Assembly (NCBI GenBank): GCA_009773735.1
Contig: WSYG01000007.1
Coordinates: forward strand, 1-55,505
Length of the DNA: 55,505 nucleotides
Direction of reading: 5' to 3'
Origin: Erysipelotrichaceae bacterium
GTDB taxonomy: Bacteria; Bacillota_I; Bacilli_A; Erysipelotrichales; Erysipelotrichaceae
Under the pieces are notes generated by a model, which was not told the origin of the DNA, ran no database searches, and saw nothing but the letters and a program-made list of their open reading frames with translations. The position numbers were made by a program, and so were the translations under genes. Positions 1 to 55,505 of the stretch are shown piece by piece. Every line of letters starts with the position of its first letter. Positions within the stretch are counted from its first letter, which is position 1.

Positions 1-4
1 AAGG

Positions 5-98
5 ATTCACGAAAGCAGAGAATGAATTAAGTCTACTATTCGAAACCGAAGAACACGAAGAAAGCTAACCCAGTTTACACAAGATATTTGACAGTACC
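5..98 (+). mobile_element. End of an insertion sequence (transposase 3' end plus terminal sequence)
   Basis: This stretch is repeated exactly, in inverted orientation, at 54569-54662. Reading + from base 3, it encodes a short acidic tail (FTKAENELSLLFETEEHEES) and a TAA at 66-68. About 30 noncoding bases follow and end in GACAGTACC. A C-terminal coding tail followed by a short conserved terminus is the usual anatomy of an IS right end. The family is not certain; the terminus loosely recalls IS256-type elements. The rest of the element lies outside the window or is missing. Bases 99-197 hold nothing recognisable. Confidence 0.6.
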
Positions 99-197
99 GT
101 TCTTAGATCACAAATGTGGCATTAATAGGCAATACACTGATTAAATTGCTTGTCTCATAAAGATATGATTATTATGCGTTCAACTGTTCATAAGACC

Positions 198-941
198 TTA
201 TTCATCACCATAACGCTGATAAATAGCCCTAACTTCATCTAATTCAGCCATTAAGGCTGCAACACAGTCAGGATCAAACTGATATCCTGATTGCATCTCA
301 ATGTATTCAACTGCTTTTTCGATCGTCCACGCTGGTTTATAGATACGATGATGTGTTAACGCATCAAAGACATCGATCAAAGCCATGATTCTGGCAGATA
401 AAGGAATCTCATCGCCTTTTAGACCTTGTGGATAACCACTGCCATCATAATGTTCATGATGAGATCTGACAATGTATAGGGTTTCTTTAAAGAATTCTTG
501 TACCTTTGAATGTTCTGTTGACTGTAAAGTCATGTGTGACGGATCACTGATCTCAAAACGCTTAAGGGCACCAAGGATGCTGTTGACCCCTATCATTGAA
601 TGTTCTTTCATGATTTCATATTCTGCTTCTGTTAATAGACCTGGTTTCAACAAGATCTTATTTGATATGTTGACTTTACCGATGTCGTGAAAAGGACAAG
701 CTTTAACGATAAGGTCAATATACGCTTCATCGATCAAAGTTGCATATTTAGGATCCATGGCCAACCTTCTCGCCAATCTTTCCATGTATGCTTTAATTCT
801 GGTGATATGATGGGCTGAGCCTTCATCTCTGGTTTCAGCCAATTGGGAGACGATGTCCATTGATACATCAAAGATACGTTGATTCTCTTCAAATAGATGT
901 GTGATTTCTTGGATATTCAGTTCTTTTCTCTTTGGGCTCAT
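198..941 (-). CDS. HD-GYP domain phosphohydrolase (putative cyclic-di-GMP phosphodiesterase)
   Basis: The protein has 247 residues. HD-GYP enzymes hydrolyse cyclic-di-GMP or related cyclic dinucleotides in the cytosol. An N-terminal helical stretch (1-40) precedes the catalytic domain. Visible motifs are HDIGK at 85-89, a second metal histidine in KEHS near 114, the diagnostic HHEHYDGSGYP at 161-171, and D190 in the ALIDVFDALT segment. All metal-binding positions look intact. There is no fused receiver or sensor domain, so any input must come from a partner or from expression. It stands alone, divergent from the HAD gene, with a good ribosome binding site (AGGTG) before the ATG. The substrate is inferred from the family; many stand-alone members are untested. 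Confidence 0.88.
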   Translation of the reverse strand: MSPKRKELNIQEITHLFEENQRIFDVSMDIVSQLAETRDEGSAHHITRIKAYMERLARRLAMDPKYATLIDEAYIDLIVKACPFHDIGKVNISNKILLKPGLLTEAEYEIMKEHSMIGVNSILGALKRFEISDPSHMTLQSTEHSKVQEFFKETLYIVRSHHEHYDGSGYPQGLKGDEIPLSARIMALIDVFDALTHHRIYKPAWTIEKAVEYIEMQSGYQFDPDCVAALMAELDEVRAIYQRYGDE

Positions 942-958
942 AGGTTCACCTTTATTTT

Positions 959-964
959 ATTATA
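959..964 (-). promoter_or_regulatory. -10 element of the HD-GYP gene promoter
   Basis: The minus strand reads TATAAT here, preceded by GTG, 17 bases upstream of the HD-GYP start codon. A Shine-Dalgarno AGGTG lies between. No convincing -35 box is visible. Confidence 0.5.
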
Positions 965-1030
965 CACCTGTCTTTGATGGATAAAACTGATGGATGATTG
1001 GATGATACCCAAAATCTATCCTGTAAAAAA

Positions 1031-1835
1031 ATGTCTAATAAGGCATCATACACACGTGAACATTCAAAATATTTTCAAATCTTAGCATCCGATTATGATG
1101 GTACTTTACGTAGAAATGGCGTAATCGATCCGCGTGATTTGGAATCTGTCGCAAAATTTCGCCAAGCAGGTCATCTGTTTGGGATCATAACAAGTAGAGC
1201 TTACAATATGATTACCAATGAATTGAATCATTATAAGTTAGTTGTTGATTTTCTGATTTGTAATAATGGTTCGATCATTTATGATGCCTCAGGAAATTCA
1301 CTCTATCATATCACCATTGATTTTCAACTGGCGATGGATTTGATCGCGTGGTTAGAAAAAGAAGATGCCGCATTGTTTGGGGTAACTGGAGATAAATCTT
1401 ACTTTGCACAAGTCAATCCTGGTTTTATCAAACAACCTAGTGTCAGCGCAATCATCCAACCCATGGTCTCAATGAAAGAAGAAATGCTGAAATCGCAAAA
1501 AATCACCGCCTTCTTAACTCGTAAAAATAATCTAAAATTAACCATCGATTTAAGCAATCGAATCGAAGCAACTTTTGAACCTCGATTTGGACTTCATCAA
1601 AACCGTGGTACGATCGATAAGCCCATTAGGTATATCCAAATCAACTGCGATCAGTGCCTTTCAAGAAATCTATCCCCGAGCACACATCAGTGTCATTGGA
1701 GATGATCTCAACGATATCGAGATGGTCAGAGACTTCGATGGCTATGGAATCATCGGTGGTCATGAAGAACTTATAAAAGTAGCCAAGCATTTAGTTCATG
1801 ACATCTCAGAATGTATCGATAACCTTATGAAATAA
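1031..1835 (+). pseudogene. HAD-superfamily (Cof-type) phosphatase, frameshifted
   Basis: Two overlapping frames together make one Cof-type HAD hydrolase, a family of cytosolic sugar-phosphate or flavin-phosphate phosphatases. The first frame carries motif I (DYDGTL) and the cap region. The second carries the motif III lysine (GISKSTAI) and motif IV (GDDLNDIEM). The reading frame moves by one base between about 1600 and 1640, before the essential lysine and the metal-binding aspartates, so the first frame alone could not be active. The ATG at 1031 is the first one in frame; a TTG at 998 is possible. Neither has a clear ribosome binding site. It may be genuine decay or a one-base sequence error. 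It converges on nagA across a shared terminator. Confidence 0.7.
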
Positions 1836-1865
1836 AAGAGACCTCATCATTTGATAAGGTCTCTT
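1836..1865. terminator. Bidirectional terminator between the HAD gene and nagA
   Basis: A perfect 9-bp stem (AAGAGACCT / AGGTCTCTT) surrounds a 12-base loop, with flanking A and T residues on both sides. It sits between two convergent genes. Confidence 0.75.
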
Positions 1866-1871
1866 CTTACG

Positions 1872-3065
1872 TTAATCGTTAGGATTGGCTTCTACGAAGA
1901 AGTTAGGATTAAAAAGGTTTTCTTTAAGTGACGCATCATAAATCACTTCACCTTTTAGGTAGGTAAGCTTAACCTTATAGTCATCACTAATGATGATGAA
2001 ATCCGCATCTTTTTCTCTGCTTAAAGATCCTTTATGATCAGCGATCCCATATTTACGACTTGGATTTAAACTGGCCATTTGACAGACTGTGGTGATGGGC
2101 ACCTTCAAAACTTCAACCAGATTTCCTATCCCATAGATCACAGGCATCGTAGAGCCCATTAAACGACCTGTATCGCTTAAACAGAAACCATCTGGTGTAA
2201 TAGTTACATTCATGTCTTTGAAGAGTCTGTAACGTCCTAATGGAGCACCAGATAGGGCTGAACAATCAGAGATCATCATAAAACGTTGAGGTGCTTTCAT
2301 TTGGAAATACAAACGGATCATTTCTAAACTAATGTGTTTACCATCACATATGACTTCACATTCAACATTAGGATGAGATAAAGCAGCACCTAAACCACCG
2401 ATATCTCGATGATGTAGACCTGTCATAACATTCCCGGTATGCGTTGAAACACTGATTCCAGAATCAAAAGCTTGAGTGGCTTCTTTGAAGTTATGATCAC
2501 TATGGGCATACGCAATCGTAATTCCTTGGGACAAAAAATAGTCTCGGATTTGATCGATCCCTGGGATTTCGGGGGCTAATGCGACTAGTCGCAATTGACC
2601 TTTCGCAAGTTTAACCATTTTTTTCGCATGATCTAAACTCACTTCAGGATAGCCTGTCTTAATCCCTTTTTCTCCGACACGATTAAGCCATGGTCCTTCA
2701 GAGTGAATGCCGCGGATCTGTTGACCAGCATGCGTTTTTGATAAATCAGCGATATCACTAAAAAGACTGATGTCGGCAGTTGGTAAGATCGAAGTAACAC
2801 CTTGACTGGCTAAACCTTTTAAATAACCCAATATATTAAAATTGTTTTTACTGGGATCTTTACTGGCCATCAAACTATAGCCTAAAGTACCATGATTGTG
2901 TGTGTCAAAAATACCAGGTATGATACGATCCATTCCACAATCAACAACCTTACTATCGGGGTTATCACGAACAAAATCTTTGATGATGCCATCTTCTACG
3001 ATCATATAGCCACTAAACACAACGTTTTCTAAAACGATCTGAGATGATTTATAGGCAATCTTCAT
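1872..3065 (-). CDS. nagA: N-acetylglucosamine-6-phosphate deacetylase
   Basis: The 397-residue protein is the usual length for NagA, which removes acetate from GlcNAc-6-phosphate in amino-sugar catabolism and wall recycling. Amidohydrolase features run in order: the first metal motif DTHNHG near 55, HSEGPW near 120, the histidine-rich segment AHSDHN, the STHTGNVMTGLHHRD loop, DGKHIS, and the catalytic-aspartate region ISDCSALSG. In many homologues this last segment reads TDA, so SDC is a conservative variant. A strong ribosome binding site (GGGAGGG) precedes the ATG. No nagB lies in the window, so the deaminase step must be encoded elsewhere. Confidence 0.93.
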   Translation of the reverse strand: MKIAYKSSQIVLENVVFSGYMIVEDGIIKDFVRDNPDSKVVDCGMDRIIPGIFDTHNHGTLGYSLMASKDPSKNNFNILGYLKGLASQGVTSILPTADISLFSDIADLSKTHAGQQIRGIHSEGPWLNRVGEKGIKTGYPEVSLDHAKKMVKLAKGQLRLVALAPEIPGIDQIRDYFLSQGITIAYAHSDHNFKEATQAFDSGISVSTHTGNVMTGLHHRDIGGLGAALSHPNVECEVICDGKHISLEMIRLYFQMKAPQRFMMISDCSALSGAPLGRYRLFKDMNVTITPDGFCLSDTGRLMGSTMPVIYGIGNLVEVLKVPITTVCQMASLNPSRKYGIADHKGSLSREKDADFIIISDDYKVKLTYLKGEVIYDASLKENLFNPNFFVEANPND

Positions 3066-3178
3066 TTTAATGACCCTCCCTATGGTCTTGACTATGACCT
3101 AAGCAACATGTCTATACCACTTATCATACTGGATAGGTCACTTAAAAACCAGTACCCCAGAAACGATTAAAACAAAAA

Positions 3179-3195
3179 AGAGATCCGTGATCTCT
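3179..3195 (-). terminator. Terminator of the folT operon
   Basis: AGAGATC / GATCTCT forms a 7-bp stem with a 3-base loop. It is followed on the minus strand by a run rich in T (TTTTTTGTTTT), and it begins at the folT stop codon. Confidence 0.75.
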
Positions 3196-4007
3196 TACTT
3201 TTTGATGCGTTGTAGGTTTCGATAAATAAAGTAAGCCATGAAGGTATTTAAGACCACAAAGAAACTTGCCTTGATGCTTCGAATAACCACTTGAATCTCA
3301 ATGGGGATACCGTACATATTCTTTAACCAAATGGGCGTTAAAATAACGTTAATGACGATTTCGATCAAGATGACTGATAATAACCATGCCTGGAAGGTTG
3401 TTTTTTGGAGGTCTTTTTGTTTGAGTGATCGATAAACAAGATAAGTTAGTGGAAGAATCATCAGTGTCAAACCAATCAAAACGAGTTTAACTTTCCAATC
3501 TAGGATGTAGGTAATCTTCGATGCACTGACACTGTTGGTGCTTAGGATAAATGAAATACTTGCCCCATATAGTAAAATTACCAAACCGCCTATATAGAAC
3601 TTTAATTTCTGTGGGTTCTTTTTCGCTAAGAGGAAAACCAATCCTGGAATCAATCCTAACAATGCCTTGTTTAAAGTAAAACCAATATAAGGGGTTGTTA
3701 TAAAACCACTGGCCAATTCCAATAAATCTTCAAGAACACCTGCAATCAAACCCCACCAAGGTCCAAATAGTGCCCCAGCCAACATAATGGGTAATTGTGA
3801 AAATCCAAAACGCAACGATGGGAAACCAAAAAGTGGGATGGTCATTGATAAGAAAACAGCCAAAACCAAGGATAGAAGACTCATAAAGCTGATCATGACC
3901 ATCGTCTTAAGTTCAAAGCGTGCTTTGACGGTATAGTGCGTAATCATAACTAAAGCGATAAGTGCTGCTGATATCATCAGAATATATTGAAGATTGATCG
4001 GTTTCAT
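3195..4007 (-). CDS. folT: ECF transporter substrate-binding S component, folate-specific (FolT-like)
   Basis: This 270-residue integral membrane protein is longer than a typical S component (about 180 residues); the extra length is additional membrane segments at both ends. The core segment SLRFGFSQLPIMLAGALFGP, followed by WWGLIAGVLEDLLE and a PYIGFTLNKALLG loop, matches the pattern of folate-type S components, which capture folate for the shared ECF energizing module. The start overlaps the folC stop by 4 bases (ATGA), so the two genes are translationally coupled. This strongly supports folate as substrate, because FolC polyglutamylates and so retains imported folates. The EcfA, EcfA' and EcfT genes are not in the window. 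Confidence 0.85.
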   Translation of the reverse strand: MKPINLQYILMISAALIALVMITHYTVKARFELKTMVMISFMSLLSLVLAVFLSMTIPLFGFPSLRFGFSQLPIMLAGALFGPWWGLIAGVLEDLLELASGFITTPYIGFTLNKALLGLIPGLVFLLAKKNPQKLKFYIGGLVILLYGASISFILSTNSVSASKITYILDWKVKLVLIGLTLMILPLTYLVYRSLKQKDLQKTTFQAWLLSVILIEIVINVILTPIWLKNMYGIPIEIQVVIRSIKASFFVVLNTFMAYFIYRNLQRIKK

Positions 4008-5251
4008 AGTGTTTCTCCCAGTAGTTGAGGTAATATTTTCTGTCTGACTTCTGATATGAAATAGAGTGAGCCTGTGATTAGTAAGGTACCACCTTTAGAT
4101 CTTTTAATACCGTCTTGAATGGCTTTCTTTGGGTCCTTGATTTTATCGACAGGGAAATCTTTTGCTAAGAGATCGACAGTTGATGCGCGATAGAAATCAA
4201 ATTCAGTGACGATCAAGTGCGATGTCACATCCAACATTTGGCTGATCATCTTATCGGTTTCCTTATCTTTAAGGGCGCTAAAAACCACAAAGATAGGTTT
4301 AGGTAAATGTTTGACACTTTCTTTTAATGCTGCAATCCCATGAGAGTTATGTGCACCATCTAGGATGATCAACGGATCATCGCTGACTTGTTCAAATCGG
4401 CCTTTCCATTGTGCGTTGGTTAAACCTTCAACGATGGCTTCATCGGATATCACATATCCTAATTCTCTTAAATACAGAGCAGCTTCTAAGGCTGTCGCAG
4501 AGTTTTTAATTTGATATAAAGCCATGGTGTTAAGATGGATCACAAAGTTGTGATAACGATAACTCAGACCTGTTGATGAAGATAATTTGGTAATCTTGGA
4601 TAACTTCATGATTGGTGCTTGTTTATCTGTACATATTGTCTCAAAAACCGACAAACAACTCTTTTTAGGTTCCGCTGTTAATAATGGGACATGCGGTTTA
4701 ATGATCCCTGCTTTTTCACCGGCAATCAATTTTAAAGTATTGCCCAATAGTTCCATATGGTCAAAACCAATCGTGGTAATGATCGATAATAAAGGCGTGA
4801 CGATGTTGGTCGCATCCAATCTGCCACCTAATCCAACTTCATACAAAGCAAAATCAACGTTTTGTTCTTTGAAGTAAGTTGAAGCAAACAACATATCGAT
4901 CTCAAACATCGAAAGATTATGAAACTCAATGAAGTCATAAAAACGATTCCCATATTCCAATAACTGTTCATCTGAAATATAGACATCGTTGATTCGAATC
5001 CGATCATTATGAACGATCAAATGTGGGGAAGTAAATGTCCCAACTTTATAACCAGCACCTTGTAAAATACTTCTAAGATAATTGGTGGTTGAACCTTTCC
5101 CGTTGGTTCCCGCGATATGTACACACTTAATGTCATTTTGTGGATTGCCTAATTCATTCATGGCAGCCTTAAAATGCTCAAAGCCAAAACTACCTTTGGT
5201 TATACGAGCTTCACTATATGCAATAAATTCTCCAACTTTTTTAAAAGTCAT
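4004..5251 (-). CDS. folC: Folylpolyglutamate synthase / dihydrofolate synthase
   Basis: FolC adds glutamate to folates (and to dihydropteroate in bifunctional forms) using ATP. Mur-ligase family features are clear: the P-loop GTNGKGST near residue 50, the SPHL segment, EVGLGGRLDATN near 145, TIGFDH, and a C-terminal ligase domain with LDGAHNSHG. The length (about 415 residues) is normal. I chose the ATG whose last bases overlap the ung stop (ATGA). A GTG nine bases upstream, at 5260, would also be open. The gene is sandwiched between ung and folT with 4-base overlaps on both sides, and FolT supplies its substrate. Whether it also has dihydrofolate synthase activity cannot be decided. Confidence 0.95.
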   Translation of the reverse strand: MTFKKVGEFIAYSEARITKGSFGFEHFKAAMNELGNPQNDIKCVHIAGTNGKGSTTNYLRSILQGAGYKVGTFTSPHLIVHNDRIRINDVYISDEQLLEYGNRFYDFIEFHNLSMFEIDMLFASTYFKEQNVDFALYEVGLGGRLDATNIVTPLLSIITTIGFDHMELLGNTLKLIAGEKAGIIKPHVPLLTAEPKKSCLSVFETICTDKQAPIMKLSKITKLSSSTGLSYRYHNFVIHLNTMALYQIKNSATALEAALYLRELGYVISDEAIVEGLTNAQWKGRFEQVSDDPLIILDGAHNSHGIAALKESVKHLPKPIFVVFSALKDKETDKMISQMLDVTSHLIVTEFDFYRASTVDLLAKDFPVDKIKDPKKAIQDGIKRSKGGTLLITGSLYFISEVRQKILPQLLGETL

Positions 5252-5898
5252 AAGCACCACTCGATTTCTTTCCTGCCGTTTTTCTTTAAAAAGGCATTTG
5301 CTTTTGAGAAGGGTTGTGATCCGAAATAGCCTCGATATACAGATAAAGGAGAAGGATGAGGTGCCATTAGAATCAAGTGTTTAGGATCTGTGATAAGAGA
5401 TGCTTTGGCTTGGGCATTCTTTCCCCATAAGATGAAGACACAAGGCTCTGTATGTTCATTACAACACTTCAGGATATGATCAGTAAATGTTTCCCAACCT
5501 TGATTTTGATGAGACAAAGGTTTGTTGGATTCTACCGTTAGAATGGCATTCAAGAGTAAGACACCTTGTTTAGCCCAAGGGATCAAACAACCAGATTGAG
5601 GAATAGCACACCCCACATCATCCGATAGTTCTTTAAAGATGTTTTGTAGGCTAGGGGGATGATCAATTCCAGGATTGACTGAGAAACAAAGGCCGTGGGC
5701 TTGATGAGCTTGATGATAAGGATCCTGTCCGATCAAGATCACCTTAAGTTCATTATAATCCGCATATGAGAAAGCGTTGAAGATTTGTTCTTTAGGAGGA
5801 TAAACAGTTGATGTTTCATAGGCTTGCTTAAGAAAAACCGATAAGGATTTAAAATAAGGCGTTTCAAATTGAGCTTTTATGACATCATTCCAGTTCAT
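5248..5898 (-). CDS. ung: Uracil-DNA glycosylase, family 1
   Basis: The enzyme cuts uracil out of DNA to start base excision repair. The 216 residues are normal for bacterial Ung. The catalytic water-activating motif GQDPYH lies near residue 56, followed by the LLLNAILTVE segment and the C-terminal HPSPLS loop with the catalytic histidine. GYFGSQPFSKAN completes the uracil-binding end. It begins one base after the MFS gene stops and overlaps folC by 4 bases, so it belongs to the five-gene operon although its role is unrelated to transport. Confidence 0.97.
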   Translation of the reverse strand: MNWNDVIKAQFETPYFKSLSVFLKQAYETSTVYPPKEQIFNAFSYADYNELKVILIGQDPYHQAHQAHGLCFSVNPGIDHPPSLQNIFKELSDDVGCAIPQSGCLIPWAKQGVLLLNAILTVESNKPLSHQNQGWETFTDHILKCCNEHTEPCVFILWGKNAQAKASLITDPKHLILMAPHPSPLSVYRGYFGSQPFSKANAFLKKNGRKEIEWCL

Positions 5899-5899
5899 A

Positions 5900-7105
5900 T
5901 TACACCTGTCTTATTTGATCTCGTTGATGATGATAGCGACCTGCATAGATGACTAAGATTGGAGCGAAAATAGATGAAGCAAAGACAGCACATATCAAAT
6001 AGATGTTTTCAGGTAAGAGAACATAAGCCAATAAGATAAAACCCATTCCCAGTAATCTTCCAGCATTCAGTAAGACTTCTTTAACGATCATATGTCCATA
6101 CACACTTCCCTTTTCAGTATAATCTTGCATCGCATTCATCACAATGATGGAAAAAGGATTGATAAAGAAAGGTGCTGATAATGAGTTAAGGATCCCATAA
6201 ATCAAAGCCCCATAAATATTAGGCATAAGCACTAAAATCATCGCTGCGGTAAACAAAGCATATGCCCCATACGTATATAATGCCAAACGATTATCACGTC
6301 TTTGTACCTTACGTACGATCGTTGAACCAATGATTCCTAAGATCGAGAATAGAATAAGTAACGTTGAATACAAAGATCCTTGGGAACCAAGTGCAGAATA
6401 CAGAATCAAACCCATAACAACCAATGTGATGGAATCACGTATCCCAAACAAGAAGTGTGAAATCATCATATAGCGCCATTGCGCATCTTTGGTCAAGTCA
6501 AACTTATCTCTAAGGGTATATTTATCTTTACTTGCGGAAACGTTGATCTTTGAAGAAATATAAGCTGTAACGGTATGAAGTAAGATGACCAATTGGAAAA
6601 TCAATAAGTAACCTTGAGTGTCTGTTTTAGAGAAACTAACGATAAGAGCTGCGATAGAAGGTGCCAATACGATGGAGATCGAATTGGTAATACCCATGGT
6701 GGTAATAAACTGAGCCCTGGTTTTCTTTTCAGATACAGCCAAACTTAAGTTGTTGACCGAGAACCAATACATGCCTTCCCCAATCCCAAAAGCCATCCCA
6801 ATCAGATGAATGAGATAATAATATGTAGAAAACAAACGGTTAAACAAAAGTAAGAACGCTAAAGTCGATATGATAAAAACCAATCCAATGGTCAATGAGG
6901 TCGCCAAACGAGTCCGTTTACCTAAGTAACCACCGATTAAATATCCCAAAGGGAAAAAGCCGAAACGAACCATCGCATAGATTGTCATTTCAACCAATGA
7001 ACCTGTAAAGGCATAGAGATAAACATTTACAAACACACCACTCATGGTCCCTGACATGAAATACAAAGCACTTGTCATCAACAACAATTTTTCATTTTTA
7101 CTCAT
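5900..7105 (-). CDS. Major facilitator superfamily permease
   Basis: The protein has about 401 residues and around 12 hydrophobic segments in two halves, typical of MFS secondary transporters. A short basic loop (GYLGKRTRLATS) between helices 2 and 3 resembles the MFS motif A position, and a charged central loop (KDKYTLRDKFDLTKD) separates the halves. The substrate cannot be read from the sequence. The ATG at 7105 is preferred because GAGG precedes it and it overlaps the end of the upstream gene by 8 bases; ATGs at 7114 and 7120 are also in frame. Coupling to a gene for a maltodextrin-type binding protein hints at a sugar or sugar-sensing role, which is inference. Confidence 0.8.
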   Translation of the reverse strand: MSKNEKLLLMTSALYFMSGTMSGVFVNVYLYAFTGSLVEMTIYAMVRFGFFPLGYLIGGYLGKRTRLATSLTIGLVFIISTLAFLLLFNRLFSTYYYLIHLIGMAFGIGEGMYWFSVNNLSLAVSEKKTRAQFITTMGITNSISIVLAPSIAALIVSFSKTDTQGYLLIFQLVILLHTVTAYISSKINVSASKDKYTLRDKFDLTKDAQWRYMMISHFLFGIRDSITLVVMGLILYSALGSQGSLYSTLLILFSILGIIGSTIVRKVQRRDNRLALYTYGAYALFTAAMILVLMPNIYGALIYGILNSLSAPFFINPFSIIVMNAMQDYTEKGSVYGHMIVKEVLLNAGRLLGMGFILLAYVLLPENIYLICAVFASSIFAPILVIYAGRYHHQRDQIRQV

Positions 7106-8429
7106 CAACAACATCCTCACTCTTATTTAAAATTTCTATGACACGCGTTGCTTCCGCTACGACTAAACTTTGGGCTTCATCGATGGTGATCTTTTGATCC
7201 CATAGATCGCGCATGATCTTCATAAGATCCATATTATAATATAACTCAATCGCTAGATTCTCAGGATTTCCCGCAAAGGCAATAATGGGTTCACCAACAG
7301 AGTACTGATAAGCAAAAGCTAATTCCGATCGATGAGGGTCATTAAAGGTTAGATATGGGAAAGTCTCTTCATTGACCAAAGGAATCTTATCGGTATAGTC
7401 AATGAGAAGCTGTAAGCCTTTGATGGATTTCAAGATACGGATCAATTCATGAGCAGCACTGGGATAAAGCGTATTGATGTTGATGGCTAAACCACTTGTT
7501 TTGACCAGTGGTGATAATTCATTTCCTTGATAGGTTGGAAATTTAGAAGCGATCCACTCACTTTGAACAGCTGCATCACGTTCATTTAGTCCCATCCACG
7601 ATCCAATTACCGTAAACATAAAATTATCTTGAACCAAGACTTCATCAAGTTTCCATGTATAAGTCTCTGAAGCATTGGTTTCGCTTTGATTCCAACTGAT
7701 TTTCGATAAATCTTGGATCAGTTGTAAACTCTGTTTAAACTCAGGGGTATCAAACCCAGGGATCAAGGCATCATAATCTTCAAAGATTTTAAAATTTCCT
7801 GCGGTCAAATAAGGATAAAAAGAGTACGGTTCATTTAAGGCAATCGGTAAGACCTCTACTTGTAGAGAATCCCATAAGGCTTTTAATTCTATGATTTTTT
7901 CAAAGGTATCCACGGTATCAATCAAACCATCTTTGTTTTTATCCTCAAGGGATAAACTTAAGAGTTCAAGTCTTGTCTTATTGATCAAGAAGGAAAAACC
8001 TTCTGCGGTTAGAGGAATATACGTCAGATGATCTAGATTAAGCGCTGTGACTTTATTCAAATCAACATTCTTTGTTAGAACTGGACTTAAAGGATAAAGC
8101 TGGTCATATAAACGACCTGCTTGAACTTGAGTAACAAACAAAACATCTTGAGAACCTGCAGTTTCAGTGACCAATTCAAATGTAACTTTACCTATAGCCT
8201 CTGGATGATACCAATCCCAATAAGCTACTACAGCCTGTCCATATTCAGCGTTAGGTACTAATATTTTAAGTTGAGCATTATCTTCGATCTTAAAGGCATT
8301 TTTCTTCGCATCAAAACATACGGTCAATCCGTCTGGTGTACAGCTTTTGCCTCTAAAGACGAAAGCAACAGTAAGTGCGCTGATCAGTAAGATCATACTC
8401 AAGAAGAATTTTTGAAGTCGTGTGTCCAT
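7098..8429 (-). CDS. Extracellular solute-binding protein paralogous to MalE, membrane-anchored
   Basis: The 443 residues align by eye with the MalE encoded at 20974-22389. Shared features include the N-terminal half (AVVAYWDW..HPEAIGKVTF against AIVALWDA..HPTMAGKVTF), the GSWMGLNE / GTWMNLTA segment and the SAAHEL / LARLI region. Unlike MalE it has no clear lipobox; the N-terminal hydrophobic helix (9-25) probably anchors it. An EF-hand-like loop DKNKDGLIDTVD spans 163-174. The binding residues appear diverged. The gene is the first of an operon with an MFS permease instead of ABC permeases, so it may not feed an ABC importer. A sensor or accessory role is possible. Confidence 0.72.
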   Translation of the reverse strand: MDTRLQKFFLSMILLISALTVAFVFRGKSCTPDGLTVCFDAKKNAFKIEDNAQLKILVPNAEYGQAVVAYWDWYHPEAIGKVTFELVTETAGSQDVLFVTQVQAGRLYDQLYPLSPVLTKNVDLNKVTALNLDHLTYIPLTAEGFSFLINKTRLELLSLSLEDKNKDGLIDTVDTFEKIIELKALWDSLQVEVLPIALNEPYSFYPYLTAGNFKIFEDYDALIPGFDTPEFKQSLQLIQDLSKISWNQSETNASETYTWKLDEVLVQDNFMFTVIGSWMGLNERDAAVQSEWIASKFPTYQGNELSPLVKTSGLAININTLYPSAAHELIRILKSIKGLQLLIDYTDKIPLVNEETFPYLTFNDPHRSELAFAYQYSVGEPIIAFAGNPENLAIELYYNMDLMKIMRDLWDQKITIDEAQSLVVAEATRVIEILNKSEDVVDE

Positions 8430-8441
8430 AAGTGCGTCCTT

Positions 8442-8470
8442 ATTCTACCAAAAATGAACTGTGCTTTCAA
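8442..8470 (-). promoter_or_regulatory. Candidate promoter of the five-gene folT operon
   Basis: On the minus strand TTGAAA (8465-8470) and TAGAAT (8442-8447) are separated by 17 bases. The -10 box ends 12 bases before the start codon, so the 5' leader would be very short and would barely include the AAGGA. This makes it a moderate call. Confidence 0.45.
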
Positions 8471-8474
8471 ACAA

Positions 8475-8496
8475 AGACTGCATTTTCATGCAGTCT
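8475..8496 (-). terminator. Terminator of the transketolase operon
   Basis: AGACTGCA / TGCAGTCT forms an 8-bp stem with a 6-base loop, followed on the minus strand by TTTGTTT, just after the stop codon of the transketolase C-terminal subunit. Confidence 0.75.
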
Positions 8497-8501
8497 CTTT
8501 T

Positions 8502-9428
8502 TTAGATGTGTTTTTTAACAGCGGCAATAATTTCTTTTGAAGTCAAACCATACTTTTCAAGTAAGAGTTGCGGTGTTCCGCTTTCTCCGAACGTATCGTT
8601 GAGGGCTACAACTTCCATCAAGGTAGGACACTTAGCTGCTAGGACTTCCGCAATGGCTGAACTTAGTCCACCGTATTTGGAATGTTCTTCAGCTGAGATG
8701 ATGACTTTAGATTTCTTAGCCAATCTAACAATGAGTTCTTCATCGATAGGTTTGATCGTATGAATATTGACGACCGTGATTTCTACGCCTTCAGCTTTCA
8801 AGACATCATAAGCAACTAAAGCTTGTTGAACAAGAACGCCTGTCGCAAAGACGGTGATGTCTTTACCTTCTCTTAAGACAACACCTTTTCCAACTTGCCA
8901 CTTATAATCAGGGGCATTGATGGTATCGACTGCAAATCGTCCTAAACGAACATAGAAAGGTCCATTGAGTTCAGAGATCGCATGGATAACTTGTGTTGTT
9001 TCAACATCATCAACAGGCTGAATAACGGTCATACCAGGAATACCGCGCATTAAGGATAAATCTTCGATGGATTGATGAGAAGCCCCATCTTCTCCTAATG
9101 TGATACCCGCATGTGTTGCGCAAATCTTAACATTGAGGTGGGTATAACCAATGGAGTTACGTACGATTTCATAAGCACGTCCAGTCGCAAACATCGCAAA
9201 GGAAGATGCATAGACAATGTTACCACACGTTGCTAAACCGGCCGCAATGCCCATCATATCGCATTCTGCGATTCCTACATTAAAATGTCTTTGTGGACAA
9301 ACAACTTTCGCATCATACGTCTTGGTTGACTTAGAAAGGTCTGCATCCAAAACAACAATATTTTCATTCTTAACGATCAGATCTGCTAAAGCTTTGCCGT
9401 AAGCTTCACGGGTTGCCATTTTTGCCAT
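8502..9428 (-). CDS. Transketolase, C-terminal (pyrimidine-binding and TK_C) subunit
   Basis: The 308 residues form the second half of a split transketolase. The thiamine-pyrimidine domain starts with GKALADLIVKNENIVVLDADL and contains NVGIAECDMMGIAAGLA with the conserved glutamate that activates the thiamine ring. The C-terminal domain follows from about residue 190. With its partner it moves two-carbon ketol units in the nonoxidative pentose phosphate pathway in the cytosol. The ATG lies one base after the partner's stop codon. Split transketolases are common in Clostridia, Erysipelotrichia and archaea; a DXP-synthase-like role is unlikely given the domain order. Confidence 0.92.
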   Translation of the reverse strand: MAKMATREAYGKALADLIVKNENIVVLDADLSKSTKTYDAKVVCPQRHFNVGIAECDMMGIAAGLATCGNIVYASSFAMFATGRAYEIVRNSIGYTHLNVKICATHAGITLGEDGASHQSIEDLSLMRGIPGMTVIQPVDDVETTQVIHAISELNGPFYVRLGRFAVDTINAPDYKWQVGKGVVLREGKDITVFATGVLVQQALVAYDVLKAEGVEITVVNIHTIKPIDEELIVRLAKKSKVIISAEEHSKYGGLSSAIAEVLAAKCPTLMEVVALNDTFGESGTPQLLLEKYGLTSKEIIAAVKKHI

Positions 9429-9429
9429 A

Positions 9430-10242
9430 TTAAACGAGCTCCTTCAAGGCGGCTTCAGCCTGTTCCAGAGTTGGTGCTACACCATGCCATCCGGCTTGAT
9501 TTTCCATAACACTGACACCTTTTCCTTTAACGGTTGTGGCGATGATGCACGTTGGTTGACCTTTAATGGTTCTCGCAACGGCATAAGCATCCAATAATTG
9601 GTTAAGATCATGTCCATCAACATATAAGACATGCCAACCAAAAGCTTTGAATTTCTCATCTAAAGGTAAAGGATTCATGACTTTAGTAATGTCTCCATCG
9701 ATCTGTAATCCATTTTGATCTAAAATGACCAATAGATTATCTAATTTATAATGGGCTGCAGCCATCGCTGCTTCCCAAATCATACCTTCTTGGCTTTCTC
9801 CATCTCCAACCACAGAATAGACTCTGAAATCTTGATTGTGGATTTTATAAGATAAGGCCATGCCTACTGCAGCGGCCAAACCTTGACCCAAAGAACCAGT
9901 GGACATATCTACCCCATCCACATAGTTCATATTAGGATGGCCCTGTAGATTGGAATTGATTTTTCTAAATGTCAAAAGTTCACTTTCTGCAAGGAAACCT
10001 TTTTCACAGAGTACTGCGAATAATAAAGGAGAGGCATGTCCTTTTGATAAGACAAATTTATCACGGGCCTTGTCTTTCACATTATCTTTATTGATGTTCA
10101 TTTCTTCGAAATATAAGCTGACGGCGATTTCTGTAGCTGAGAAAGAACCGCCGACATGACCTGATTTTGCTTCAGTCACCATCTTGATGATGTTTCTGCG
10201 AACCCTTAACGCTATTTCTTGTAGATCTGCGATATTGCGCAT
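9430..10242 (-). CDS. Transketolase, N-terminal (diphosphate-binding) subunit
   Basis: This 270-residue subunit carries the thiamine diphosphate-binding half. KSGHVGGSFSATE near 30, LSKGHASP, STGSLGQGL near 115, and the ThDP/metal motif GDGESQEG followed by the downstream N in ILDQNGLQIDG are all intact. I place the start at the ATG preceded by AAGGAG; a longer reading frame to 10293 would run through the promoter. Together with the gene one base downstream it makes a functional two-subunit transketolase, which would route hexose from the neighbouring glucan genes into pentoses. Confidence 0.93.
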   Translation of the reverse strand: MRNIADLQEIALRVRRNIIKMVTEAKSGHVGGSFSATEIAVSLYFEEMNINKDNVKDKARDKFVLSKGHASPLLFAVLCEKGFLAESELLTFRKINSNLQGHPNMNYVDGVDMSTGSLGQGLAAAVGMALSYKIHNQDFRVYSVVGDGESQEGMIWEAAMAAAHYKLDNLLVILDQNGLQIDGDITKVMNPLPLDEKFKAFGWHVLYVDGHDLNQLLDAYAVARTIKGQPTCIIATTVKGKGVSVMENQAGWHGVAPTLEQAEAALKELV

Positions 10243-10263
10243 GGTGTTCTCCTTAACAATATT

Positions 10264-10293
10264 ATTATACACAGTTAAAATGTACATTGTCAT
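10264..10293 (-). promoter_or_regulatory. Promoter of the transketolase operon
   Basis: The minus strand has ATGACA (10288-10293), an 18-base spacer, and a consensus TATAAT (10264-10269), 21 bases upstream of the start codon, with the AAGGAG between them. Confidence 0.7.
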
Positions 10294-10320
10294 ATCGGAT
10301 ACAAATAATCCTATCCCTGT

Positions 10321-10337
10321 ATGTAAGCGCTTTTTTA
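10321..10337 (+). promoter_or_regulatory. LacI/CcpA-type operator-like site upstream of the 690-residue GH13 gene
   Basis: ATGTAAGCGCTTTTTTA matches the left half and the central CG of the catabolite-responsive element consensus (WTGNAARCGNWWWCAWW). The right half lacks the CA. It sits 30 bases before the start codon of the plus-strand GH13 gene, near its expected promoter, for which no clear boxes are visible. Compare the better sites at 22448 and 25774. Confidence 0.4.
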
Positions 10338-10366
10338 TGATAAACTTATGGTGTTAGGAGACAAAT

Positions 10367-12439
10367 ATGAGCAATAATCTAAGAAAAATCGCAACGTCAT
10401 TGCATAAGCAAGGACAGTCTAATCCAGGACTGATGAACTATGCGATTCCTGATTTATGGTTTGGATCCAAGTCAAATATGGAACATATCCGTGTCCATGA
10501 TGGACATGTGTTGGTTAATCCGTATCTTTTTTATGAGGCCCTGATTCAAGAAGTCTTTTTATCCAAAGAGGATAAACCGTTATCACCCTATTTTTTAAAT
10601 CATAAAGGTGAAAAGAAACTGGCCAATGGGAATTGGATCAAAAAAAGCAATGTTTATTCGATGATGATCAGATCCTCAGGTTCATTTGATCATGATCGTA
10701 CTGGTTTACTAGAAAACATCAATCTCAATGGGTTAAAAGATACAGGAACATTCATTAAGACTTTAGCGTATCTTCCAACTTTAAAACGCATGGGAATTGA
10801 TGTGTTGTATCTTTTACCGATCGCGAAATATTCACTAAAGGACAAAAAAGGTGAGCTAGGATCTCCTTATGGCGTCTCAAATTTTTATGCCTTGGATGCG
10901 GGATTAAAAGATCCGATGAGTCCTGATACTAGTGTTGAGGATGAATTCAAAGCGTTTGTTGAGGCAGCTCATCTATTAGATATGAAGGTCATCATCGACA
11001 TCATCCCTAGAACCAACAGTGTCAATTCAGATATGATCTTAGATCATCCCGATTGGTTCTATTGGATTGGTTTAGAAGATTTGGCAGATTATAAACCACC
11101 GGTCGCAGAAGATCTTAAAGCATGTTTGCCTCCTAAAGTTGAATATTTTAAAGAACTTTTCAAATCTCCTGACGTTGAAGAACACCTACATAAATTTAAA
11201 AAGAATCCCAAAGATACAGATCCCAAAGCTTGGGCCAAGATGGTTAAAACCTTTGATCCTTCTAAACAAGAAATCTTAGATGCGGTCAGAGAAGTTTTTA
11301 AACTAACAGTAGCTCCTGCTTTCTCTGATCATATCAATGATCCTCAGCCAGCATGGAGTGATGTTACATATTTTAGACTTTATCTTGATCATCCAGTGAA
11401 TTCACAGCCTTTCTTAAAAGAATTAGGTGAATTTGAGCCTTATGTGTTGTTTGATGTGGCTAAGAGTTCTTTGAATCCTGGGCAAAAACCCAATACAGAA
11501 CTGTGGGATATGTTATCAGGCATCATTCCTTTCTATCAAAATAACTTTGGGATCGATGGAGCACGTATCGATATGGGCCATGCTTTACCGGTTGAACTCA
11601 TCAACATGATCATCTCAAAAGCCAGAGCTGTCGATCCTAACTTCTGTTTCATTGCCGAAGAACTAGATCCAGTCAATGCTAAAGCATCGATTGAAAATGG
11701 GTACAATATGATCATTGGGAATGGTTTTATGATGGAACCCAGAATAGATCAGGGCAGATTCAATGAATTTGTTTATTCGGCCAAAGATTTAGCATCCCCG
11801 GTTTTTGCATGTGGAGAAACCCATGATACCCCTCGCCTTGCGAATCGCAAAGGCAATGAAGTGTTAAGTAAAATGTTAAGTGTCTTCAATCTTTTTATAC
11901 CCAATACAGTCCCTTTCCTGAATAGTGGTCAAGAAGTCTTTGAAAGACAACCGATGAATACTGGGGTGGATTGTACACCTGAAGAAGTCCTAGCACTACC
12001 TGAAAACGATCCTTTCTATAAAAAACTCGCTTTGTTTGATCGTTATGCTTTCCATTACTTACACCCAAAACGTTGGGATATGATTGAAACCTTGGAACAG
12101 GCCAACCACATTAGAGTAAGTTTGATCGATGACATCATTTGTTTAAAGAAAGCACATTATCTAGGCTTTGGTGCCCCTTGGGATACTGCAGCTGGGGTTG
12201 CTTATGAAAGTAAAGACAAAATAACCTTGATTGTTGCCAACACAGATTGCTTCAATGATAAGCAACACCAGATCCGTTGTTCGACCATTCCCCAACGTTT
12301 CTTAAAAGATGTCACTGTGGTCAAACAGATCTTCTCTTCTGAGAAAGTCATCCAAGATCCAGTCATCCTAGATACTGCATTTAATCTGTGGATTTACTTT
12401 AAAAAAGGTGAAGTCAAAATATTTGAAATTACGTTGTAA
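10367..12439 (+). CDS. GH13-family glucan-active enzyme of an unusual long type
   Basis: The product has 690 residues. It carries a GH13 (alpha-amylase family) barrel: strand beta-3/region I around VIIDIIPRTNS (a degenerate form lacking the usual DxxxNH), the nucleophile in GIDGARIDMGHALP, the acid in FIAEELD, and ETHDTPRLA for the third acid. Thus the catalytic Asp-Glu-Asp triad is present while region I is altered. An N-terminal extension of about 130 residues and a charged insertion between residues 245 and 320 have no assigned function. There is no signal peptide, so it is cytosolic. The ribosome binding site is AGGAG. The reaction cannot be specified: glucanotransferase and hydrolase are both possible. 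It has its own operator-like site and faces away from the transketolase genes. Confidence 0.75.
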   Translation: MSNNLRKIATSLHKQGQSNPGLMNYAIPDLWFGSKSNMEHIRVHDGHVLVNPYLFYEALIQEVFLSKEDKPLSPYFLNHKGEKKLANGNWIKKSNVYSMMIRSSGSFDHDRTGLLENINLNGLKDTGTFIKTLAYLPTLKRMGIDVLYLLPIAKYSLKDKKGELGSPYGVSNFYALDAGLKDPMSPDTSVEDEFKAFVEAAHLLDMKVIIDIIPRTNSVNSDMILDHPDWFYWIGLEDLADYKPPVAEDLKACLPPKVEYFKELFKSPDVEEHLHKFKKNPKDTDPKAWAKMVKTFDPSKQEILDAVREVFKLTVAPAFSDHINDPQPAWSDVTYFRLYLDHPVNSQPFLKELGEFEPYVLFDVAKSSLNPGQKPNTELWDMLSGIIPFYQNNFGIDGARIDMGHALPVELINMIISKARAVDPNFCFIAEELDPVNAKASIENGYNMIIGNGFMMEPRIDQGRFNEFVYSAKDLASPVFACGETHDTPRLANRKGNEVLSKMLSVFNLFIPNTVPFLNSGQEVFERQPMNTGVDCTPEEVLALPENDPFYKKLALFDRYAFHYLHPKRWDMIETLEQANHIRVSLIDDIICLKKAHYLGFGAPWDTAAGVAYESKDKITLIVANTDCFNDKQHQIRCSTIPQRFLKDVTVVKQIFSSEKVIQDPVILDTAFNLWIYFKKGEVKIFEITL

Positions 12440-12468
12440 AAAGTGAGCATCTGTGAAGTTGTAAAGCC

Positions 12469-12513
12469 AAAGTAGACAACTCAAATAAAAAACATTTGAT
12501 GATTGTCTACTTT
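12469..12513. terminator. Bidirectional terminator between convergent GH13 and PIN-like genes
   Basis: AAAGTAGACAA / TTGTCTACTTT gives an 11-bp stem, with a second TCAAAT/ATTTGA stem inside, and T runs on both strands. It overlaps the stop codon of the minus-strand gene. Confidence 0.8.
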
Positions 12514-13112
12514 TTTATAGGTTGTGAAAGATTGTATTTAATACTTCCATTCTCTTCAAATACATATTTATTGATAAAAAGATCCTCTAAAACTCTGATC
12601 ACTTCACTATCAACAGTGATACCAAGGTGAGATTTGATGAACCCAGTTAATGTACTTCTCTTTTTTGGACGGCTTACTGATGCAACTTTATTTAGACATT
12701 CAATTATTTTATTGATTTTGGCATCATCTTTAAGAATTGGATTGTTGGGACTCAATTCTTTGAAACTTACAATTCTTCTGGCTTCGATTTTTTTTGATTT
12801 AAGATGCTCGATTAATGGGTCATAACCCGTGTCCTTTGAATAGATAATAAACTTTTTGTCCTTATCAGTAGCACATGTGTTGCCAAGATAAAAAGCAATA
12901 AAAAAATCAAGTGCATTCTTACCTTTTCCTTCGACTTTAATCCACTCCACAGATTCACCGAAATGCTGAGTTTTTGCTACCAAATCAAAAGGTATGCTTT
13001 TTTGATCTTGTCCAACAATAATCTTAACTTTCGTAGAGTCTTTGATGTACTTTGTATTGACGTCTTGAACATTCTCAAAGTCGATAAACAAATACTCATT
13101 ATAGGTTGTCAT
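12507..13112 (-). CDS. PIN-like domain protein, putative ribonuclease
   Basis: The protein has about 201 residues. It opens with FIDFENVQ, whose aspartate plus the later YSKDTGYDPLIEHL acidic cluster match PIN-like/NYN nucleases that cut RNA with a metal ion. The DFFIAFYLG stretch supplies a further acidic position. The C-terminal third (from about 130) is lysine-rich and may be a winged-helix-like or RNA-binding segment. The start is the ATG preceded by GGGGGA; an ATG at 13130 is upstream of that Shine-Dalgarno. It is unrelated to the carbohydrate genes around it and looks like an insertion. No antitoxin-like small gene is adjacent, so a toxin-antitoxin role is not supported. Confidence 0.7.
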   Translation of the reverse strand: MTTYNEYLFIDFENVQDVNTKYIKDSTKVKIIVGQDQKSIPFDLVAKTQHFGESVEWIKVEGKGKNALDFFIAFYLGNTCATDKDKKFIIYSKDTGYDPLIEHLKSKKIEARRIVSFKELSPNNPILKDDAKINKIIECLNKVASVSRPKKRSTLTGFIKSHLGITVDSEVIRVLEDLFINKYVFEENGSIKYNLSQPIKK

Positions 13113-13140
13113 ATGTTCCCCCACGTACATAGTTTTTACA

Positions 13141-14595
13141 TCAGTTACAAGCTGATGTTGGTTGTTTTAAATTTATCACTTTATAAGCTTGAATACAATA
13201 ATATTCTGCAACCCCCAAAGGAATTCCCATTGGTTTACTTAAGGACCGTGTTTCCATTTTTGAGATGTCTTGAGCATACAATTGATATGCTTTCTCATAA
13301 GCTTCCACAAAATCTTCATACGTAAATATTTCATCCAATAGACTTTCCAGGGCTTTTTGATAAGCATTCTTAAAGACAGGTGTTGTAGATAAGAATGTGT
13401 ATTTAATTAAAGGTGAAAGGTTATTTTGGCCAGTAGAAGTGAAGTTATCATAAGGCAAGATGTTTTTTAACTGTGAACCATCTGGATCCCAATCAACGAT
13501 ACCCAATCCTTTATCCAGATCAGTTGGTATAAAGGACAACTTAGGTTGAGCAGACGAATCAAAATATAAGTAATAGTTATTATTGTTGTAACGGAAATCA
13601 TCAGGATTCCCAAAGAGATAATTCATCGCACTAAAACGCATATATTTATCCAATTCCACAGTTTTGTTCAGATAGTCATACAACTCAGATCCACGTTTAG
13701 TTTTATATGTTTTAATAAACAGTTTTAAATCTTCGCCTCTATTTTTATCTTCATTGGTTTTAATGTCATAAGCAGGAAAATAATTCTTTTCTTCATTCTT
13801 TATCCCAAAATAAGAAGGTTGAATGGTATTAAGGTCTGCAGGAGCCATTTGCCACAATGCTTTGTATAAATTTCCGTTATCTTTTGCTTCTGAAAATCTT
13901 TTTTGAATGAATTCATCATCAACAGGCTCAATCATGGTCATGACCCCTTGATCAATCTCATTTCCATCAATGGAGAAAATCACATGTACAAGACTTGCTT
14001 TGGAAGACGGGATCCCTACTTGTTCATAGAGTTGATAACCATATGATTCAATAATATAAGGATCTGTATCATAGATTGTCCCAACAGAAATCATATTCCA
14101 CTTTAACACAAGGTTCTCTAGCCCATATAGATTGCGTTTCTTACGTATCTCATAGGCTTTGGTGCTTTCTTCTAGATCAAACGGTTCATCAAAAGATAAA
14201 CGCCAATGCAGTGTATTCATGGTTGATGAATCATATTGAATCAAATATCTGGAATAAATATTCCCATGGGTTCTTAGTCCAATCTCATTGATCCTGATTT
14301 TCTCTTTCCCGTTTTCACGATATACAAAGTTCGCTTTAACATACTTACTGATTCGGTAATGGCCATATCGATCATAAGAAGTCTGCATATATTGATCCAG
14401 TAGATTTAACTGTGTTGCCTTAACTTCAATGACAATCTCATGATAGATGTCATCATCAAAGAAATCAAAGAAATCTTGAGTTGCGGTAACTTTATTTTGC
14501 GTAAGTCGACCAGGTTGATCATTGGGATTGGCTTGTTGGCAGGCACTTAAACCCATTGAAACCATGACAGCTAAAATTAGAAATCTTTTCATCAT
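13141..14595 (-). CDS. CotH-kinase family lipoprotein
   Basis: The 484-residue protein has a lipoprotein signal (LSAC, cysteine near 19) and is likely anchored outside the membrane. The body matches the CotH kinase fold: IGLRTHGN near 105, the LVLKWNM and YQLYEQVGIPSSKASLVHV segments, and the late motif NNNNYYLYFD followed by LSFIPTDLDKGLG, which corresponds to the metal-binding/catalytic end. CotH proteins are atypical kinases that phosphorylate secreted proteins such as spore coat CotB; no spore context exists here. The start overlaps the stop of the upstream GH13 gene (ATGATGA; starts at 14595 and 14592 are both possible), so the two are translationally coupled. A partner among the secreted starch proteins is only a guess. 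Confidence 0.82.
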   Translation of the reverse strand: MMKRFLILAVMVSMGLSACQQANPNDQPGRLTQNKVTATQDFFDFFDDDIYHEIVIEVKATQLNLLDQYMQTSYDRYGHYRISKYVKANFVYRENGKEKIRINEIGLRTHGNIYSRYLIQYDSSTMNTLHWRLSFDEPFDLEESTKAYEIRKKRNLYGLENLVLKWNMISVGTIYDTDPYIIESYGYQLYEQVGIPSSKASLVHVIFSIDGNEIDQGVMTMIEPVDDEFIQKRFSEAKDNGNLYKALWQMAPADLNTIQPSYFGIKNEEKNYFPAYDIKTNEDKNRGEDLKLFIKTYKTKRGSELYDYLNKTVELDKYMRFSAMNYLFGNPDDFRYNNNNYYLYFDSSAQPKLSFIPTDLDKGLGIVDWDPDGSQLKNILPYDNFTSTGQNNLSPLIKYTFLSTTPVFKNAYQKALESLLDEIFTYEDFVEAYEKAYQLYAQDISKMETRSLSKPMGIPLGVAEYYCIQAYKVINLKQPTSACN

Positions 14596-15872
14596 TTAAG
14601 GATCGAAAAGATGATGGGCTCAAGACTTAATATAATGACACCTTCACGAATCTCAACGACATCACGGGTAATCAAATGGGTATAGACTCCTGAAGGCAAA
14701 TCAACTTTAAGGACACCTGTTTCTGATCCTACATTAAACAATCCAACCCGAATCTCGTCTTCATTCTCATATTCAAAATGAAGGACATCTTGTTTATGCG
14801 AGATGATTTTATAATGATCATCTTGAGTAAAGATTTTATCTTTTTTCATCTTTGATAATGAGGTGATCCATAAGACAAGCTTAGGATCTAGTTTAGTCCA
14901 ATCGATTGGATCCTTTTCAAACAAGTGTGATAAATGATCAGTACCTGTTTCTACTCCAAAATGTAAGAAAGCAATCCCCTTCGCAAAGAACACATAAGCC
15001 AACCAATTGAGTGTCTTATCATAACTTTGGGTATGGAATCGGATCCTAGGATTATCATGATTCTCAACATTTCTGGCCTTGACATAATTTGACGGATAAA
15101 TAATTTCTTGGGTCCTGTATTTTTCAACCAGAGCTTCAAGATTATTTTCACCCTTTAAATAACCAATGAACTTCTCTTGATTGTCATAATCATATTCAAT
15201 TTGGAAGTATTGATAAAGTTCGGAGTCGCTTAGGCAAGTATAACCGTTGTATCTTAGGAATCTTGCGAATCCTGAATCCACACTTTCTGCCAGATAAAGT
15301 GTTTCTGGATATTTTTCTTTGATCTTAGGGAAAGCAGCTTTATAGAATTCATGAGGAAGCATCGATGCGACATCAAATCTAAACCCATCAACTCCTAAAT
15401 CCAACCAATAAAGTAAAGTTTGAGTCAGTAGTTCAATCAACAGTGGATTATTTTCATATTCAAAATCAGCGATATCGCTCCAATCACCAATCTTATTGGT
15501 GAGATGTCCATCTTTCCAGTGATAAAACTCAGGATGTTCTTTGACCCAAGGATGATCGGGAGCCGTATGATGAAAAACCACATCCATCATCAACTTCATC
15601 CCATGGCGATGTGTTTCATGAACCAATTGCTTGAAATCATCCAGGGTCCCTAAATCGGATGAGATCCCTTGATAATCTTTAATCGCATAGGGAGAACCAT
15701 AAGTGCCCTTTCTAGATTGGATCCCAATCGGATGAATAGGCAACACATATAAGATATCTGTACCCAAAGCTTTGATACGAGCAAGATCCTTGGTTAATGC
15801 ATTCAGTGTTCCTTCTTGGGAATAATTTCTAACAAATACCTGATAAATAAATTGATTGCGTAAAAGATTCAT
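14592..15872 (-). CDS. GH13 alpha-amylase family enzyme, cytosolic
   Basis: The 426-residue enzyme has no signal peptide and is short for GH13. Motifs in order are LPIHPIG near 43, region I DVVFHHT (histidine replaces the usual asparagine), the nucleophile GFRFDVAS, the acid LAESVD, and region IV NVENHDNPR. The last 70 residues make a small beta domain. It should act on maltooligosaccharides inside the cell; hydrolase and transferase activities cannot be told apart. The ribosome binding site AAGGAG lies directly after the msmX terminator, so expression probably depends on read-through from msmX. It overlaps the CotH gene downstream. Confidence 0.82.
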   Translation of the reverse strand: MNLLRNQFIYQVFVRNYSQEGTLNALTKDLARIKALGTDILYVLPIHPIGIQSRKGTYGSPYAIKDYQGISSDLGTLDDFKQLVHETHRHGMKLMMDVVFHHTAPDHPWVKEHPEFYHWKDGHLTNKIGDWSDIADFEYENNPLLIELLTQTLLYWLDLGVDGFRFDVASMLPHEFYKAAFPKIKEKYPETLYLAESVDSGFARFLRYNGYTCLSDSELYQYFQIEYDYDNQEKFIGYLKGENNLEALVEKYRTQEIIYPSNYVKARNVENHDNPRIRFHTQSYDKTLNWLAYVFFAKGIAFLHFGVETGTDHLSHLFEKDPIDWTKLDPKLVLWITSLSKMKKDKIFTQDDHYKIISHKQDVLHFEYENEDEIRVGLFNVGSETGVLKVDLPSGVYTHLITRDVVEIREGVIILSLEPIIFSILK

Positions 15873-15883
15873 AAGTGCTCCTT

Positions 15884-15907
15884 AAAAAACCCGAGAGGTC
15901 CCGGGTT
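15884..15907 (-). terminator. Terminator after msmX, ahead of the GH13-CotH pair
   Basis: AACCCG / CGGGTT forms a GC-rich stem with an 8-base loop. On the minus strand it is followed by TTTTTT and then immediately by the AAGGAG of the next gene, with no room for a separate promoter. It is probably a partial terminator. Confidence 0.75.
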
Positions 15908-15913
15908 AATGTT

Positions 15914-17005
15914 TTAGATGATGGATTGAGCTGTTTCTTTATCGAAGAAGTGTAGCTTGGTGACATCCATAGCCAACTTAATGGTTTCATGGGCATGGAC
16001 ATCAACTCTGGCTGATACCTTAGCTAAGATCGGTTGATCACCGAAACGTCCATGCAAGATGAATTCATGACCCAATAGTTCAGAGACTTCAATGTTGAAA
16101 TCAAATGGTGTATCAGGGAAAGTTTCCGCAACGATGCCTTCATAATGAATGTCTTCAGGACGGATACCCAACACGAGTTGTTTGCCTTCTTGATCTTTCA
16201 AATTGTCATGGAACATCTTAGGCACCATAAATGATTTATTATCGACTTCGAAACGTCCTTTACTGTAGGTACCGTGAATGAAGTTCATGGCTGGTGCTCC
16301 AATAAAGTTTGCGACAAACATATTTTTAGGATGATTATAGATTTCTTTAGGTGTGCCGATCTGTTGGATGTAGCCATCTTTCATAACGACGATACGGGTG
16401 GCCATGGTCATGGCTTCAGTCTGGTCATGGGTGACATAAATCGTAGTTGCCAATAAACGTTCATGAAGTTTGATGATTTCTGATCTCATTTGAACACGTA
16501 GTTTCGCATCCAAGTTAGATAAAGGTTCATCCATCAAGAAGACTTGGGCATTACGAACGATCGCTCTACCTAAGGCAACACGTTGACGTTGACCACCTGA
16601 TAAAGCTTTTGGTTTACGATCTAAGAAATTTTCGATTTCTAGGATTCTGGCCGCTTCTTTTACACGTTCATCGATCTCATGTTTAGGGAGTTTCTTTAAA
16701 CGAAGACCGAAAGCCATGTTTTCATAAACAGTCATATGTGGATACAAAGCGTAGGATTGGAATACCATCGCGATGTCTCTGTCTTTAGGCGCAGTTAAAT
16801 TAGAGAACTTGTCATTGATGAACAGTTCACCGGAAGAGATTTCTTCAAGTCCAGCGATCATTCTGAGTGTGGTTGATTTTCCACAGCCTGAAGGACCGAC
16901 TAAAACGATGAATTCTCTGTCTTGGATGTCAAGATTGAAATCGAAGACGGCTTGGACATTATTGTCGTAGATTTTGTTGATGCCTTTTAATTGGAGTGTT
17001 GCCAT
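15914..17005 (-). CDS. msmX: ABC sugar-importer ATPase, MsmX/UgpC type
   Basis: The 363 residues are normal for CUT1-family ATPases that energise maltodextrin and related importers on the inner membrane face. Walker [10 protein letters not shown] at 38-46, Q-loop [10 protein letters not shown], signature LSGGQRQR near 135, Walker [17 protein letters not shown], and H-loop THDQTEA are intact. The C-terminal TOBE-like regulatory domain covers about 235-360. No permease gene is adjacent; malF and malG lie 6-9 kb away on the same strand. In Bacillus one MsmX serves several importers, so sharing is likely. The ribosome binding site is GAGGT. Confidence 0.93.
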
Positions 17006-17025
17006 TATTGTGTTACCTCATTTTC

Positions 17026-17034
17026 ATTCTATCA
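17026..17034 (-). promoter_or_regulatory. Extended -10 promoter of msmX
   Basis: The minus strand reads TGATAGAAT, an extended -10 box, 20 bases before the msmX start codon. The -35 region is weak, as expected of extended -10 promoters. A perfect palindrome lies just upstream. Confidence 0.5.
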
Positions 17035-17050
17035 CTTTGATTTTAACACG

Positions 17051-17071
17051 ATTTGTGCAGTGTGCACAAAT
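17051..17071. promoter_or_regulatory. Perfect 9-3-9 palindrome upstream of msmX
   Basis: ATTTGTGCA and TGCACAAAT flank a 3-base GTG. The site starts about 17 bases upstream of the extended -10 box and overlaps the stop codon of the PucR-type gene. The lack of a T run in the minus direction argues against an intrinsic terminator, so a regulator operator is the better reading. Confidence 0.45.
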
Positions 17072-17634
17072 TATTGATTAATGGTTTGCTGAAGGGTAAA
17101 AAAGATATGCAAGAAGAAGGCAAGACTGGATTCTCTTAAGTCGATGTCGGTTTGATCGATGAATTTTGTTAAACGATAGGAGAAGGTATTGCGATGAACA
17201 TAGAGAAGTCGAGCTGCTTGAACAGAATTACCACCAGTCAATAAATACATCCTAGCTGAATCCAGTACTTCTTTAGTTACTTTAGATAACAGTTGATCAA
17301 GCGTAATCACCAATCTTTGATCCCCTCTTGAACTGTTTAGAACCAATACATCCCCTAACTCCATCACTTTACCCGCATACGATTCACTCGCCATAGCCAA
17401 CGCAAGACGCATCAAAGGCTCATGATCAAATCCGATAATCATGGTCAACTTTATGCCCAAATCATCTCTGAGAGGCTCATATAAGACCCTGAGTTGAATG
17501 GCTTGGCTTTGTTCGATCTGAAACTTAGCAGTATAGTCATCTAGCCATACAAATTCGTGACCGTAGCTTAAACAGAAAGCTTCGATCTCAGATTCACGAT
17601 GATGTTCAGGGGTTGATAAATAGATGCTTAACAC
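17071..17634 (-). CDS. PucR/CdaR-type transcriptional regulator, minimal form
   Basis: The 187-residue protein ends in a C-terminal helix-turn-helix of the PucR type. The segment LLTGGNSVQAARLLYVHRNT, followed by FSYRLTKFIDQTDIDL and a final hydrophobic helix (LAFFLHIFFTL), is diagnostic. The N-terminal 125 residues are short and lack the usual PucR or GGDEF-like sensory domain. The GTG start overlaps the stop of the upstream secreted amylase gene (TAGTG) with GGAG 8 bases away, so it is coupled to starch-degradation genes and is a candidate local activator. The palindrome at its own 3' end, in front of msmX, is a plausible target. Confidence 0.78.
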   Translation of the reverse strand: MLSIYLSTPEHHRESEIEAFCLSYGHEFVWLDDYTAKFQIEQSQAIQLRVLYEPLRDDLGIKLTMIIGFDHEPLMRLALAMASESYAGKVMELGDVLVLNSSRGDQRLVITLDQLLSKVTKEVLDSARMYLLTGGNSVQAARLLYVHRNTFSYRLTKFIDQTDIDLRESSLAFFLHIFFTLQQTINQ

Positions 17635-19211
17635 TAGTTGATCTCCATGATTAAAGTTGATCTTGGACTTAAAGTAACACTTAAGTCAACTACACTTGTA
17701 GAACTCTTACTGGAATGAATGATGGTTCCACTTTTATTTAACGTATAGACTTGTTCAATATTGGATACATTATGTAAAATCAACCACGTCTTTGATTCAT
17801 AGGTTCTGGTAAAACCAATCAGTGAGAAAGTTGTTTGTACTTTCTGAATTTCCCCAAAACGTAAGATCGCATTGTCTTTTCTTAAAGCAATCCATTTTCG
17901 ATAATGATGAAACATGGAATTTTGATCTAGGACTTGTTCTTCATAAGATGGGGTTGTCTTGTTGTATTGATTTTCAACCCAATCAGCCATAGGAATACTT
18001 GTACCTTTGGTCCATACGAAAGGTTCACGGATATGTTCATCTGGCTTCATGCCTTTCATACCCAATTCTTCACCGTAATAGACAAAAGGAATGCCTGGCA
18101 AAGTAAATAAGATGTTGGCTGCCAGTTTAGCTTTATCGATATCACCAGAGACTTCACTCATGATTCTGTTTTGATCATGATTGGTTAAAAAGATTGCGTC
18201 AACATAATGATCGGTTTTAGCATCAAACACAGCTTTCCCATTGATATAGTTGTCCATCAGATTAGGAGCACTGCCATTCTCAACCGCATTGACAATTCCT
18301 TGGGCCAAATCAAAGTTGAATACTGAATCGAATCCAGCAGCATAAGAAGCCGCTAAGTTAGCTGTTTCCCATGCCTCACCTACTGTAAAGATATCTTTGT
18401 CTTTTGATTCGATGTAGGCCTTCATTTCCATCCAAAACTGTTTGCTCATCGAAAGATTAGGATTTCCTTTAGGATACTCATTGGTTGCATAAACTTGAGT
18501 GACCGCATCAAAGCGAAAGCCATCAACGCCTAGTTCCATCCAAAAGTCCAATACACTTCTTAATTCAGCACGCACCAATTCGTTTTCAGCATTAAGATCA
18601 GGCATTTCATTCCAGAAACCTCCAAAATACATCTTGGAGTTTTTACCATGCCAACCCGCATTACTGGGATAATCGCTCATCTTGATTTGTGTTTTGATCA
18701 TATAGTATTCATCAAATGGTTTAGTTCCAGCAATCCCCTTCACAAACCAAGGATGGGTATCTGATGTATGATTGAAGACCATGTCTAAAATAATCTTGAT
18801 GTTGCGCTTATGAGCTTCAGTGATCAGTGTTTTAAAATCATCGATGGTCCCAAAATCTCGATCAATGGCTTTATAATCATCGATGTCATATTTGTGGTAG
18901 GTTGCGGAAGGATAAATTGGATTAAACCAAATCGCATCGATTCCTAAATCTGTGTCCGTTGTAGGATCATTGTCATTAAGGTAATTCAGCTTACTGATGA
19001 TGCCTTTTAGATCACCTTTATTGTTATTATCGGAATCTGCAAAAGCGATCGGAAAGAGGCTGTAAGCTGTGGATACATCTTGCTCAAAGGCTTCAGCATC
19101 CGCATCTTTTAAGATCTCTTCCAATTCATTGACAGTTTTACGTTTAGGCTCAACTACTTTAGGGGTACAAGCACTCAGTAACAGTAACAGAACAATAATC
19201 AGTTTTTTCAT
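17634..19211 (-). CDS. Extracellular lipid-anchored alpha-amylase (GH13)
   Basis: The 525 residues begin with a lipoprotein signal (LLLLLSAC, cysteine 15), so the enzyme should sit on the outer face of the membrane and cut starch or maltodextrins there. A short linker (16-45) precedes the barrel. Visible sites are the calcium-type loop DSDNNNKGDLKG, region I DMVFNHTS, the MPDLN region V, the nucleophile GFRFDAVT, the acid VGEAWE, region IV NHDQNR, and a C-terminal beta domain from about 440. The start overlaps the stop of the maltase gene by 4 bases (ATGA). The PucR-type regulator follows with a further overlap, forming one expression unit with maltose genes. Confidence 0.9.
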   Translation of the reverse strand: MKKLIIVLLLLLSACTPKVVEPKRKTVNELEEILKDADAEAFEQDVSTAYSLFPIAFADSDNNNKGDLKGIISKLNYLNDNDPTTDTDLGIDAIWFNPIYPSATYHKYDIDDYKAIDRDFGTIDDFKTLITEAHKRNIKIILDMVFNHTSDTHPWFVKGIAGTKPFDEYYMIKTQIKMSDYPSNAGWHGKNSKMYFGGFWNEMPDLNAENELVRAELRSVLDFWMELGVDGFRFDAVTQVYATNEYPKGNPNLSMSKQFWMEMKAYIESKDKDIFTVGEAWETANLAASYAAGFDSVFNFDLAQGIVNAVENGSAPNLMDNYINGKAVFDAKTDHYVDAIFLTNHDQNRIMSEVSGDIDKAKLAANILFTLPGIPFVYYGEELGMKGMKPDEHIREPFVWTKGTSIPMADWVENQYNKTTPSYEEQVLDQNSMFHHYRKWIALRKDNAILRFGEIQKVQTTFSLIGFTRTYESKTWLILHNVSNIEQVYTLNKSGTIIHSSKSSTSVVDLSVTLSPRSTLIMEIN

Positions 19212-20905
19212 TTTGCCTCCAAAATCAGAGCTTCATAGGGTTGTAGATGAAGCGTTTTATGCGTATGCGCATTCTTACTATTTGAATATACGACATGTTT
19301 ATAAGCAAGCGGTAAAACAAACTCTTGTACTTCTTTACTAAAGTTACAGACAATCATCAGTTTCATCTGTTCATCAGATCTCATATAGGCAAAGACATTA
19401 GGATCTTTAGGATGAATCAATTCGAAGTCCCCAAAAATCAATGTTTCACTATAGTGACTCTGTAGACGTAAACGAATCAAAGTCTTATAGGCATTAAGAA
19501 TAGAATCTTCTTCTGTGAGTTGTCTTTTAACATTGATCAACGGATAATTCGATACCATTTTTTGATGAGGAAGATGGGTTGAGAATCCTGCATAAGCAGA
19601 ATCATCCCATTGCATAGGCGTTCTTGCGTTATTGCGTGATGTTCTACGAAGGTGAGATAAGATTTGATCTTTACTCATGTGTTTAATGGCTTGTTTCGCA
19701 TAGTTTTTAACCCAGATGTCAGTAAAATCATCGATGGATGTATAATCCACATTAGTCATCCCTATTTCTTCCCCATTGTATATAAATGGTGTGCCAGGTA
19801 ATGTTAATAATATCGTTCCTAACATTGAACCCGATGCTTTATGATGATGGATTGGATCACCATATTGACTCATGACGCGTGGATGGTCATGATTTAACCA
19901 ATAATGAGGCATCCAGCCTTTGCCTTTCATGCCTTGGATCCATTTATCAAACGTGAGTTTCATATTTAAGACATTGATCTTAATGTCTTCGTCTTTAAGT
20001 TCATCATTACTGAAAATATTGTTTTGCCAACAGGTATCAAAATTAAAGACCATGTTAAAGATGTTGGCATCATATCCTGCATATTTGACCCCAGCGTCAA
20101 CCGAGGCGCCTCCACCTACTTCCCCAACACTCATACAGTCATAGTGACTTAATACTTTCTCATTGAATTCTTTAAGATAATCATAGAGTTCATCACGATT
20201 AGAGAATTTGCCCCAATCTGGTGCCACATGATATTGATTTAAAGGCATCGTCGAATCTGTAAATGTTAGATCTCGAGCTAAATGCGCGATCGCATCGACC
20301 CTAAAACCATCGACACCTTGATCTAACCACCAAGAAGCCATCTTAAACATTTCTTCTCTTAGAGCTGGTGATGCCCAGTTTAGATCCGGCATCTTATCAG
20401 AAAATATTTTCATATAGTACTGGTTTGTGAAGGGATCTAGATTCCAAGCAGAACCTTCAAAGAAACTGCCCCAATTGGTTGGTGGATGAAGTTTCCCATG
20501 CGCATCTTTTTTACCATCTTGCCAGATGTAAAAATCTCGTTTTGGATTTTTAAGCGAAGATCTGGATTCCATAAACCAAGGATGTTCATCAGAGGTATGA
20601 TTCAATACCAGATCAAGGATGATCTTGATGCCTCTTTGATGAGCTTCAGCGATGAGATTTTTCGCATCATCCAAAGTTCCAAACAAAGGGTCGACATCAT
20701 AAAAGTCACTCACATCATAACCATTATCATCCATTGGAGATTTATAGAAAGGTCCGATCCATATTAAATTGACCCCTAAATCTTTGATGTAGTCTAGTTT
20801 TGTGATGATGCCTTTTAGATCACCTACACCATCTCCATTACTGTCATAAAAGGATCTGGGATAGATCTGATAACCAACTGAATGCTTCCACCATGTTTTA
20901 TCCAT
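19208..20905 (-). CDS. malL: Alpha-glucosidase (GH13, MalL-like), probably maltose-specific
   Basis: The roughly 565-residue cytosolic enzyme releases glucose from the ends of short alpha-glucans. Motifs are YQIYPRSFYDSNGDGVGDLKG at the N-terminus with its calcium-type loop, region I DLVLNHTS, region V MPDLNW, nucleophile GFRVDAIAHL, acid SVGEVGGG, and region IV LNHDHPR. In this subfamily a valine two positions after the nucleophile is linked to alpha-1,6 activity, whereas small residues or threonine go with alpha-1,4 activity; here the position after the nucleophile is alanine, suggesting a maltase. The ATG with GAGG upstream is preferred to one at 20917. It follows malE after a terminator-like hairpin. 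Confidence 0.9.
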   Translation of the reverse strand: MDKTWWKHSVGYQIYPRSFYDSNGDGVGDLKGIITKLDYIKDLGVNLIWIGPFYKSPMDDNGYDVSDFYDVDPLFGTLDDAKNLIAEAHQRGIKIILDLVLNHTSDEHPWFMESRSSLKNPKRDFYIWQDGKKDAHGKLHPPTNWGSFFEGSAWNLDPFTNQYYMKIFSDKMPDLNWASPALREEMFKMASWWLDQGVDGFRVDAIAHLARDLTFTDSTMPLNQYHVAPDWGKFSNRDELYDYLKEFNEKVLSHYDCMSVGEVGGGASVDAGVKYAGYDANIFNMVFNFDTCWQNNIFSNDELKDEDIKINVLNMKLTFDKWIQGMKGKGWMPHYWLNHDHPRVMSQYGDPIHHHKASGSMLGTILLTLPGTPFIYNGEEIGMTNVDYTSIDDFTDIWVKNYAKQAIKHMSKDQILSHLRRTSRNNARTPMQWDDSAYAGFSTHLPHQKMVSNYPLINVKRQLTEEDSILNAYKTLIRLRLQSHYSETLIFGDFELIHPKDPNVFAYMRSDEQMKLMIVCNFSKEVQEFVLPLAYKHVVYSNSKNAHTHKTLHLQPYEALILEAK

Positions 20906-20926
20906 ATTGTTCCTCACTTAAGAAAA

Positions 20927-20948
20927 GTGAGCGTCTTGCGACGCTCAC
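20927..20948 (-). terminator. Intercistronic hairpin between malE and malL
   Basis: GTGAGCGTC / GACGCTCAC is a strong 9-bp stem with a 4-base loop, followed on the minus strand by TTTTCTT and then by the malL ribosome binding site. It probably limits read-through and stabilises malE messenger, giving more binding protein than enzyme. Confidence 0.7.
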
Positions 20949-20973
20949 CTTTAGATTTTGTAGTCTTAACGAC

Positions 20974-22389
20974 TTACGGAGCTACGTTAGCTGCAGCAAT
21001 AGCGGCATTAGATACGGTAATCAAGTCAGCGATAGCAACATCGACTGTCTTGGTGCCGTCCCAGACAGCGATTTGAGCATCATTTAGGAACGCTTGGTAA
21101 TAAGCTGCTCCCATAGCGGTTTGATTTGGGTTCTTAGGCATTGTTCCAACATATTCGGAAGCACTGTATAAGAAACCTTTCATCATTTGTTCTTGGACTC
21201 CGCCAGCGACTAATGTCGGGACGATGTCGGAAGTAGTAGCGAGTGACGGTGGGTAAGAAGTCTTATCGACCATCTTCTGGAAGCCATCTTTTGAATAGAT
21301 CAATCTGGCTAGTTCATGAGCAGCACTCTGGAATTCTGTATAAGCATTAATGGCGATACCTTTTGTTTTAACGAAGGTAGCTTGGTGTTTGCCTTTATAG
21401 GTTGGTAATGCGGAAACGATGAAATCACTTCCTGTGTTTGTTTCAGCAGCAGTTAAGTTCATCCATGTACCCAATAGACCGAAAGGAGCGGTTTCACTAT
21501 TAATGACATCGTCCCATCTCCAGCCCATTCCAGCACCAGCTGTCAATGTTTCGTCGCCATTTTCAGCGATATCAACAGACAAGAAAGCAGCTGCGGCATC
21601 AATTTTGAATTGGAAACCGGATTTGAATTCTGGATCATCATAACCTGGATCTAACGGACCATTTTTGAATAACTGCCAACCAGTTGAAGACAAGTGGTGG
21701 TAGTCAGACCATTGATTGTTCAATGTTAATGGGAATACAACTTTGATTGGGTTATTCTTATAAACTGGGCGATCGCCTGTATGCCATGAAGCGGACAGAG
21801 CAAAGATTTCTTCCCAAGTATCATAAGCATCAGGCAAGTTGTCTTTGTCGGCATCAGTAACATTCAAGCCGAGGGTTGTCAACATTGTCTTATTCCAAAC
21901 GAATGCCATTCCATCATATAGCATTGGGGCATAAACAGTGACTACGCCCGTGTTACCGGTCTTATAGTATGTTTCTACGGAGTTTGCTTTTACGATGTCT
22001 GTAAGTACTTTATCAAACGGTAATAAATGCTGTGCATTTCTTGTAATTTCACCATCGATGGCGATAAATACGTCTGCATATTCACCTTGTTGGGTGGCTA
22101 GACGATCGGTAGAGCCTTGGCTTCCGTCATTGACGAAAGTTACTTTACCGGCCATGGTTGGATGAGCTGCATCCCACAACGCAACGATTGCAGCACCCCA
22201 TTCATTGTTGTCAACGCTGACAACGAGCTCGGCATCGGCTTCAACGGCGTATTGTTTTAGTTTTTCGTCGTAGCAAGCGATAGTCCCGTCCAAATCAGCA
22301 ACCTTACATGTTTTCAATGTACGGCCACAAGCGGTTAATGAACCGATGATCAGGGCGGCGAGCAATGCAAAACCTAATAGTTTCTTCAT
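20974..22389 (-). CDS. malE: Maltodextrin-binding lipoprotein of an ABC importer
   Basis: The 471-residue protein carries a lipoprotein signal (IGSLTAC, cysteine 21) and would be tethered outside the membrane. The body is a CUT1 solute-binding protein: the AELVVSVDNNEWG start of the first lobe, the YDGMAFVWNKTML segment, the GTWMNLT motif, and the KTKGIAINAYTEFQSAAHEL segment typical of maltose-binding proteins. An EF-hand-like loop DADKDNLPDAYD spans 179-190. The strong AGGAGG ribosome binding site and the hairpin after the gene fit high expression. malF, malG and the DUF1189 gene lie just upstream on the same strand, but malE has its own operator. Confidence 0.92.
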   Translation of the reverse strand: MKKLLGFALLAALIIGSLTACGRTLKTCKVADLDGTIACYDEKLKQYAVEADAELVVSVDNNEWGAAIVALWDAAHPTMAGKVTFVNDGSQGSTDRLATQQGEYADVFIAIDGEITRNAQHLLPFDKVLTDIVKANSVETYYKTGNTGVVTVYAPMLYDGMAFVWNKTMLTTLGLNVTDADKDNLPDAYDTWEEIFALSASWHTGDRPVYKNNPIKVVFPLTLNNQWSDYHHLSSTGWQLFKNGPLDPGYDDPEFKSGFQFKIDAAAAFLSVDIAENGDETLTAGAGMGWRWDDVINSETAPFGLLGTWMNLTAAETNTGSDFIVSALPTYKGKHQATFVKTKGIAINAYTEFQSAAHELARLIYSKDGFQKMVDKTSYPPSLATTSDIVPTLVAGGVQEQMMKGFLYSASEYVGTMPKNPNQTAMGAAYYQAFLNDAQIAVWDGTKTVDVAIADLITVSNAAIAAANVAP

Positions 22390-22447
22390 TTTTCCTCCTA
22401 AATTGTCTCCCTATGGAGCATATTTAATTTATCACAAATCTTTCACA

Positions 22448-22464
22448 ATGTAAACGGTTTCACT
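22448..22464 (-). promoter_or_regulatory. CcpA/LacI-type operator upstream of malE
   Basis: ATGTAAACGGTTTCACT matches the catabolite-responsive element consensus at all but one fixed position, and the two halves are inverted around CG. On the minus strand the TTTACA of the operator is spaced 17 bases from TAAATT, a possible -10. A bound repressor would therefore cover the promoter. Confidence 0.7.
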
Positions 22465-22518
22465 CTCACTTTCATATTAAGTTTTGAGAGGGGGTTGATT
22501 TTGGTACGAAATCCCTGA

Positions 22519-23295
22519 TTATAATTTAATACGTATATAAACTCGATACAACAATAAAAACCTTAAGGTCAGTAGGGTTGGGAAGAGTACAACTGCCCAT
22601 CCAGGATTATACATTCCCACAAAAGCGCTTAATAGAGCTGGACTAAACATCATTTGGGTATTGATCGATAAACTTTCCATAAAAGACAGTTTCTTTTTTG
22701 ACTTCCAACCAAAACCAATAAACAATGCTCCTGCTAAAACAAACACATAAATCAAGTTTTGAAAGAACAGAAGCAAATATTGCCTCATCATATTGGCACT
22801 CAATTCACTTAAGACAACATCCTTTATGATGATGTTGAGGACTTCATTATCGTTTGCGATACTAGAACTCAACTCATCAAAACTGGTCGCCCCAATATTT
22901 TCAAAAGAACCACTCACTAAGATAATGGATTGAGCATTGGTAATGATCAAACGTTCAGGCAATACAACGATTTCCTTGGGTCCATACGTATCTTTGGCGG
23001 TAGGTAAGATGCTGATCAGATAACCATTGGTAGTCGTGGTAACATTACTTTGACTACAGGTCACTATCACATCTAAATCACATTCTGTTTGATCGAACAT
23101 TTGAATCAAAGCAGGCTTTAAACCTTCGTTGGTGCTCAACAGATTTTCTGTGCTCATACTGAAGAAACCTACGAAGTAAGGAATACAAACCAGAAAATTG
23201 ATTAGAAAAAAAAGGGGGATAAGCACAAGAACCCCTATTTTTTTATAATCAAGTAACTTCTTTTGACTATAAGTCGTAATCATCCATTGCGTCAT
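22519..23295 (-). CDS. DUF1189 membrane protein, YvdJ-like
   Basis: The 258-residue protein has one N-terminal membrane helix (about 20-43), an extracytoplasmic domain (about 44-175), and three or so C-terminal helices. This is the layout of DUF1189 proteins. In Bacillus subtilis YvdJ is encoded directly after the maltodextrin permease genes, and the position here is identical: two bases after the malG stop. The external domain is rich in threonine and isoleucine with no catalytic motif. Two cysteines in CDLDVIVTC might form a disulfide. The role in maltodextrin uptake is unknown; assembly or regulation of the permease is a guess. Confidence 0.8.
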   Translation of the reverse strand: MTQWMITTYSQKKLLDYKKIGVLVLIPLFFLINFLVCIPYFVGFFSMSTENLLSTNEGLKPALIQMFDQTECDLDVIVTCSQSNVTTTTNGYLISILPTAKDTYGPKEIVVLPERLIITNAQSIILVSGSFENIGATSFDELSSSIANDNEVLNIIIKDVVLSELSANMMRQYLLLFFQNLIYVFVLAGALFIGFGWKSKKKLSFMESLSINTQMMFSPALLSAFVGMYNPGWAVVLFPTLLTLRFLLLYRVYIRIKL

Positions 23296-23297
23296 TT

Positions 23298-24167
23298 TTA
23301 ACCTTTTTCTGCACCTGATGTTAAACCATAAACCATATACTTCTGCATGAAGAACTGAACGACCATAACAGGAATCGCAATTAAGAGCGCTCCAGCCATA
23401 AAGGTCAGAGGATTATAGAATAAGGTATTAAACGGATCTGTTGTACGATACAACCATACCGCAACTGTAATTTGATCTTTACTTGGCAACATAACATTCT
23501 GAAGCATAAAGTCTAACCAAGGCGCCATAAAGGCACTTACAGCGATGAAACCAATGATAGGAACAATCAGTGGGAACAAGATTCTACGCAAGATCTGAAG
23601 GTTTGTAGCCCCATCTATGGCAGCTGCTTCATCTAAAGATCTTGGGATATTACGCATAAATCCTCTAACCAAGAATGTGTTGTATGGAATAGATCCAGCG
23701 GTATAAATAAGTGCCAGATACATTGGTTGATTCAACCATCCAAATTGTCTAAACAGCAAGAACAAGGCAATCATTCCCATAAAAGACGGGAACATCTGTA
23801 ATACCATCATCGTCAGCAACAATTTCTTCTTGCCGATGAAATTCAAACGAGCAAATACGAAACCAGTAATGACCCCAAAGGTCACGACCCCAACCGTATT
23901 GACCACAGCGATCGATAACGTTCTTAAGAACGCTGCAGGATAATCAGCCATAGTTTGCGAAGATGTGGATACATAGGTAAACAAGTATTCAAAGTGTTCA
24001 AATGAGAACTTAGAAGGATCAGGAAACAGCGAAACGCCACTCAATAAGATGCCTTTTGAGAAAGCAGCATTGATCATCCAAAGGATAGGCACAAGCACGA
24101 CCGTAACTCCCATCAGCAACCAACCATAAGCTAAAGTTGATGCTAAGATTTTCTTAAAGTTTCTCAT
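23298..24167 (-). CDS. malG: Maltodextrin ABC permease subunit MalG-type
   Basis: The roughly 289-residue protein has six membrane helices and the cytoplasmic coupling (EAA) loop EAAAIDGATNLQILRRILFPL in split form near 195, where it docks on the ATPase. The N-terminal segment GVSLFPDPSKFSFEHFEYLF is typical of MalG-type proteins. The ATG overlaps the malF stop by one base (TAATG), and GGGAGGA supplies the ribosome binding site. It pairs with MalF, MalE and the MsmX-type ATPase to import maltodextrins. Confidence 0.93.
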   Translation of the reverse strand: MRNFKKILASTLAYGWLLMGVTVVLVPILWMINAAFSKGILLSGVSLFPDPSKFSFEHFEYLFTYVSTSSQTMADYPAAFLRTLSIAVVNTVGVVTFGVITGFVFARLNFIGKKKLLLTMMVLQMFPSFMGMIALFLLFRQFGWLNQPMYLALIYTAGSIPYNTFLVRGFMRNIPRSLDEAAAIDGATNLQILRRILFPLIVPIIGFIAVSAFMAPWLDFMLQNVMLPSKDQITVAVWLYRTTDPFNTLFYNPLTFMAGALLIAIPVMVVQFFMQKYMVYGLTSGAEKG

Positions 24168-25720
24168 TAATCGTCCTCCCAAAGTCCTTTAGATTTGGAC
24201 AGATTATATACAGATATAAAACCGATGAAAAGGAAGATCAAAATAGAATAGACCGCAGCGATGTTATAGAGCTGGGCATTGTTATTGAAAGACAACTTAT
24301 AGATCCAAGAGATCAAGATATCGGTTTGTCCAGGTACCCCGCCACTGACATACATTGAAACTGGGATTTGGGCTGTTGGCCAACTTGGACCACCACCCGT
24401 TAAGAAATAAATTGCCCCGAAGTTATTGAAGTTAAAGGTAAAGGTCATGATGATGGCCGGTAATGTTGCCCTGATGATCAAAGGCAAGGTGATGCGTCTG
24501 AAACTTTGCCAAGAAGTTGCTCCGTCGATCGCAGCTGCTTCATAAAGATCTTTAGGTAACGTCGTTAAAACACCTGTAATCAACATCATGAAATAAGGTG
24601 CCCCTAACCAAAGATTGACCATCAAGATCACTGCTTTGGCTAAATTTCCATTTTCAGGAATAATGAACCAGTAAATTGGATCACCTATAACGCCTTGTAA
24701 TCCAATGGTATGTAAGAAGTTGGATACAGGTCCCATGATTTTTAGTGTATTTAACAATTGATTGGCTAAACCATTCAAGTCAAAGACATTTCTAAACACC
24801 ATCAAACTGATCATTGAAGGAATGGCCCAAGGTACAATCAGTAATGTACGCCAAAACTTTTTAGCTTTGACAAATTTAGATTCAATGACGATCGCATTGA
24901 TCATCCCCATGATGTAGCAGGTAAAGCTGGCCATGATGGCATAAAGGAAGGTCCAGCCAACAACCGACAGGAATATTTTTACCCAAGCCCCGTCACTGGC
25001 AATCTTAGTAAAGGTAGTAAAACCTGTCCATTTAATCAAATTCAGCGGTATTTTGACCGCATTGGTGAAGTTCGTAAAGGCCAACAAGAAGGAGAAAAGG
25101 AAAGGTATGACGATGAAGAATAAAACCATAACCAACGTAGGCAGCAAAATGATAAATGGGAACATTTCAACCCAAATTCGCTTAATGTATTGTTTACCAG
25201 TTTCAATCTGTCCGCTACTTAGAATAACCTTTCGGGATGTATACGCATCACGAATATTGGTGATCCATACTCCAGCAAACAAAGACAAAAGGACAATCGC
25301 GATCAACCCTTGGCCTAATAATGTGACAGAGTTGTCTGCGGATAACCAAGGAATAACTTTATTGTATGCAGAGACCAAGTTTCCACGATACATGGTTTGA
25401 GCGACTACTTTACCTAAAGTAAACAGACCCCATAACCCTTTGGAAAAAATGCCTCCATAGTCTCGTATGATATATATATTGTCACCAGGATACTGAGACA
25501 ATTCAGTAAACATATAAATATATCCGCCGGTGGCAAGTTCAATCAAGATAAAGAAGAATAATACACCTAAGAATACGGCTGCTTTAATTTTTTGTTTGTT
25601 TCTAATCTGTCCGCTACCCATAATAAATGCAGACATGATCGCCGATTTAAAAGCATCGGGGTTGGCCTTGAAATCACCAAGCATTGCTTTAAATCGATCA
25701 ATGAACGATTTTTTCTTCAT
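24167..25720 (-). CDS. malF: Maltodextrin ABC permease subunit MalF-type, with long N-terminal region
   Basis: The roughly 517-residue protein is longer than the second permease. It has an N-terminal region of about 190 residues with two or three extra helices and an external loop, followed by the standard six-helix permease domain. The coupling loop EAAAIDGATSWQSFRRITLPL (shown as its two halves EAAAIDGATS and WQSFRRITLPL) lies near 410. The GGGPSWPTAQIP motif close to the end is typical of MalF homologues. The start is the ATG after AGGAGGG; a longer frame to 25768 runs into the promoter. It is the first gene of the malF-malG-DUF1189 operon. Confidence 0.93.
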   Translation of the reverse strand: MKKKSFIDRFKAMLGDFKANPDAFKSAIMSAFIMGSGQIRNKQKIKAAVFLGVLFFFILIELATGGYIYMFTELSQYPGDNIYIIRDYGGIFSKGLWGLFTLGKVVAQTMYRGNLVSAYNKVIPWLSADNSVTLLGQGLIAIVLLSLFAGVWITNIRDAYTSRKVILSSGQIETGKQYIKRIWVEMFPFIILLPTLVMVLFFIVIPFLFSFLLAFTNFTNAVKIPLNLIKWTGFTTFTKIASDGAWVKIFLSVVGWTFLYAIMASFTCYIMGMINAIVIESKFVKAKKFWRTLLIVPWAIPSMISLMVFRNVFDLNGLANQLLNTLKIMGPVSNFLHTIGLQGVIGDPIYWFIIPENGNLAKAVILMVNLWLGAPYFMMLITGVLTTLPKDLYEAAAIDGATSWQSFRRITLPLIIRATLPAIIMTFTFNFNNFGAIYFLTGGGPSWPTAQIPVSMYVSGGVPGQTDILISWIYKLSFNNNAQLYNIAAVYSILIFLFIGFISVYNLSKSKGLWEDD

Positions 25721-25739
25721 ACGCCCTCCTATTGAATTA

Positions 25740-25768
25740 ATTATGACCTTTTTCAGAGCAAACTTCAA
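25740..25768 (-). promoter_or_regulatory. Promoter of the malF-malG operon
   Basis: TTGAAG (25763-25768), 17 bases, then CATAAT (25740-25745) on the minus strand, 20 bases upstream of the malF ATG. The operator at 25774-25790 abuts the -35 box. Confidence 0.7.
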
Positions 25769-25773
25769 GCGAA

Positions 25774-25790
25774 ATAGTAAGCGTTTACAT
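25774..25790. promoter_or_regulatory. Shared CcpA/LacI-type operator between malF and the cyclomaltodextrinase gene
   Basis: GTAAGCGTTTAC (25777-25788) is a near-perfect 12-base palindrome centred on CG. The flanking bases extend the match to the catabolite-responsive element consensus on both strands. It lies 5 bases from the malF -35 box and 20 bases upstream of the -35 box of the divergent gene, so one protein could control both. Confidence 0.75.
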
Positions 25791-25810
25791 GGGTTTTGTC
25801 TGACATCAAA

Positions 25811-25838
25811 TTGACATTTGGTTCAGAGCGACTACAAT
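25811..25838 (+). promoter_or_regulatory. Promoter of the cyclomaltodextrinase gene
   Basis: A consensus TTGACA (25811-25816), a 16-base spacer and TACAAT (25833-25838) lie 17 bases before the ATG at 25855, with GAGGA between them. Confidence 0.75.
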
Positions 25839-25854
25839 ATCTATGAGGACTCTT

Positions 25855-27513
25855 ATGAACACATCTGCATTTACTCATCAAGTCACTTCCCCTTGGTGTT
25901 ACCAAGTTTCGAAGACACAAATCCAATTAAAACTCAGAACCGGCTTAGACATCACAAAAGTCTTTTTGACTTTTGGAGATCCGCATCAAGGCATCATCAG
26001 AAATGGTAAATGGACTTGGGCAGATCAACATGTTGAGATGACCTTATCAGGCGAAGGCGAATTTCATCGTTATTGGACTTCCATCATTACGCCTCCCAAC
26101 AAGCGTTTAAAATATCTTTTTGTGATCAGTGATGATCATGATACTGTGATCTATGGGGAAAGATCGATCATCAAACCTGGCGAAGAAATCAATAACTTCA
26201 ATTATTTCTTCTATCCCTACCTACAAAGCGATCCTGTTTATTCTGCCCCGTCTTGGGTCAAAGATACTGTTTGGTATCAAATCTTTCCTGATCGTTTTAA
26301 CAGTGTTCCGCAACAGAAATCTTGGCCACAAGGTTCAGTAGTCAATGCGACTCACTATGGAGGTAACTTAAAAGGCATCATCGATAAGTTGCCTTACTTA
26401 TCACAGCTGGGCATCAGTGGTTTATATCTGACACCGATTTTTGAGTCACCTTCAACACATAAATATGATACAAGCGATTACTTTAAGATCGATTCGGAAT
26501 TCGGAACACTTGAAGAACTAAAAGAACTTGTCGGTAAAGCTCATGGTTTAGGCATCAAAGTGATGTTGGATGCGGTATTCAATCATGCTGGCCTACATTT
26601 TAAGCCATGGGATTTAGCGAAAGTTGATCCAAAGAGTATCTATCGTTCATGGTTTTATTTTGATGAAGAGTCCTATGAAACATTTTCGTTTGCAAAAAAC
26701 ATGCCTAAGCTTAATTCAATTCATCCAGAAGTCATTGATTATTTCAGTAAAGTAGGACAATATTGGATTCAAGAAGCAGATATCGATGGGTGGAGATTGG
26801 ATGTTGCCAACGAAATCAGTCCCCAGTTTTGGAGAGCTTTTAGGAGTGCTGTTAAAAGCGTAAAAGATGTCTATATCCTGGGTGAAGTTTGGCATGATGC
26901 TAATCCTTGGTTACTGGGTGATCAATTTGATGCAGTCATGAATTATTTCTACACTCAAATCATTATGGATTTCTTTATCTACAAAAAATTGTCCCTAAAA
27001 ACATTTAGGGCTAAAATCGATGATTTCCGTAACCGATATCCACAACTTATTCTTAAGAATCAATTTAACCTATATGATTCTCATGATACGCCACGTTTGA
27101 TGACCCTAGCTAAAGGTGACCAATCCATTGTGAAACAGATGTTTGCGTTACTGTTATGTTCAGAAGGATCACCTTGTATCTATTACGGTACTGAGATTGG
27201 TCTTGAAGGTCAACAAGATCCAGACTGTCGCAGATTGATGCAATTTGAACCTGATCCTACTCAACATCCGCTTCATCAGTTCTTACAAACATTTATTTCA
27301 CTAAGAACTCAGTATCCTGCTTTAGCCAATGAAGGATCTTGGGAGTGGATCACACATGATGATTTACTCATGATCAAACGTGACAAGATCGTATTGATCA
27401 TCAATCCAACAACCAATAGTTACCAATGTCCAATCCAAGGTGAAGTTCTTTATGCAGATAAAAACAGTCCTCTCATCGATGCTCAAGACATTAAGTTGAT
27501 CAAGATCAAATAA
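25855..27513 (+). CDS. Cyclomaltodextrinase / neopullulanase-type GH13 enzyme
   Basis: The roughly 552-residue cytosolic enzyme has an N-terminal beta domain (1-125) like the CBM34 dimerisation domain of cyclomaltodextrinases, then a GH13 barrel. The region V motif MPKLN marks the GH13_20 neopullulanase/cyclomaltodextrinase/maltogenic amylase group. The catalytic residues lie in DGWRLDVANE, LGEVWHD and YDSHDTPR, with region I DAVFNHAG. These enzymes open cyclodextrins and cut maltooligosaccharides or pullulan. The ATG with GAGGA upstream is used; the ATG at 25843 is upstream of that Shine-Dalgarno. It is transcribed divergently from malF under a shared operator, so it is likely induced with the importer. 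Confidence 0.9.
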   Translation: MNTSAFTHQVTSPWCYQVSKTQIQLKLRTGLDITKVFLTFGDPHQGIIRNGKWTWADQHVEMTLSGEGEFHRYWTSIITPPNKRLKYLFVISDDHDTVIYGERSIIKPGEEINNFNYFFYPYLQSDPVYSAPSWVKDTVWYQIFPDRFNSVPQQKSWPQGSVVNATHYGGNLKGIIDKLPYLSQLGISGLYLTPIFESPSTHKYDTSDYFKIDSEFGTLEELKELVGKAHGLGIKVMLDAVFNHAGLHFKPWDLAKVDPKSIYRSWFYFDEESYETFSFAKNMPKLNSIHPEVIDYFSKVGQYWIQEADIDGWRLDVANEISPQFWRAFRSAVKSVKDVYILGEVWHDANPWLLGDQFDAVMNYFYTQIIMDFFIYKKLSLKTFRAKIDDFRNRYPQLILKNQFNLYDSHDTPRLMTLAKGDQSIVKQMFALLLCSEGSPCIYYGTEIGLEGQQDPDCRRLMQFEPDPTQHPLHQFLQTFISLRTQYPALANEGSWEWITHDDLLMIKRDKIVLIINPTTNSYQCPIQGEVLYADKNSPLIDAQDIKLIKIK

Positions 27514-27531
27514 CCTACTAGATCATTCAAA

Positions 27532-27547
27532 ACCCTCGCAAGAGGGT
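27532..27547. terminator. Terminator between convergent cyclomaltodextrinase and pullulanase genes
   Basis: ACCCTC / GAGGGT with a GCAA tetraloop. The minus strand continues with TTTTG, so it mainly ends pulA transcription, with some effect in the other direction. Confidence 0.65.
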
Positions 27548-27559
27548 CTATTGTGATGA

Positions 27560-29689
27560 TTATTTACGCGCAAATACAACTAAGGTATATGGATTGATCG
27601 TTGTGTTTTGAGCTCTGACATCTTCTAATAAACCAGCTTCATTGGCCAGTATTTCTACATAATCATCAAATCTTTCATAGTAAATCTGATTGGTGGGATT
27701 GATATAGATCCAGACATCATGGTAAGGATTCTTTTTCTCATACATATAATGAATCACAAGCATCCCATCAAAGTTTCTAAAGGATACTCGCTTTTCAATC
27801 GCAGCACTTGTTTTCATTCTAAATACAGGCATACGTTTGCGTAATGCGATCATGTCTTTGGTGTATTGAACCACATCCATGTGTCGTTCCTTACGGATCC
27901 AATCGATTTGATTGATCGCATCAGAACTTCGATATGAGTTATGTTGACCATTTTTTGTTCGGCAGAATTCTTGGCCGCTGTGTAAGAATGGGATCCCTTG
28001 AGCTAAGAGTACGGATCCAATCATCAATTTATGCTTCTTGACTCTGATCTCACGAGGGTCTTCTTTACAACATTCTCTCAGTTTATCCCATGACGTATGA
28101 TTGTCATGACATTCCACATAGTTGACACTTTGAGTCGGTTGGTCAAAGATCTTGACCAAACCTGGTAAACAGTTGCCTATCATAGCTGCTTTCATTGCAT
28201 CGATGAATGATACATCACCTGAACAATAGCCCTTCATGGTGATCTCATTGGTGGATGTTCGTCCTTTAACATGTTCTCTGAAGAAGTCGTTGAAATGCGC
28301 TATATGAGGCATTTTAGATTGATTGCCCATATTGGCTTTGATTTCTTCGGGTAAGCTAGTGGGCATATTCCAGCCTTCCCCAATGATCATACTGTCCGGT
28401 TTTAATGATTTGGATTGGGCTTCGATTGCATTCATCGTATCGATGTCTAAGACACCCATGAGATCAAATCTAAATCCATCGATATCGTAGGCTTCCATCC
28501 AGCATTTACAACTATCCAAAATAAATTTACGAACCATCAATCGATTTGAATCTACATCGTTATTACAGAAGGAACCATTAGACAAGGCTCCTGAAGAAGA
28601 CCGTCTGAAGTAATAATAAGGAACTACTTTCTCAAAGGCATTGGATTCCATCTCATACACATGGTTATATACCACATCCATGATGACACGGATGCCTTGT
28701 TGGTGAAAGGCTTGGATCATGGTTCTTGCTTCTAAGACACGCTTTATAGGATCTTTAGGATCAGAACTGAAACTGCCTTCTGGTACATTGTATTGAACAG
28801 GATCATATCCCCAGTTATAGAACGTCGATGGGTTATCTTCGTCTACCGTCGAGAAATCAAACATAGGCATGATTTGAACATGGGTGACCCCAAGATCAAC
28901 GATATGGCTTAAGCCGCTACGAGATCCATTGGGGGTTTTTGTATTGAGTTCGCATAAACCTAAAAATTGACTTTTAGCACTGATTCCAGATTCTGCTTGC
29001 GCACTAAAATCGCGGATACTCAATTCATAGATGATCGCATCTGTTACTTTCTCCATGACAGGCAGATTTTGTGTAAAACGTTCAACTTCAACTTGAGTGT
29101 AGTCAATGATGACGCTGGCTGAATTGTTGGAAGTCGCAGATCGCGCAACTGGATCGGTCGTTGTGTTCCAAGAACCATTGACTAAAATATTATATAGATA
29201 CTTCTTCCCATGAAGATTCGTTGGGGAATGATGACGAAAGACCCCTTTTTCAGTTCTTTCCATTTCGTAACTTCGTCTAGGTTTATCAACCATCTCCAAA
29301 ATAACACGTGATGCCGTAGGTGCCCACAGGGCAAAATTAGTCGCATCTTTTAAAGGATGAACACCTAAATCATCCCCATCGTAATAAAATTCATGATCGA
29401 AACGAGCTGTTTTGGTAATCAATGAATACTGTAAAGGGACTTTAAGTCCATGTTCTTCTGTGATCTCATAGGGCTGACCGATTTCAATATGTTCCAAGGT
29501 TTGAATCATATACTTGTTATAGTCGCCTTGAGAAAACTCAAAGCTTAAGATCTGGCACTTACTTAAAGAACCATCAGGTTTTTTTAAATAGAAAACATCG
29601 GATTTACCGTTATAGAACTGACGGGATAAGTATATCGAGATCTGGCCATAATCATCAAGATGGGCCTCAAAGCGGACTGTTTTTCTCAC
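27560..29689 (-). CDS. pulA: Type I pullulanase (glycogen/starch debranching enzyme)
   Basis: The 709-residue cytosolic enzyme hydrolyses alpha-1,6 branches. An N-terminal carbohydrate-binding region (1-110) and a CBM48-like domain with FALWAPTASRV (near 140) precede the barrel. The type I signature YNWGYDP is present, followed by region I DVVYNHV, nucleophile GFRFDLMG, acid IIGEGWN and region IV VECHDNHT. The GTG at 29689 is the first possible start and has no Shine-Dalgarno; a TATAAT lies only six bases before it, which suggests a leaderless message. It follows glgP but is separated from it by a terminator, and completes degradation of branched glucans by removing the limit branches left by phosphorylase. 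Confidence 0.92.
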   Translation of the reverse strand: MRKTVRFEAHLDDYGQISIYLSRQFYNGKSDVFYLKKPDGSLSKCQILSFEFSQGDYNKYMIQTLEHIEIGQPYEITEEHGLKVPLQYSLITKTARFDHEFYYDGDDLGVHPLKDATNFALWAPTASRVILEMVDKPRRSYEMERTEKGVFRHHSPTNLHGKKYLYNILVNGSWNTTTDPVARSATSNNSASVIIDYTQVEVERFTQNLPVMEKVTDAIIYELSIRDFSAQAESGISAKSQFLGLCELNTKTPNGSRSGLSHIVDLGVTHVQIMPMFDFSTVDEDNPSTFYNWGYDPVQYNVPEGSFSSDPKDPIKRVLEARTMIQAFHQQGIRVIMDVVYNHVYEMESNAFEKVVPYYYFRRSSSGALSNGSFCNNDVDSNRLMVRKFILDSCKCWMEAYDIDGFRFDLMGVLDIDTMNAIEAQSKSLKPDSMIIGEGWNMPTSLPEEIKANMGNQSKMPHIAHFNDFFREHVKGRTSTNEITMKGYCSGDVSFIDAMKAAMIGNCLPGLVKIFDQPTQSVNYVECHDNHTSWDKLRECCKEDPREIRVKKHKLMIGSVLLAQGIPFLHSGQEFCRTKNGQHNSYRSSDAINQIDWIRKERHMDVVQYTKDMIALRKRMPVFRMKTSAAIEKRVSFRNFDGMLVIHYMYEKKNPYHDVWIYINPTNQIYYERFDDYVEILANEAGLLEDVRAQNTTINPYTLVVFARK

Positions 29690-29695
29690 GGTTAA

Positions 29696-29723
29696 ATTAT
29701 ACCTTGTTTTATAAGCAATACAA
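29696..29723 (-). promoter_or_regulatory. Promoter of pulA, probably leaderless
   Basis: TTGTAT (29718-29723), 16 bases, then consensus TATAAT (29696-29701) on the minus strand. The GTG start codon begins after only six further bases, about where transcription should start. Confidence 0.65.
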
Positions 29724-29755
29724 GGTGATTATGGGTCTTGTTGATGCCTCATAAC

Positions 29756-29777
29756 AAAAACAGCTTTCGCTGTTTTT
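29756..29777 (-). terminator. Terminator of glgP
   Basis: AAAAACAGC / GCTGTTTTT forms a 9-bp stem with a 4-base loop, overlapping the glgP stop codon. It is followed by TTATGAGG on the minus strand. Confidence 0.75.
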
Positions 29778-32178
29778 AGTTTTCTAAAGGTTTAACGTGC
29801 CAGATCTCTTCGGCATACTGTTTGATGGTACGATCACTTGAGAAGAAGCCGGACTGAGCGATGTTGACGAGACACATCTTAGCCCAATAGGTTTGATCGT
29901 TGTATCTGCGTTGTACTTCTTCTTGGGCTTCTGCGTACGCTCTGAAGTCTGCCAATAAGAAGTATTCATCGTTTCTAAACATCAGTTCATCATAGATCAT
30001 CTTAAACTCATCGCGACTTTCATGGAAAGAACCATCGATCAAGGCATCTATGACCGCTTTAAGTTCTGGATCCTTGTTGTATTGATCCCAAACACTGTAG
30101 CCTTTAAACTTAAGATCTTCGATTTCATTGACTTTTAATCCAAATATAACATCATATTCAGAACCTACATGTTCATGGATCTCCACATTGGCGCCATCTA
30201 GTGTTCCTAAAGTAATGGCCCCATTCATCATAAATTTCATATTTCCGGTTCCACTGGCTTCTTTACCTGCAGTTGAGATCTGTTCAGAGACATCCGCTGC
30301 ATTCATCAAGATCTCAGCTGTAGAGACATTGTAGTTCGGTAAGAAAACCACTTTAAGGTATTTTGAGATGGCTGGATCATTGTTGGCGACTTGTCCAACA
30401 CTGTGGATAAGTTTAATGACTTTCTTGGCGAAATAATATGCTGGTGCTGCTTTGGCAGCAAAGATAAAGGTTCTTGGGGTCATTGTAAAGCTTGGATCTT
30501 TTTTGATCTTTTGAATTAAGTAGATGATGTGCATCACATTAAGCAATTGTCTCTTATACGCATGCAGACGTTTTGCCTGGACATCAAAGATGGAGTTTTG
30601 ATCAACTTTGATTCCCAAGGTCTTTTCGATATGCGATGCTAAGATTTGCTTACGTTCAGCCTTGACTTCTAAGAACGCTTTTTGAACCTTAGGGTCATCA
30701 ATAAAAGCCATCAGTTTAGATAAAGTTTCAGGTTCATAGATATAATCTGATCCAATGGTTTCATCGAGAAGCTTCTTAAGCTGCGGATTGGAATAAACCA
30801 ACCATCTACGATGGGTGATTCCATTGGTTTTATTGTTGAATTTTTCTGGGAAAAGCAAATAGAAATCTTTGAAGACATCTTGAATCAAAATTTCAGTATG
30901 TAATTTCGCAACCCCATTGACTGAGAAAGCAGATACAATGCCCAAACTGGCCATATGAACCTGTCCATCACGAATGATGGAGACACGATTGATGAGATCA
31001 TTCATCTGTGGGTATTGACGTCGTACACCTTCAACAAAGCGACGGTTGATTTCTTCAATGATCATATATATCCTGGGTAATAATCTTTGAACTGTTTCAA
31101 TCGGCCACTTTTCAAGCGCTTCAGCCATGACTGTATGATTGGTGTAGGCAAAAATCTTAGATACGATTGGCCAAGCTTCATCCCAAGTAAAACGATGCTC
31201 ATCCATAAGGATACGCATCAATTCAGGAATGGCTAAGATCGGATGCGTATCATTGAGTTGGAAAACAAGTTTTTCAGCCATGTTGGATAAATCAGGATAG
31301 ACTCTTAAATGTGCTTTGATGTTGGAACCAATTCCAGCACACACAAAGAAATACTGTTGTTTTAAGCGCAAGAAACGTCCATGTTCAGTAGAATCATCTG
31401 GATACACGTTTTGACAGATCTCACGGACCTCATTGATGTATTTTCTAAAATCAAGATCGGTTGGTAGATTGTCTGATGCTTCGGCTGACCATAAACGTAA
31501 AGTATTGGTCGTATCTGTGCCTCTGCCAACAACCGGCATATCATAAGGAACAGCCAAAACAGATTCACATCCAACATGGTTGAATATGATTTCTTGGCCT
31601 TCGCCTTTCTGCATTTCGATTCTGCCCCAGAATTTAACTTCGATCGCATGTTTGGGTTTACGAACTTCCCACACATTGCCTAATCTTAGCCATTGATCAG
31701 GAACTTCAACTTGATAACCATCGACGATCTTTTGTTTAAAAAGCCCATACTCATAACGAATACAGTTACCATGTCCTGGTAAACTCATTGACGCTAATGA
31801 ATCCATGAAACAAGCTGCTAAACGACCTAAACCACCATTGCCTAATCCCGCATCCGATTCCATATCTTCAAGTTGATTGAGGTCGATATCAAGTTCATTT
31901 AAACCATCTCTGACGACGTCATAGATGCCTAAATTCATAAGGTTGTTGGTTAATAGGCGTCCTATCAAAAATTCCATAGAGAAATAAACCATTTGTTTGG
32001 CTTCTAGCTGCGCTGCTTCTTCTTTGGTTTGTTTCCAATGGATGGAGGCATAATCTCTAACCATCTCACCCAATACCATATAACGTTCCGTACGATGCGA
32101 TTCCGCAACCGAACGGCCGTAGTTCTCAATGACGCGTTGTGTAAAATCACGCTTAAATTCATATTTGTCCTTAAACAT
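29776..32178 (-). CDS. glgP: Glycogen/maltodextrin phosphorylase
   Basis: The 800-residue GT35 enzyme cleaves alpha-1,4-glucan ends with phosphate to give glucose-1-phosphate, using pyridoxal phosphate. The N-terminal GNGGLGRLAACFMDS segment (near 115), the substrate gate, and the pyridoxal-lysine motif EASGTGNMKFMMNG (near 645) are intact, followed by TLDGANVEI. The length is typical of bacterial GlgP. The AGGAGG ribosome binding site lies 7 bases before the ATG. Its product feeds the phosphoglucomutase encoded two genes upstream. It might prefer linear maltodextrin; this cannot be decided. Confidence 0.96.
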   Translation of the reverse strand: MFKDKYEFKRDFTQRVIENYGRSVAESHRTERYMVLGEMVRDYASIHWKQTKEEAAQLEAKQMVYFSMEFLIGRLLTNNLMNLGIYDVVRDGLNELDIDLNQLEDMESDAGLGNGGLGRLAACFMDSLASMSLPGHGNCIRYEYGLFKQKIVDGYQVEVPDQWLRLGNVWEVRKPKHAIEVKFWGRIEMQKGEGQEIIFNHVGCESVLAVPYDMPVVGRGTDTTNTLRLWSAEASDNLPTDLDFRKYINEVREICQNVYPDDSTEHGRFLRLKQQYFFVCAGIGSNIKAHLRVYPDLSNMAEKLVFQLNDTHPILAIPELMRILMDEHRFTWDEAWPIVSKIFAYTNHTVMAEALEKWPIETVQRLLPRIYMIIEEINRRFVEGVRRQYPQMNDLINRVSIIRDGQVHMASLGIVSAFSVNGVAKLHTEILIQDVFKDFYLLFPEKFNNKTNGITHRRWLVYSNPQLKKLLDETIGSDYIYEPETLSKLMAFIDDPKVQKAFLEVKAERKQILASHIEKTLGIKVDQNSIFDVQAKRLHAYKRQLLNVMHIIYLIQKIKKDPSFTMTPRTFIFAAKAAPAYYFAKKVIKLIHSVGQVANNDPAISKYLKVVFLPNYNVSTAEILMNAADVSEQISTAGKEASGTGNMKFMMNGAITLGTLDGANVEIHEHVGSEYDVIFGLKVNEIEDLKFKGYSVWDQYNKDPELKAVIDALIDGSFHESRDEFKMIYDELMFRNDEYFLLADFRAYAEAQEEVQRRYNDQTYWAKMCLVNIAQSGFFSSDRTIKQYAEEIWHVKPLEN

Positions 32179-32205
32179 CTAGACCTCCTTAAAAAGCACG
32201 TGCTA

Positions 32206-32235
32206 ATTTTATCATAAAACGGTCCATACACTCAA
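32206..32235 (-). promoter_or_regulatory. Candidate promoter of glgP
   Basis: TTGAGT (32230-32235), 18 bases, then TAAAAT (32206-32211) on the minus strand in the 61-base gap between glgB and glgP. Confidence 0.45.
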
Positions 32236-32239
32236 TTGT

Positions 32240-34063
32240 TTATCGACGACATTCAAACAGGATCCCCGCAAAAGGTGCAATCCTGATGTTTATGCTTTGT
32301 AAATAAGTATGAGAAGGATAGTCTTCCGAATTGATTGGGAAGTAATTGCACATGTTATTTCCGTTATAAATATCTTTCTCAGTATTCATGATTTCAGTAT
32401 AAAGACCCGGATAAGGAACCCCTACACGATAGTGTTCAAAAGCATTGGGCGTCATATTCAACACCACGATGACACAGGAATGCTCATCTTCTCTGACGTA
32501 ACAATAAATGCTTTGAGCCGCATTGTCCGCATCGATCCACTTAAAACCTTTATGCGAATAATCTTTTTGACTTAAACAGCTGTGATAGTAGTAAATATGA
32601 TTCAAGTCGCGGATATAACGATGAAATCTATTGTGGACCTCAAAACCCATCAAGAACCAATCCAATTCAACTTTCTCATCGAATTCTTTAAACTGGGCCA
32701 ATTCATTGCCCATGAAGTTCAATTTCTTACCAGGATGGGTCATCATATATAGATATAGATTGCGTACTTGTGAGAACTTCTGTTCATAAGAACCCCACAT
32801 CTTATTGATGATGGTCCCTTTCCCATGAACTACTTCATCATGAGACAAAGGCAAAATAAAGTTTTCTGAGTAAAAATAAGCCATCGAGAAAGTCAATTGA
32901 TGATGATGAAATTGGCGATAGATTGGATCTAGGGCATAATACTTCAATGTATCATTCATCCATCCCATATCCCATTTATAATCAAAGCCTAAACCCATAT
33001 CTGTGGTAGGATGGGTCACTTTAGGAAAATCAGAGGAATCTTCAGCAATCATGGTTATCCCAGGATAGCGAACATTGAGGTAATAATTGAGTCTTCGGAT
33101 AAATGCGACTGCACCTTCATTGGATCCGTTGGATTTGTTTCCATGCCAATAAATAAGATTACTGACCGCATCAACACGTAATCCATCGATATGATAGGTC
33201 TCCATCCAAAATGAAGCAGACGACATCATAAAGGATCTTACTTCTTCTTTACCTAAGTCAAAGTTCATTGTATCCCATTGACTGTTCGCATCTTTTTCAT
33301 TAGGGTATTCATACAAAGCAGATCCATCAAAGTATCTTAATCCAAAATCGTCTTTAACGAAATGTACAGGCACAAAATCAAGGATGACCCCAATATTGTT
33401 GATGTGGCACTGATTGACAAGATGCATGAATTGTTTAGGTGTTCCGTATCGAGAAGTAAGCGAGAAATAGCCATGAGCTTGATAACCCCAACTGCCATCA
33501 AAAGGATGCTCAATCAGAGGCATAAGTTCAATGTGGGTATAGCCCATGTCTTTAACATAAGGAATGAGATGATGAACCAATTCTTCATAATTCATCCAAA
33601 ACAATCCATCGCGTTTCATCCAACTTCCCAAATGCAGCTCATAGATGTTCATGGGTTCATCAAAGTGCTTGCGGCGTTTACCGATCCAGCTCTTATCACC
33701 CCATGAGAAACCACCTAAATCGACAACAAGATTGCCTACCTTAGGCCGGACTTCGCTTGAGAATGCATAGGGATCACTCTTTTCGATCCAAGTTCCATCA
33801 TTCTTTAGAATTTTATATTTGTATAAAGACCATTCTGGAATGCCTTCGATAAACTTGGTCCAAGTTCCATCTTCTTCACGATTAAGATCGATCTCATTCC
33901 AAGAATTAAAAGACCCTGATACTTGAACACGTTGCGCTGCAGGTGCAAAAAGACTGAACCTTACTCCGCTTTTATCGTTCTCTTTCTCAAAATGAGCTCC
34001 ATATACTTTGTGAGCATCCAAACAATGTCCTTCATGAAACTGTCTGATGATCTGTTGACGCAT
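32240..34063 (-). CDS. glgB: 1,4-alpha-glucan branching enzyme
   Basis: The 607-residue enzyme makes alpha-1,6 branches in glycogen. The N-terminal CBM48 domain (about 20-115, with VSGSFNSWN) is followed by the GH13 barrel: region I DFVPVHF, nucleophile DGLRVDAVSNL, acid IAEDSSD, and region IV LSHDEVVHGKG, all characteristic of GlgB. The protein is slightly shorter than many because it lacks the extra N-terminal module. It starts 11 bases after pgm with GGAG upstream. glgA and glgC are absent from the window. Confidence 0.95.
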   Translation of the reverse strand: MRQQIIRQFHEGHCLDAHKVYGAHFEKENDKSGVRFSLFAPAAQRVQVSGSFNSWNEIDLNREEDGTWTKFIEGIPEWSLYKYKILKNDGTWIEKSDPYAFSSEVRPKVGNLVVDLGGFSWGDKSWIGKRRKHFDEPMNIYELHLGSWMKRDGLFWMNYEELVHHLIPYVKDMGYTHIELMPLIEHPFDGSWGYQAHGYFSLTSRYGTPKQFMHLVNQCHINNIGVILDFVPVHFVKDDFGLRYFDGSALYEYPNEKDANSQWDTMNFDLGKEEVRSFMMSSASFWMETYHIDGLRVDAVSNLIYWHGNKSNGSNEGAVAFIRRLNYYLNVRYPGITMIAEDSSDFPKVTHPTTDMGLGFDYKWDMGWMNDTLKYYALDPIYRQFHHHQLTFSMAYFYSENFILPLSHDEVVHGKGTIINKMWGSYEQKFSQVRNLYLYMMTHPGKKLNFMGNELAQFKEFDEKVELDWFLMGFEVHNRFHRYIRDLNHIYYYHSCLSQKDYSHKGFKWIDADNAAQSIYCYVREDEHSCVIVVLNMTPNAFEHYRVGVPYPGLYTEIMNTEKDIYNGNNMCNYFPINSEDYPSHTYLQSINIRIAPFAGILFECRR

Positions 34064-34074
34064 GAGCTTCTCCT

Positions 34075-35760
34075 TTATTGATAGTGCTTCTGCAAATCTT
34101 TCTTGATGGATTCAAATTTATTCTGTACTTCGCTTTGATTGGCTGCAACGATACAGAAATAGAATTTACATTTAGGTTCTGTGCCAGATGGACGTATGGC
34201 GATCCATGAACCATCCTCTAAATAATACTTTATGACATCTGATTGAGGGAAATCTAAGATCGTAACTTGATCTTTAAATGTTTTTAATGACGTCATATAG
34301 TCTTCTTTGACCGATACTTTGATACCTGCGAAATCATCGATGACTTCAGTTCTGAAATGATTCAGGATGGCTTTGATACGTTGAGCACCTTCTTCACCTT
34401 TTAAAGTCAAAGAAACTTGATCTTCAAGATGCGTTCCAAACTTCGCATATAAACCATTTAATACATCCACCAAGGTCATACCATTATTCTTATGATAAGT
34501 AATACATTCCGCTAAGATCAAGCATGCTTGGATTGCATCTTTGTCTCTTACGAAAGGTTCAAACAAGTATCCATAAGACTCTTCATATCCAAAAACAAAG
34601 TTCTTTTTATGATTGACTTCATATTGTTCGATCTTATCTCCGATGAATTTAAAACCAGTCAAGGTTTTTTCGGTTTCAACACCATAATGTGTTGCGATCT
34701 TTTCACCTAAATCAGAAGTGACAATGGTATTAAACATGACCGGATTGACAGGCATTTTCCCAAGTTCTCTTCTGGTCATAAATAAGTAATCAATCAAAAT
34801 CGATCCGGTTTGATTACCCGTCAACAAGACATAATCATTGTTGTGAAGAACAGCAACACCCAAACGATCAGCATCAGGATCCGTACTTAAGACTCCATCT
34901 GCATTTTCAAGTTTAGCGAGTTCAATCGCACCTTCATACGCAATCTTTTCTTCTGGATTAGGCGACTTTGTGTTAGAAAAATCAGGATCAGGATCACATT
35001 GGCTTAGTAAAGGAACGAAATGGTATCCTGCTTCAGTTAAACTTTCGCGAACTAATGTATTGGCAGTCCCGTGTTGTGGTGTAAAAATCAACTTTACCTT
35101 GGATTTATCTTGATCAGATCTGAGTTGACAGCCTAAAACCGCTTCTAAATAAGGCACATCGACTTCTTTATCGATGATATTGATGAGTTTCTTTTGTTCA
35201 TCTGATAAGGATACATCGATGGATAATTCATCCTCAATGGCCTTACTTTCTCTTATGACTTGATCGATGAGTTCAGGTACCAATTGGCACCCATTTTCGT
35301 CATAGACCTTATATCCGTTATATTCTTTGGGGTTATGGGATGCTGTAACAACGATCCCACCTTCACAATTCAACAATCTTACCGCATAGGATAATTCCGG
35401 AGTCGGTCTTAAACCTGAAAAGACATACGCCTTGATTCCGTTTTTAGCTAAGACAGCTGCGGATTCCATCGCGAATTCTTTGGACATATGACGATTGTCA
35501 TAAGCGATCGCAACACCACGTTCTTTAGCGTTGGGATATTGTAGTAAATAGCGCGCAAAAGCCAAATTCGCTTTACGAATGGTATAGATGTTGAGTCGAT
35601 TGGTTCCAACACCTAAAAGGCCACGCATCCCTGCTGTCCCAAATTCTAGATCCGTATAAAAAGCATCTTGAAGTTCTGATTCAGATGCTTTCTCTAAAAG
35701 AACTTTGAGAGTGGGATCGAGTGCCTTAAAATTCTTCCAATGATTGATTTTTTTGTTCAT
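34075..35760 (-). CDS. pgcA: Phosphoglucomutase (alpha-D-phosphohexomutase family)
   Basis: The 561-residue enzyme interconverts glucose-1-phosphate and glucose-6-phosphate, linking phosphorylase to glycolysis. It has the active-site serine loop TASHNPKEYNGYK (near 145), the metal loop DPDADRLG (near 300), the sugar-binding loop EESYGY (near 395) and the phosphate-binding loop RPSGTEPK near the end. The length matches PgcA-type enzymes of Bacillota. It is the first gene of the pgcA-glgB-glgP-pulA series, after the ptsH terminator. Confidence 0.94.
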   Translation of the reverse strand: MNKKINHWKNFKALDPTLKVLLEKASESELQDAFYTDLEFGTAGMRGLLGVGTNRLNIYTIRKANLAFARYLLQYPNAKERGVAIAYDNRHMSKEFAMESAAVLAKNGIKAYVFSGLRPTPELSYAVRLLNCEGGIVVTASHNPKEYNGYKVYDENGCQLVPELIDQVIRESKAIEDELSIDVSLSDEQKKLINIIDKEVDVPYLEAVLGCQLRSDQDKSKVKLIFTPQHGTANTLVRESLTEAGYHFVPLLSQCDPDPDFSNTKSPNPEEKIAYEGAIELAKLENADGVLSTDPDADRLGVAVLHNNDYVLLTGNQTGSILIDYLFMTRRELGKMPVNPVMFNTIVTSDLGEKIATHYGVETEKTLTGFKFIGDKIEQYEVNHKKNFVFGYEESYGYLFEPFVRDKDAIQACLILAECITYHKNNGMTLVDVLNGLYAKFGTHLEDQVSLTLKGEEGAQRIKAILNHFRTEVIDDFAGIKVSVKEDYMTSLKTFKDQVTILDFPQSDVIKYYLEDGSWIAIRPSGTEPKCKFYFCIVAANQSEVQNKFESIKKDLQKHYQ

Positions 35761-35777
35761 ACATACCTCTTATAAAA

Positions 35778-35797
35778 AGAAGATGAGATCATCTTCT
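35778..35797 (-). terminator. Terminator of ptsH
   Basis: AGAAGATG / CATCTTCT with a 4-base loop, followed by TTTTTAT on the minus strand, between ptsH and pgcA. No separate pgcA promoter is obvious, so some read-through may feed the glycogen genes. Confidence 0.75.
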
Positions 35798-35812
35798 GTT
35801 TACGTTTGTGTT

Positions 35813-36079
35813 TTACTTAATGACCTTTTGGGTTCTGAGTACATCTTCGATGGTTCTGATAGCATCTTCTTCATCATCGCCTTCGCACGAAATCGTTACT
35901 TCGGATTGAGTCGGAATGCCAAGTGACATAACGCCCATGATGGATTTCATATTTACAGAACGACCTTTGAAGGCCACCTTCACGTCACATTTAAAGCGAC
36001 TCGCAGCACTAACGGCCACGGTGGCTGGACGAGCATGCAATCCAACTGGATCGACGACCAACACTGAAATTTGTTTCAT
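35813..36079 (-). CDS. ptsH: Phosphocarrier protein HPr
   Basis: HPr passes phosphate from enzyme I to sugar permeases and, in Bacillota, acts as the CcpA corepressor when phosphorylated on Ser46. Both sites are visible in the 88 residues: the catalytic histidine in GLHARPAT and the regulatory serine in NMKSIMGVMSLG. AGGAGG precedes the ATG. ptsI is not adjacent, so HPr is produced from a single-gene unit. With the operator sites upstream of the mal genes this supports HPr-Ser-P/CcpA-type control. Confidence 0.95.
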   Translation of the reverse strand: MKQISVLVVDPVGLHARPATVAVSAASRFKCDVKVAFKGRSVNMKSIMGVMSLGIPTQSEVTISCEGDDEEDAIRTIEDVLRTQKVIK

Positions 36080-36106
36080 AACATAATACCTCCTGCTCTT
36101 GGTTTA

Positions 36107-36135
36107 ATTGTATCTTAAAACTACACGCTTTACAA
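36107..36135 (-). promoter_or_regulatory. Promoter of ptsH
   Basis: TTGTAA (36130-36135), 17 bases, then TACAAT (36107-36112) on the minus strand, 27 bases before the ptsH start codon. Confidence 0.7.
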
Positions 36136-36144
36136 CAATAAACT

Positions 36145-36795
36145 TTAAACAATCTTCTTATATGTAAGCGATTTCAGTATGGATTCTAGATGACTTTCGC
36201 TCACAGGTTCGTGATGTGAACCAAGGATTGTTTTCGCGTGTAAACTTAGTGCCAACTGGATTGTTTTCAGATAAGCTTCATGGTCTTGCAGTTCAGGAAT
36301 CAGTCCTTTTCCTTGATCTGGAAGATTATCTGCCATAAATAATAAGTCTGCACTTGGATAATGAATCATAAGACCATCTTGAGTATGCCCTGGTGCTGGA
36401 TATAAAGTTAAAGGACCAATCTGTGTTCGATATTCGATCAAGGTATCCGCATAAACACAGCCAACATCGCCTTCTTTCAGCTCTTTGAAGTAGGCATAGG
36501 ATAACTCATAATCTTCCTGTAACAAGCGATTAAATGGTTCACAGGCGATGATTTTTGCGAAGTCTAAGGCAATCGTTCCCCATACATGGTCAAAATGATG
36601 ATGGGTATAAATAAGTATATTTGGTTTTGTAGAATCGCGAAAATTCTCGAAATCTTCTATGGCTTGTGTGCCTAATCCACTATCAATAAAGATATTGGCT
36701 TGATCTAGGCGAATTAAAAAGGTATTAAGGAACCAATTTACACCTTCGGGATAAACCCTTCTTTCATACACATGAGGGGCTATTTCTTTGATCAT
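36145..36795 (-). CDS. Metallo-beta-lactamase fold hydrolase
   Basis: The 216-residue cytosolic protein has the metal-binding motif THHHFDHVWG near 65, the later APGHTQDG histidine, MADN (the bridging aspartate) and GSHHEP near the end. This set matches glyoxalase-II-like MBL hydrolases, but the substrate is unknown. It sits between rlmH and ptsH. A TATAAT six bases before the ATG and the absence of a clear Shine-Dalgarno suggest a leaderless message. Confidence 0.85.
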   Translation of the reverse strand: MIKEIAPHVYERRVYPEGVNWFLNTFLIRLDQANIFIDSGLGTQAIEDFENFRDSTKPNILIYTHHHFDHVWGTIALDFAKIIACEPFNRLLQEDYELSYAYFKELKEGDVGCVYADTLIEYRTQIGPLTLYPAPGHTQDGLMIHYPSADLLFMADNLPDQGKGLIPELQDHEAYLKTIQLALSLHAKTILGSHHEPVSESHLESILKSLTYKKIV

Positions 36796-36801
36796 AGCCC
36801 T

Positions 36802-36807
36802 ATTATA
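36802..36807 (-). promoter_or_regulatory. -10 box of the MBL hydrolase gene, leaderless geometry
   Basis: The minus strand has TATAAT followed by six bases and the ATG. The -35 region overlaps the rlmH terminator hairpin and is not clear. Confidence 0.5.
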
Positions 36808-36813
36808 AAATAA

Positions 36814-36834
36814 AAATGACGTTTTGCGTCATTT
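36814..36834 (-). terminator. Terminator of the htrA-rlmH operon
   Basis: AAATGACG / CGTCATTT with a 5-base loop, overlapping the rlmH stop codon and followed on the minus strand by TTTATTTTA. Confidence 0.7.
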
Positions 36835-37299
36835 ATGGTACGTTTGGTTGTTTAAGATTTTAAAGCTTCGATAAATTTGTTCAAGAACTAAGATTCTGAC
36901 TAAGCCATGAGGGAAAGTATTATCAGATAACTTCCATATGAGATTGGCTCTAAATCTAAGCTCATCACTGACACCTAAAGAACCACCTATGATGAATACG
37001 ATTTGTTTAGCGGATCGATTAAAGGCATTCTGTATCGTTTGAGCTAGGTTTTCCGAACTTAAGGCTTGTCCTTTAAGATCCAGTAAGATAACAACATCCT
37101 CTGCTTGTAGGACAGACAAGATGGCTTTGGATTCTTTATCGATGGCTTTCTGATTTAATGAAGCACTCTCAAAGTTAGGCTCATCCGTGAGTTCTACAAC
37201 AGTAAGTTTATGATAAGGTTGTATGCGTTGAATATAATCCTCACTGATGTTTAGTAAGGCTTTTTCTTTAAGTTTTCCTACACAAATCACTTTGATCAT
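36829..37299 (-). CDS. rlmH: 23S rRNA (pseudouridine1915-N3)-methyltransferase RlmH
   Basis: The 156-residue SPOUT methyltransferase methylates pseudouridine 1915 in helix 69 of 23S rRNA. The C-terminal knot segment FIIGGSLGVSDELR, the late FPHGLVRILVLEQIYR and the final TYHK are diagnostic. The start overlaps the stop of the serine protease gene by 4 bases. The order walJ, htrA-type, rlmH is the same as in Bacillus subtilis. Confidence 0.96.
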   Translation of the reverse strand: MIKVICVGKLKEKALLNISEDYIQRIQPYHKLTVVELTDEPNFESASLNQKAIDKESKAILSVLQAEDVVILLDLKGQALSSENLAQTIQNAFNRSAKQIVFIIGGSLGVSDELRFRANLIWKLSDNTFPHGLVRILVLEQIYRSFKILNNQTYHK

Positions 37300-38381
37300 T
37301 CGAGTATGGCACTTGTGGTACTGGTTTTAGAGCCTCTGACATACGTAATCTCAACTTCATCCCCTACCGCTTTTTCATACAATAATTTTCTGAATTGTTT
37401 AAACGATACCACGGCAGTCCCATCCAAATGAGTAATGACATCTTTGGCTTTTAGACCTGCTTTAGACGCTGGAGAACTCGATTGAACTTTAACGATCATG
37501 ATTCCATCATCAAGATCCAACTGTATCCCATAAAAGCTCTTTTGGGCTGCAGTCATTTGTTCAAGCGAAACGGCTGATACACCAAGCAAGGGTCGAATGA
37601 CTTTACCATTGGCCATTAATTGTTCAATGATGGGTATGATTTCGTTGACAGGGATCGCAAAACCCATGCCTTCAACATTGCTGTCTGCAATCTTCATAGA
37701 AGTGATCCCAATCAGTTGACCGGCTAAATTGATGAGTGGTCCACCTGAATTGCCTGGATTGATGGCTGCGTCGGTTTGTAAGACAATACTGTCCCAATCA
37801 TCAACTCCATCGCTATCTAAATCGATCGGAACGATACGATTTGTCCCTGATATGATCCCCATGGTTACCGAACCCGAGAATTCAAAACCCAAAGGACTAC
37901 CTATCGCTAAAACAGTTTCACCGGTCTTAACCAGTGATGAATCTCCTAAATCAAAGGTAACCACTGAAAAATCAACTGTAACACTAAGTAGTGCTAAATC
38001 TGTGAATTGATCGGCACCTACCACTTGAGCTTCAACTTCTTCCCCATTGGCGAAAGTTACCGTTACTTTGCTTGCCCCATCGATTACATGATTGTTGGTT
38101 ATGATGAATACTTTTCCTTCTTGAACCAAATAGATAGCACCACTACCCGTACTGCTTACTCTGTTTTGATAGTAATTAGAGACACCAACGACTTTACTGA
38201 TGTTTTCGCTGACGATCCTGGTGACATTTGTATTGAATTCATAGACGACTTCACGAATGGTTTTGATTTCACCCGTGATCTCTAGTGAATCTAAAAGATT
38301 TTTGATTCCCAGGTACTCGAAAGTCAGTACCGAGTTCCAGACCAATAGTCCAGCAATGATCAATGATGCGTATTTTTTCAT
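37296..38381 (-). CDS. HtrA/DegP-type membrane-anchored serine protease with PDZ domain
   Basis: The roughly 361-residue protein starts with a signal-anchor helix (4-22) and has a trypsin-like domain outside the membrane: His98 (NNHVID), Asp128 (FTDLALL) and Ser212 (GNSGGPL). A PDZ domain covers about 265-355. It should degrade misfolded exported proteins. Just before the oxyanion region, the loop DLDSDGVDDWD (187-197) resembles a calcium-binding EF-hand loop. The ATG preceded by AGGAGG is chosen. It overlaps walJ by 4 bases and rlmH by 4 bases. In Bacillus the equivalent is htrC (yyxA). Confidence 0.92.
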   Translation of the reverse strand: MKKYASLIIAGLLVWNSVLTFEYLGIKNLLDSLEITGEIKTIREVVYEFNTNVTRIVSENISKVVGVSNYYQNRVSSTGSGAIYLVQEGKVFIITNNHVIDGASKVTVTFANGEEVEAQVVGADQFTDLALLSVTVDFSVVTFDLGDSSLVKTGETVLAIGSPLGFEFSGSVTMGIISGTNRIVPIDLDSDGVDDWDSIVLQTDAAINPGNSGGPLINLAGQLIGITSMKIADSNVEGMGFAIPVNEIIPIIEQLMANGKVIRPLLGVSAVSLEQMTAAQKSFYGIQLDLDDGIMIVKVQSSSPASKAGLKAKDVITHLDGTAVVSFKQFRKLLYEKAVGDEVEITYVRGSKTSTTSAILE

Positions 38382-39127
38382 ATGGTTCCTCCTGTAACAG
38401 GTTCGTTTTGTTTGGCACAATCCAAGATGAGATCTGGATTGATGATGACTTTTTGATTTTCAAAAGTTTCTACTAATGCTTGTAAGGCATGTCTTTCGGT
38501 GTTGGCTTCACTTGATAAATGAGCCAAAAAGATGGTTTTAGTATTTAAGCCGACAAGTCGTGCTAGATAAGAAGCACTATCTTCATTACTGAGATGGCCA
38601 CTGTCTGACAAAATCCTAGATTTAACAGGATAAGGCCGTTGCGTTTGCATCAAGAGTTCTACGTCATGATTGCTTTCAAAAATATAATGATCTGCATTGC
38701 TTAAGACTTCAAAATCCGTTTCTTTTAGATATCCTGTATCCGTAATGTAAACCAAAGATTCATCGTCATGTTGGATCACATAGCCAAATGTTTCATCGGC
38801 ATCATGAGATAAAGGAACAGACAAGATGCTAAGATCACCCAGCTTGAACCATTTGTATGCACCTAAGATGATGGTATCATCTCTGTCTCTTAATAGACAA
38901 GGTGCATAAACAGGCTGATTCTTAAAAAGCTTCAACTGACTTACATGATCGATATGGTTATGGGTAATGATCACCGCATCAATCTGATCATAGTGTACAC
39001 CACAATTGTGAAGAGACTGTGTCAGATACCTCTTTGAATGACCGCAGTCTAAAAGAATTTTGATTTGTTCTGTTTCAACCAAAGTACTGTTGCCTTTTGA
39101 TCCACTGCATAAAACTGTAAATTTCAT
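38378..39127 (-). CDS. walJ: MBL-fold exonuclease-like protein WalJ (YycJ)
   Basis: The 249-residue metallo-beta-lactamase fold protein begins with VLCSGSKGNSTLVE, the hallmark of YycJ/WalJ, and has THNHIDHV as the metal motif near 57, LSHDADETFGY, and the DTGYLKETD and SNHD metal positions. In Bacillus it is the last gene of the WalRK operon and has 5'-exonuclease activity linked to DNA replication. Here walR, walK, walH and walI are missing upstream and an M23 peptidase gene takes their place, with an overlapping stop and start (TGATG). Confidence 0.93.
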   Translation of the reverse strand: MKFTVLCSGSKGNSTLVETEQIKILLDCGHSKRYLTQSLHNCGVHYDQIDAVIITHNHIDHVSQLKLFKNQPVYAPCLLRDRDDTIILGAYKWFKLGDLSILSVPLSHDADETFGYVIQHDDESLVYITDTGYLKETDFEVLSNADHYIFESNHDVELLMQTQRPYPVKSRILSDSGHLSNEDSASYLARLVGLNTKTIFLAHLSSEANTERHALQALVETFENQKVIINPDLILDCAKQNEPVTGGTI

Positions 39128-40629
39128 CAGCAGTACAGATACTTACACGGGTTGACATAGGTGCCGTTGACCATGACCCCAAAGTGAAGATGGGTGCCAG
39201 TTGAACGTCCGGTATTTCCGATGGTCCCAATGACTTCCCCTTTGTTGACGACGATGCCTGCAACGACCCAGCTTCGATATTTCAGGTGAGCGTAATACGT
39301 AATCATGCCATTATTGTGGTTGATTTTAACATAATAACCCGCTGATGAGTTATATCCCGCTTCAAAGACGCGACCTCGGTCAGCTGCATAAATTTGGCCA
39401 TCTCTGACTGCGGTATACTTCATATCCAAGCCACTATGCCAAGCTCCGAATTCAAAATAGCAACGGAACTGACAGGTGATGACTCTAGGATATCCAATTG
39501 GCCAACGCAATGTGCCAGAGCCGATGTGAGGTATGATTTTTGTCCCAACCAAAACAACTTCACGGATGGGCTGTTTGGTGATGATCGAAGAACTGATTAT
39601 ACTTTCAACTAAGATCCCATTGACATATTTTTCAATATATTTGACGTTCTTCGAACCAGGCTTTTCACGTGTTCTAATGACTGATAGTCCTTCGCGAATG
39701 GAATCATCTTTGACATATTGTGTTACTTCAGGATATACGATTTCTTTCGCAAAACGTTCTTTGGTGACAACAACACTTAAAGGGGAATCAAAATAACTGA
39801 CATTCAAAACAGTTCCTGGTACTAAGATCTGATTTTCTGATTGAAGAAGGTCACTGTTGATGCTGACCAATTGTTGGGCTGACATCCCGGTTTGATAAGC
39901 GATGTATTCAATGGTGTCATATGTTTTAACGGTATAGGTTTTTAAGACATCATTGTAACCATAACTTAAGAAATAGATGATTTCAGATTTTGTCTTTAGG
40001 ATTTCTGAGATAGACGCCAAAGCAACCGACGTTTCAGCTGTTTCTAAAACCGTAATACCGATTTCTCTGGTTCCATAAGTTGTAAGGTCTGGTGGTAATA
40101 GTTTCTTCTTGAGCAACTCATAAGCACTTCTTGACACGAAATTAAGCAAGTATTGTTCTTTTGCCTCTTCAAACATCTTTGTGTCCTTAACATAAATCAA
40201 TGCCCCATTAGAGAACTTGATCTTAAAAACCGACACAGAAAACAAGTCTTTTTGTTTAAGATAATCAAAGATCTCTGTATCCACATTATCATAAGTCATA
40301 TAACTGGTCTCAGTGGTAATAAAGATATCTTTGCCTAAACCCAATTCAGTGTCAGGGAAATCGGTTTGATAACGCTCTATGTATACTTGTTTGAGGAAAG
40401 CATCTAAAGCTTCTGTGCTGCTTAAAACACCAATCAAGACATTCTCATGATAGACTTTTTTAACTTGATGAGGTGCCACATTGACAGCCATGACAGGTTG
40501 TTCAACAAGACTAGCTTCCTTGATGTTGATCTGTGTGATACGTCCACTATTAGATCCAAACGATTCCGTCGCAAGCATCAAAAGGAAACTCATGATGATC
40601 GCAAATGAAATGGACATGATCTTTTTCAT
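39127..40629 (-). CDS. M23 metallopeptidase with LysM and G5 domains
   Basis: The 500-residue exported protein starts with a signal peptide or anchor (4-24). A LysM-like domain (about 225-270, YTVKTYDTIEYIAYQTGMSA) should bind wall glycan, a G5 domain (about 290-365) follows, and a C-terminal M23 domain carries the zinc ligands HSGLD and HLHFGVM. M23 enzymes cut peptide cross-links in peptidoglycan. All catalytic residues look present. It sits between dnaB and walJ with no spacing, the place held by WalRKHI in Bacillus, so it may be the wall-related product under that ancestral control. Confidence 0.92.
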   Translation of the reverse strand: MKKIMSISFAIIMSFLLMLATESFGSNSGRITQINIKEASLVEQPVMAVNVAPHQVKKVYHENVLIGVLSSTEALDAFLKQVYIERYQTDFPDTELGLGKDIFITTETSYMTYDNVDTEIFDYLKQKDLFSVSVFKIKFSNGALIYVKDTKMFEEAKEQYLLNFVSRSAYELLKKKLLPPDLTTYGTREIGITVLETAETSVALASISEILKTKSEIIYFLSYGYNDVLKTYTVKTYDTIEYIAYQTGMSAQQLVSINSDLLQSENQILVPGTVLNVSYFDSPLSVVVTKERFAKEIVYPEVTQYVKDDSIREGLSVIRTREKPGSKNVKYIEKYVNGILVESIISSSIITKQPIREVVLVGTKIIPHIGSGTLRWPIGYPRVITCQFRCYFEFGAWHSGLDMKYTAVRDGQIYAADRGRVFEAGYNSSAGYYVKINHNNGMITYYAHLKYRSWVVAGIVVNKGEVIGTIGNTGRSTGTHLHFGVMVNGTYVNPCKYLYC

Positions 40630-41988
40630 TTAATCACCCTGCCCTTGAGCTGATTCAGAAATATTATAGAAGGCATTGATGTTGCGTTCAAACGCAAGAT
40701 TGATGCTACCAGTGGCCCCATTACGATGTTTAGAAATCAAGACTTCTGTAACTTCAGTCGCTTTTTCTTCCTCTTCTCGTTTATAGTAGGATTCGCGATA
40801 TAGGAATAATACGATATCTGCATCTTGTTCCAAGGAACCAGATTCTCTTAAATCACTTAACTGAGGTTTATTGCCGGCACGTTGTTCAACCATACGCGAT
40901 AATTGCGATAAAGCCAACACAGGGACTTCTAATTCACGCGCTAATGCTTTCAAAGCACGTGAAATTTCAGAGACTTCCTGTTGACGATTCTCTGAAGAAG
41001 ATTTTCCGCTTCCGCTGATGAGCTGAATATAATCGATGACGATGAGGCCTAAAGGATGTTCACTTTGAAGTTTACGGCACTTCGAGAAGATTTCAGCGAC
41101 TCTGATCGAAGGAGAATCATCGATATAGATTTTTGTGGTTTTTAGATCGGCTGCTGCTTCATTGAGCGCATTCCATTGTTGATTGGATTTAAACTGGCCT
41201 GTTCTTAACTCAGAACCGTTGATTCTTGACTTTACAGAAAGCATACGTGTAATCAACTGTTCGGCTGGCATTTCTAAAGAAAATAAGGCAACCGCTTTAT
41301 CACTGATCTGTGAAGCATTTAAGGCAACATTTAAGGCAAAGGCTGTTTTGCCCATAGAAGGACGAGCTGCCAAAAGAATCAAGTCTCCTTTTTGGAAACC
41401 ATTGGTGATACGATCTAATCGTCGATAACCTGAAGCTGTTCCGGTGATGTTGGAGTGCTGTTCGCTCATCTTTTGAATATTCTCCAAGACATGGCTAACC
41501 ACTTCTTTAGCGTCTCTAAATTCACTCGTACGACGAGTTCTTGTTACATTTAAGATCTGCTTTTCTGCTCGATCCATGACCTCATCGATGTCTGATTCAG
41601 AGTTAAACCCTTCTTCGGTTATCAGTTGAGAAGCTGCGATCAAATTTCTTAAATAGGCCTTATTTTGAATCAGTTCGACATAGTATTTTGTATTGGCACC
41701 TGATACGGAAGTATCAGCCAATTCCATGATCATATTGACTCCGCCTACAGCACTAAGCACTTTAAGATCATTGCATCGAGAAATCAGACTGACCGAATCA
41801 ATCGGTTTACCTTCATCCTGCATCGACATCATGATCTGATATAAACGTTTATGTGCTTCCGCATAAAAATCCTCAGCTCTGAGTCCTAGTTCAATTACAG
41901 TACTCACGGCAGAAGGATACACCATCATACTGGAAAGTAAAGCCTGCTCGGCTTCTAAACTGCTGGGCAGCTGACGTTTTATGGTCAT
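40630..41988 (-). CDS. dnaB: Replicative DNA helicase
   Basis: The 452-residue helicase unwinds DNA at the replication fork. The N-terminal domain (LEAEQALL start) and RecA-like motor are clear: Walker A ARPSMGKTA near 212, DYIQLISG (Walker B region), and the LSDLRESGSLEQDAD motif. The length is standard. An AGGAG lies ahead of the ATG, two bases after rplI. The next gene starts at its stop codon. Confidence 0.97.
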   Translation of the reverse strand: MTIKRQLPSSLEAEQALLSSMMVYPSAVSTVIELGLRAEDFYAEAHKRLYQIMMSMQDEGKPIDSVSLISRCNDLKVLSAVGGVNMIMELADTSVSGANTKYYVELIQNKAYLRNLIAASQLITEEGFNSESDIDEVMDRAEKQILNVTRTRRTSEFRDAKEVVSHVLENIQKMSEQHSNITGTASGYRRLDRITNGFQKGDLILLAARPSMGKTAFALNVALNASQISDKAVALFSLEMPAEQLITRMLSVKSRINGSELRTGQFKSNQQWNALNEAAADLKTTKIYIDDSPSIRVAEIFSKCRKLQSEHPLGLIVIDYIQLISGSGKSSSENRQQEVSEISRALKALARELEVPVLALSQLSRMVEQRAGNKPQLSDLRESGSLEQDADIVLFLYRESYYKREEEEKATEVTEVLISKHRNGATGSINLAFERNINAFYNISESAQGQGD

Positions 41989-41990
41989 GG

Positions 41991-42437
41991 CTATACTCCT
42001 TTGACTTGAACCTTGAGTTCAGCGATAACGCTTCGATGCAATTCAACCTTAAGCACATAAGCACCTATTGCATTTATTGGATCGCTTTCTAGAATCTTGC
42101 GTTTATCGATTACGAGTTTATGTTGTTTCTGTAGTTCTTCAGCAACTTGTTTGGTTGCGATGGATCCAAAAACACGGCCTTTATCGCCTGTCTTAAGCGA
42201 TAAGACCACGGTAACTTTAGATAATTTTTCTTTTAAGATCTGAGCATCTTCGATGGCTTTAACTTCATCATCGATCTTCTTTTGTTTCTGTCCTTCTAAA
42301 ATGGCTTCTGCTTGTGAAGATGCTGGAACAGCCATTCCATTCCTAATTAAGAAGTTACGCGCATAACCATCCGCGACTTCACAGATCTGCCCTTTTTTCC
42401 CTACATTTTTAACATCACTCAGTAGAATGATTTTCAT
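41991..42437 (-). CDS. rplI: 50S ribosomal protein L9
   Basis: The 148 residues match L9. The N-terminal rRNA-binding domain has the signature [18 protein letters not shown], then a long helix and the C-terminal domain. The start lies 23 bases inside the end of gdpP, a common arrangement in Bacillota (gdpP-rplI-dnaB). Confidence 0.97.
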
Positions 42438-44394
42438 TGTTTTTTTCCTCCTTGGCTACACTTTTTTTAAGTACTTCCTTTAATTCAGCGAGTACATCTT
42501 GAACTGTAGTATTTGCCCTTTGTAAACCGGCTGCAGAAAAATGTCCACCGCCATTCATTTGTTCCATTATAACATGGACATTCACATTTCCGTTTGAGCG
42601 TGCTGATACTGCAATATTGTTGTTGTCATCCATAGCGACCACAAAAGATGCTTCGACCCCTTTGATGGCCAACATCATATCGGCTGTTTGTGACATGACT
42701 GAACGACTGATCTGTTCATTTTGAATGGATGTGATGGCGATTTGATGTTCATCTACAGAAATGTTGTTATATAACTTAGCCTTTTGTTCAAAGATCAATA
42801 AATCATCTTTTAAGAACTCATTGGCCTTTACAGGATCAGCTCCATATTGTTTCAATAGTGACGCAACTTCAAAAGTACGGCTACCTGTTCTATTTCTAAA
42901 ACGATTGGTATCGATGATGATCCCTGTTAGAATCATTGTTGCTTCTTCTTTGGTCAAATCAAAATGCTTGGGTTGATACGGAATCAATTCGGTAACCAAT
43001 TCACTGCATGATGAAGCTGCGGTTTCTGTATAGACCATGATTGGATCAAAATTAAAATCTTGATTTCTGCGATGATGGTCTATGACTACGACCCTTTGCG
43101 ATTTGGTGATTAGCGATGGAACACTAGATTGATTTGCATTATGATGATCCAACATGACCACCAATGACTTAGGCTTCAATAAAAGGTTTGCTTGATCTTC
43201 ATCAACAAAAACATTGGTTTGAGACAACTCATCTCGATATTCATCAAAGGCATTCTGTAGCTTTTCTTCAATACCACCTGCAATAACAAAATAGGCTTCT
43301 TTATCATTACTACGAGCAATATTACTCATGGCTAAAGCAGAACCCATACAGTCAAAGTCCATTTCTTTATGTCCAACAAGAATGACGTTATCTGATTTAT
43401 GAATCAAATCTTTCAAAGTTTGAGCGATAATACGAGCTCTTACTTTACTTCGTTTTTCTTGAGCTTGAGATCCACCGCCTACATATTCTACTTCTTGGTC
43501 ATACGCTTTGATGGCAATTTGATCCCCACCACGGCTTTGAGCTAGTTCTAAAGCATTAAGCGCCATTTCATCCAGCATCTGGACGTCATTGGAGCCTTTT
43601 CCAAACCCAATCGACAACGTAATCGCAACATCTAACTTCGTTGCCTCTTCATGGATTATTTTCATGATCGAAAAATCATCACGAAGAAGTTTTTCAAAGA
43701 GTTGTTGATTAAGGACCAGCATTAATCTGTTCGTTCTTAAGCGACGAACTAAAATGCCCTGACCTCTAGCCCATTCAATGATGCGCTGACGAATGTTGGT
43801 ATCGATTTGACCTGTGGTTTTATCATCAGAATACAGTGCAGTTTCTTCATAGTTGTCTAAATGAACATATCCAATGACCATTTGTTGATTGGTGCTTAAT
43901 TCTCGCAAAGTGTAAAAATCGGTGATGTCTCTAAAGAATAGGGTTTGCCCATCTTCTTTTTTACGAACTTCATATGTATATTCATCTAAAGTAACGGTAA
44001 CTAAATCTGCTTCTGATGTAAATAAAGGTTGTGTTTCAGGAATCCAACTACTGACTTGTTTCCCGATGATTTGTTCAAATCTGTCCTGTAGAAATTCATT
44101 GGCCCATGTTACATTCAAGTTACTGTCATAAGTCATCAACCCGATGTTTCCAAACACAAAAGCCTGATGAGCTTCTTCACCAATGATTTGTGATAATGCT
44201 AAGTTGCGTTTGGCTAGATTCGATTCAAAGAGCTCAGACAATCCAACGATGAGCATTAAGTTGATCACAACCAAAACAAGATCCAACCAATTGACAGGTT
44301 GTCTTAATAGCACATGAGCAAAAATCAAAACGATGGTTTCGGCGACTAATATCCAAGCAATATTTTTTCTTAGTTTATTCAGTTGGTTGTGCAT
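42415..44394 (-). CDS. gdpP: Cyclic-di-AMP phosphodiesterase GdpP
   Basis: The 659-residue membrane enzyme hydrolyses cyclic-di-AMP, controlling potassium and wall homeostasis. Two N-terminal helices (about 12-50), a PAS-like domain (about 65-155), a degenerate GGDEF domain (about 170-305), then DHH ([30 protein letters not shown]) and DHHA1 (GGGHFSAAG) domains appear in the standard order. Its start lies just inside the yybS end. This gene also shows that a cyclic dinucleotide system exists besides the HD-GYP protein. Confidence 0.95.
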
Positions 44395-45283
44395 ATGTAT
44401 ATAATACTCTTTTTCTTAGGTCTGTAAAACTGTCAAACATCCCAATTGCGACCCCCACATATGGGATAAACAGAAATAGGAGTACAGAAAGTATTCCTAA
44501 ATAGGATTTCCTTGATATCTTAGCAATAATCAGCATAAAAATATAGGCATCAATACAAAACATCAACATCGAAAAAAAGCCAATATTCGTCAAGATGATC
44601 TGTATGGTTTCATCATTGGTCATTTTCACTCCAAAGTTTGCGAACAAGCCAAGCGCCAATAATAATGCTATTTTTTTAGGTAGATATATTTGAGATAAAG
44701 GTTTCATAGAACGCGTCTTGATTTGAAGCCGTTTTAAAAGGATGGTCGCTAAGATATGCGTTACCAGTGCCTGAATAAATGCCGTCATCAACATAGCCAA
44801 AGGATAGATCGATAGAATCAAGGTATCAATATTATCAGGCAGATTGTTCACGCCCATCCCTTGTAATGTTTCTATGAGTACACTAACTTCATTGGTGTAA
44901 TTGTATCCAAAGAAATTGGCCAACAAAACCATTTCAATAAAGAAACTGATGGCCGTTAAAACTGTTGTCCAAAACAACAGCCAACCATTATCTTTATCCT
45001 TATAGATCCCATATCCATAGATCAATCCAACCACCACGGCAGTAATGACATAAAACATACTGATTGGATCAGCAATGATCAAACCCAATAACAGCATCGA
45101 ACCAGCCAAAATCAATCCTTGTTTAAATCCGTATTTTGCGATATAAAAAACAGCCGGTAAAGGCATCATAAAAGACAGGATCCCATCAAAGGCATGTCCT
45201 GACAATCTGTTGATATATAGAAATAAACCAACCATCGCCAACATCATGGCGCCTTCGGTAACCGCTCGTACTTGTTTTTTCAT
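44375..45283 (-). CDS. yybS: YybS-family (DUF2232) membrane protein
   Basis: The protein has about 302 residues and eight or so membrane helices. It is recognised as YybS by length, topology and position directly before gdpP, as in Bacillus. Several members resemble ECF S components, but the function is unknown. The ATG at 45283 is preferred because an in-frame GTG at 45304 falls inside the rpsR terminator hairpin. No good Shine-Dalgarno precedes it, so translation or read-through may be weak. Confidence 0.85.
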   Translation of the reverse strand: MKKQVRAVTEGAMMLAMVGLFLYINRLSGHAFDGILSFMMPLPAVFYIAKYGFKQGLILAGSMLLLGLIIADPISMFYVITAVVVGLIYGYGIYKDKDNGWLLFWTTVLTAISFFIEMVLLANFFGYNYTNEVSVLIETLQGMGVNNLPDNIDTLILSIYPLAMLMTAFIQALVTHILATILLKRLQIKTRSMKPLSQIYLPKKIALLLALGLFANFGVKMTNDETIQIILTNIGFFSMLMFCIDAYIFMLIIAKISRKSYLGILSVLLFLFIPYVGVAIGMFDSFTDLRKRVLYTYAQPTE

Positions 45284-45290
45284 ACCATTT

Positions 45291-45316
45291 AAATAAAACT
45301 CCACCCTGCGGTGGAG
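45291..45316 (-). terminator. Terminator of the rpsF-ssb-rpsR operon
   Basis: CTCCACC / GGTGGAG with a 4-base loop, followed on the minus strand by TTTTATTT. Genes downstream (yybS onward) must rely on read-through or an unseen promoter. Confidence 0.85.
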
Positions 45317-45324
45317 CTTTGTGT

Positions 45325-45558
45325 TTAGTCTGCTACGTAAGGGAGTAATGCCATTTGACGAGCGCGTTTGACTGCTGTCGCCAACATGCGTTGGTATTTA
45401 GCATTGGTACCTGTAACGCGTCGAGGAATGATCTTACCATTGGAAGAGATAAATCTCTTCAAGAGTTCGATATCTTTATAGTCGATGACCGTGATGTTGT
45501 TTTTAGTAAAATAACATACTTTTTTACGGCCAATTCTTTGTTTTTTGTAGACTGCCAT
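45325..45558 (-). CDS. rpsR: 30S ribosomal protein S18
   Basis: The 77 residues match S18: [16 protein letters not shown] at the start, the [15 protein letters not shown] motif and the [14 protein letters not shown] end. It pairs with S6 on the 30S platform and closes the rpsF-ssb-rpsR operon. Confidence 0.97.
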
Positions 45559-45570
45559 AAGTCTCCTTTC

Positions 45571-46029
45571 TTAGAATGGAAGATCATCGCTGGATATATC
45601 CAGCAAAGGGCCCGTATTGAAGTCATCGTCATTGACGGATGCTTCATCAGGGAAATAGCCGGTAGCGGCTTTAGGTGCTTGTTGAGACGTCTGAGCGACG
45701 TTTTGCGGAGCTGGTGAAGAACCAGTACGGATCAGTTGGACACTGTCACAATTGATTTCGGTGACATAGACCTTTCGGCCTTCTTTGTCATCGTAATTTC
45801 TCGATGTGACACGACCTTCGATCGCAATCATGTTTCCTTTTTTTGCGTATTGATTCAAGTAGTCAGCGGATTGGCCCCATGCAACACACGGAACATAATC
45901 GGTTTGTTCCTGGTCTTTGAATTTGCGATTGACCGCAATACTGAACATCACTTTGGATGTCCCTGTGGAAATCTTACTGAACATTGGGTCTCTGGTGAGA
46001 TTCCCAACTACGACAACACGATTGATCAT
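45571..46029 (-). CDS. ssb: Single-stranded DNA-binding protein
   Basis: The 152-residue protein has an OB fold in the first 105 residues (INRVVVVGNLTRDPM, WGQSADYLNQYAKKGN, VEGRVTSRNYDD-type segments), then a flexible linker and the acidic tail DISSDDLPF, through which SSB recruits repair and replication proteins. Its place between rpsF and rpsR is the conserved one. Confidence 0.97.
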   Translation of the reverse strand: MINRVVVVGNLTRDPMFSKISTGTSKVMFSIAVNRKFKDQEQTDYVPCVAWGQSADYLNQYAKKGNMIAIEGRVTSRNYDDKEGRKVYVTEINCDSVQLIRTGSSPAPQNVAQTSQQAPKAATGYFPDEASVNDDDFNTGPLLDISSDDLPF

Positions 46030-46038
46030 ATGTGCCCC

Positions 46039-46329
46039 TTAGTTATCTTCTAGATTGATAATGAGTGTTCTCACTACATTCGTATTAATACGTGTTAAGC
46101 GGTCGAATTCCTTGATGGTTTCGGGTTCTGCTTCTACGTTTAATACCATGTAGTAACCTCTTGTCGTAAAGTCGATCGGATAAGCATATTCTTTTACGCC
46201 CCAATCATCTGCTTTACTGATTACCCCACCATTGCTGGTTAGGATACCGTGTAAAGAAGCGATGAGTTCGTTGCGAACTGCGTCTTCCAATGAAGCTTTG
46301 ACGATGTACATGATTTCATATTTTCTCAT
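46039..46329 (-). CDS. rpsF: 30S ribosomal protein S6
   Basis: The 96 residues match S6 (RKYEIMYIVKA start, WGVKEYAYPI and GYYMVLN segments). I place the start at the ATG after AGGAGGTG; an upstream in-frame start at 46368 lies within the leader. It is the first gene of the rpsF-ssb-rpsR operon and may be autoregulated through the leader hairpin. Confidence 0.96.
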   Translation of the reverse strand: MRKYEIMYIVKASLEDAVRNELIASLHGILTSNGGVISKADDWGVKEYAYPIDFTTRGYYMVLNVEAEPETIKEFDRLTRINTNVVRTLIINLEDN

Positions 46330-46337
46330 GTGGTCAC

Positions 46338-46372
46338 CTCCTTTTGGTCTAATGGCCTTTTCAGGCAAGGAG
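46338..46372 (-). ncRNA. Leader hairpin over the rpsF ribosome binding site
   Basis: On the minus strand CTCCTT (46367-46372) pairs with AAGGAG (46338-46343), hiding the Shine-Dalgarno. A small GCC/GGC stem lies inside. S6:S18 complexes are known to bind rpsF leaders in many bacteria. The CCG bulge typical of that motif is not obvious here, so this is a candidate only. Confidence 0.4.
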
Positions 46373-46400
46373 TAAATAAAGACTATCTACTCGTTTTAAG

Positions 46401-46429
46401 ATTATAACATTCAAAGCTCTGATTGTAAA
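46401..46429 (-). promoter_or_regulatory. Promoter of the rpsF operon
   Basis: TTTACA (46424-46429), exactly 17 bases, then consensus TATAAT (46401-46406) on the minus strand, 72 bases upstream of rpsF. This leaves room for a structured leader. Confidence 0.8.
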
Positions 46430-46515
46430 CCTGCAAAACACCATCTCTATTCACTTTTTTCTTTAAGCCAAAAAGCGATAATTTTGTATTAACCAAGAAG
46501 AATAATTTACATTGC

Positions 46516-46544
46516 TTGACTGACATTAACATCAAGCATAAAAT
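46516..46544 (+). promoter_or_regulatory. Promoter of the sigma-RsgI locus
   Basis: TTGACT (46516-46521), 17 bases, then TAAAAT (46539-46544). The start codon follows nine bases later, so the leader is extremely short. It resembles a housekeeping (SigA-type) promoter rather than an ECF-type one. Confidence 0.6.
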
Positions 46545-46553
46545 AGGGACGAA

Positions 46554-46973
46554 ATGACACTTACCAAACAAGAGCTTTTCGAAAACATCTATCATGCAAC
46601 ATTTAACATCCTATCAAAATATGTATTTTTCAAAGTCGCTTCTCTTGAAGATGCCCAGGATATCGTACAAAATATATATGCCCAGTACTATATCTCGGTC
46701 ATTCAAAAGAATAAAGCCATTGAAAATCCTCAAGCTTATTTGATGACTATGGCTACCAACGAATTAACTCTCTATTATAAGAATAAAGCGAATCAAGCCA
46801 TACTGCTAAATGAGGATGAGTTCAACATCTTCGAAAACATACCAGATGATAGTGACTTGGCTCTAGAAATCATCGAAAAAAGTACCGTTGAAATGATTTA
46901 TAAACAGATTAAGAGTTTATCTAAGCTTGATCAAAAAATCAAACTTCTCTCTATCATAGTAGTGCACACATAG
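46554..46973 (+). CDS. Truncated sigma-70-family (ECF-like) factor, copy 1
   Basis: The 139-residue product carries only sigma region 2. LEDAQDIVQNIYAQYY (around 33-48) is the region 2 core that binds RNA polymerase and the -10 box, and NPQAYLMTMATNELTLYYK matches region 2.3-2.4. After LSKLDQKI the sequence loses the 32 bases present in copy 2 and ends in KLLSIIVVHT. The region 4 helix-turn-helix that reads the -35 box is absent. It is nearly identical to the next gene and ends eight bases before it. It may be a decaying duplicate or a region-2-only protein. AGGGAC is a weak ribosome binding site. Confidence 0.65.
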   Translation: MTLTKQELFENIYHATFNILSKYVFFKVASLEDAQDIVQNIYAQYYISVIQKNKAIENPQAYLMTMATNELTLYYKNKANQAILLNEDEFNIFENIPDDSDLALEIIEKSTVEMIYKQIKSLSKLDQKIKLLSIIVVHT

Positions 46974-46980
46974 GGGCGAA

Positions 46981-47418
46981 ATGACACTCACCAAACAAGA
47001 GCTTTTCGAAAACATTTATCATGCAACATTTAACATCCTATCAAAATATGTATTTTTCAAAGTCGCTTCTCTAGAAGATGCCCAAGACATTGTACAAAAC
47101 GTATATGCCCAGTACTATAACTTGGTTATTCAAAAGAATAAAGTAATCGAAAATCCCCAGGCCTATTTGATGAGCATGGCCACCAATGAGTTAACACTTT
47201 ATTATAAGAATAAAGCGAATCAAGCCATCCTTCTGACTGATGATGAATTCAACATCTTTGAAAACATCCCAGATGATAGTGACTTGGCTCTAGAAATCAT
47301 CGAAAAAAGTACCGTTGAAATGATTTATAAACAGATTAAGAGTTTATCTAAGCTTGATCAAAAAATCAGAAATGATCTTTTTTTGAAACTATTTCTCCTA
47401 AACTTCTCTCTATTATAG
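46981..47418 (+). CDS. Truncated sigma-70-family (ECF-like) factor, copy 2
   Basis: The 145-residue product has the same region 2 as copy 1, with a few conservative changes (for example NVYAQYYNLV). It continues through LSKLDQKIRNDLFLKLFL, the normal start of region 4, but stops after NFSLL, so the DNA-binding helix-turn-helix is missing. A run of seven T (47378-47384) lies just before the end; reading one base back there would open the frame directly into the downstream anti-sigma gene. AGGGG precedes the ATG. It is cotranscribed with the RsgI-like gene, the usual arrangement of a sigma factor with its membrane anti-sigma partner. Confidence 0.68.
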   Translation: MTLTKQELFENIYHATFNILSKYVFFKVASLEDAQDIVQNVYAQYYNLVIQKNKVIENPQAYLMSMATNELTLYYKNKANQAILLTDDEFNIFENIPDDSDLALEIIEKSTVEMIYKQIKSLSKLDQKIRNDLFLKLFLLNFSLL

Positions 47419-47441
47419 TAGTAGCCACAAAGGAGAATAAA

Positions 47442-48713
47442 ATGAACAAATTACGCAAAGCTGTTTCACTCAACATGATGAGTGAAGAGAAGACGCTTCA
47501 ACAACTTAGAAGAAACTTAGGTTTTAAGAAGCCAAAGAATACTGAAGGTTTATTTTGGATAAGAAACGGACTGATCAGTTTTACTTTGATCTGTTTGGTT
47601 CTATTTGGTTCTTTCTATGATGGGTTAAACAAGAAAGACCCGTTAGCAGGTTTAACAACAACTCTTGTTTCAATCAACATTAACCCAAGTTTCACACTTG
47701 AAGTGAATACAGACAACAAAGTACTTAAGATCATCGCTGAAAATGATGATGCTGAAGGCATAAAAACAGATGATCTAGAAGGATTGGATGCGGTTCTTGT
47801 GGTTGAGACCTTGATCTTAAGAGCACAAGAAGCAGGATATTTAACAGATTCTGATTATGTGGTTGTCGCTACAGCACCTGCTAAAGTAGGCGATGAAGAT
47901 GATGCAGATGATCTATATGAATTAATTCTTGAAAATCTAGAAAAAGAAGGTGTCAGTGATGATGTCAATGTTGCATTGATCAAAGCTACTTTACAACAAC
48001 TCATGGCTGCTAAAGATAAAGATATTCCATTGGGCTTGTTTGTTGTCAACGGTTTAGTCAACAACGACGGCGTCATAATGTCTGTCTCTGATTTCTTAAA
48101 GAGCACAGGTAACCTGGAACTCTTAGAGACCATCTCCAGTGTCGTTAAAAAGACAACACTAAATACAAGATCTTTATTAGAACGATTCTTAGATCGACTT
48201 GAAAGAGCTGGTGTTGATGTTGAATCACTTAGAACACGCGCTGCTACAGAAGGTGAAAACCTTGCGGTCTTGAAAGCTGAAGTATTGGCATTATGGGATT
48301 CTCTTGATGAAGACACACAAGACGAAACCAGTTTAACGGATGATGAAAAAGTTGCCATATCTGAAGTTATCGCTGAACTCTTGGCTCAACTAAAAGCCTT
48401 GGGAATCGATGTATCAAGTTATGAAGCTTATTTGGCAACTGATGGTGCTGATTTACAAAGCATTGAAGAAGAATTGGATGAACTTCTAGATGGTTTAGAA
48501 GATGATGATGATAATGACATTGACGACAACGATGATGATGACATTGACGACGACGATGATAATGACATTGACGACGACGATGATGACATTGACGACAACG
48601 ATGATGACATTGACGACAACGATGATGACATTGACGACAACGATGATGACATTGACGTTGATGAAGAAGACGATATTGACGTTGATGAAGAAGACGAGGA
48701 AGATGTAGAATAA
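47442..48713 (+). CDS. RsgI-like membrane anti-sigma factor with Asp-rich C-terminal tail
   Basis: The 423-residue protein has a short cytosolic N-terminus (1-42), one membrane helix (about 43-61), and an extracytoplasmic part. Residues 70-200 match the RsgI middle domain: VSININPSFTLEVN, then VLKIIAENDDAEGI, LVVETLILRAQEAGYL, and a late PLGLFVVNGL. The Asn-Pro in INPS is where RsgI proteins are known to self-cleave. A helical region (210-345) follows. The last 75 or so residues are almost only Asp, Asn, Ile and Glu, in a seven-residue repeat. RsgI partners hold sigma factors at the membrane until an external signal triggers proteolysis. An AAGGAG ribosome binding site is present. Calcium or cation sensing by the tail is inference. 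Confidence 0.8.
   Translation: MNKLRKAVSLNMMSEEKTLQQLRRNLGFKKPKNTEGLFWIRNGLISFTLICLVLFGSFYDGLNKKDPLAGLTTTLVSININPSFTLEVNTDNKVLKIIAENDDAEGIKTDDLEGLDAVLVVETLILRAQEAGYLTDSDYVVVATAPAKVGDEDDADDLYELILENLEKEGVSDDVNVALIKATLQQLMAAKDKDIPLGLFVVNGLVNNDGVIMSVSDFLKSTGNLELLETISSVVKKTTLNTRSLLERFLDRLERAGVDVESLRTRAATEGENLAVLKAEVLALWDSLDEDTQDETSLTDDEKVAISEVIAELLAQLKALGIDVSSYEAYLATDGADLQSIEEELDELLDGLEDDDDNDIDDNDDDDIDDDDDNDIDDDDDDIDDNDDDIDDNDDDIDDNDDDIDVDEEDDIDVDEEDEEDVE
48501..48711 (+). repeat. Tandem 21-bp repeats encoding DDIDDND units
   Basis: Units close to GACATTGACGACAACGATGAT recur with a 21-base period, with shorter and degenerate units at the edges. They encode the acidic tail of the RsgI-like protein. 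All changes keep the reading frame, so selection for the acidic protein is likely. Confidence 0.85.
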
Positions 48714-48756
48714 TTCATTATCTACCAATCTATTTCACCACTTATAAATTAACTTG

Positions 48757-48788
48757 AAAAACATGAGTGAGATTTCACCCATGTTTTT
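48757..48788 (+). terminator. Terminator of the sigma-RsgI operon
   Basis: AAAAACATG / CATGTTTTT encloses a second GTGA/TCAC stem, followed by CTTTT. It separates this operon from the B12 riboswitch. Confidence 0.8.
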
Positions 48789-48817
48789 CTTTTGTCTGAT
48801 TTAATTCTAAAACGAGA

Positions 48818-48826
48818 TGCTATAAT
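48818..48826 (+). promoter_or_regulatory. Extended -10 promoter of the B12 operon
   Basis: TGCTATAAT is an extended -10 box with a consensus TATAAT at 48821-48826, just before the riboswitch. No good -35 box is seen. Confidence 0.65.
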
Positions 48827-48835
48827 GAATTTGCG

Positions 48836-48985
48836 AAATATGGTGCTTTACCAAAGCTTAAAAGGGAATTCGATAAAACGAAGCTGTCCCAGCAACTGTA
48901 GGTCCGGACAAGAGGAGACATACCACTGTGAAAACGGGAAGGTTCCTCAAGGAAGAAAGACCAGCCAGTAGACCTGCCCTATATC
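48836..48985 (+). ncRNA. Cobalamin (adenosylcobalamin-type) riboswitch
   Basis: The leader has the conserved riboswitch elements in order: GGTGCTTTACC at the start of the P2/P3 region, AAAAGGGAATTCG, GCTGTCCCAGCAACTGTA, and the B12 box GCCAGTAGACCTGCC near 48964-48978. It controls the three genes of the B12 operon. A terminator pair downstream is the expression platform. Confidence 0.93.
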
Positions 48986-49015
48986 CGCAACGCTTTTATC
49001 TTCTGGGAAAAAGAT

Positions 49016-49066
49016 AAAAAGACAAGCCTGTCTTTTTTCACACATCCCTTAGATGTGTGTTTTTAT
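49016..49066 (+). terminator. Riboswitch expression platform: tandem terminator hairpins
   Basis: AAAAAGACA / TGTCTTTTT (49016-49037) is followed by CACACATC / GATGTGTG plus TTTTTATT (49039-49066). The second hairpin ends nine bases before the AGGAGG of the next gene. Bound cobalamin would favour termination, as in other B12 riboswitches. Confidence 0.75.
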
Positions 49067-49078
49067 TAAGGAGGCACA

Positions 49079-49510
49079 ATGAAGAAAAATGCAGTAAGAA
49101 TTGGTTTAGCGTTCTTAGTTTTGGTACTTGGGTTAGGTGCTTATAAAGTTTATAGCGACTCTTTACGTGATCAAGGCTCAAAATCGATTCAGATCATCAT
49201 TCAAGATGAATCTGAAAAGGTTTTGTTTGATAAGGTCGTAAGAACGGATGCTGAAACCTTAGGTGATCTGCTTGATGAGATGATCAAAGAAAAGAAGTTT
49301 ACGATCGCCTTTGAAGGTACTAAAACCGATGTTTATGGACGCTATATCACTCAGATCAATGATGTGAAGGCAGGTGCTGCGGGTCCTTGGTGGGTCTATG
49401 CATCAACCAACAACACCGAATGTGTGGCTGCAGGTTATTGTGGTGGAATCGATGTCAATCCGATTCATGACAAAGATGTTTTTACGTTTTCATTAAGCAT
49501 GGGTTATTGA
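49079..49510 (+). CDS. DUF4430 exported protein, probable corrinoid-binding partner
   Basis: The 143-residue protein has an N-terminal membrane anchor (7-26) and a DUF4430 domain, a small beta-grasp fold related to the C-terminal domain of transcobalamin and intrinsic factor. The GPWWVYASTNNT and DKDVFTFSLSM segments are characteristic. It lacks a lipobox. It is the first gene under the cobalamin riboswitch and overlaps the ECF S-component gene (TGATG), so a role in catching cobalamin at the cell surface is likely. Direct evidence for this protein is lacking. Confidence 0.8.
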   Translation: MKKNAVRIGLAFLVLVLGLGAYKVYSDSLRDQGSKSIQIIIQDESEKVLFDKVVRTDAETLGDLLDEMIKEKKFTIAFEGTKTDVYGRYITQINDVKAGAAGPWWVYASTNNTECVAAGYCGGIDVNPIHDKDVFTFSLSMGY

Positions 49511-50049
49511 TGAGACCCTTACTAAAATACCTTATCTTAGCCTTATTGGCTGGCATGCTTTTTTTAGCCCAATTGTCATTGGCAGTTTTGCCAAATGTAG
49601 AATTGGTAAGCTTATTGCTTATGAGCATTGCATGTTCCTTTAAGCTAAAAGACGGTGTTTTAGTGGTCATCTTATTTACTCTTCTGGAAGGTCTGTATTG
49701 GGGCTTTGCAGATTGGGTCATAGGGTACTTGTGGATTTGGAGTTTACTGGTTATACTGGTTCAAGTCACTTTACCTTTAACGCGATTGAAGGCCAACCGA
49801 ATGGCCATCCTGGGAGGTCTATTTGGCCTGGCCTTCGGTTTCTTCTTTGCGTTACAGCATGCCTTATTGTATGGATTATCAATGGGGATATCCTATTGGA
49901 TCATGGGCATCGGTTTTGATTTACTTCATGGATTTGCGAATTATACCTTGATCTTATTGTTGTTTGAACCGATCAATAAGATTCTGACTCACTTGATCAG
50001 AAAGGCGGAAAGCAGATATGGGAATCGTCACTACGAAAACGGGAGATAA
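49510..50049 (+). CDS. ECF transporter S component, probable cobalamin transporter (CbrT-like)
   Basis: The roughly 179-residue protein has about five to six membrane helices, a size typical of ECF S components. The start overlaps the DUF4430 stop by one base; a TTG three bases upstream is less likely. The 3' end overlaps the adenosyltransferase gene by 32 bases. Riboswitch control and cotranscription with the adenosyltransferase indicate cobalamin as the substrate, analogous to CbrT of Lactobacillus. No BtuCD-type importer is in the window. The shared EcfAA'T module must come from elsewhere. Confidence 0.8.
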   Translation: MRPLLKYLILALLAGMLFLAQLSLAVLPNVELVSLLLMSIACSFKLKDGVLVVILFTLLEGLYWGFADWVIGYLWIWSLLVILVQVTLPLTRLKANRMAILGGLFGLAFGFFFALQHALLYGLSMGISYWIMGIGFDLLHGFANYTLILLLFEPINKILTHLIRKAESRYGNRHYENGR

Positions 50050-50482
50050 AGGCAAAACTTATCTCAAAGACAAAGTGGTCTCAAAAGGATCCTTAACGAT
50101 TGAAAGCATAGGCACCATCGATGAATTGATTGCGAATATGATTTTGACTCAATCCTTGACTCAACTGGATCGAAACTTATTTGAAGGTCCGGTCAATAAA
50201 CTGATAGAGATCGGATCTTATTTAGCAGGTTTTAAGGGTGTCCCAGATTTCAAAGACATTACCGATCAATTAGAACAAACCATCCTCTCTAGACGAGAAA
50301 ATTATAATGGATTCATATATCCTTATGGTGATCCTAAAAACGCCCAGATCAATGTTTTAAGAACTGTGGTACGAAGAACTGAACGTACTTTGATTCGCCA
50401 CCACGAAGAAAATCCTTTGCCTGAATCTTTGCTTATATTTATGAATAGGCTTTCAGACTATGTCTTTGTGTTAATTGGATAA
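50018..50482 (+). CDS. PduO-type ATP:cob(I)alamin adenosyltransferase
   Basis: The 154-residue enzyme transfers adenosyl from ATP to cob(I)alamin, making the coenzyme form used by class II ribonucleotide reductase. The N-terminal ATP motif TKTGDKGKTYL, the central VVRRTERTL (arginines that bind ATP) and the late NRLSDYVFVL are the PduO hallmarks. It is slightly shorter than typical members (about 180), missing some C-terminal tail. It lies directly upstream of the reductase gene. Confidence 0.93.
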   Translation: MGIVTTKTGDKGKTYLKDKVVSKGSLTIESIGTIDELIANMILTQSLTQLDRNLFEGPVNKLIEIGSYLAGFKGVPDFKDITDQLEQTILSRRENYNGFIYPYGDPKNAQINVLRTVVRRTERTLIRHHEENPLPESLLIFMNRLSDYVFVLIG

Positions 50483-50568
50483 AATGTAAGCATTATGAAA
50501 AAGAACATTACTCATAGTATGATAAAATGGTAGCACGTAGTTTTCTAAAAGAAGGGATGGGAAATCTT

Positions 50569-53082
50569 ATGTATAACCAAGAAACAATTCATAAACTTAA
50601 TCACGACATCACCACGCATTTTCCTCACATTTTTCCGATTGAACCACATTTTAAACTGATTCATTCGGGGGTTAGCCGTTTGGTGATGCTCGATAGATAT
50701 GCTCAAAAAGACAGAAGTCTTACAACTTTAGGGATCCATGATCTCGTTGTCACTATTGTTAAAGAAGATCCTAAATTTCCTGCTCGTGGGATTGGTTTTG
50801 TGACCCACATCGATCATGAAAAAGAAATCGTTACTCTTAAATTAGATGAAGAATTCAGATCTATCTTAGAAGATGAAAAAGAAGCTGAAACAGGATTGAT
50901 TCAACGTCCTTTTAAACAAATTGAGAAACCTTTAGAAATCTTTTATGAACAAATCGGTAGAAGAGTCGGGAAATCTTTAGCGTCGACTGAAAGTACTCCT
51001 GAACTTAAAGAAAAATTCAGTAATTTATTCGCCGATGAACTTGCGAAAATGAACATTATCCCTGCTGGCAGAGTTTTATATGGGGCAGGCAGTGGTACAC
51101 AGGTTACATACTTCAATTGTTTCGTTATGCCCTTTATTCATGATAGTCGTGGTGGTATATCCAATCACCGTGCAGAAGTCATGGAGATCATGTCTAGAGG
51201 TGGAGGTGTTGGAACCAATGGTTCAACCTTAAGACCTAAGAGTGCCCCTGCAAAAGGCGTTGGTGGTAAATCTTCGGGGGCTGTCAGCTGGCTCAACGAT
51301 ATTGCGAATCTAACGCACTTGGTTGAACAAGGTGGAAGTCGCAGAGGTGCCCAGATGATCATGCTGGCAGATTGGCATCCTGACATCATTGAATTCATCG
51401 TTGCTAAGATGCAAAATGCCAAGGTATTGAAATGGTTGACTGAAAACTCAAAAGACCCTCAAATCGTAGAAGAAGCCAAACGTAAACTGAAATTTGTTCC
51501 TTTAACAAGAGTCGAAAGAGAATTATATGAAGCTGTCGCTGAAAGTAAAACGGCGAATTCTCAAGTTGTTGAATATGCCAGAGAATTGTTACTAGATGGT
51601 GGGAAGTTAGAAGTTCATGCCCCTGAATTCTTATCTGGTGCTAATATTTCAGTTACCTTAACACGTGAATTTATGAATGCTGTTCAATATGACCGAGACT
51701 TCGAACTTCGTTTCCCAGATCTTCAGAATTATACCAAAGAACAAAAAGATGACTATGATTCTAAATGGCAAGATGTTGGTGATGTTCGTGAATGGGAAGC
51801 CATGGGTTATCCCATCAAAGTCTATCGCAAAATCAAAGCCAGAGATTTATGGGACCTTATCAGTTTCTGTGCAACTTACTCAGCTGAACCAGGTATTTTC
51901 TTTATCGATAACGCCAACGATATGACCAATGCTAAAGCTTACGGACAAAAAGTTGTCGCAACCAATCCTTGTGGTGAACAACCTTTAGCCGCTTATAGTG
52001 TATGTAATCTCGCAGCCATCAATTTAGCCAATTTCGTTGATCGTAAAACAGGCAGAGTGTTATATGAAGAACTTGCGAATACCGTTAAAATCTGTGTGCG
52101 TATGCAAGATGATGTCATTGATGATACTCCTTACTTCCTAGAACCCAACCAAAAACAAGCCACAGGTGAACGCCGTGTCGGTTTAGGAGTCATGGGTCTA
52201 CATGATCTGTTGATTTGGGCTGGACAACGTTACGGCTCAAAAGAATCTTTAGTGACGATCGATGAAGTCTTTAGGACCATCGCTGAAGCTGCTTATACAG
52301 AATCCATTGATTTAGCTGCTGAAAAGGGATCTTTCCCATTCTTAACCAGCCGTGAAGCTTTCATCAACACCGGATATATGAAACAAATGAATGATGATAT
52401 CAGAAACGGTGTCCTTAAACATGGAATTCGTAATTCACATCTGTTGACCATAGCCCCTACAGGTTCTACCGGAACCATGGTTGGTGTTTCTACAGGTCTA
52501 GAACCTTATTTCTCTTTCTCCTATTTCAGAAGCGGAAGACTAGGAAAATTCATTGAAGTCAATGCCCAGATCGTAGAAGACTGGCTAACGATTCATCCAG
52601 AATATACCAGAGCTACTTTACCCGATTTCTTTGTTTCGGCAATGGAATTATCACCTGAAGAACATGCGGATACACAGTGTGCCATTCAACGTTGGATCGA
52701 TTCCTCCATATCTAAAACAGTGAATGCCCCAAAAGGATTCTCAGTTAGAGAAGTTCAAAAAATCTACGAACGTTTATACAACGGAAAAGCCAAAGGCGGT
52801 ACCGTTTATGTAGATGGTAGCCGTGATTCTCAAGTGCTTTCACTTAGTAATGATGAAGATAAGAACTGGGCTCAAATGGACTTGGTCCATGATTTCGGAG
52901 TCAAGGTCAAAGAACAACAAACCGATGATAAGAAAACAGATCTTCGTGCAGACCGAATGGACAGAAACATTGGTGTCGAAGTCGGTGACATCTGTCCGAT
53001 CTGCTTAGAAGGTGTCGTTGAAGAAATTGGTGGATGTAATACATGCACCAACTGTAATGCTCAACTTAAATGTGGTCTCTAA
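50569..53082 (+). CDS. nrdJ: Adenosylcobalamin-dependent (class II) ribonucleotide reductase
   Basis: The roughly 837-residue enzyme makes deoxyribonucleotides with adenosylcobalamin instead of a metal-radical subunit, in aerobic or anaerobic cells. SRGGGVGTNGSTLRPKSAPA is the substrate-site signature, NPCGEQPLAAYSVCNLAAIN holds the catalytic cysteine-glutamate motif, and ICPICLEGVVEE with CNTCTNC near the end forms a zinc-ribbon with the C-terminal redox cysteines. The ATG at 50569 is favoured over 50527 because a TATGAT at 50518-50523 would put the transcription start downstream of 50527. The ribosome binding site is weak. The enzyme consumes the coenzyme made by the adjacent adenosyltransferase. 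Confidence 0.92.
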   Translation: MYNQETIHKLNHDITTHFPHIFPIEPHFKLIHSGVSRLVMLDRYAQKDRSLTTLGIHDLVVTIVKEDPKFPARGIGFVTHIDHEKEIVTLKLDEEFRSILEDEKEAETGLIQRPFKQIEKPLEIFYEQIGRRVGKSLASTESTPELKEKFSNLFADELAKMNIIPAGRVLYGAGSGTQVTYFNCFVMPFIHDSRGGISNHRAEVMEIMSRGGGVGTNGSTLRPKSAPAKGVGGKSSGAVSWLNDIANLTHLVEQGGSRRGAQMIMLADWHPDIIEFIVAKMQNAKVLKWLTENSKDPQIVEEAKRKLKFVPLTRVERELYEAVAESKTANSQVVEYARELLLDGGKLEVHAPEFLSGANISVTLTREFMNAVQYDRDFELRFPDLQNYTKEQKDDYDSKWQDVGDVREWEAMGYPIKVYRKIKARDLWDLISFCATYSAEPGIFFIDNANDMTNAKAYGQKVVATNPCGEQPLAAYSVCNLAAINLANFVDRKTGRVLYEELANTVKICVRMQDDVIDDTPYFLEPNQKQATGERRVGLGVMGLHDLLIWAGQRYGSKESLVTIDEVFRTIAEAAYTESIDLAAEKGSFPFLTSREAFINTGYMKQMNDDIRNGVLKHGIRNSHLLTIAPTGSTGTMVGVSTGLEPYFSFSYFRSGRLGKFIEVNAQIVEDWLTIHPEYTRATLPDFFVSAMELSPEEHADTQCAIQRWIDSSISKTVNAPKGFSVREVQKIYERLYNGKAKGGTVYVDGSRDSQVLSLSNDEDKNWAQMDLVHDFGVKVKEQQTDDKKTDLRADRMDRNIGVEVGDICPICLEGVVEEIGGCNTCTNCNAQLKCGL

Positions 53083-53106
53083 AAATCCCGAAAAGGGATT
53101 TTTATT
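53083..53106 (+). terminator. Terminator of nrdJ
   Basis: AAATCCC / GGGATTT with a 5-base loop and a TTATTT tail, directly after the nrdJ stop codon. Confidence 0.8.
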
Positions 53107-53115
53107 TGGTATGAT
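53107..53115 (+). promoter_or_regulatory. Extended -10 promoter of the photolyase gene, leaderless geometry
   Basis: TGGTATGAT lies six bases before the ATG, and no Shine-Dalgarno is present. This is the same spacing as in pulA and the MBL hydrolase gene. Confidence 0.5.
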
Positions 53116-53121
53116 AATGAC

Positions 53122-54399
53122 ATGAAACATGTTGTCTATTGGATCAGCCGAGCTTTACGAATCATTGATAATCAAGCTTTATTTGCTGCTCAGCAAGAAG
53201 CCATCAAACACAAAGAACCTTTGCTTGTTTTCTTTAACCTATATGCAGATTTTCCTCATGCGAACACTCGAAATATGGATTTCTTACTTAAAGGATTGGC
53301 AGAAGTATCACTGAAGTTAGAAAAATTGAATATTCCAGCACTGGTTATGCAAGGTGATGTCGTATCAAATCTAGATAAGTTAAATCAACAAGTTGAGATT
53401 CGTTCTATTTTTACTGAACATCAAGTGTTAAGGCCCGTGAGAGTTGTTCATGAACGAGTAGGTGCTTGGGCTTTTCAAAACAGGATATCCTTCACAAAAA
53501 TCAATACAGCATGTGTGATCCCTGTTTGGATCACTTCTCCTAAACTTGAGTATTCCGCAAAAACAATACGCAATAAAATCATGAATCAATATATTCCTTA
53601 TCTTGAACAGACGTATCCTTTAGTAAGTCATCCCTATCCTTCTCCCATTAAAGAACGTTTTACAATTAATGATGCGGAGTTGATTCTATCTAAAAACAAT
53701 TGGAAACAGTTAAGTTTATCCACACTCAAACCTGGAGAAGATGCTGCTAATGAGGTGTTGGATGATTTTATCAAAAATCGTCTACAAAATTATGATCGAA
53801 GAAATGAGATCGATTCTCAAGGACAATCTCATTTATCAGCCTATCTACACTTTGGGATGCTTTCACCGCTCAAAATGATCAGAACTGTGAAAGAAACCAA
53901 TCATCCTAATGCTGCACTGTTTATAGAGGAAGCCATGGTTCGTCGTGAATTGGCAGAGAATTATTGTTTCTACCAAGAACACTATGATTCGCTTATTGGG
54001 GCTTGGTCTTGGGCACAAGCAACACTAAATACGCATCGTTTAGATCAAAGAACTTATTTGTATACGCTTGAAGATTTCGAGAATGCACGAACACATGACG
54101 AGCTTTGGAACACATGTCAAAAGATGGTTGTCGAAGATGGATATCTACACTCTTATCTAAGAATGTATTGGGCGAAGATGGTCTTGTTTTGGAGTGAAAG
54201 TCCCGAAGCTGCCATAAAAATCCTAATTCATCTTAATGATACCTATTTTTTAGATGGCAGAGATCCTAATGGTTATACTGGGATCATGTGGAGTGTGGCA
54301 GCAGTACATGATCGTCCTTGGTTTGATAAACCAGTTCATGGGTTAGTTCGAGCTATGGGAAAAGACGGAACTTTAAAGAAAACGAAGATAAAGTTATGA
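53122..54399 (+). CDS. phr: Class II CPD photolyase
   Basis: The 425-residue enzyme reverses UV cyclobutane pyrimidine dimers using blue light and FAD. The N-terminal domain (1-125) is the antenna fold. The C-terminal domain has YLHFGMLSPLKM near 240, VRRELAENYCFY near 275, and LRMYWAKMVLFW, LNDTYFLDGRDPNGYTGI and VAAVHDRPW, all diagnostic of class II rather than class I enzymes. The length is a little shorter than the usual 440-470. The stop overlaps the ATG of the following broken gene (ATGA), so the two were once coupled. Confidence 0.95.
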   Translation: MKHVVYWISRALRIIDNQALFAAQQEAIKHKEPLLVFFNLYADFPHANTRNMDFLLKGLAEVSLKLEKLNIPALVMQGDVVSNLDKLNQQVEIRSIFTEHQVLRPVRVVHERVGAWAFQNRISFTKINTACVIPVWITSPKLEYSAKTIRNKIMNQYIPYLEQTYPLVSHPYPSPIKERFTINDAELILSKNNWKQLSLSTLKPGEDAANEVLDDFIKNRLQNYDRRNEIDSQGQSHLSAYLHFGMLSPLKMIRTVKETNHPNAALFIEEAMVRRELAENYCFYQEHYDSLIGAWSWAQATLNTHRLDQRTYLYTLEDFENARTHDELWNTCQKMVVEDGYLHSYLRMYWAKMVLFWSESPEAAIKILIHLNDTYFLDGRDPNGYTGIMWSVAAVHDRPWFDKPVHGLVRAMGKDGTLKKTKIKL

Positions 54400-54779
54400 C
54401 CCCAAGCACCAAATGGTTAGACAAACACTATAGTAAAGAAATGTTTGGTGCCCCCTTCATTTTATCCTACTAATCCAGATGACTTTACCTTAATAAAGGT
54501 TATTCCTAAAAAGGATGAAATCTCACTTTTAGCAGATTTATCAAACTTAGATTTTAACAGTATTAATTGGTACTGTCAAATATCTTGTGTAAACTGGGTT
54601 AGCTTTCTTCGTGTTCTTCGGTTTCGAATAGTAGACTTAATTCATTCTCTGCTTTCGTGAATTTAACAAAATTTACCAAAGAGACTCAAGGCGAAATATT
54701 CGAAAAGCAATATTCTGGAAGATCTGTAAAGTTAACAAAATTTGAACTTTTATGGAATAAAATACTGAATCAACAATAA
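54396..54779 (+). pseudogene. Interrupted gene of unknown function after the photolyase
   Basis: The reading frame starts with MTPSTKWLDKHYSKEMFGA, then moves one base at a run of five C (near 54445) into YPTNPDDFTLIKVIPKKDE and ADLSNLDFNSINW. It then meets the inserted IS end (54569-54662), after which another frame continues with LTKFTKETQGEIFEKQYSGR and ends in KILNQQ and a TAA. The pieces read as one gene broken by a frameshift and an insertion. I do not recognise the family. It follows the photolyase with an ATGA overlap. The stretch 54780-54818 between it and lysS holds nothing else. Confidence 0.55.
54569..54662 (-). mobile_element. Second copy of the IS end, inverted, inside a broken gene
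   Basis: These 94 bases are the exact reverse complement of bases 5-98. The outer end is GGTACTGTC, and the inner side carries the transposase tail on the minus strand. The element is cut off after the tail, so only one terminus is present and no matching second terminus or target duplication is visible. It is either a deletion remnant or an assembly join. Confidence 0.75.
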
Positions 54780-54818
54780 TTTACACTACGTCTTAGCTCA
54801 AAATAAACAAGCTACAAA

Positions 54819-54840
54819 AAACACCTGATTTCAGGTGTTT
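54819..54840 (-). terminator. Terminator of lysS
   Basis: AAACACCTGA / TCAGGTGTTT with a 2-base loop, followed on the minus strand by TTTTTGTAG, just after the lysS stop codon. Confidence 0.75.
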
Positions 54841-54846
54841 GGTTTT

Positions 54847-55505
<659 letters not shown>

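Follow-up and report, generated by a model that had tools for sequence, protein, structure and literature searches.

Probable recent loss of region 4 from both copies of a tandemly duplicated ECF sigma gene beside an RsgI-like anti-sigma gene in an Erysipelotrichaceae bacterium

Two short sigma factor-like ORFs in tandem, followed by an RsgI-like anti-sigma gene, raise the question of whether a pair of region 2 domains can form a regulatory system of its own or whether region 4 has simply been lost. The locus lies on contig WSYG01000007.1 of an Erysipelotrichaceae bacterium (assembly GCA_009773735.1); the window is the whole stretch of 55,505 nt that was analysed. Its ORF list contains the tandem ORFs of 139 aa and 145 aa (46554-46973 and 46981-47418) and a third ORF of 423 aa (47442-48713). 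Taken together, the comparisons below make a recent, lineage-specific deletion look more plausible than a novel type of switch. The parts of the locus, all on the forward strand, are the following.

46516..46544, + strand: sigma-A-like promoter TTGACT-N17-TAAAAT before the operon (consensus scan, 10/12 positions), weak on its own since the region has no more such promoters than expected from shuffled sequence
46554..46973, + strand: sigma copy 1 (c1), 139 aa, with ECF region 2, linker, first helix of region 4 and a 10-aa non-homologous tail; 54% identity to the full-length ortholog over 129 aa
46842..46941, + strand: 100-nt tract of c1 identical to 47269-47368 in c2, an apparent gene conversion tract that extends to the junction
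46932..46939, + strand: CAAAAAAT at the truncation point of c1 (compare 1867-1874, CAAAAGAT, and 1998-2005, CAAAAAAT, in congener locus L007)
46949..46954, + strand: CTCTAT, the -10 element remaining in the c1-c2 gap, its -35 gone with a further 32 nt (comparison of the c1 and c2 tails)
46981..47418, + strand: sigma copy 2 (c2), 145 aa, with the same ECF region 2, linker and first region 4 helix; its tail RNDLFLKLFLLNFSLL is translated former intergenic DNA
47359..47366, + strand: CAAAAAAT, junction of the ~131-nt deletion that took the rest of region 4 (comparison with the G001 and G002 orthologs)
47375..47394, + strand: ATCTTTTTTTGAAACTATTT, 20/20 identical to the sequence 3' of the sigma stop codon in congener G001; holds the ECF -35 (TGAAAC and T-tract)
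47384..47413, + strand: ECF-type promoter TGAAAC-N18-CTCTAT 5' of rsgI, overlapping the 3' end of c2
47442..48713, + strand: RsgI-like anti-sigma factor, 423 aa, with a short cytosolic N-terminus, a TM helix, PF23750 near the Asn-Pro site (SININPS) and Asp-rich C-terminal repeats

The sigma-A-like promoter stands directly 5' of the c1 RBS. c1 and c2 form a direct repeat (300 nt, 89% identity, spacing 427 nt), and the RsgI-like gene starts 23 bp downstream of c2. Pfam matches to region 2 (PF04542) are weak for the two ORFs (E = 0.0013 and 0.011), as is that of region 2 in the full-length G001 ortholog (0.0048). With TIGR02937, c1 and c2 reach 20-22 bits, below the cut-off of 42.9, and the full-length ortholog 60.4. 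An AlphaFold model of c2 has a mean pLDDT of 71.8, with about 80-90 over residues 1-80, and its best Foldseek matches are ECF sigma factors (E-values weak, probabilities up to 1.0). The two copies are assigned to the sigma2 domain because of these structural matches and of their 54% identity over 129 aa to the full-length ortholog. Both retain DAQDIVQ, which includes the core-binding motif DAQD, and the -10-reading segment AYLxxMA. The ORF list, Pfam and ortholog identity thus agree with the preliminary description in placing two region-2-only sigma ORFs beside an RsgI-like gene. It had them end at or before the start of region 4. Region 4 proper is indeed absent, with no match of c1 or c2 to PF08281 or PF04545 in Pfam (2.8e-9 in the ortholog), but both copies end slightly later, after ...SLSKLDQKI and past the first helix of region 4.

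The syntenic locus of the congener G001 contains a single sigma gene of 171 aa with region 4 (PF08281, 2.8e-9), followed by the orthologous RsgI gene. The block runs from the ssb/rpsF side, here with an inserted LicD-like gene, through sigma, RsgI and a DUF4430-like gene to the cobalamin genes, and the protein downstream of RsgI is 77% identical to its counterpart in the window. The arrangement in G002 is the same up to the limit of its contig. Because both syntenic loci carry a full-length sigma gene together with RsgI, the comparison indicates that the gene at this position once had region 4, which the lineage of the window has lost. One full-length sigma gene in relatives is also the outcome that the preliminary description had named as speaking against a distinct region-2-only system, and that proposal is not upheld. 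c1 and c2 thus lack a domain that their syntenic orthologs have, as is expected of a pseudogene or decaying gene.

Relative to G001 (L007), 131 nt between CAAAAGAT (1867) and CAAAAAAT (1998) are absent from the window, which keeps a single CAAAAAAT at each junction (47359-47366 in c2, 46932-46939 in c1). From this arrangement we infer slippage as the mechanism of the ~131-nt deletion. The 3' tail of c2 matches the sigma-RsgI gap of G001 at 20/20 nt (ATCTTTTTTTGAAACTATTT), with a local alignment score of 40 that was reached in 0/1000 shuffles. A frameshifted region 4 was considered as the source of the tail and rejected, as the tail shows no likeness to region 4 codons (796/1000 shuffles as high), in contrast to its exact 20-nt match to the gap. 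On this alignment, the c2 tail is former intergenic promoter DNA and not region 4. c1 lacks a further 32 nt of the c2-type tail.

The promoter overlapping the 3' end of c2, TGAAAC-N18-CTCTAT (47384-47413), is the only exact match of this pattern in the 1.94-Mb window genome. The form TTTGAAACTNTTT-N13-CTC occurs exactly once in each of the genomes G000, G001 and G002, in every case at this locus in the sigma-RsgI gap. G001 and G002 carry TGAAAC-N18-CTCG here, and members of genus g8 have the same form upstream of sigma. An AAC -35 is a textbook feature of ECF promoters (PMC8103513), and a T-tract after the AAC triad has been reported for ECF promoters of B. subtilis (PMC6056542). In C31-type paralogs and several congeners, the sigma-RsgI gap contains (C/A)GTC-N18-CTC(T/G), which is often found upstream of sigma as well. 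Conserved (C/A)GTC-N18-CTCTAT/CTCG elements occur in the gap at L003, L021, L022, L009, L010, L008 and L100, in most of them also upstream of sigma. This element is the predicted autoregulatory promoter of the ECF/RsgI-like family. An adjacent anti-sigma gene and a putative promoter of autoregulatory type, as expected for an ECF sigma factor, are thus both found at the window locus. The gap between c1 and c2 has retained the -10 (CTCTAT) and lost the -35. A wider TGAAAC-N18-CTCTAT regulon was rejected, since matches with one mismatch do not exceed a reversed-pattern control. The rsgI promoter is perfect although no product encoded here should read its -35. As it is intact even though synonymous divergence between the window and G001 is close to saturation (dS 2.5 or more), it was probably in use by a sigma factor bearing region 4 until recently.

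The first 288 nt of c1 and c2 contain 32 differences and the next 100 nt none, a distribution with P = 4.5e-5 under random placement. In the identical 100-nt tract, 8.1 synonymous differences are expected and 0 observed (P = 2e-5); the shared tail of 23 nt has a single difference. The first 96 codons give a dS of 0.68 and a dN of 0.03 (dN/dS about 0.05), with 25 synonymous and 7 nonsynonymous changes (Fisher 7e-15). Because dS amounts to 0.68 upstream while the last 100 nt are identical, the pattern points to an old duplication with a recently homogenised 3' end. The divergence thus indicates that the duplication is old and has been under purifying selection; it had been described as recent, which does not hold outside the homogenised tract. 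That both ORFs stay open through region 2 was seen correctly. The 25:7 excess thus shows selection on region 2 since the duplication, but does not imply that this selection acted on proteins already truncated. The tree places every amino-acid change that separates the copies on c1, which suggests that c2 is the more constrained copy.

The truncation, in turn, is probably recent, for three reasons. The -35 of the rsgI promoter is the same as in G001 despite the near-saturated synonymous sites, the homogenised tract extends to the junction, and the conservation of the linker with the first region 4 helix (69%) matches that between orthologs of the full-length paralogs (66-69%). Several points count against a recent loss of region 4 and of activity. 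Both ORFs are open, region 2 of c1 and c2 shows no decay on the tree and keeps its core-binding and -10-reading segments, and the window copies lie nearer to the common ancestor (branch lengths 0.26-0.31) than the full-length G001 ortholog (0.61-0.64). If the truncation had preceded the duplication, the low dN/dS would reflect selection on sigma2-only proteins; moreover, loss of region 4 from both copies takes two steps, and the -35 could be maintained by another sigma factor. An accelerated evolution of the window copies after truncation had been considered from their lower ortholog identity (54% vs 73-76%) and was withdrawn, as the long branch belongs to G001 and G002. These two species differ by a dS of 0.39 at this sigma gene.

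The family was surveyed in 273 genomes. Among the best matches listed, c1 and c2 are the only real truncations and the others span region 4; the figures refer to these best matches, and a truncated case among weaker ones is possible. The other short match inspected, in G217 (G217:C31), was dismissed as a second region-2-only case, its shortness being caused by a run of N. The window genome itself has two further full-length sigma genes paired with RsgI-like genes, on contigs C31 and C73. The truncation is known from one draft assembly of 82 contigs and one strain.

The partner protein is of RsgI type with an Asn-Pro motif, as had been proposed: PF23750 (RsgI_M) is matched at 1.9e-18 in Pfam, with ININPS at the Asn-Pro position. 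The solved RsgI9 domain 8t9n is also matched, though weakly (E = 0.0035), and INPS is aligned to the start of that match. RsgI_N (PF12791) gave no match, neither in the N-terminal 86 aa nor in the full RsgI-like proteins. Over 336 aa, the protein is 65% identical to its G001 ortholog. The putative autocleavage motif SININPS (47670-47690) has Asn two positions before the Asn of the Asn-Pro site, where all relatives aligned have Asp (SIDINPS, SVDINPS, ALDINPS, ALDVNPS). The Asp-rich C-terminal repeats (48500-48710) are periodic at 21 nt. The RsgI orthologs of G001 and G002 are about 105 aa longer, with extra repeat segments ahead of an acidic tail. In G004 (L010:2060-3045), an RsgI-like gene beside a full-length sigma gene appears split into two overlapping ORFs (2060-2297 and 2289-3045), probably by a frameshift.

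We hold it likely, though by no means certain, that this is an autoregulated ECF/RsgI-like locus in which an older tandem duplication of the sigma gene was followed by a recent loss of region 4, and with it of promoter recognition, in both copies. In the ancestral state, as it may be reconstructed from the congeners, the sigma factor would have been made from a housekeeping-type promoter, and the N-terminus of the RsgI-like protein would have tethered it to the membrane. Cleavage of the extracytoplasmic domain would have freed the sigma factor, and the free sigma factor would have fired TGAAAC-N18-CTC(T/G) in the sigma-rsgI gap, giving more anti-sigma and hence negative feedback. In the lineage of the window, one copy would have lost most of region 4 through a ~131-nt deletion between the CAAAAAAT repeats, and the other would have received the truncated 3' end by apparent gene conversion; another deletion, of 32 nt, would have taken the -35 box of the promoter that lay between them. 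As they now stand, c1 and c2 retain the domain for core binding and -10 reading. They should still be able to fold as sigma2 and may bind core polymerase, while the -35-dependent rsgI promoter should be unusable to them. The transcriptional output of the system is probably lost, the ORFs being intact mainly because the loss is young. Of the options considered in the preliminary description (decoys, -10-only sigma factors, decaying copies), the last fits best, except that the copies appear recently truncated rather than long decaying.

The most serious alternative, though an unlikely one, is that c1 and c2 form a functional sigma2-only pair under selection, acting either as titrators of the RsgI-like N-terminus or RNA polymerase (anti-anti-sigma) or as -10-only initiators. 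Both ORFs are open with a dN/dS of about 0.05 since the duplication, region 2 is not accelerated and keeps its core-binding and -10-reading motifs, the c1-c2 gap offers a -10 CTCTAT without a -35, and PhyR provides a precedent for a sigma mimic that titrates an anti-sigma factor, NepR (PMC8103513). However, the signal of selection may stem from the full-length period, as the truncated 3' end was homogenised recently. A -10-only sigma factor would not need a -35 before rsgI, yet exactly this -35 is perfectly kept, and a titrator would have to do without the sigma C-terminal domain, which is missing here and to which the classical RsgI N-terminus binds (PMC12203970), though the window protein, with its different N-terminus, may not follow that rule. 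Were the pair functional, a lone sigma2 domain could persist in a regulatory role where the cell has no region 4 partner for it, and a cellular regulatory system would have been made through deletion of region 4 from an autoregulated ECF sigma factor. We consider it very improbable that region 4 was lost long ago, before the duplication, and that the rsgI promoter was kept for a paralogous sigma factor (of the C31 or C73 pair), with the truncated ORFs as bystanders or modulators. The two copies do share the same junction, and the window -10 CTCTAT equals that of the C31 paralog promoter, so that cross-recognition of the -10 is conceivable; but the -35 of the paralogs is CGTC/AGTC or CGTT and not TGAAAC, linker and first helix of region 4 show no relaxation, and the homogenised tract spans the junction.

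Reads misjoined over the tandem repeat, or strains mixed in a metagenome bin, could also mimic such a locus. The genome is in 82 contigs, its nearest named relatives are metagenome bins, and the 100-nt identical tract lies exactly at the junctions. Against this stand the position of the junction in a short direct repeat that joins sequences adjacent in the congeners once region 4 is removed, a tail that keeps a precisely spaced promoter, and copies that differ at 32 nt and in their tails and are therefore no collapsed or echoed repeat; an assembly artefact is improbable. Hardly to be expected at all is a split sigma factor, with region 2 from c1/c2 and region 4 from a separate protein. The region-2-only architecture would suit it, and in SigO-RsoA of B. 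subtilis, sigma4 and sigma2 do reside in two separate proteins (PMC8103513). The congeners have both regions in one gene, though, and no orphan region 4 gene was found by region 4 family searches of the whole genome (99.27% complete) and inspection of candidate loci. The matches were primary-sigma-like, complete sigma factors, a mobile-element protein, SigH-like, a non-sigma DNA-binding protein and a YlxM-like protein after ftsY. With no region-4-only partner in the genome, this candidate was dropped.

A loose parallel is gp55 of phage T4, of sigma2 type and functional in the absence of sigma4; it belongs to a phage system and, unlike c1 and c2, has a separate beta-flap-binding partner (gp55/gp33). 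Among cellular systems, the ECF (group IV) sigma factors that pair with an anti-sigma factor in the membrane and are autoregulated through an AAC-type -35 come close: the congener ortholog has the two-domain sigma2/sigma4 structure and an adjacent membrane anti-sigma factor, and the promoter at the sigma-anti-sigma locus has the AAC -35 and T-tract. The window copies depart from them by the absence of sigma4, and the locus by a promoter between sigma and anti-sigma genes, the -10 CTCTAT/CTCG and the 18-nt spacer. With SigI-RsgI of Bacilli and Clostridia, which has autocleaving PF23750/SEAL anti-sigma factors, the locus shares a single TM helix and an extracytoplasmic PF23750 with Asn-Pro-Ser. 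In contrast, SigI has another C-terminal domain than the canonical region 4 of the ortholog and paralogs of the window sigma (PMC6056542), the cytosolic part here has no RsgI_N (PF12791) match, and the usual SIDINPS is SININPS. The locus is therefore not SigI/RsgI proper, given the canonical ECF region 4 of the ortholog (PF08281, 2.8e-9) and an anti-sigma factor that RsgI_N does not match. The C-terminal domain of the sigma factor is what the RsgI N-terminus binds in C. thermocellum (PMC12203970); the N-terminus of the window protein is different, shorter and has no Pfam RsgI_N match. RsoA of SigO-RsoA, a sigma2-only protein made as a separate gene product, is the nearest described cellular one (PMC8103513), unlike c1/c2 in that no sigma4 partner was found in the window genome and the relatives have the regions fused. 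PhyR-NepR-EcfG offers a possible analogy, as a sigma-like domain unable to start transcription can titrate an anti-sigma factor; c1 and c2, however, have no receiver domain, and there is no second full-length cognate sigma at the locus.

Read as a probably recent loss, the locus would exemplify an autoregulated ECF/anti-sigma circuit that loses promoter recognition with the anti-sigma gene and promoter left intact. The route of the loss would be a direct-repeat deletion of region 4, followed by probable gene conversion into the tandem copy. In addition, a clean predicted promoter is gained for the little-known ECF sigma factors paired with RsgI-like anti-sigma factors.

Outside the family, an unannotated phage record from human fecal samples (MT835480.1:55100-55384) has a sigma-region-2-like stretch 30% identical to c2. 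A phage origin of c1/c2 was set aside, one distant match at this identity being uninformative. Downstream of the sigma/RsgI locus, a cobalamin riboswitch (RF00174, 89 bits) is located at 48824-48996. The genes at 49079-53082 encode a DUF4430-like small exported protein, a membrane protein (no Pfam match), a cobalamin adenosyltransferase (PF01923) and the large chain of ribonucleotide reductase (PF02867). The sigma locus is thus adjoined by a block for B12 uptake and use.
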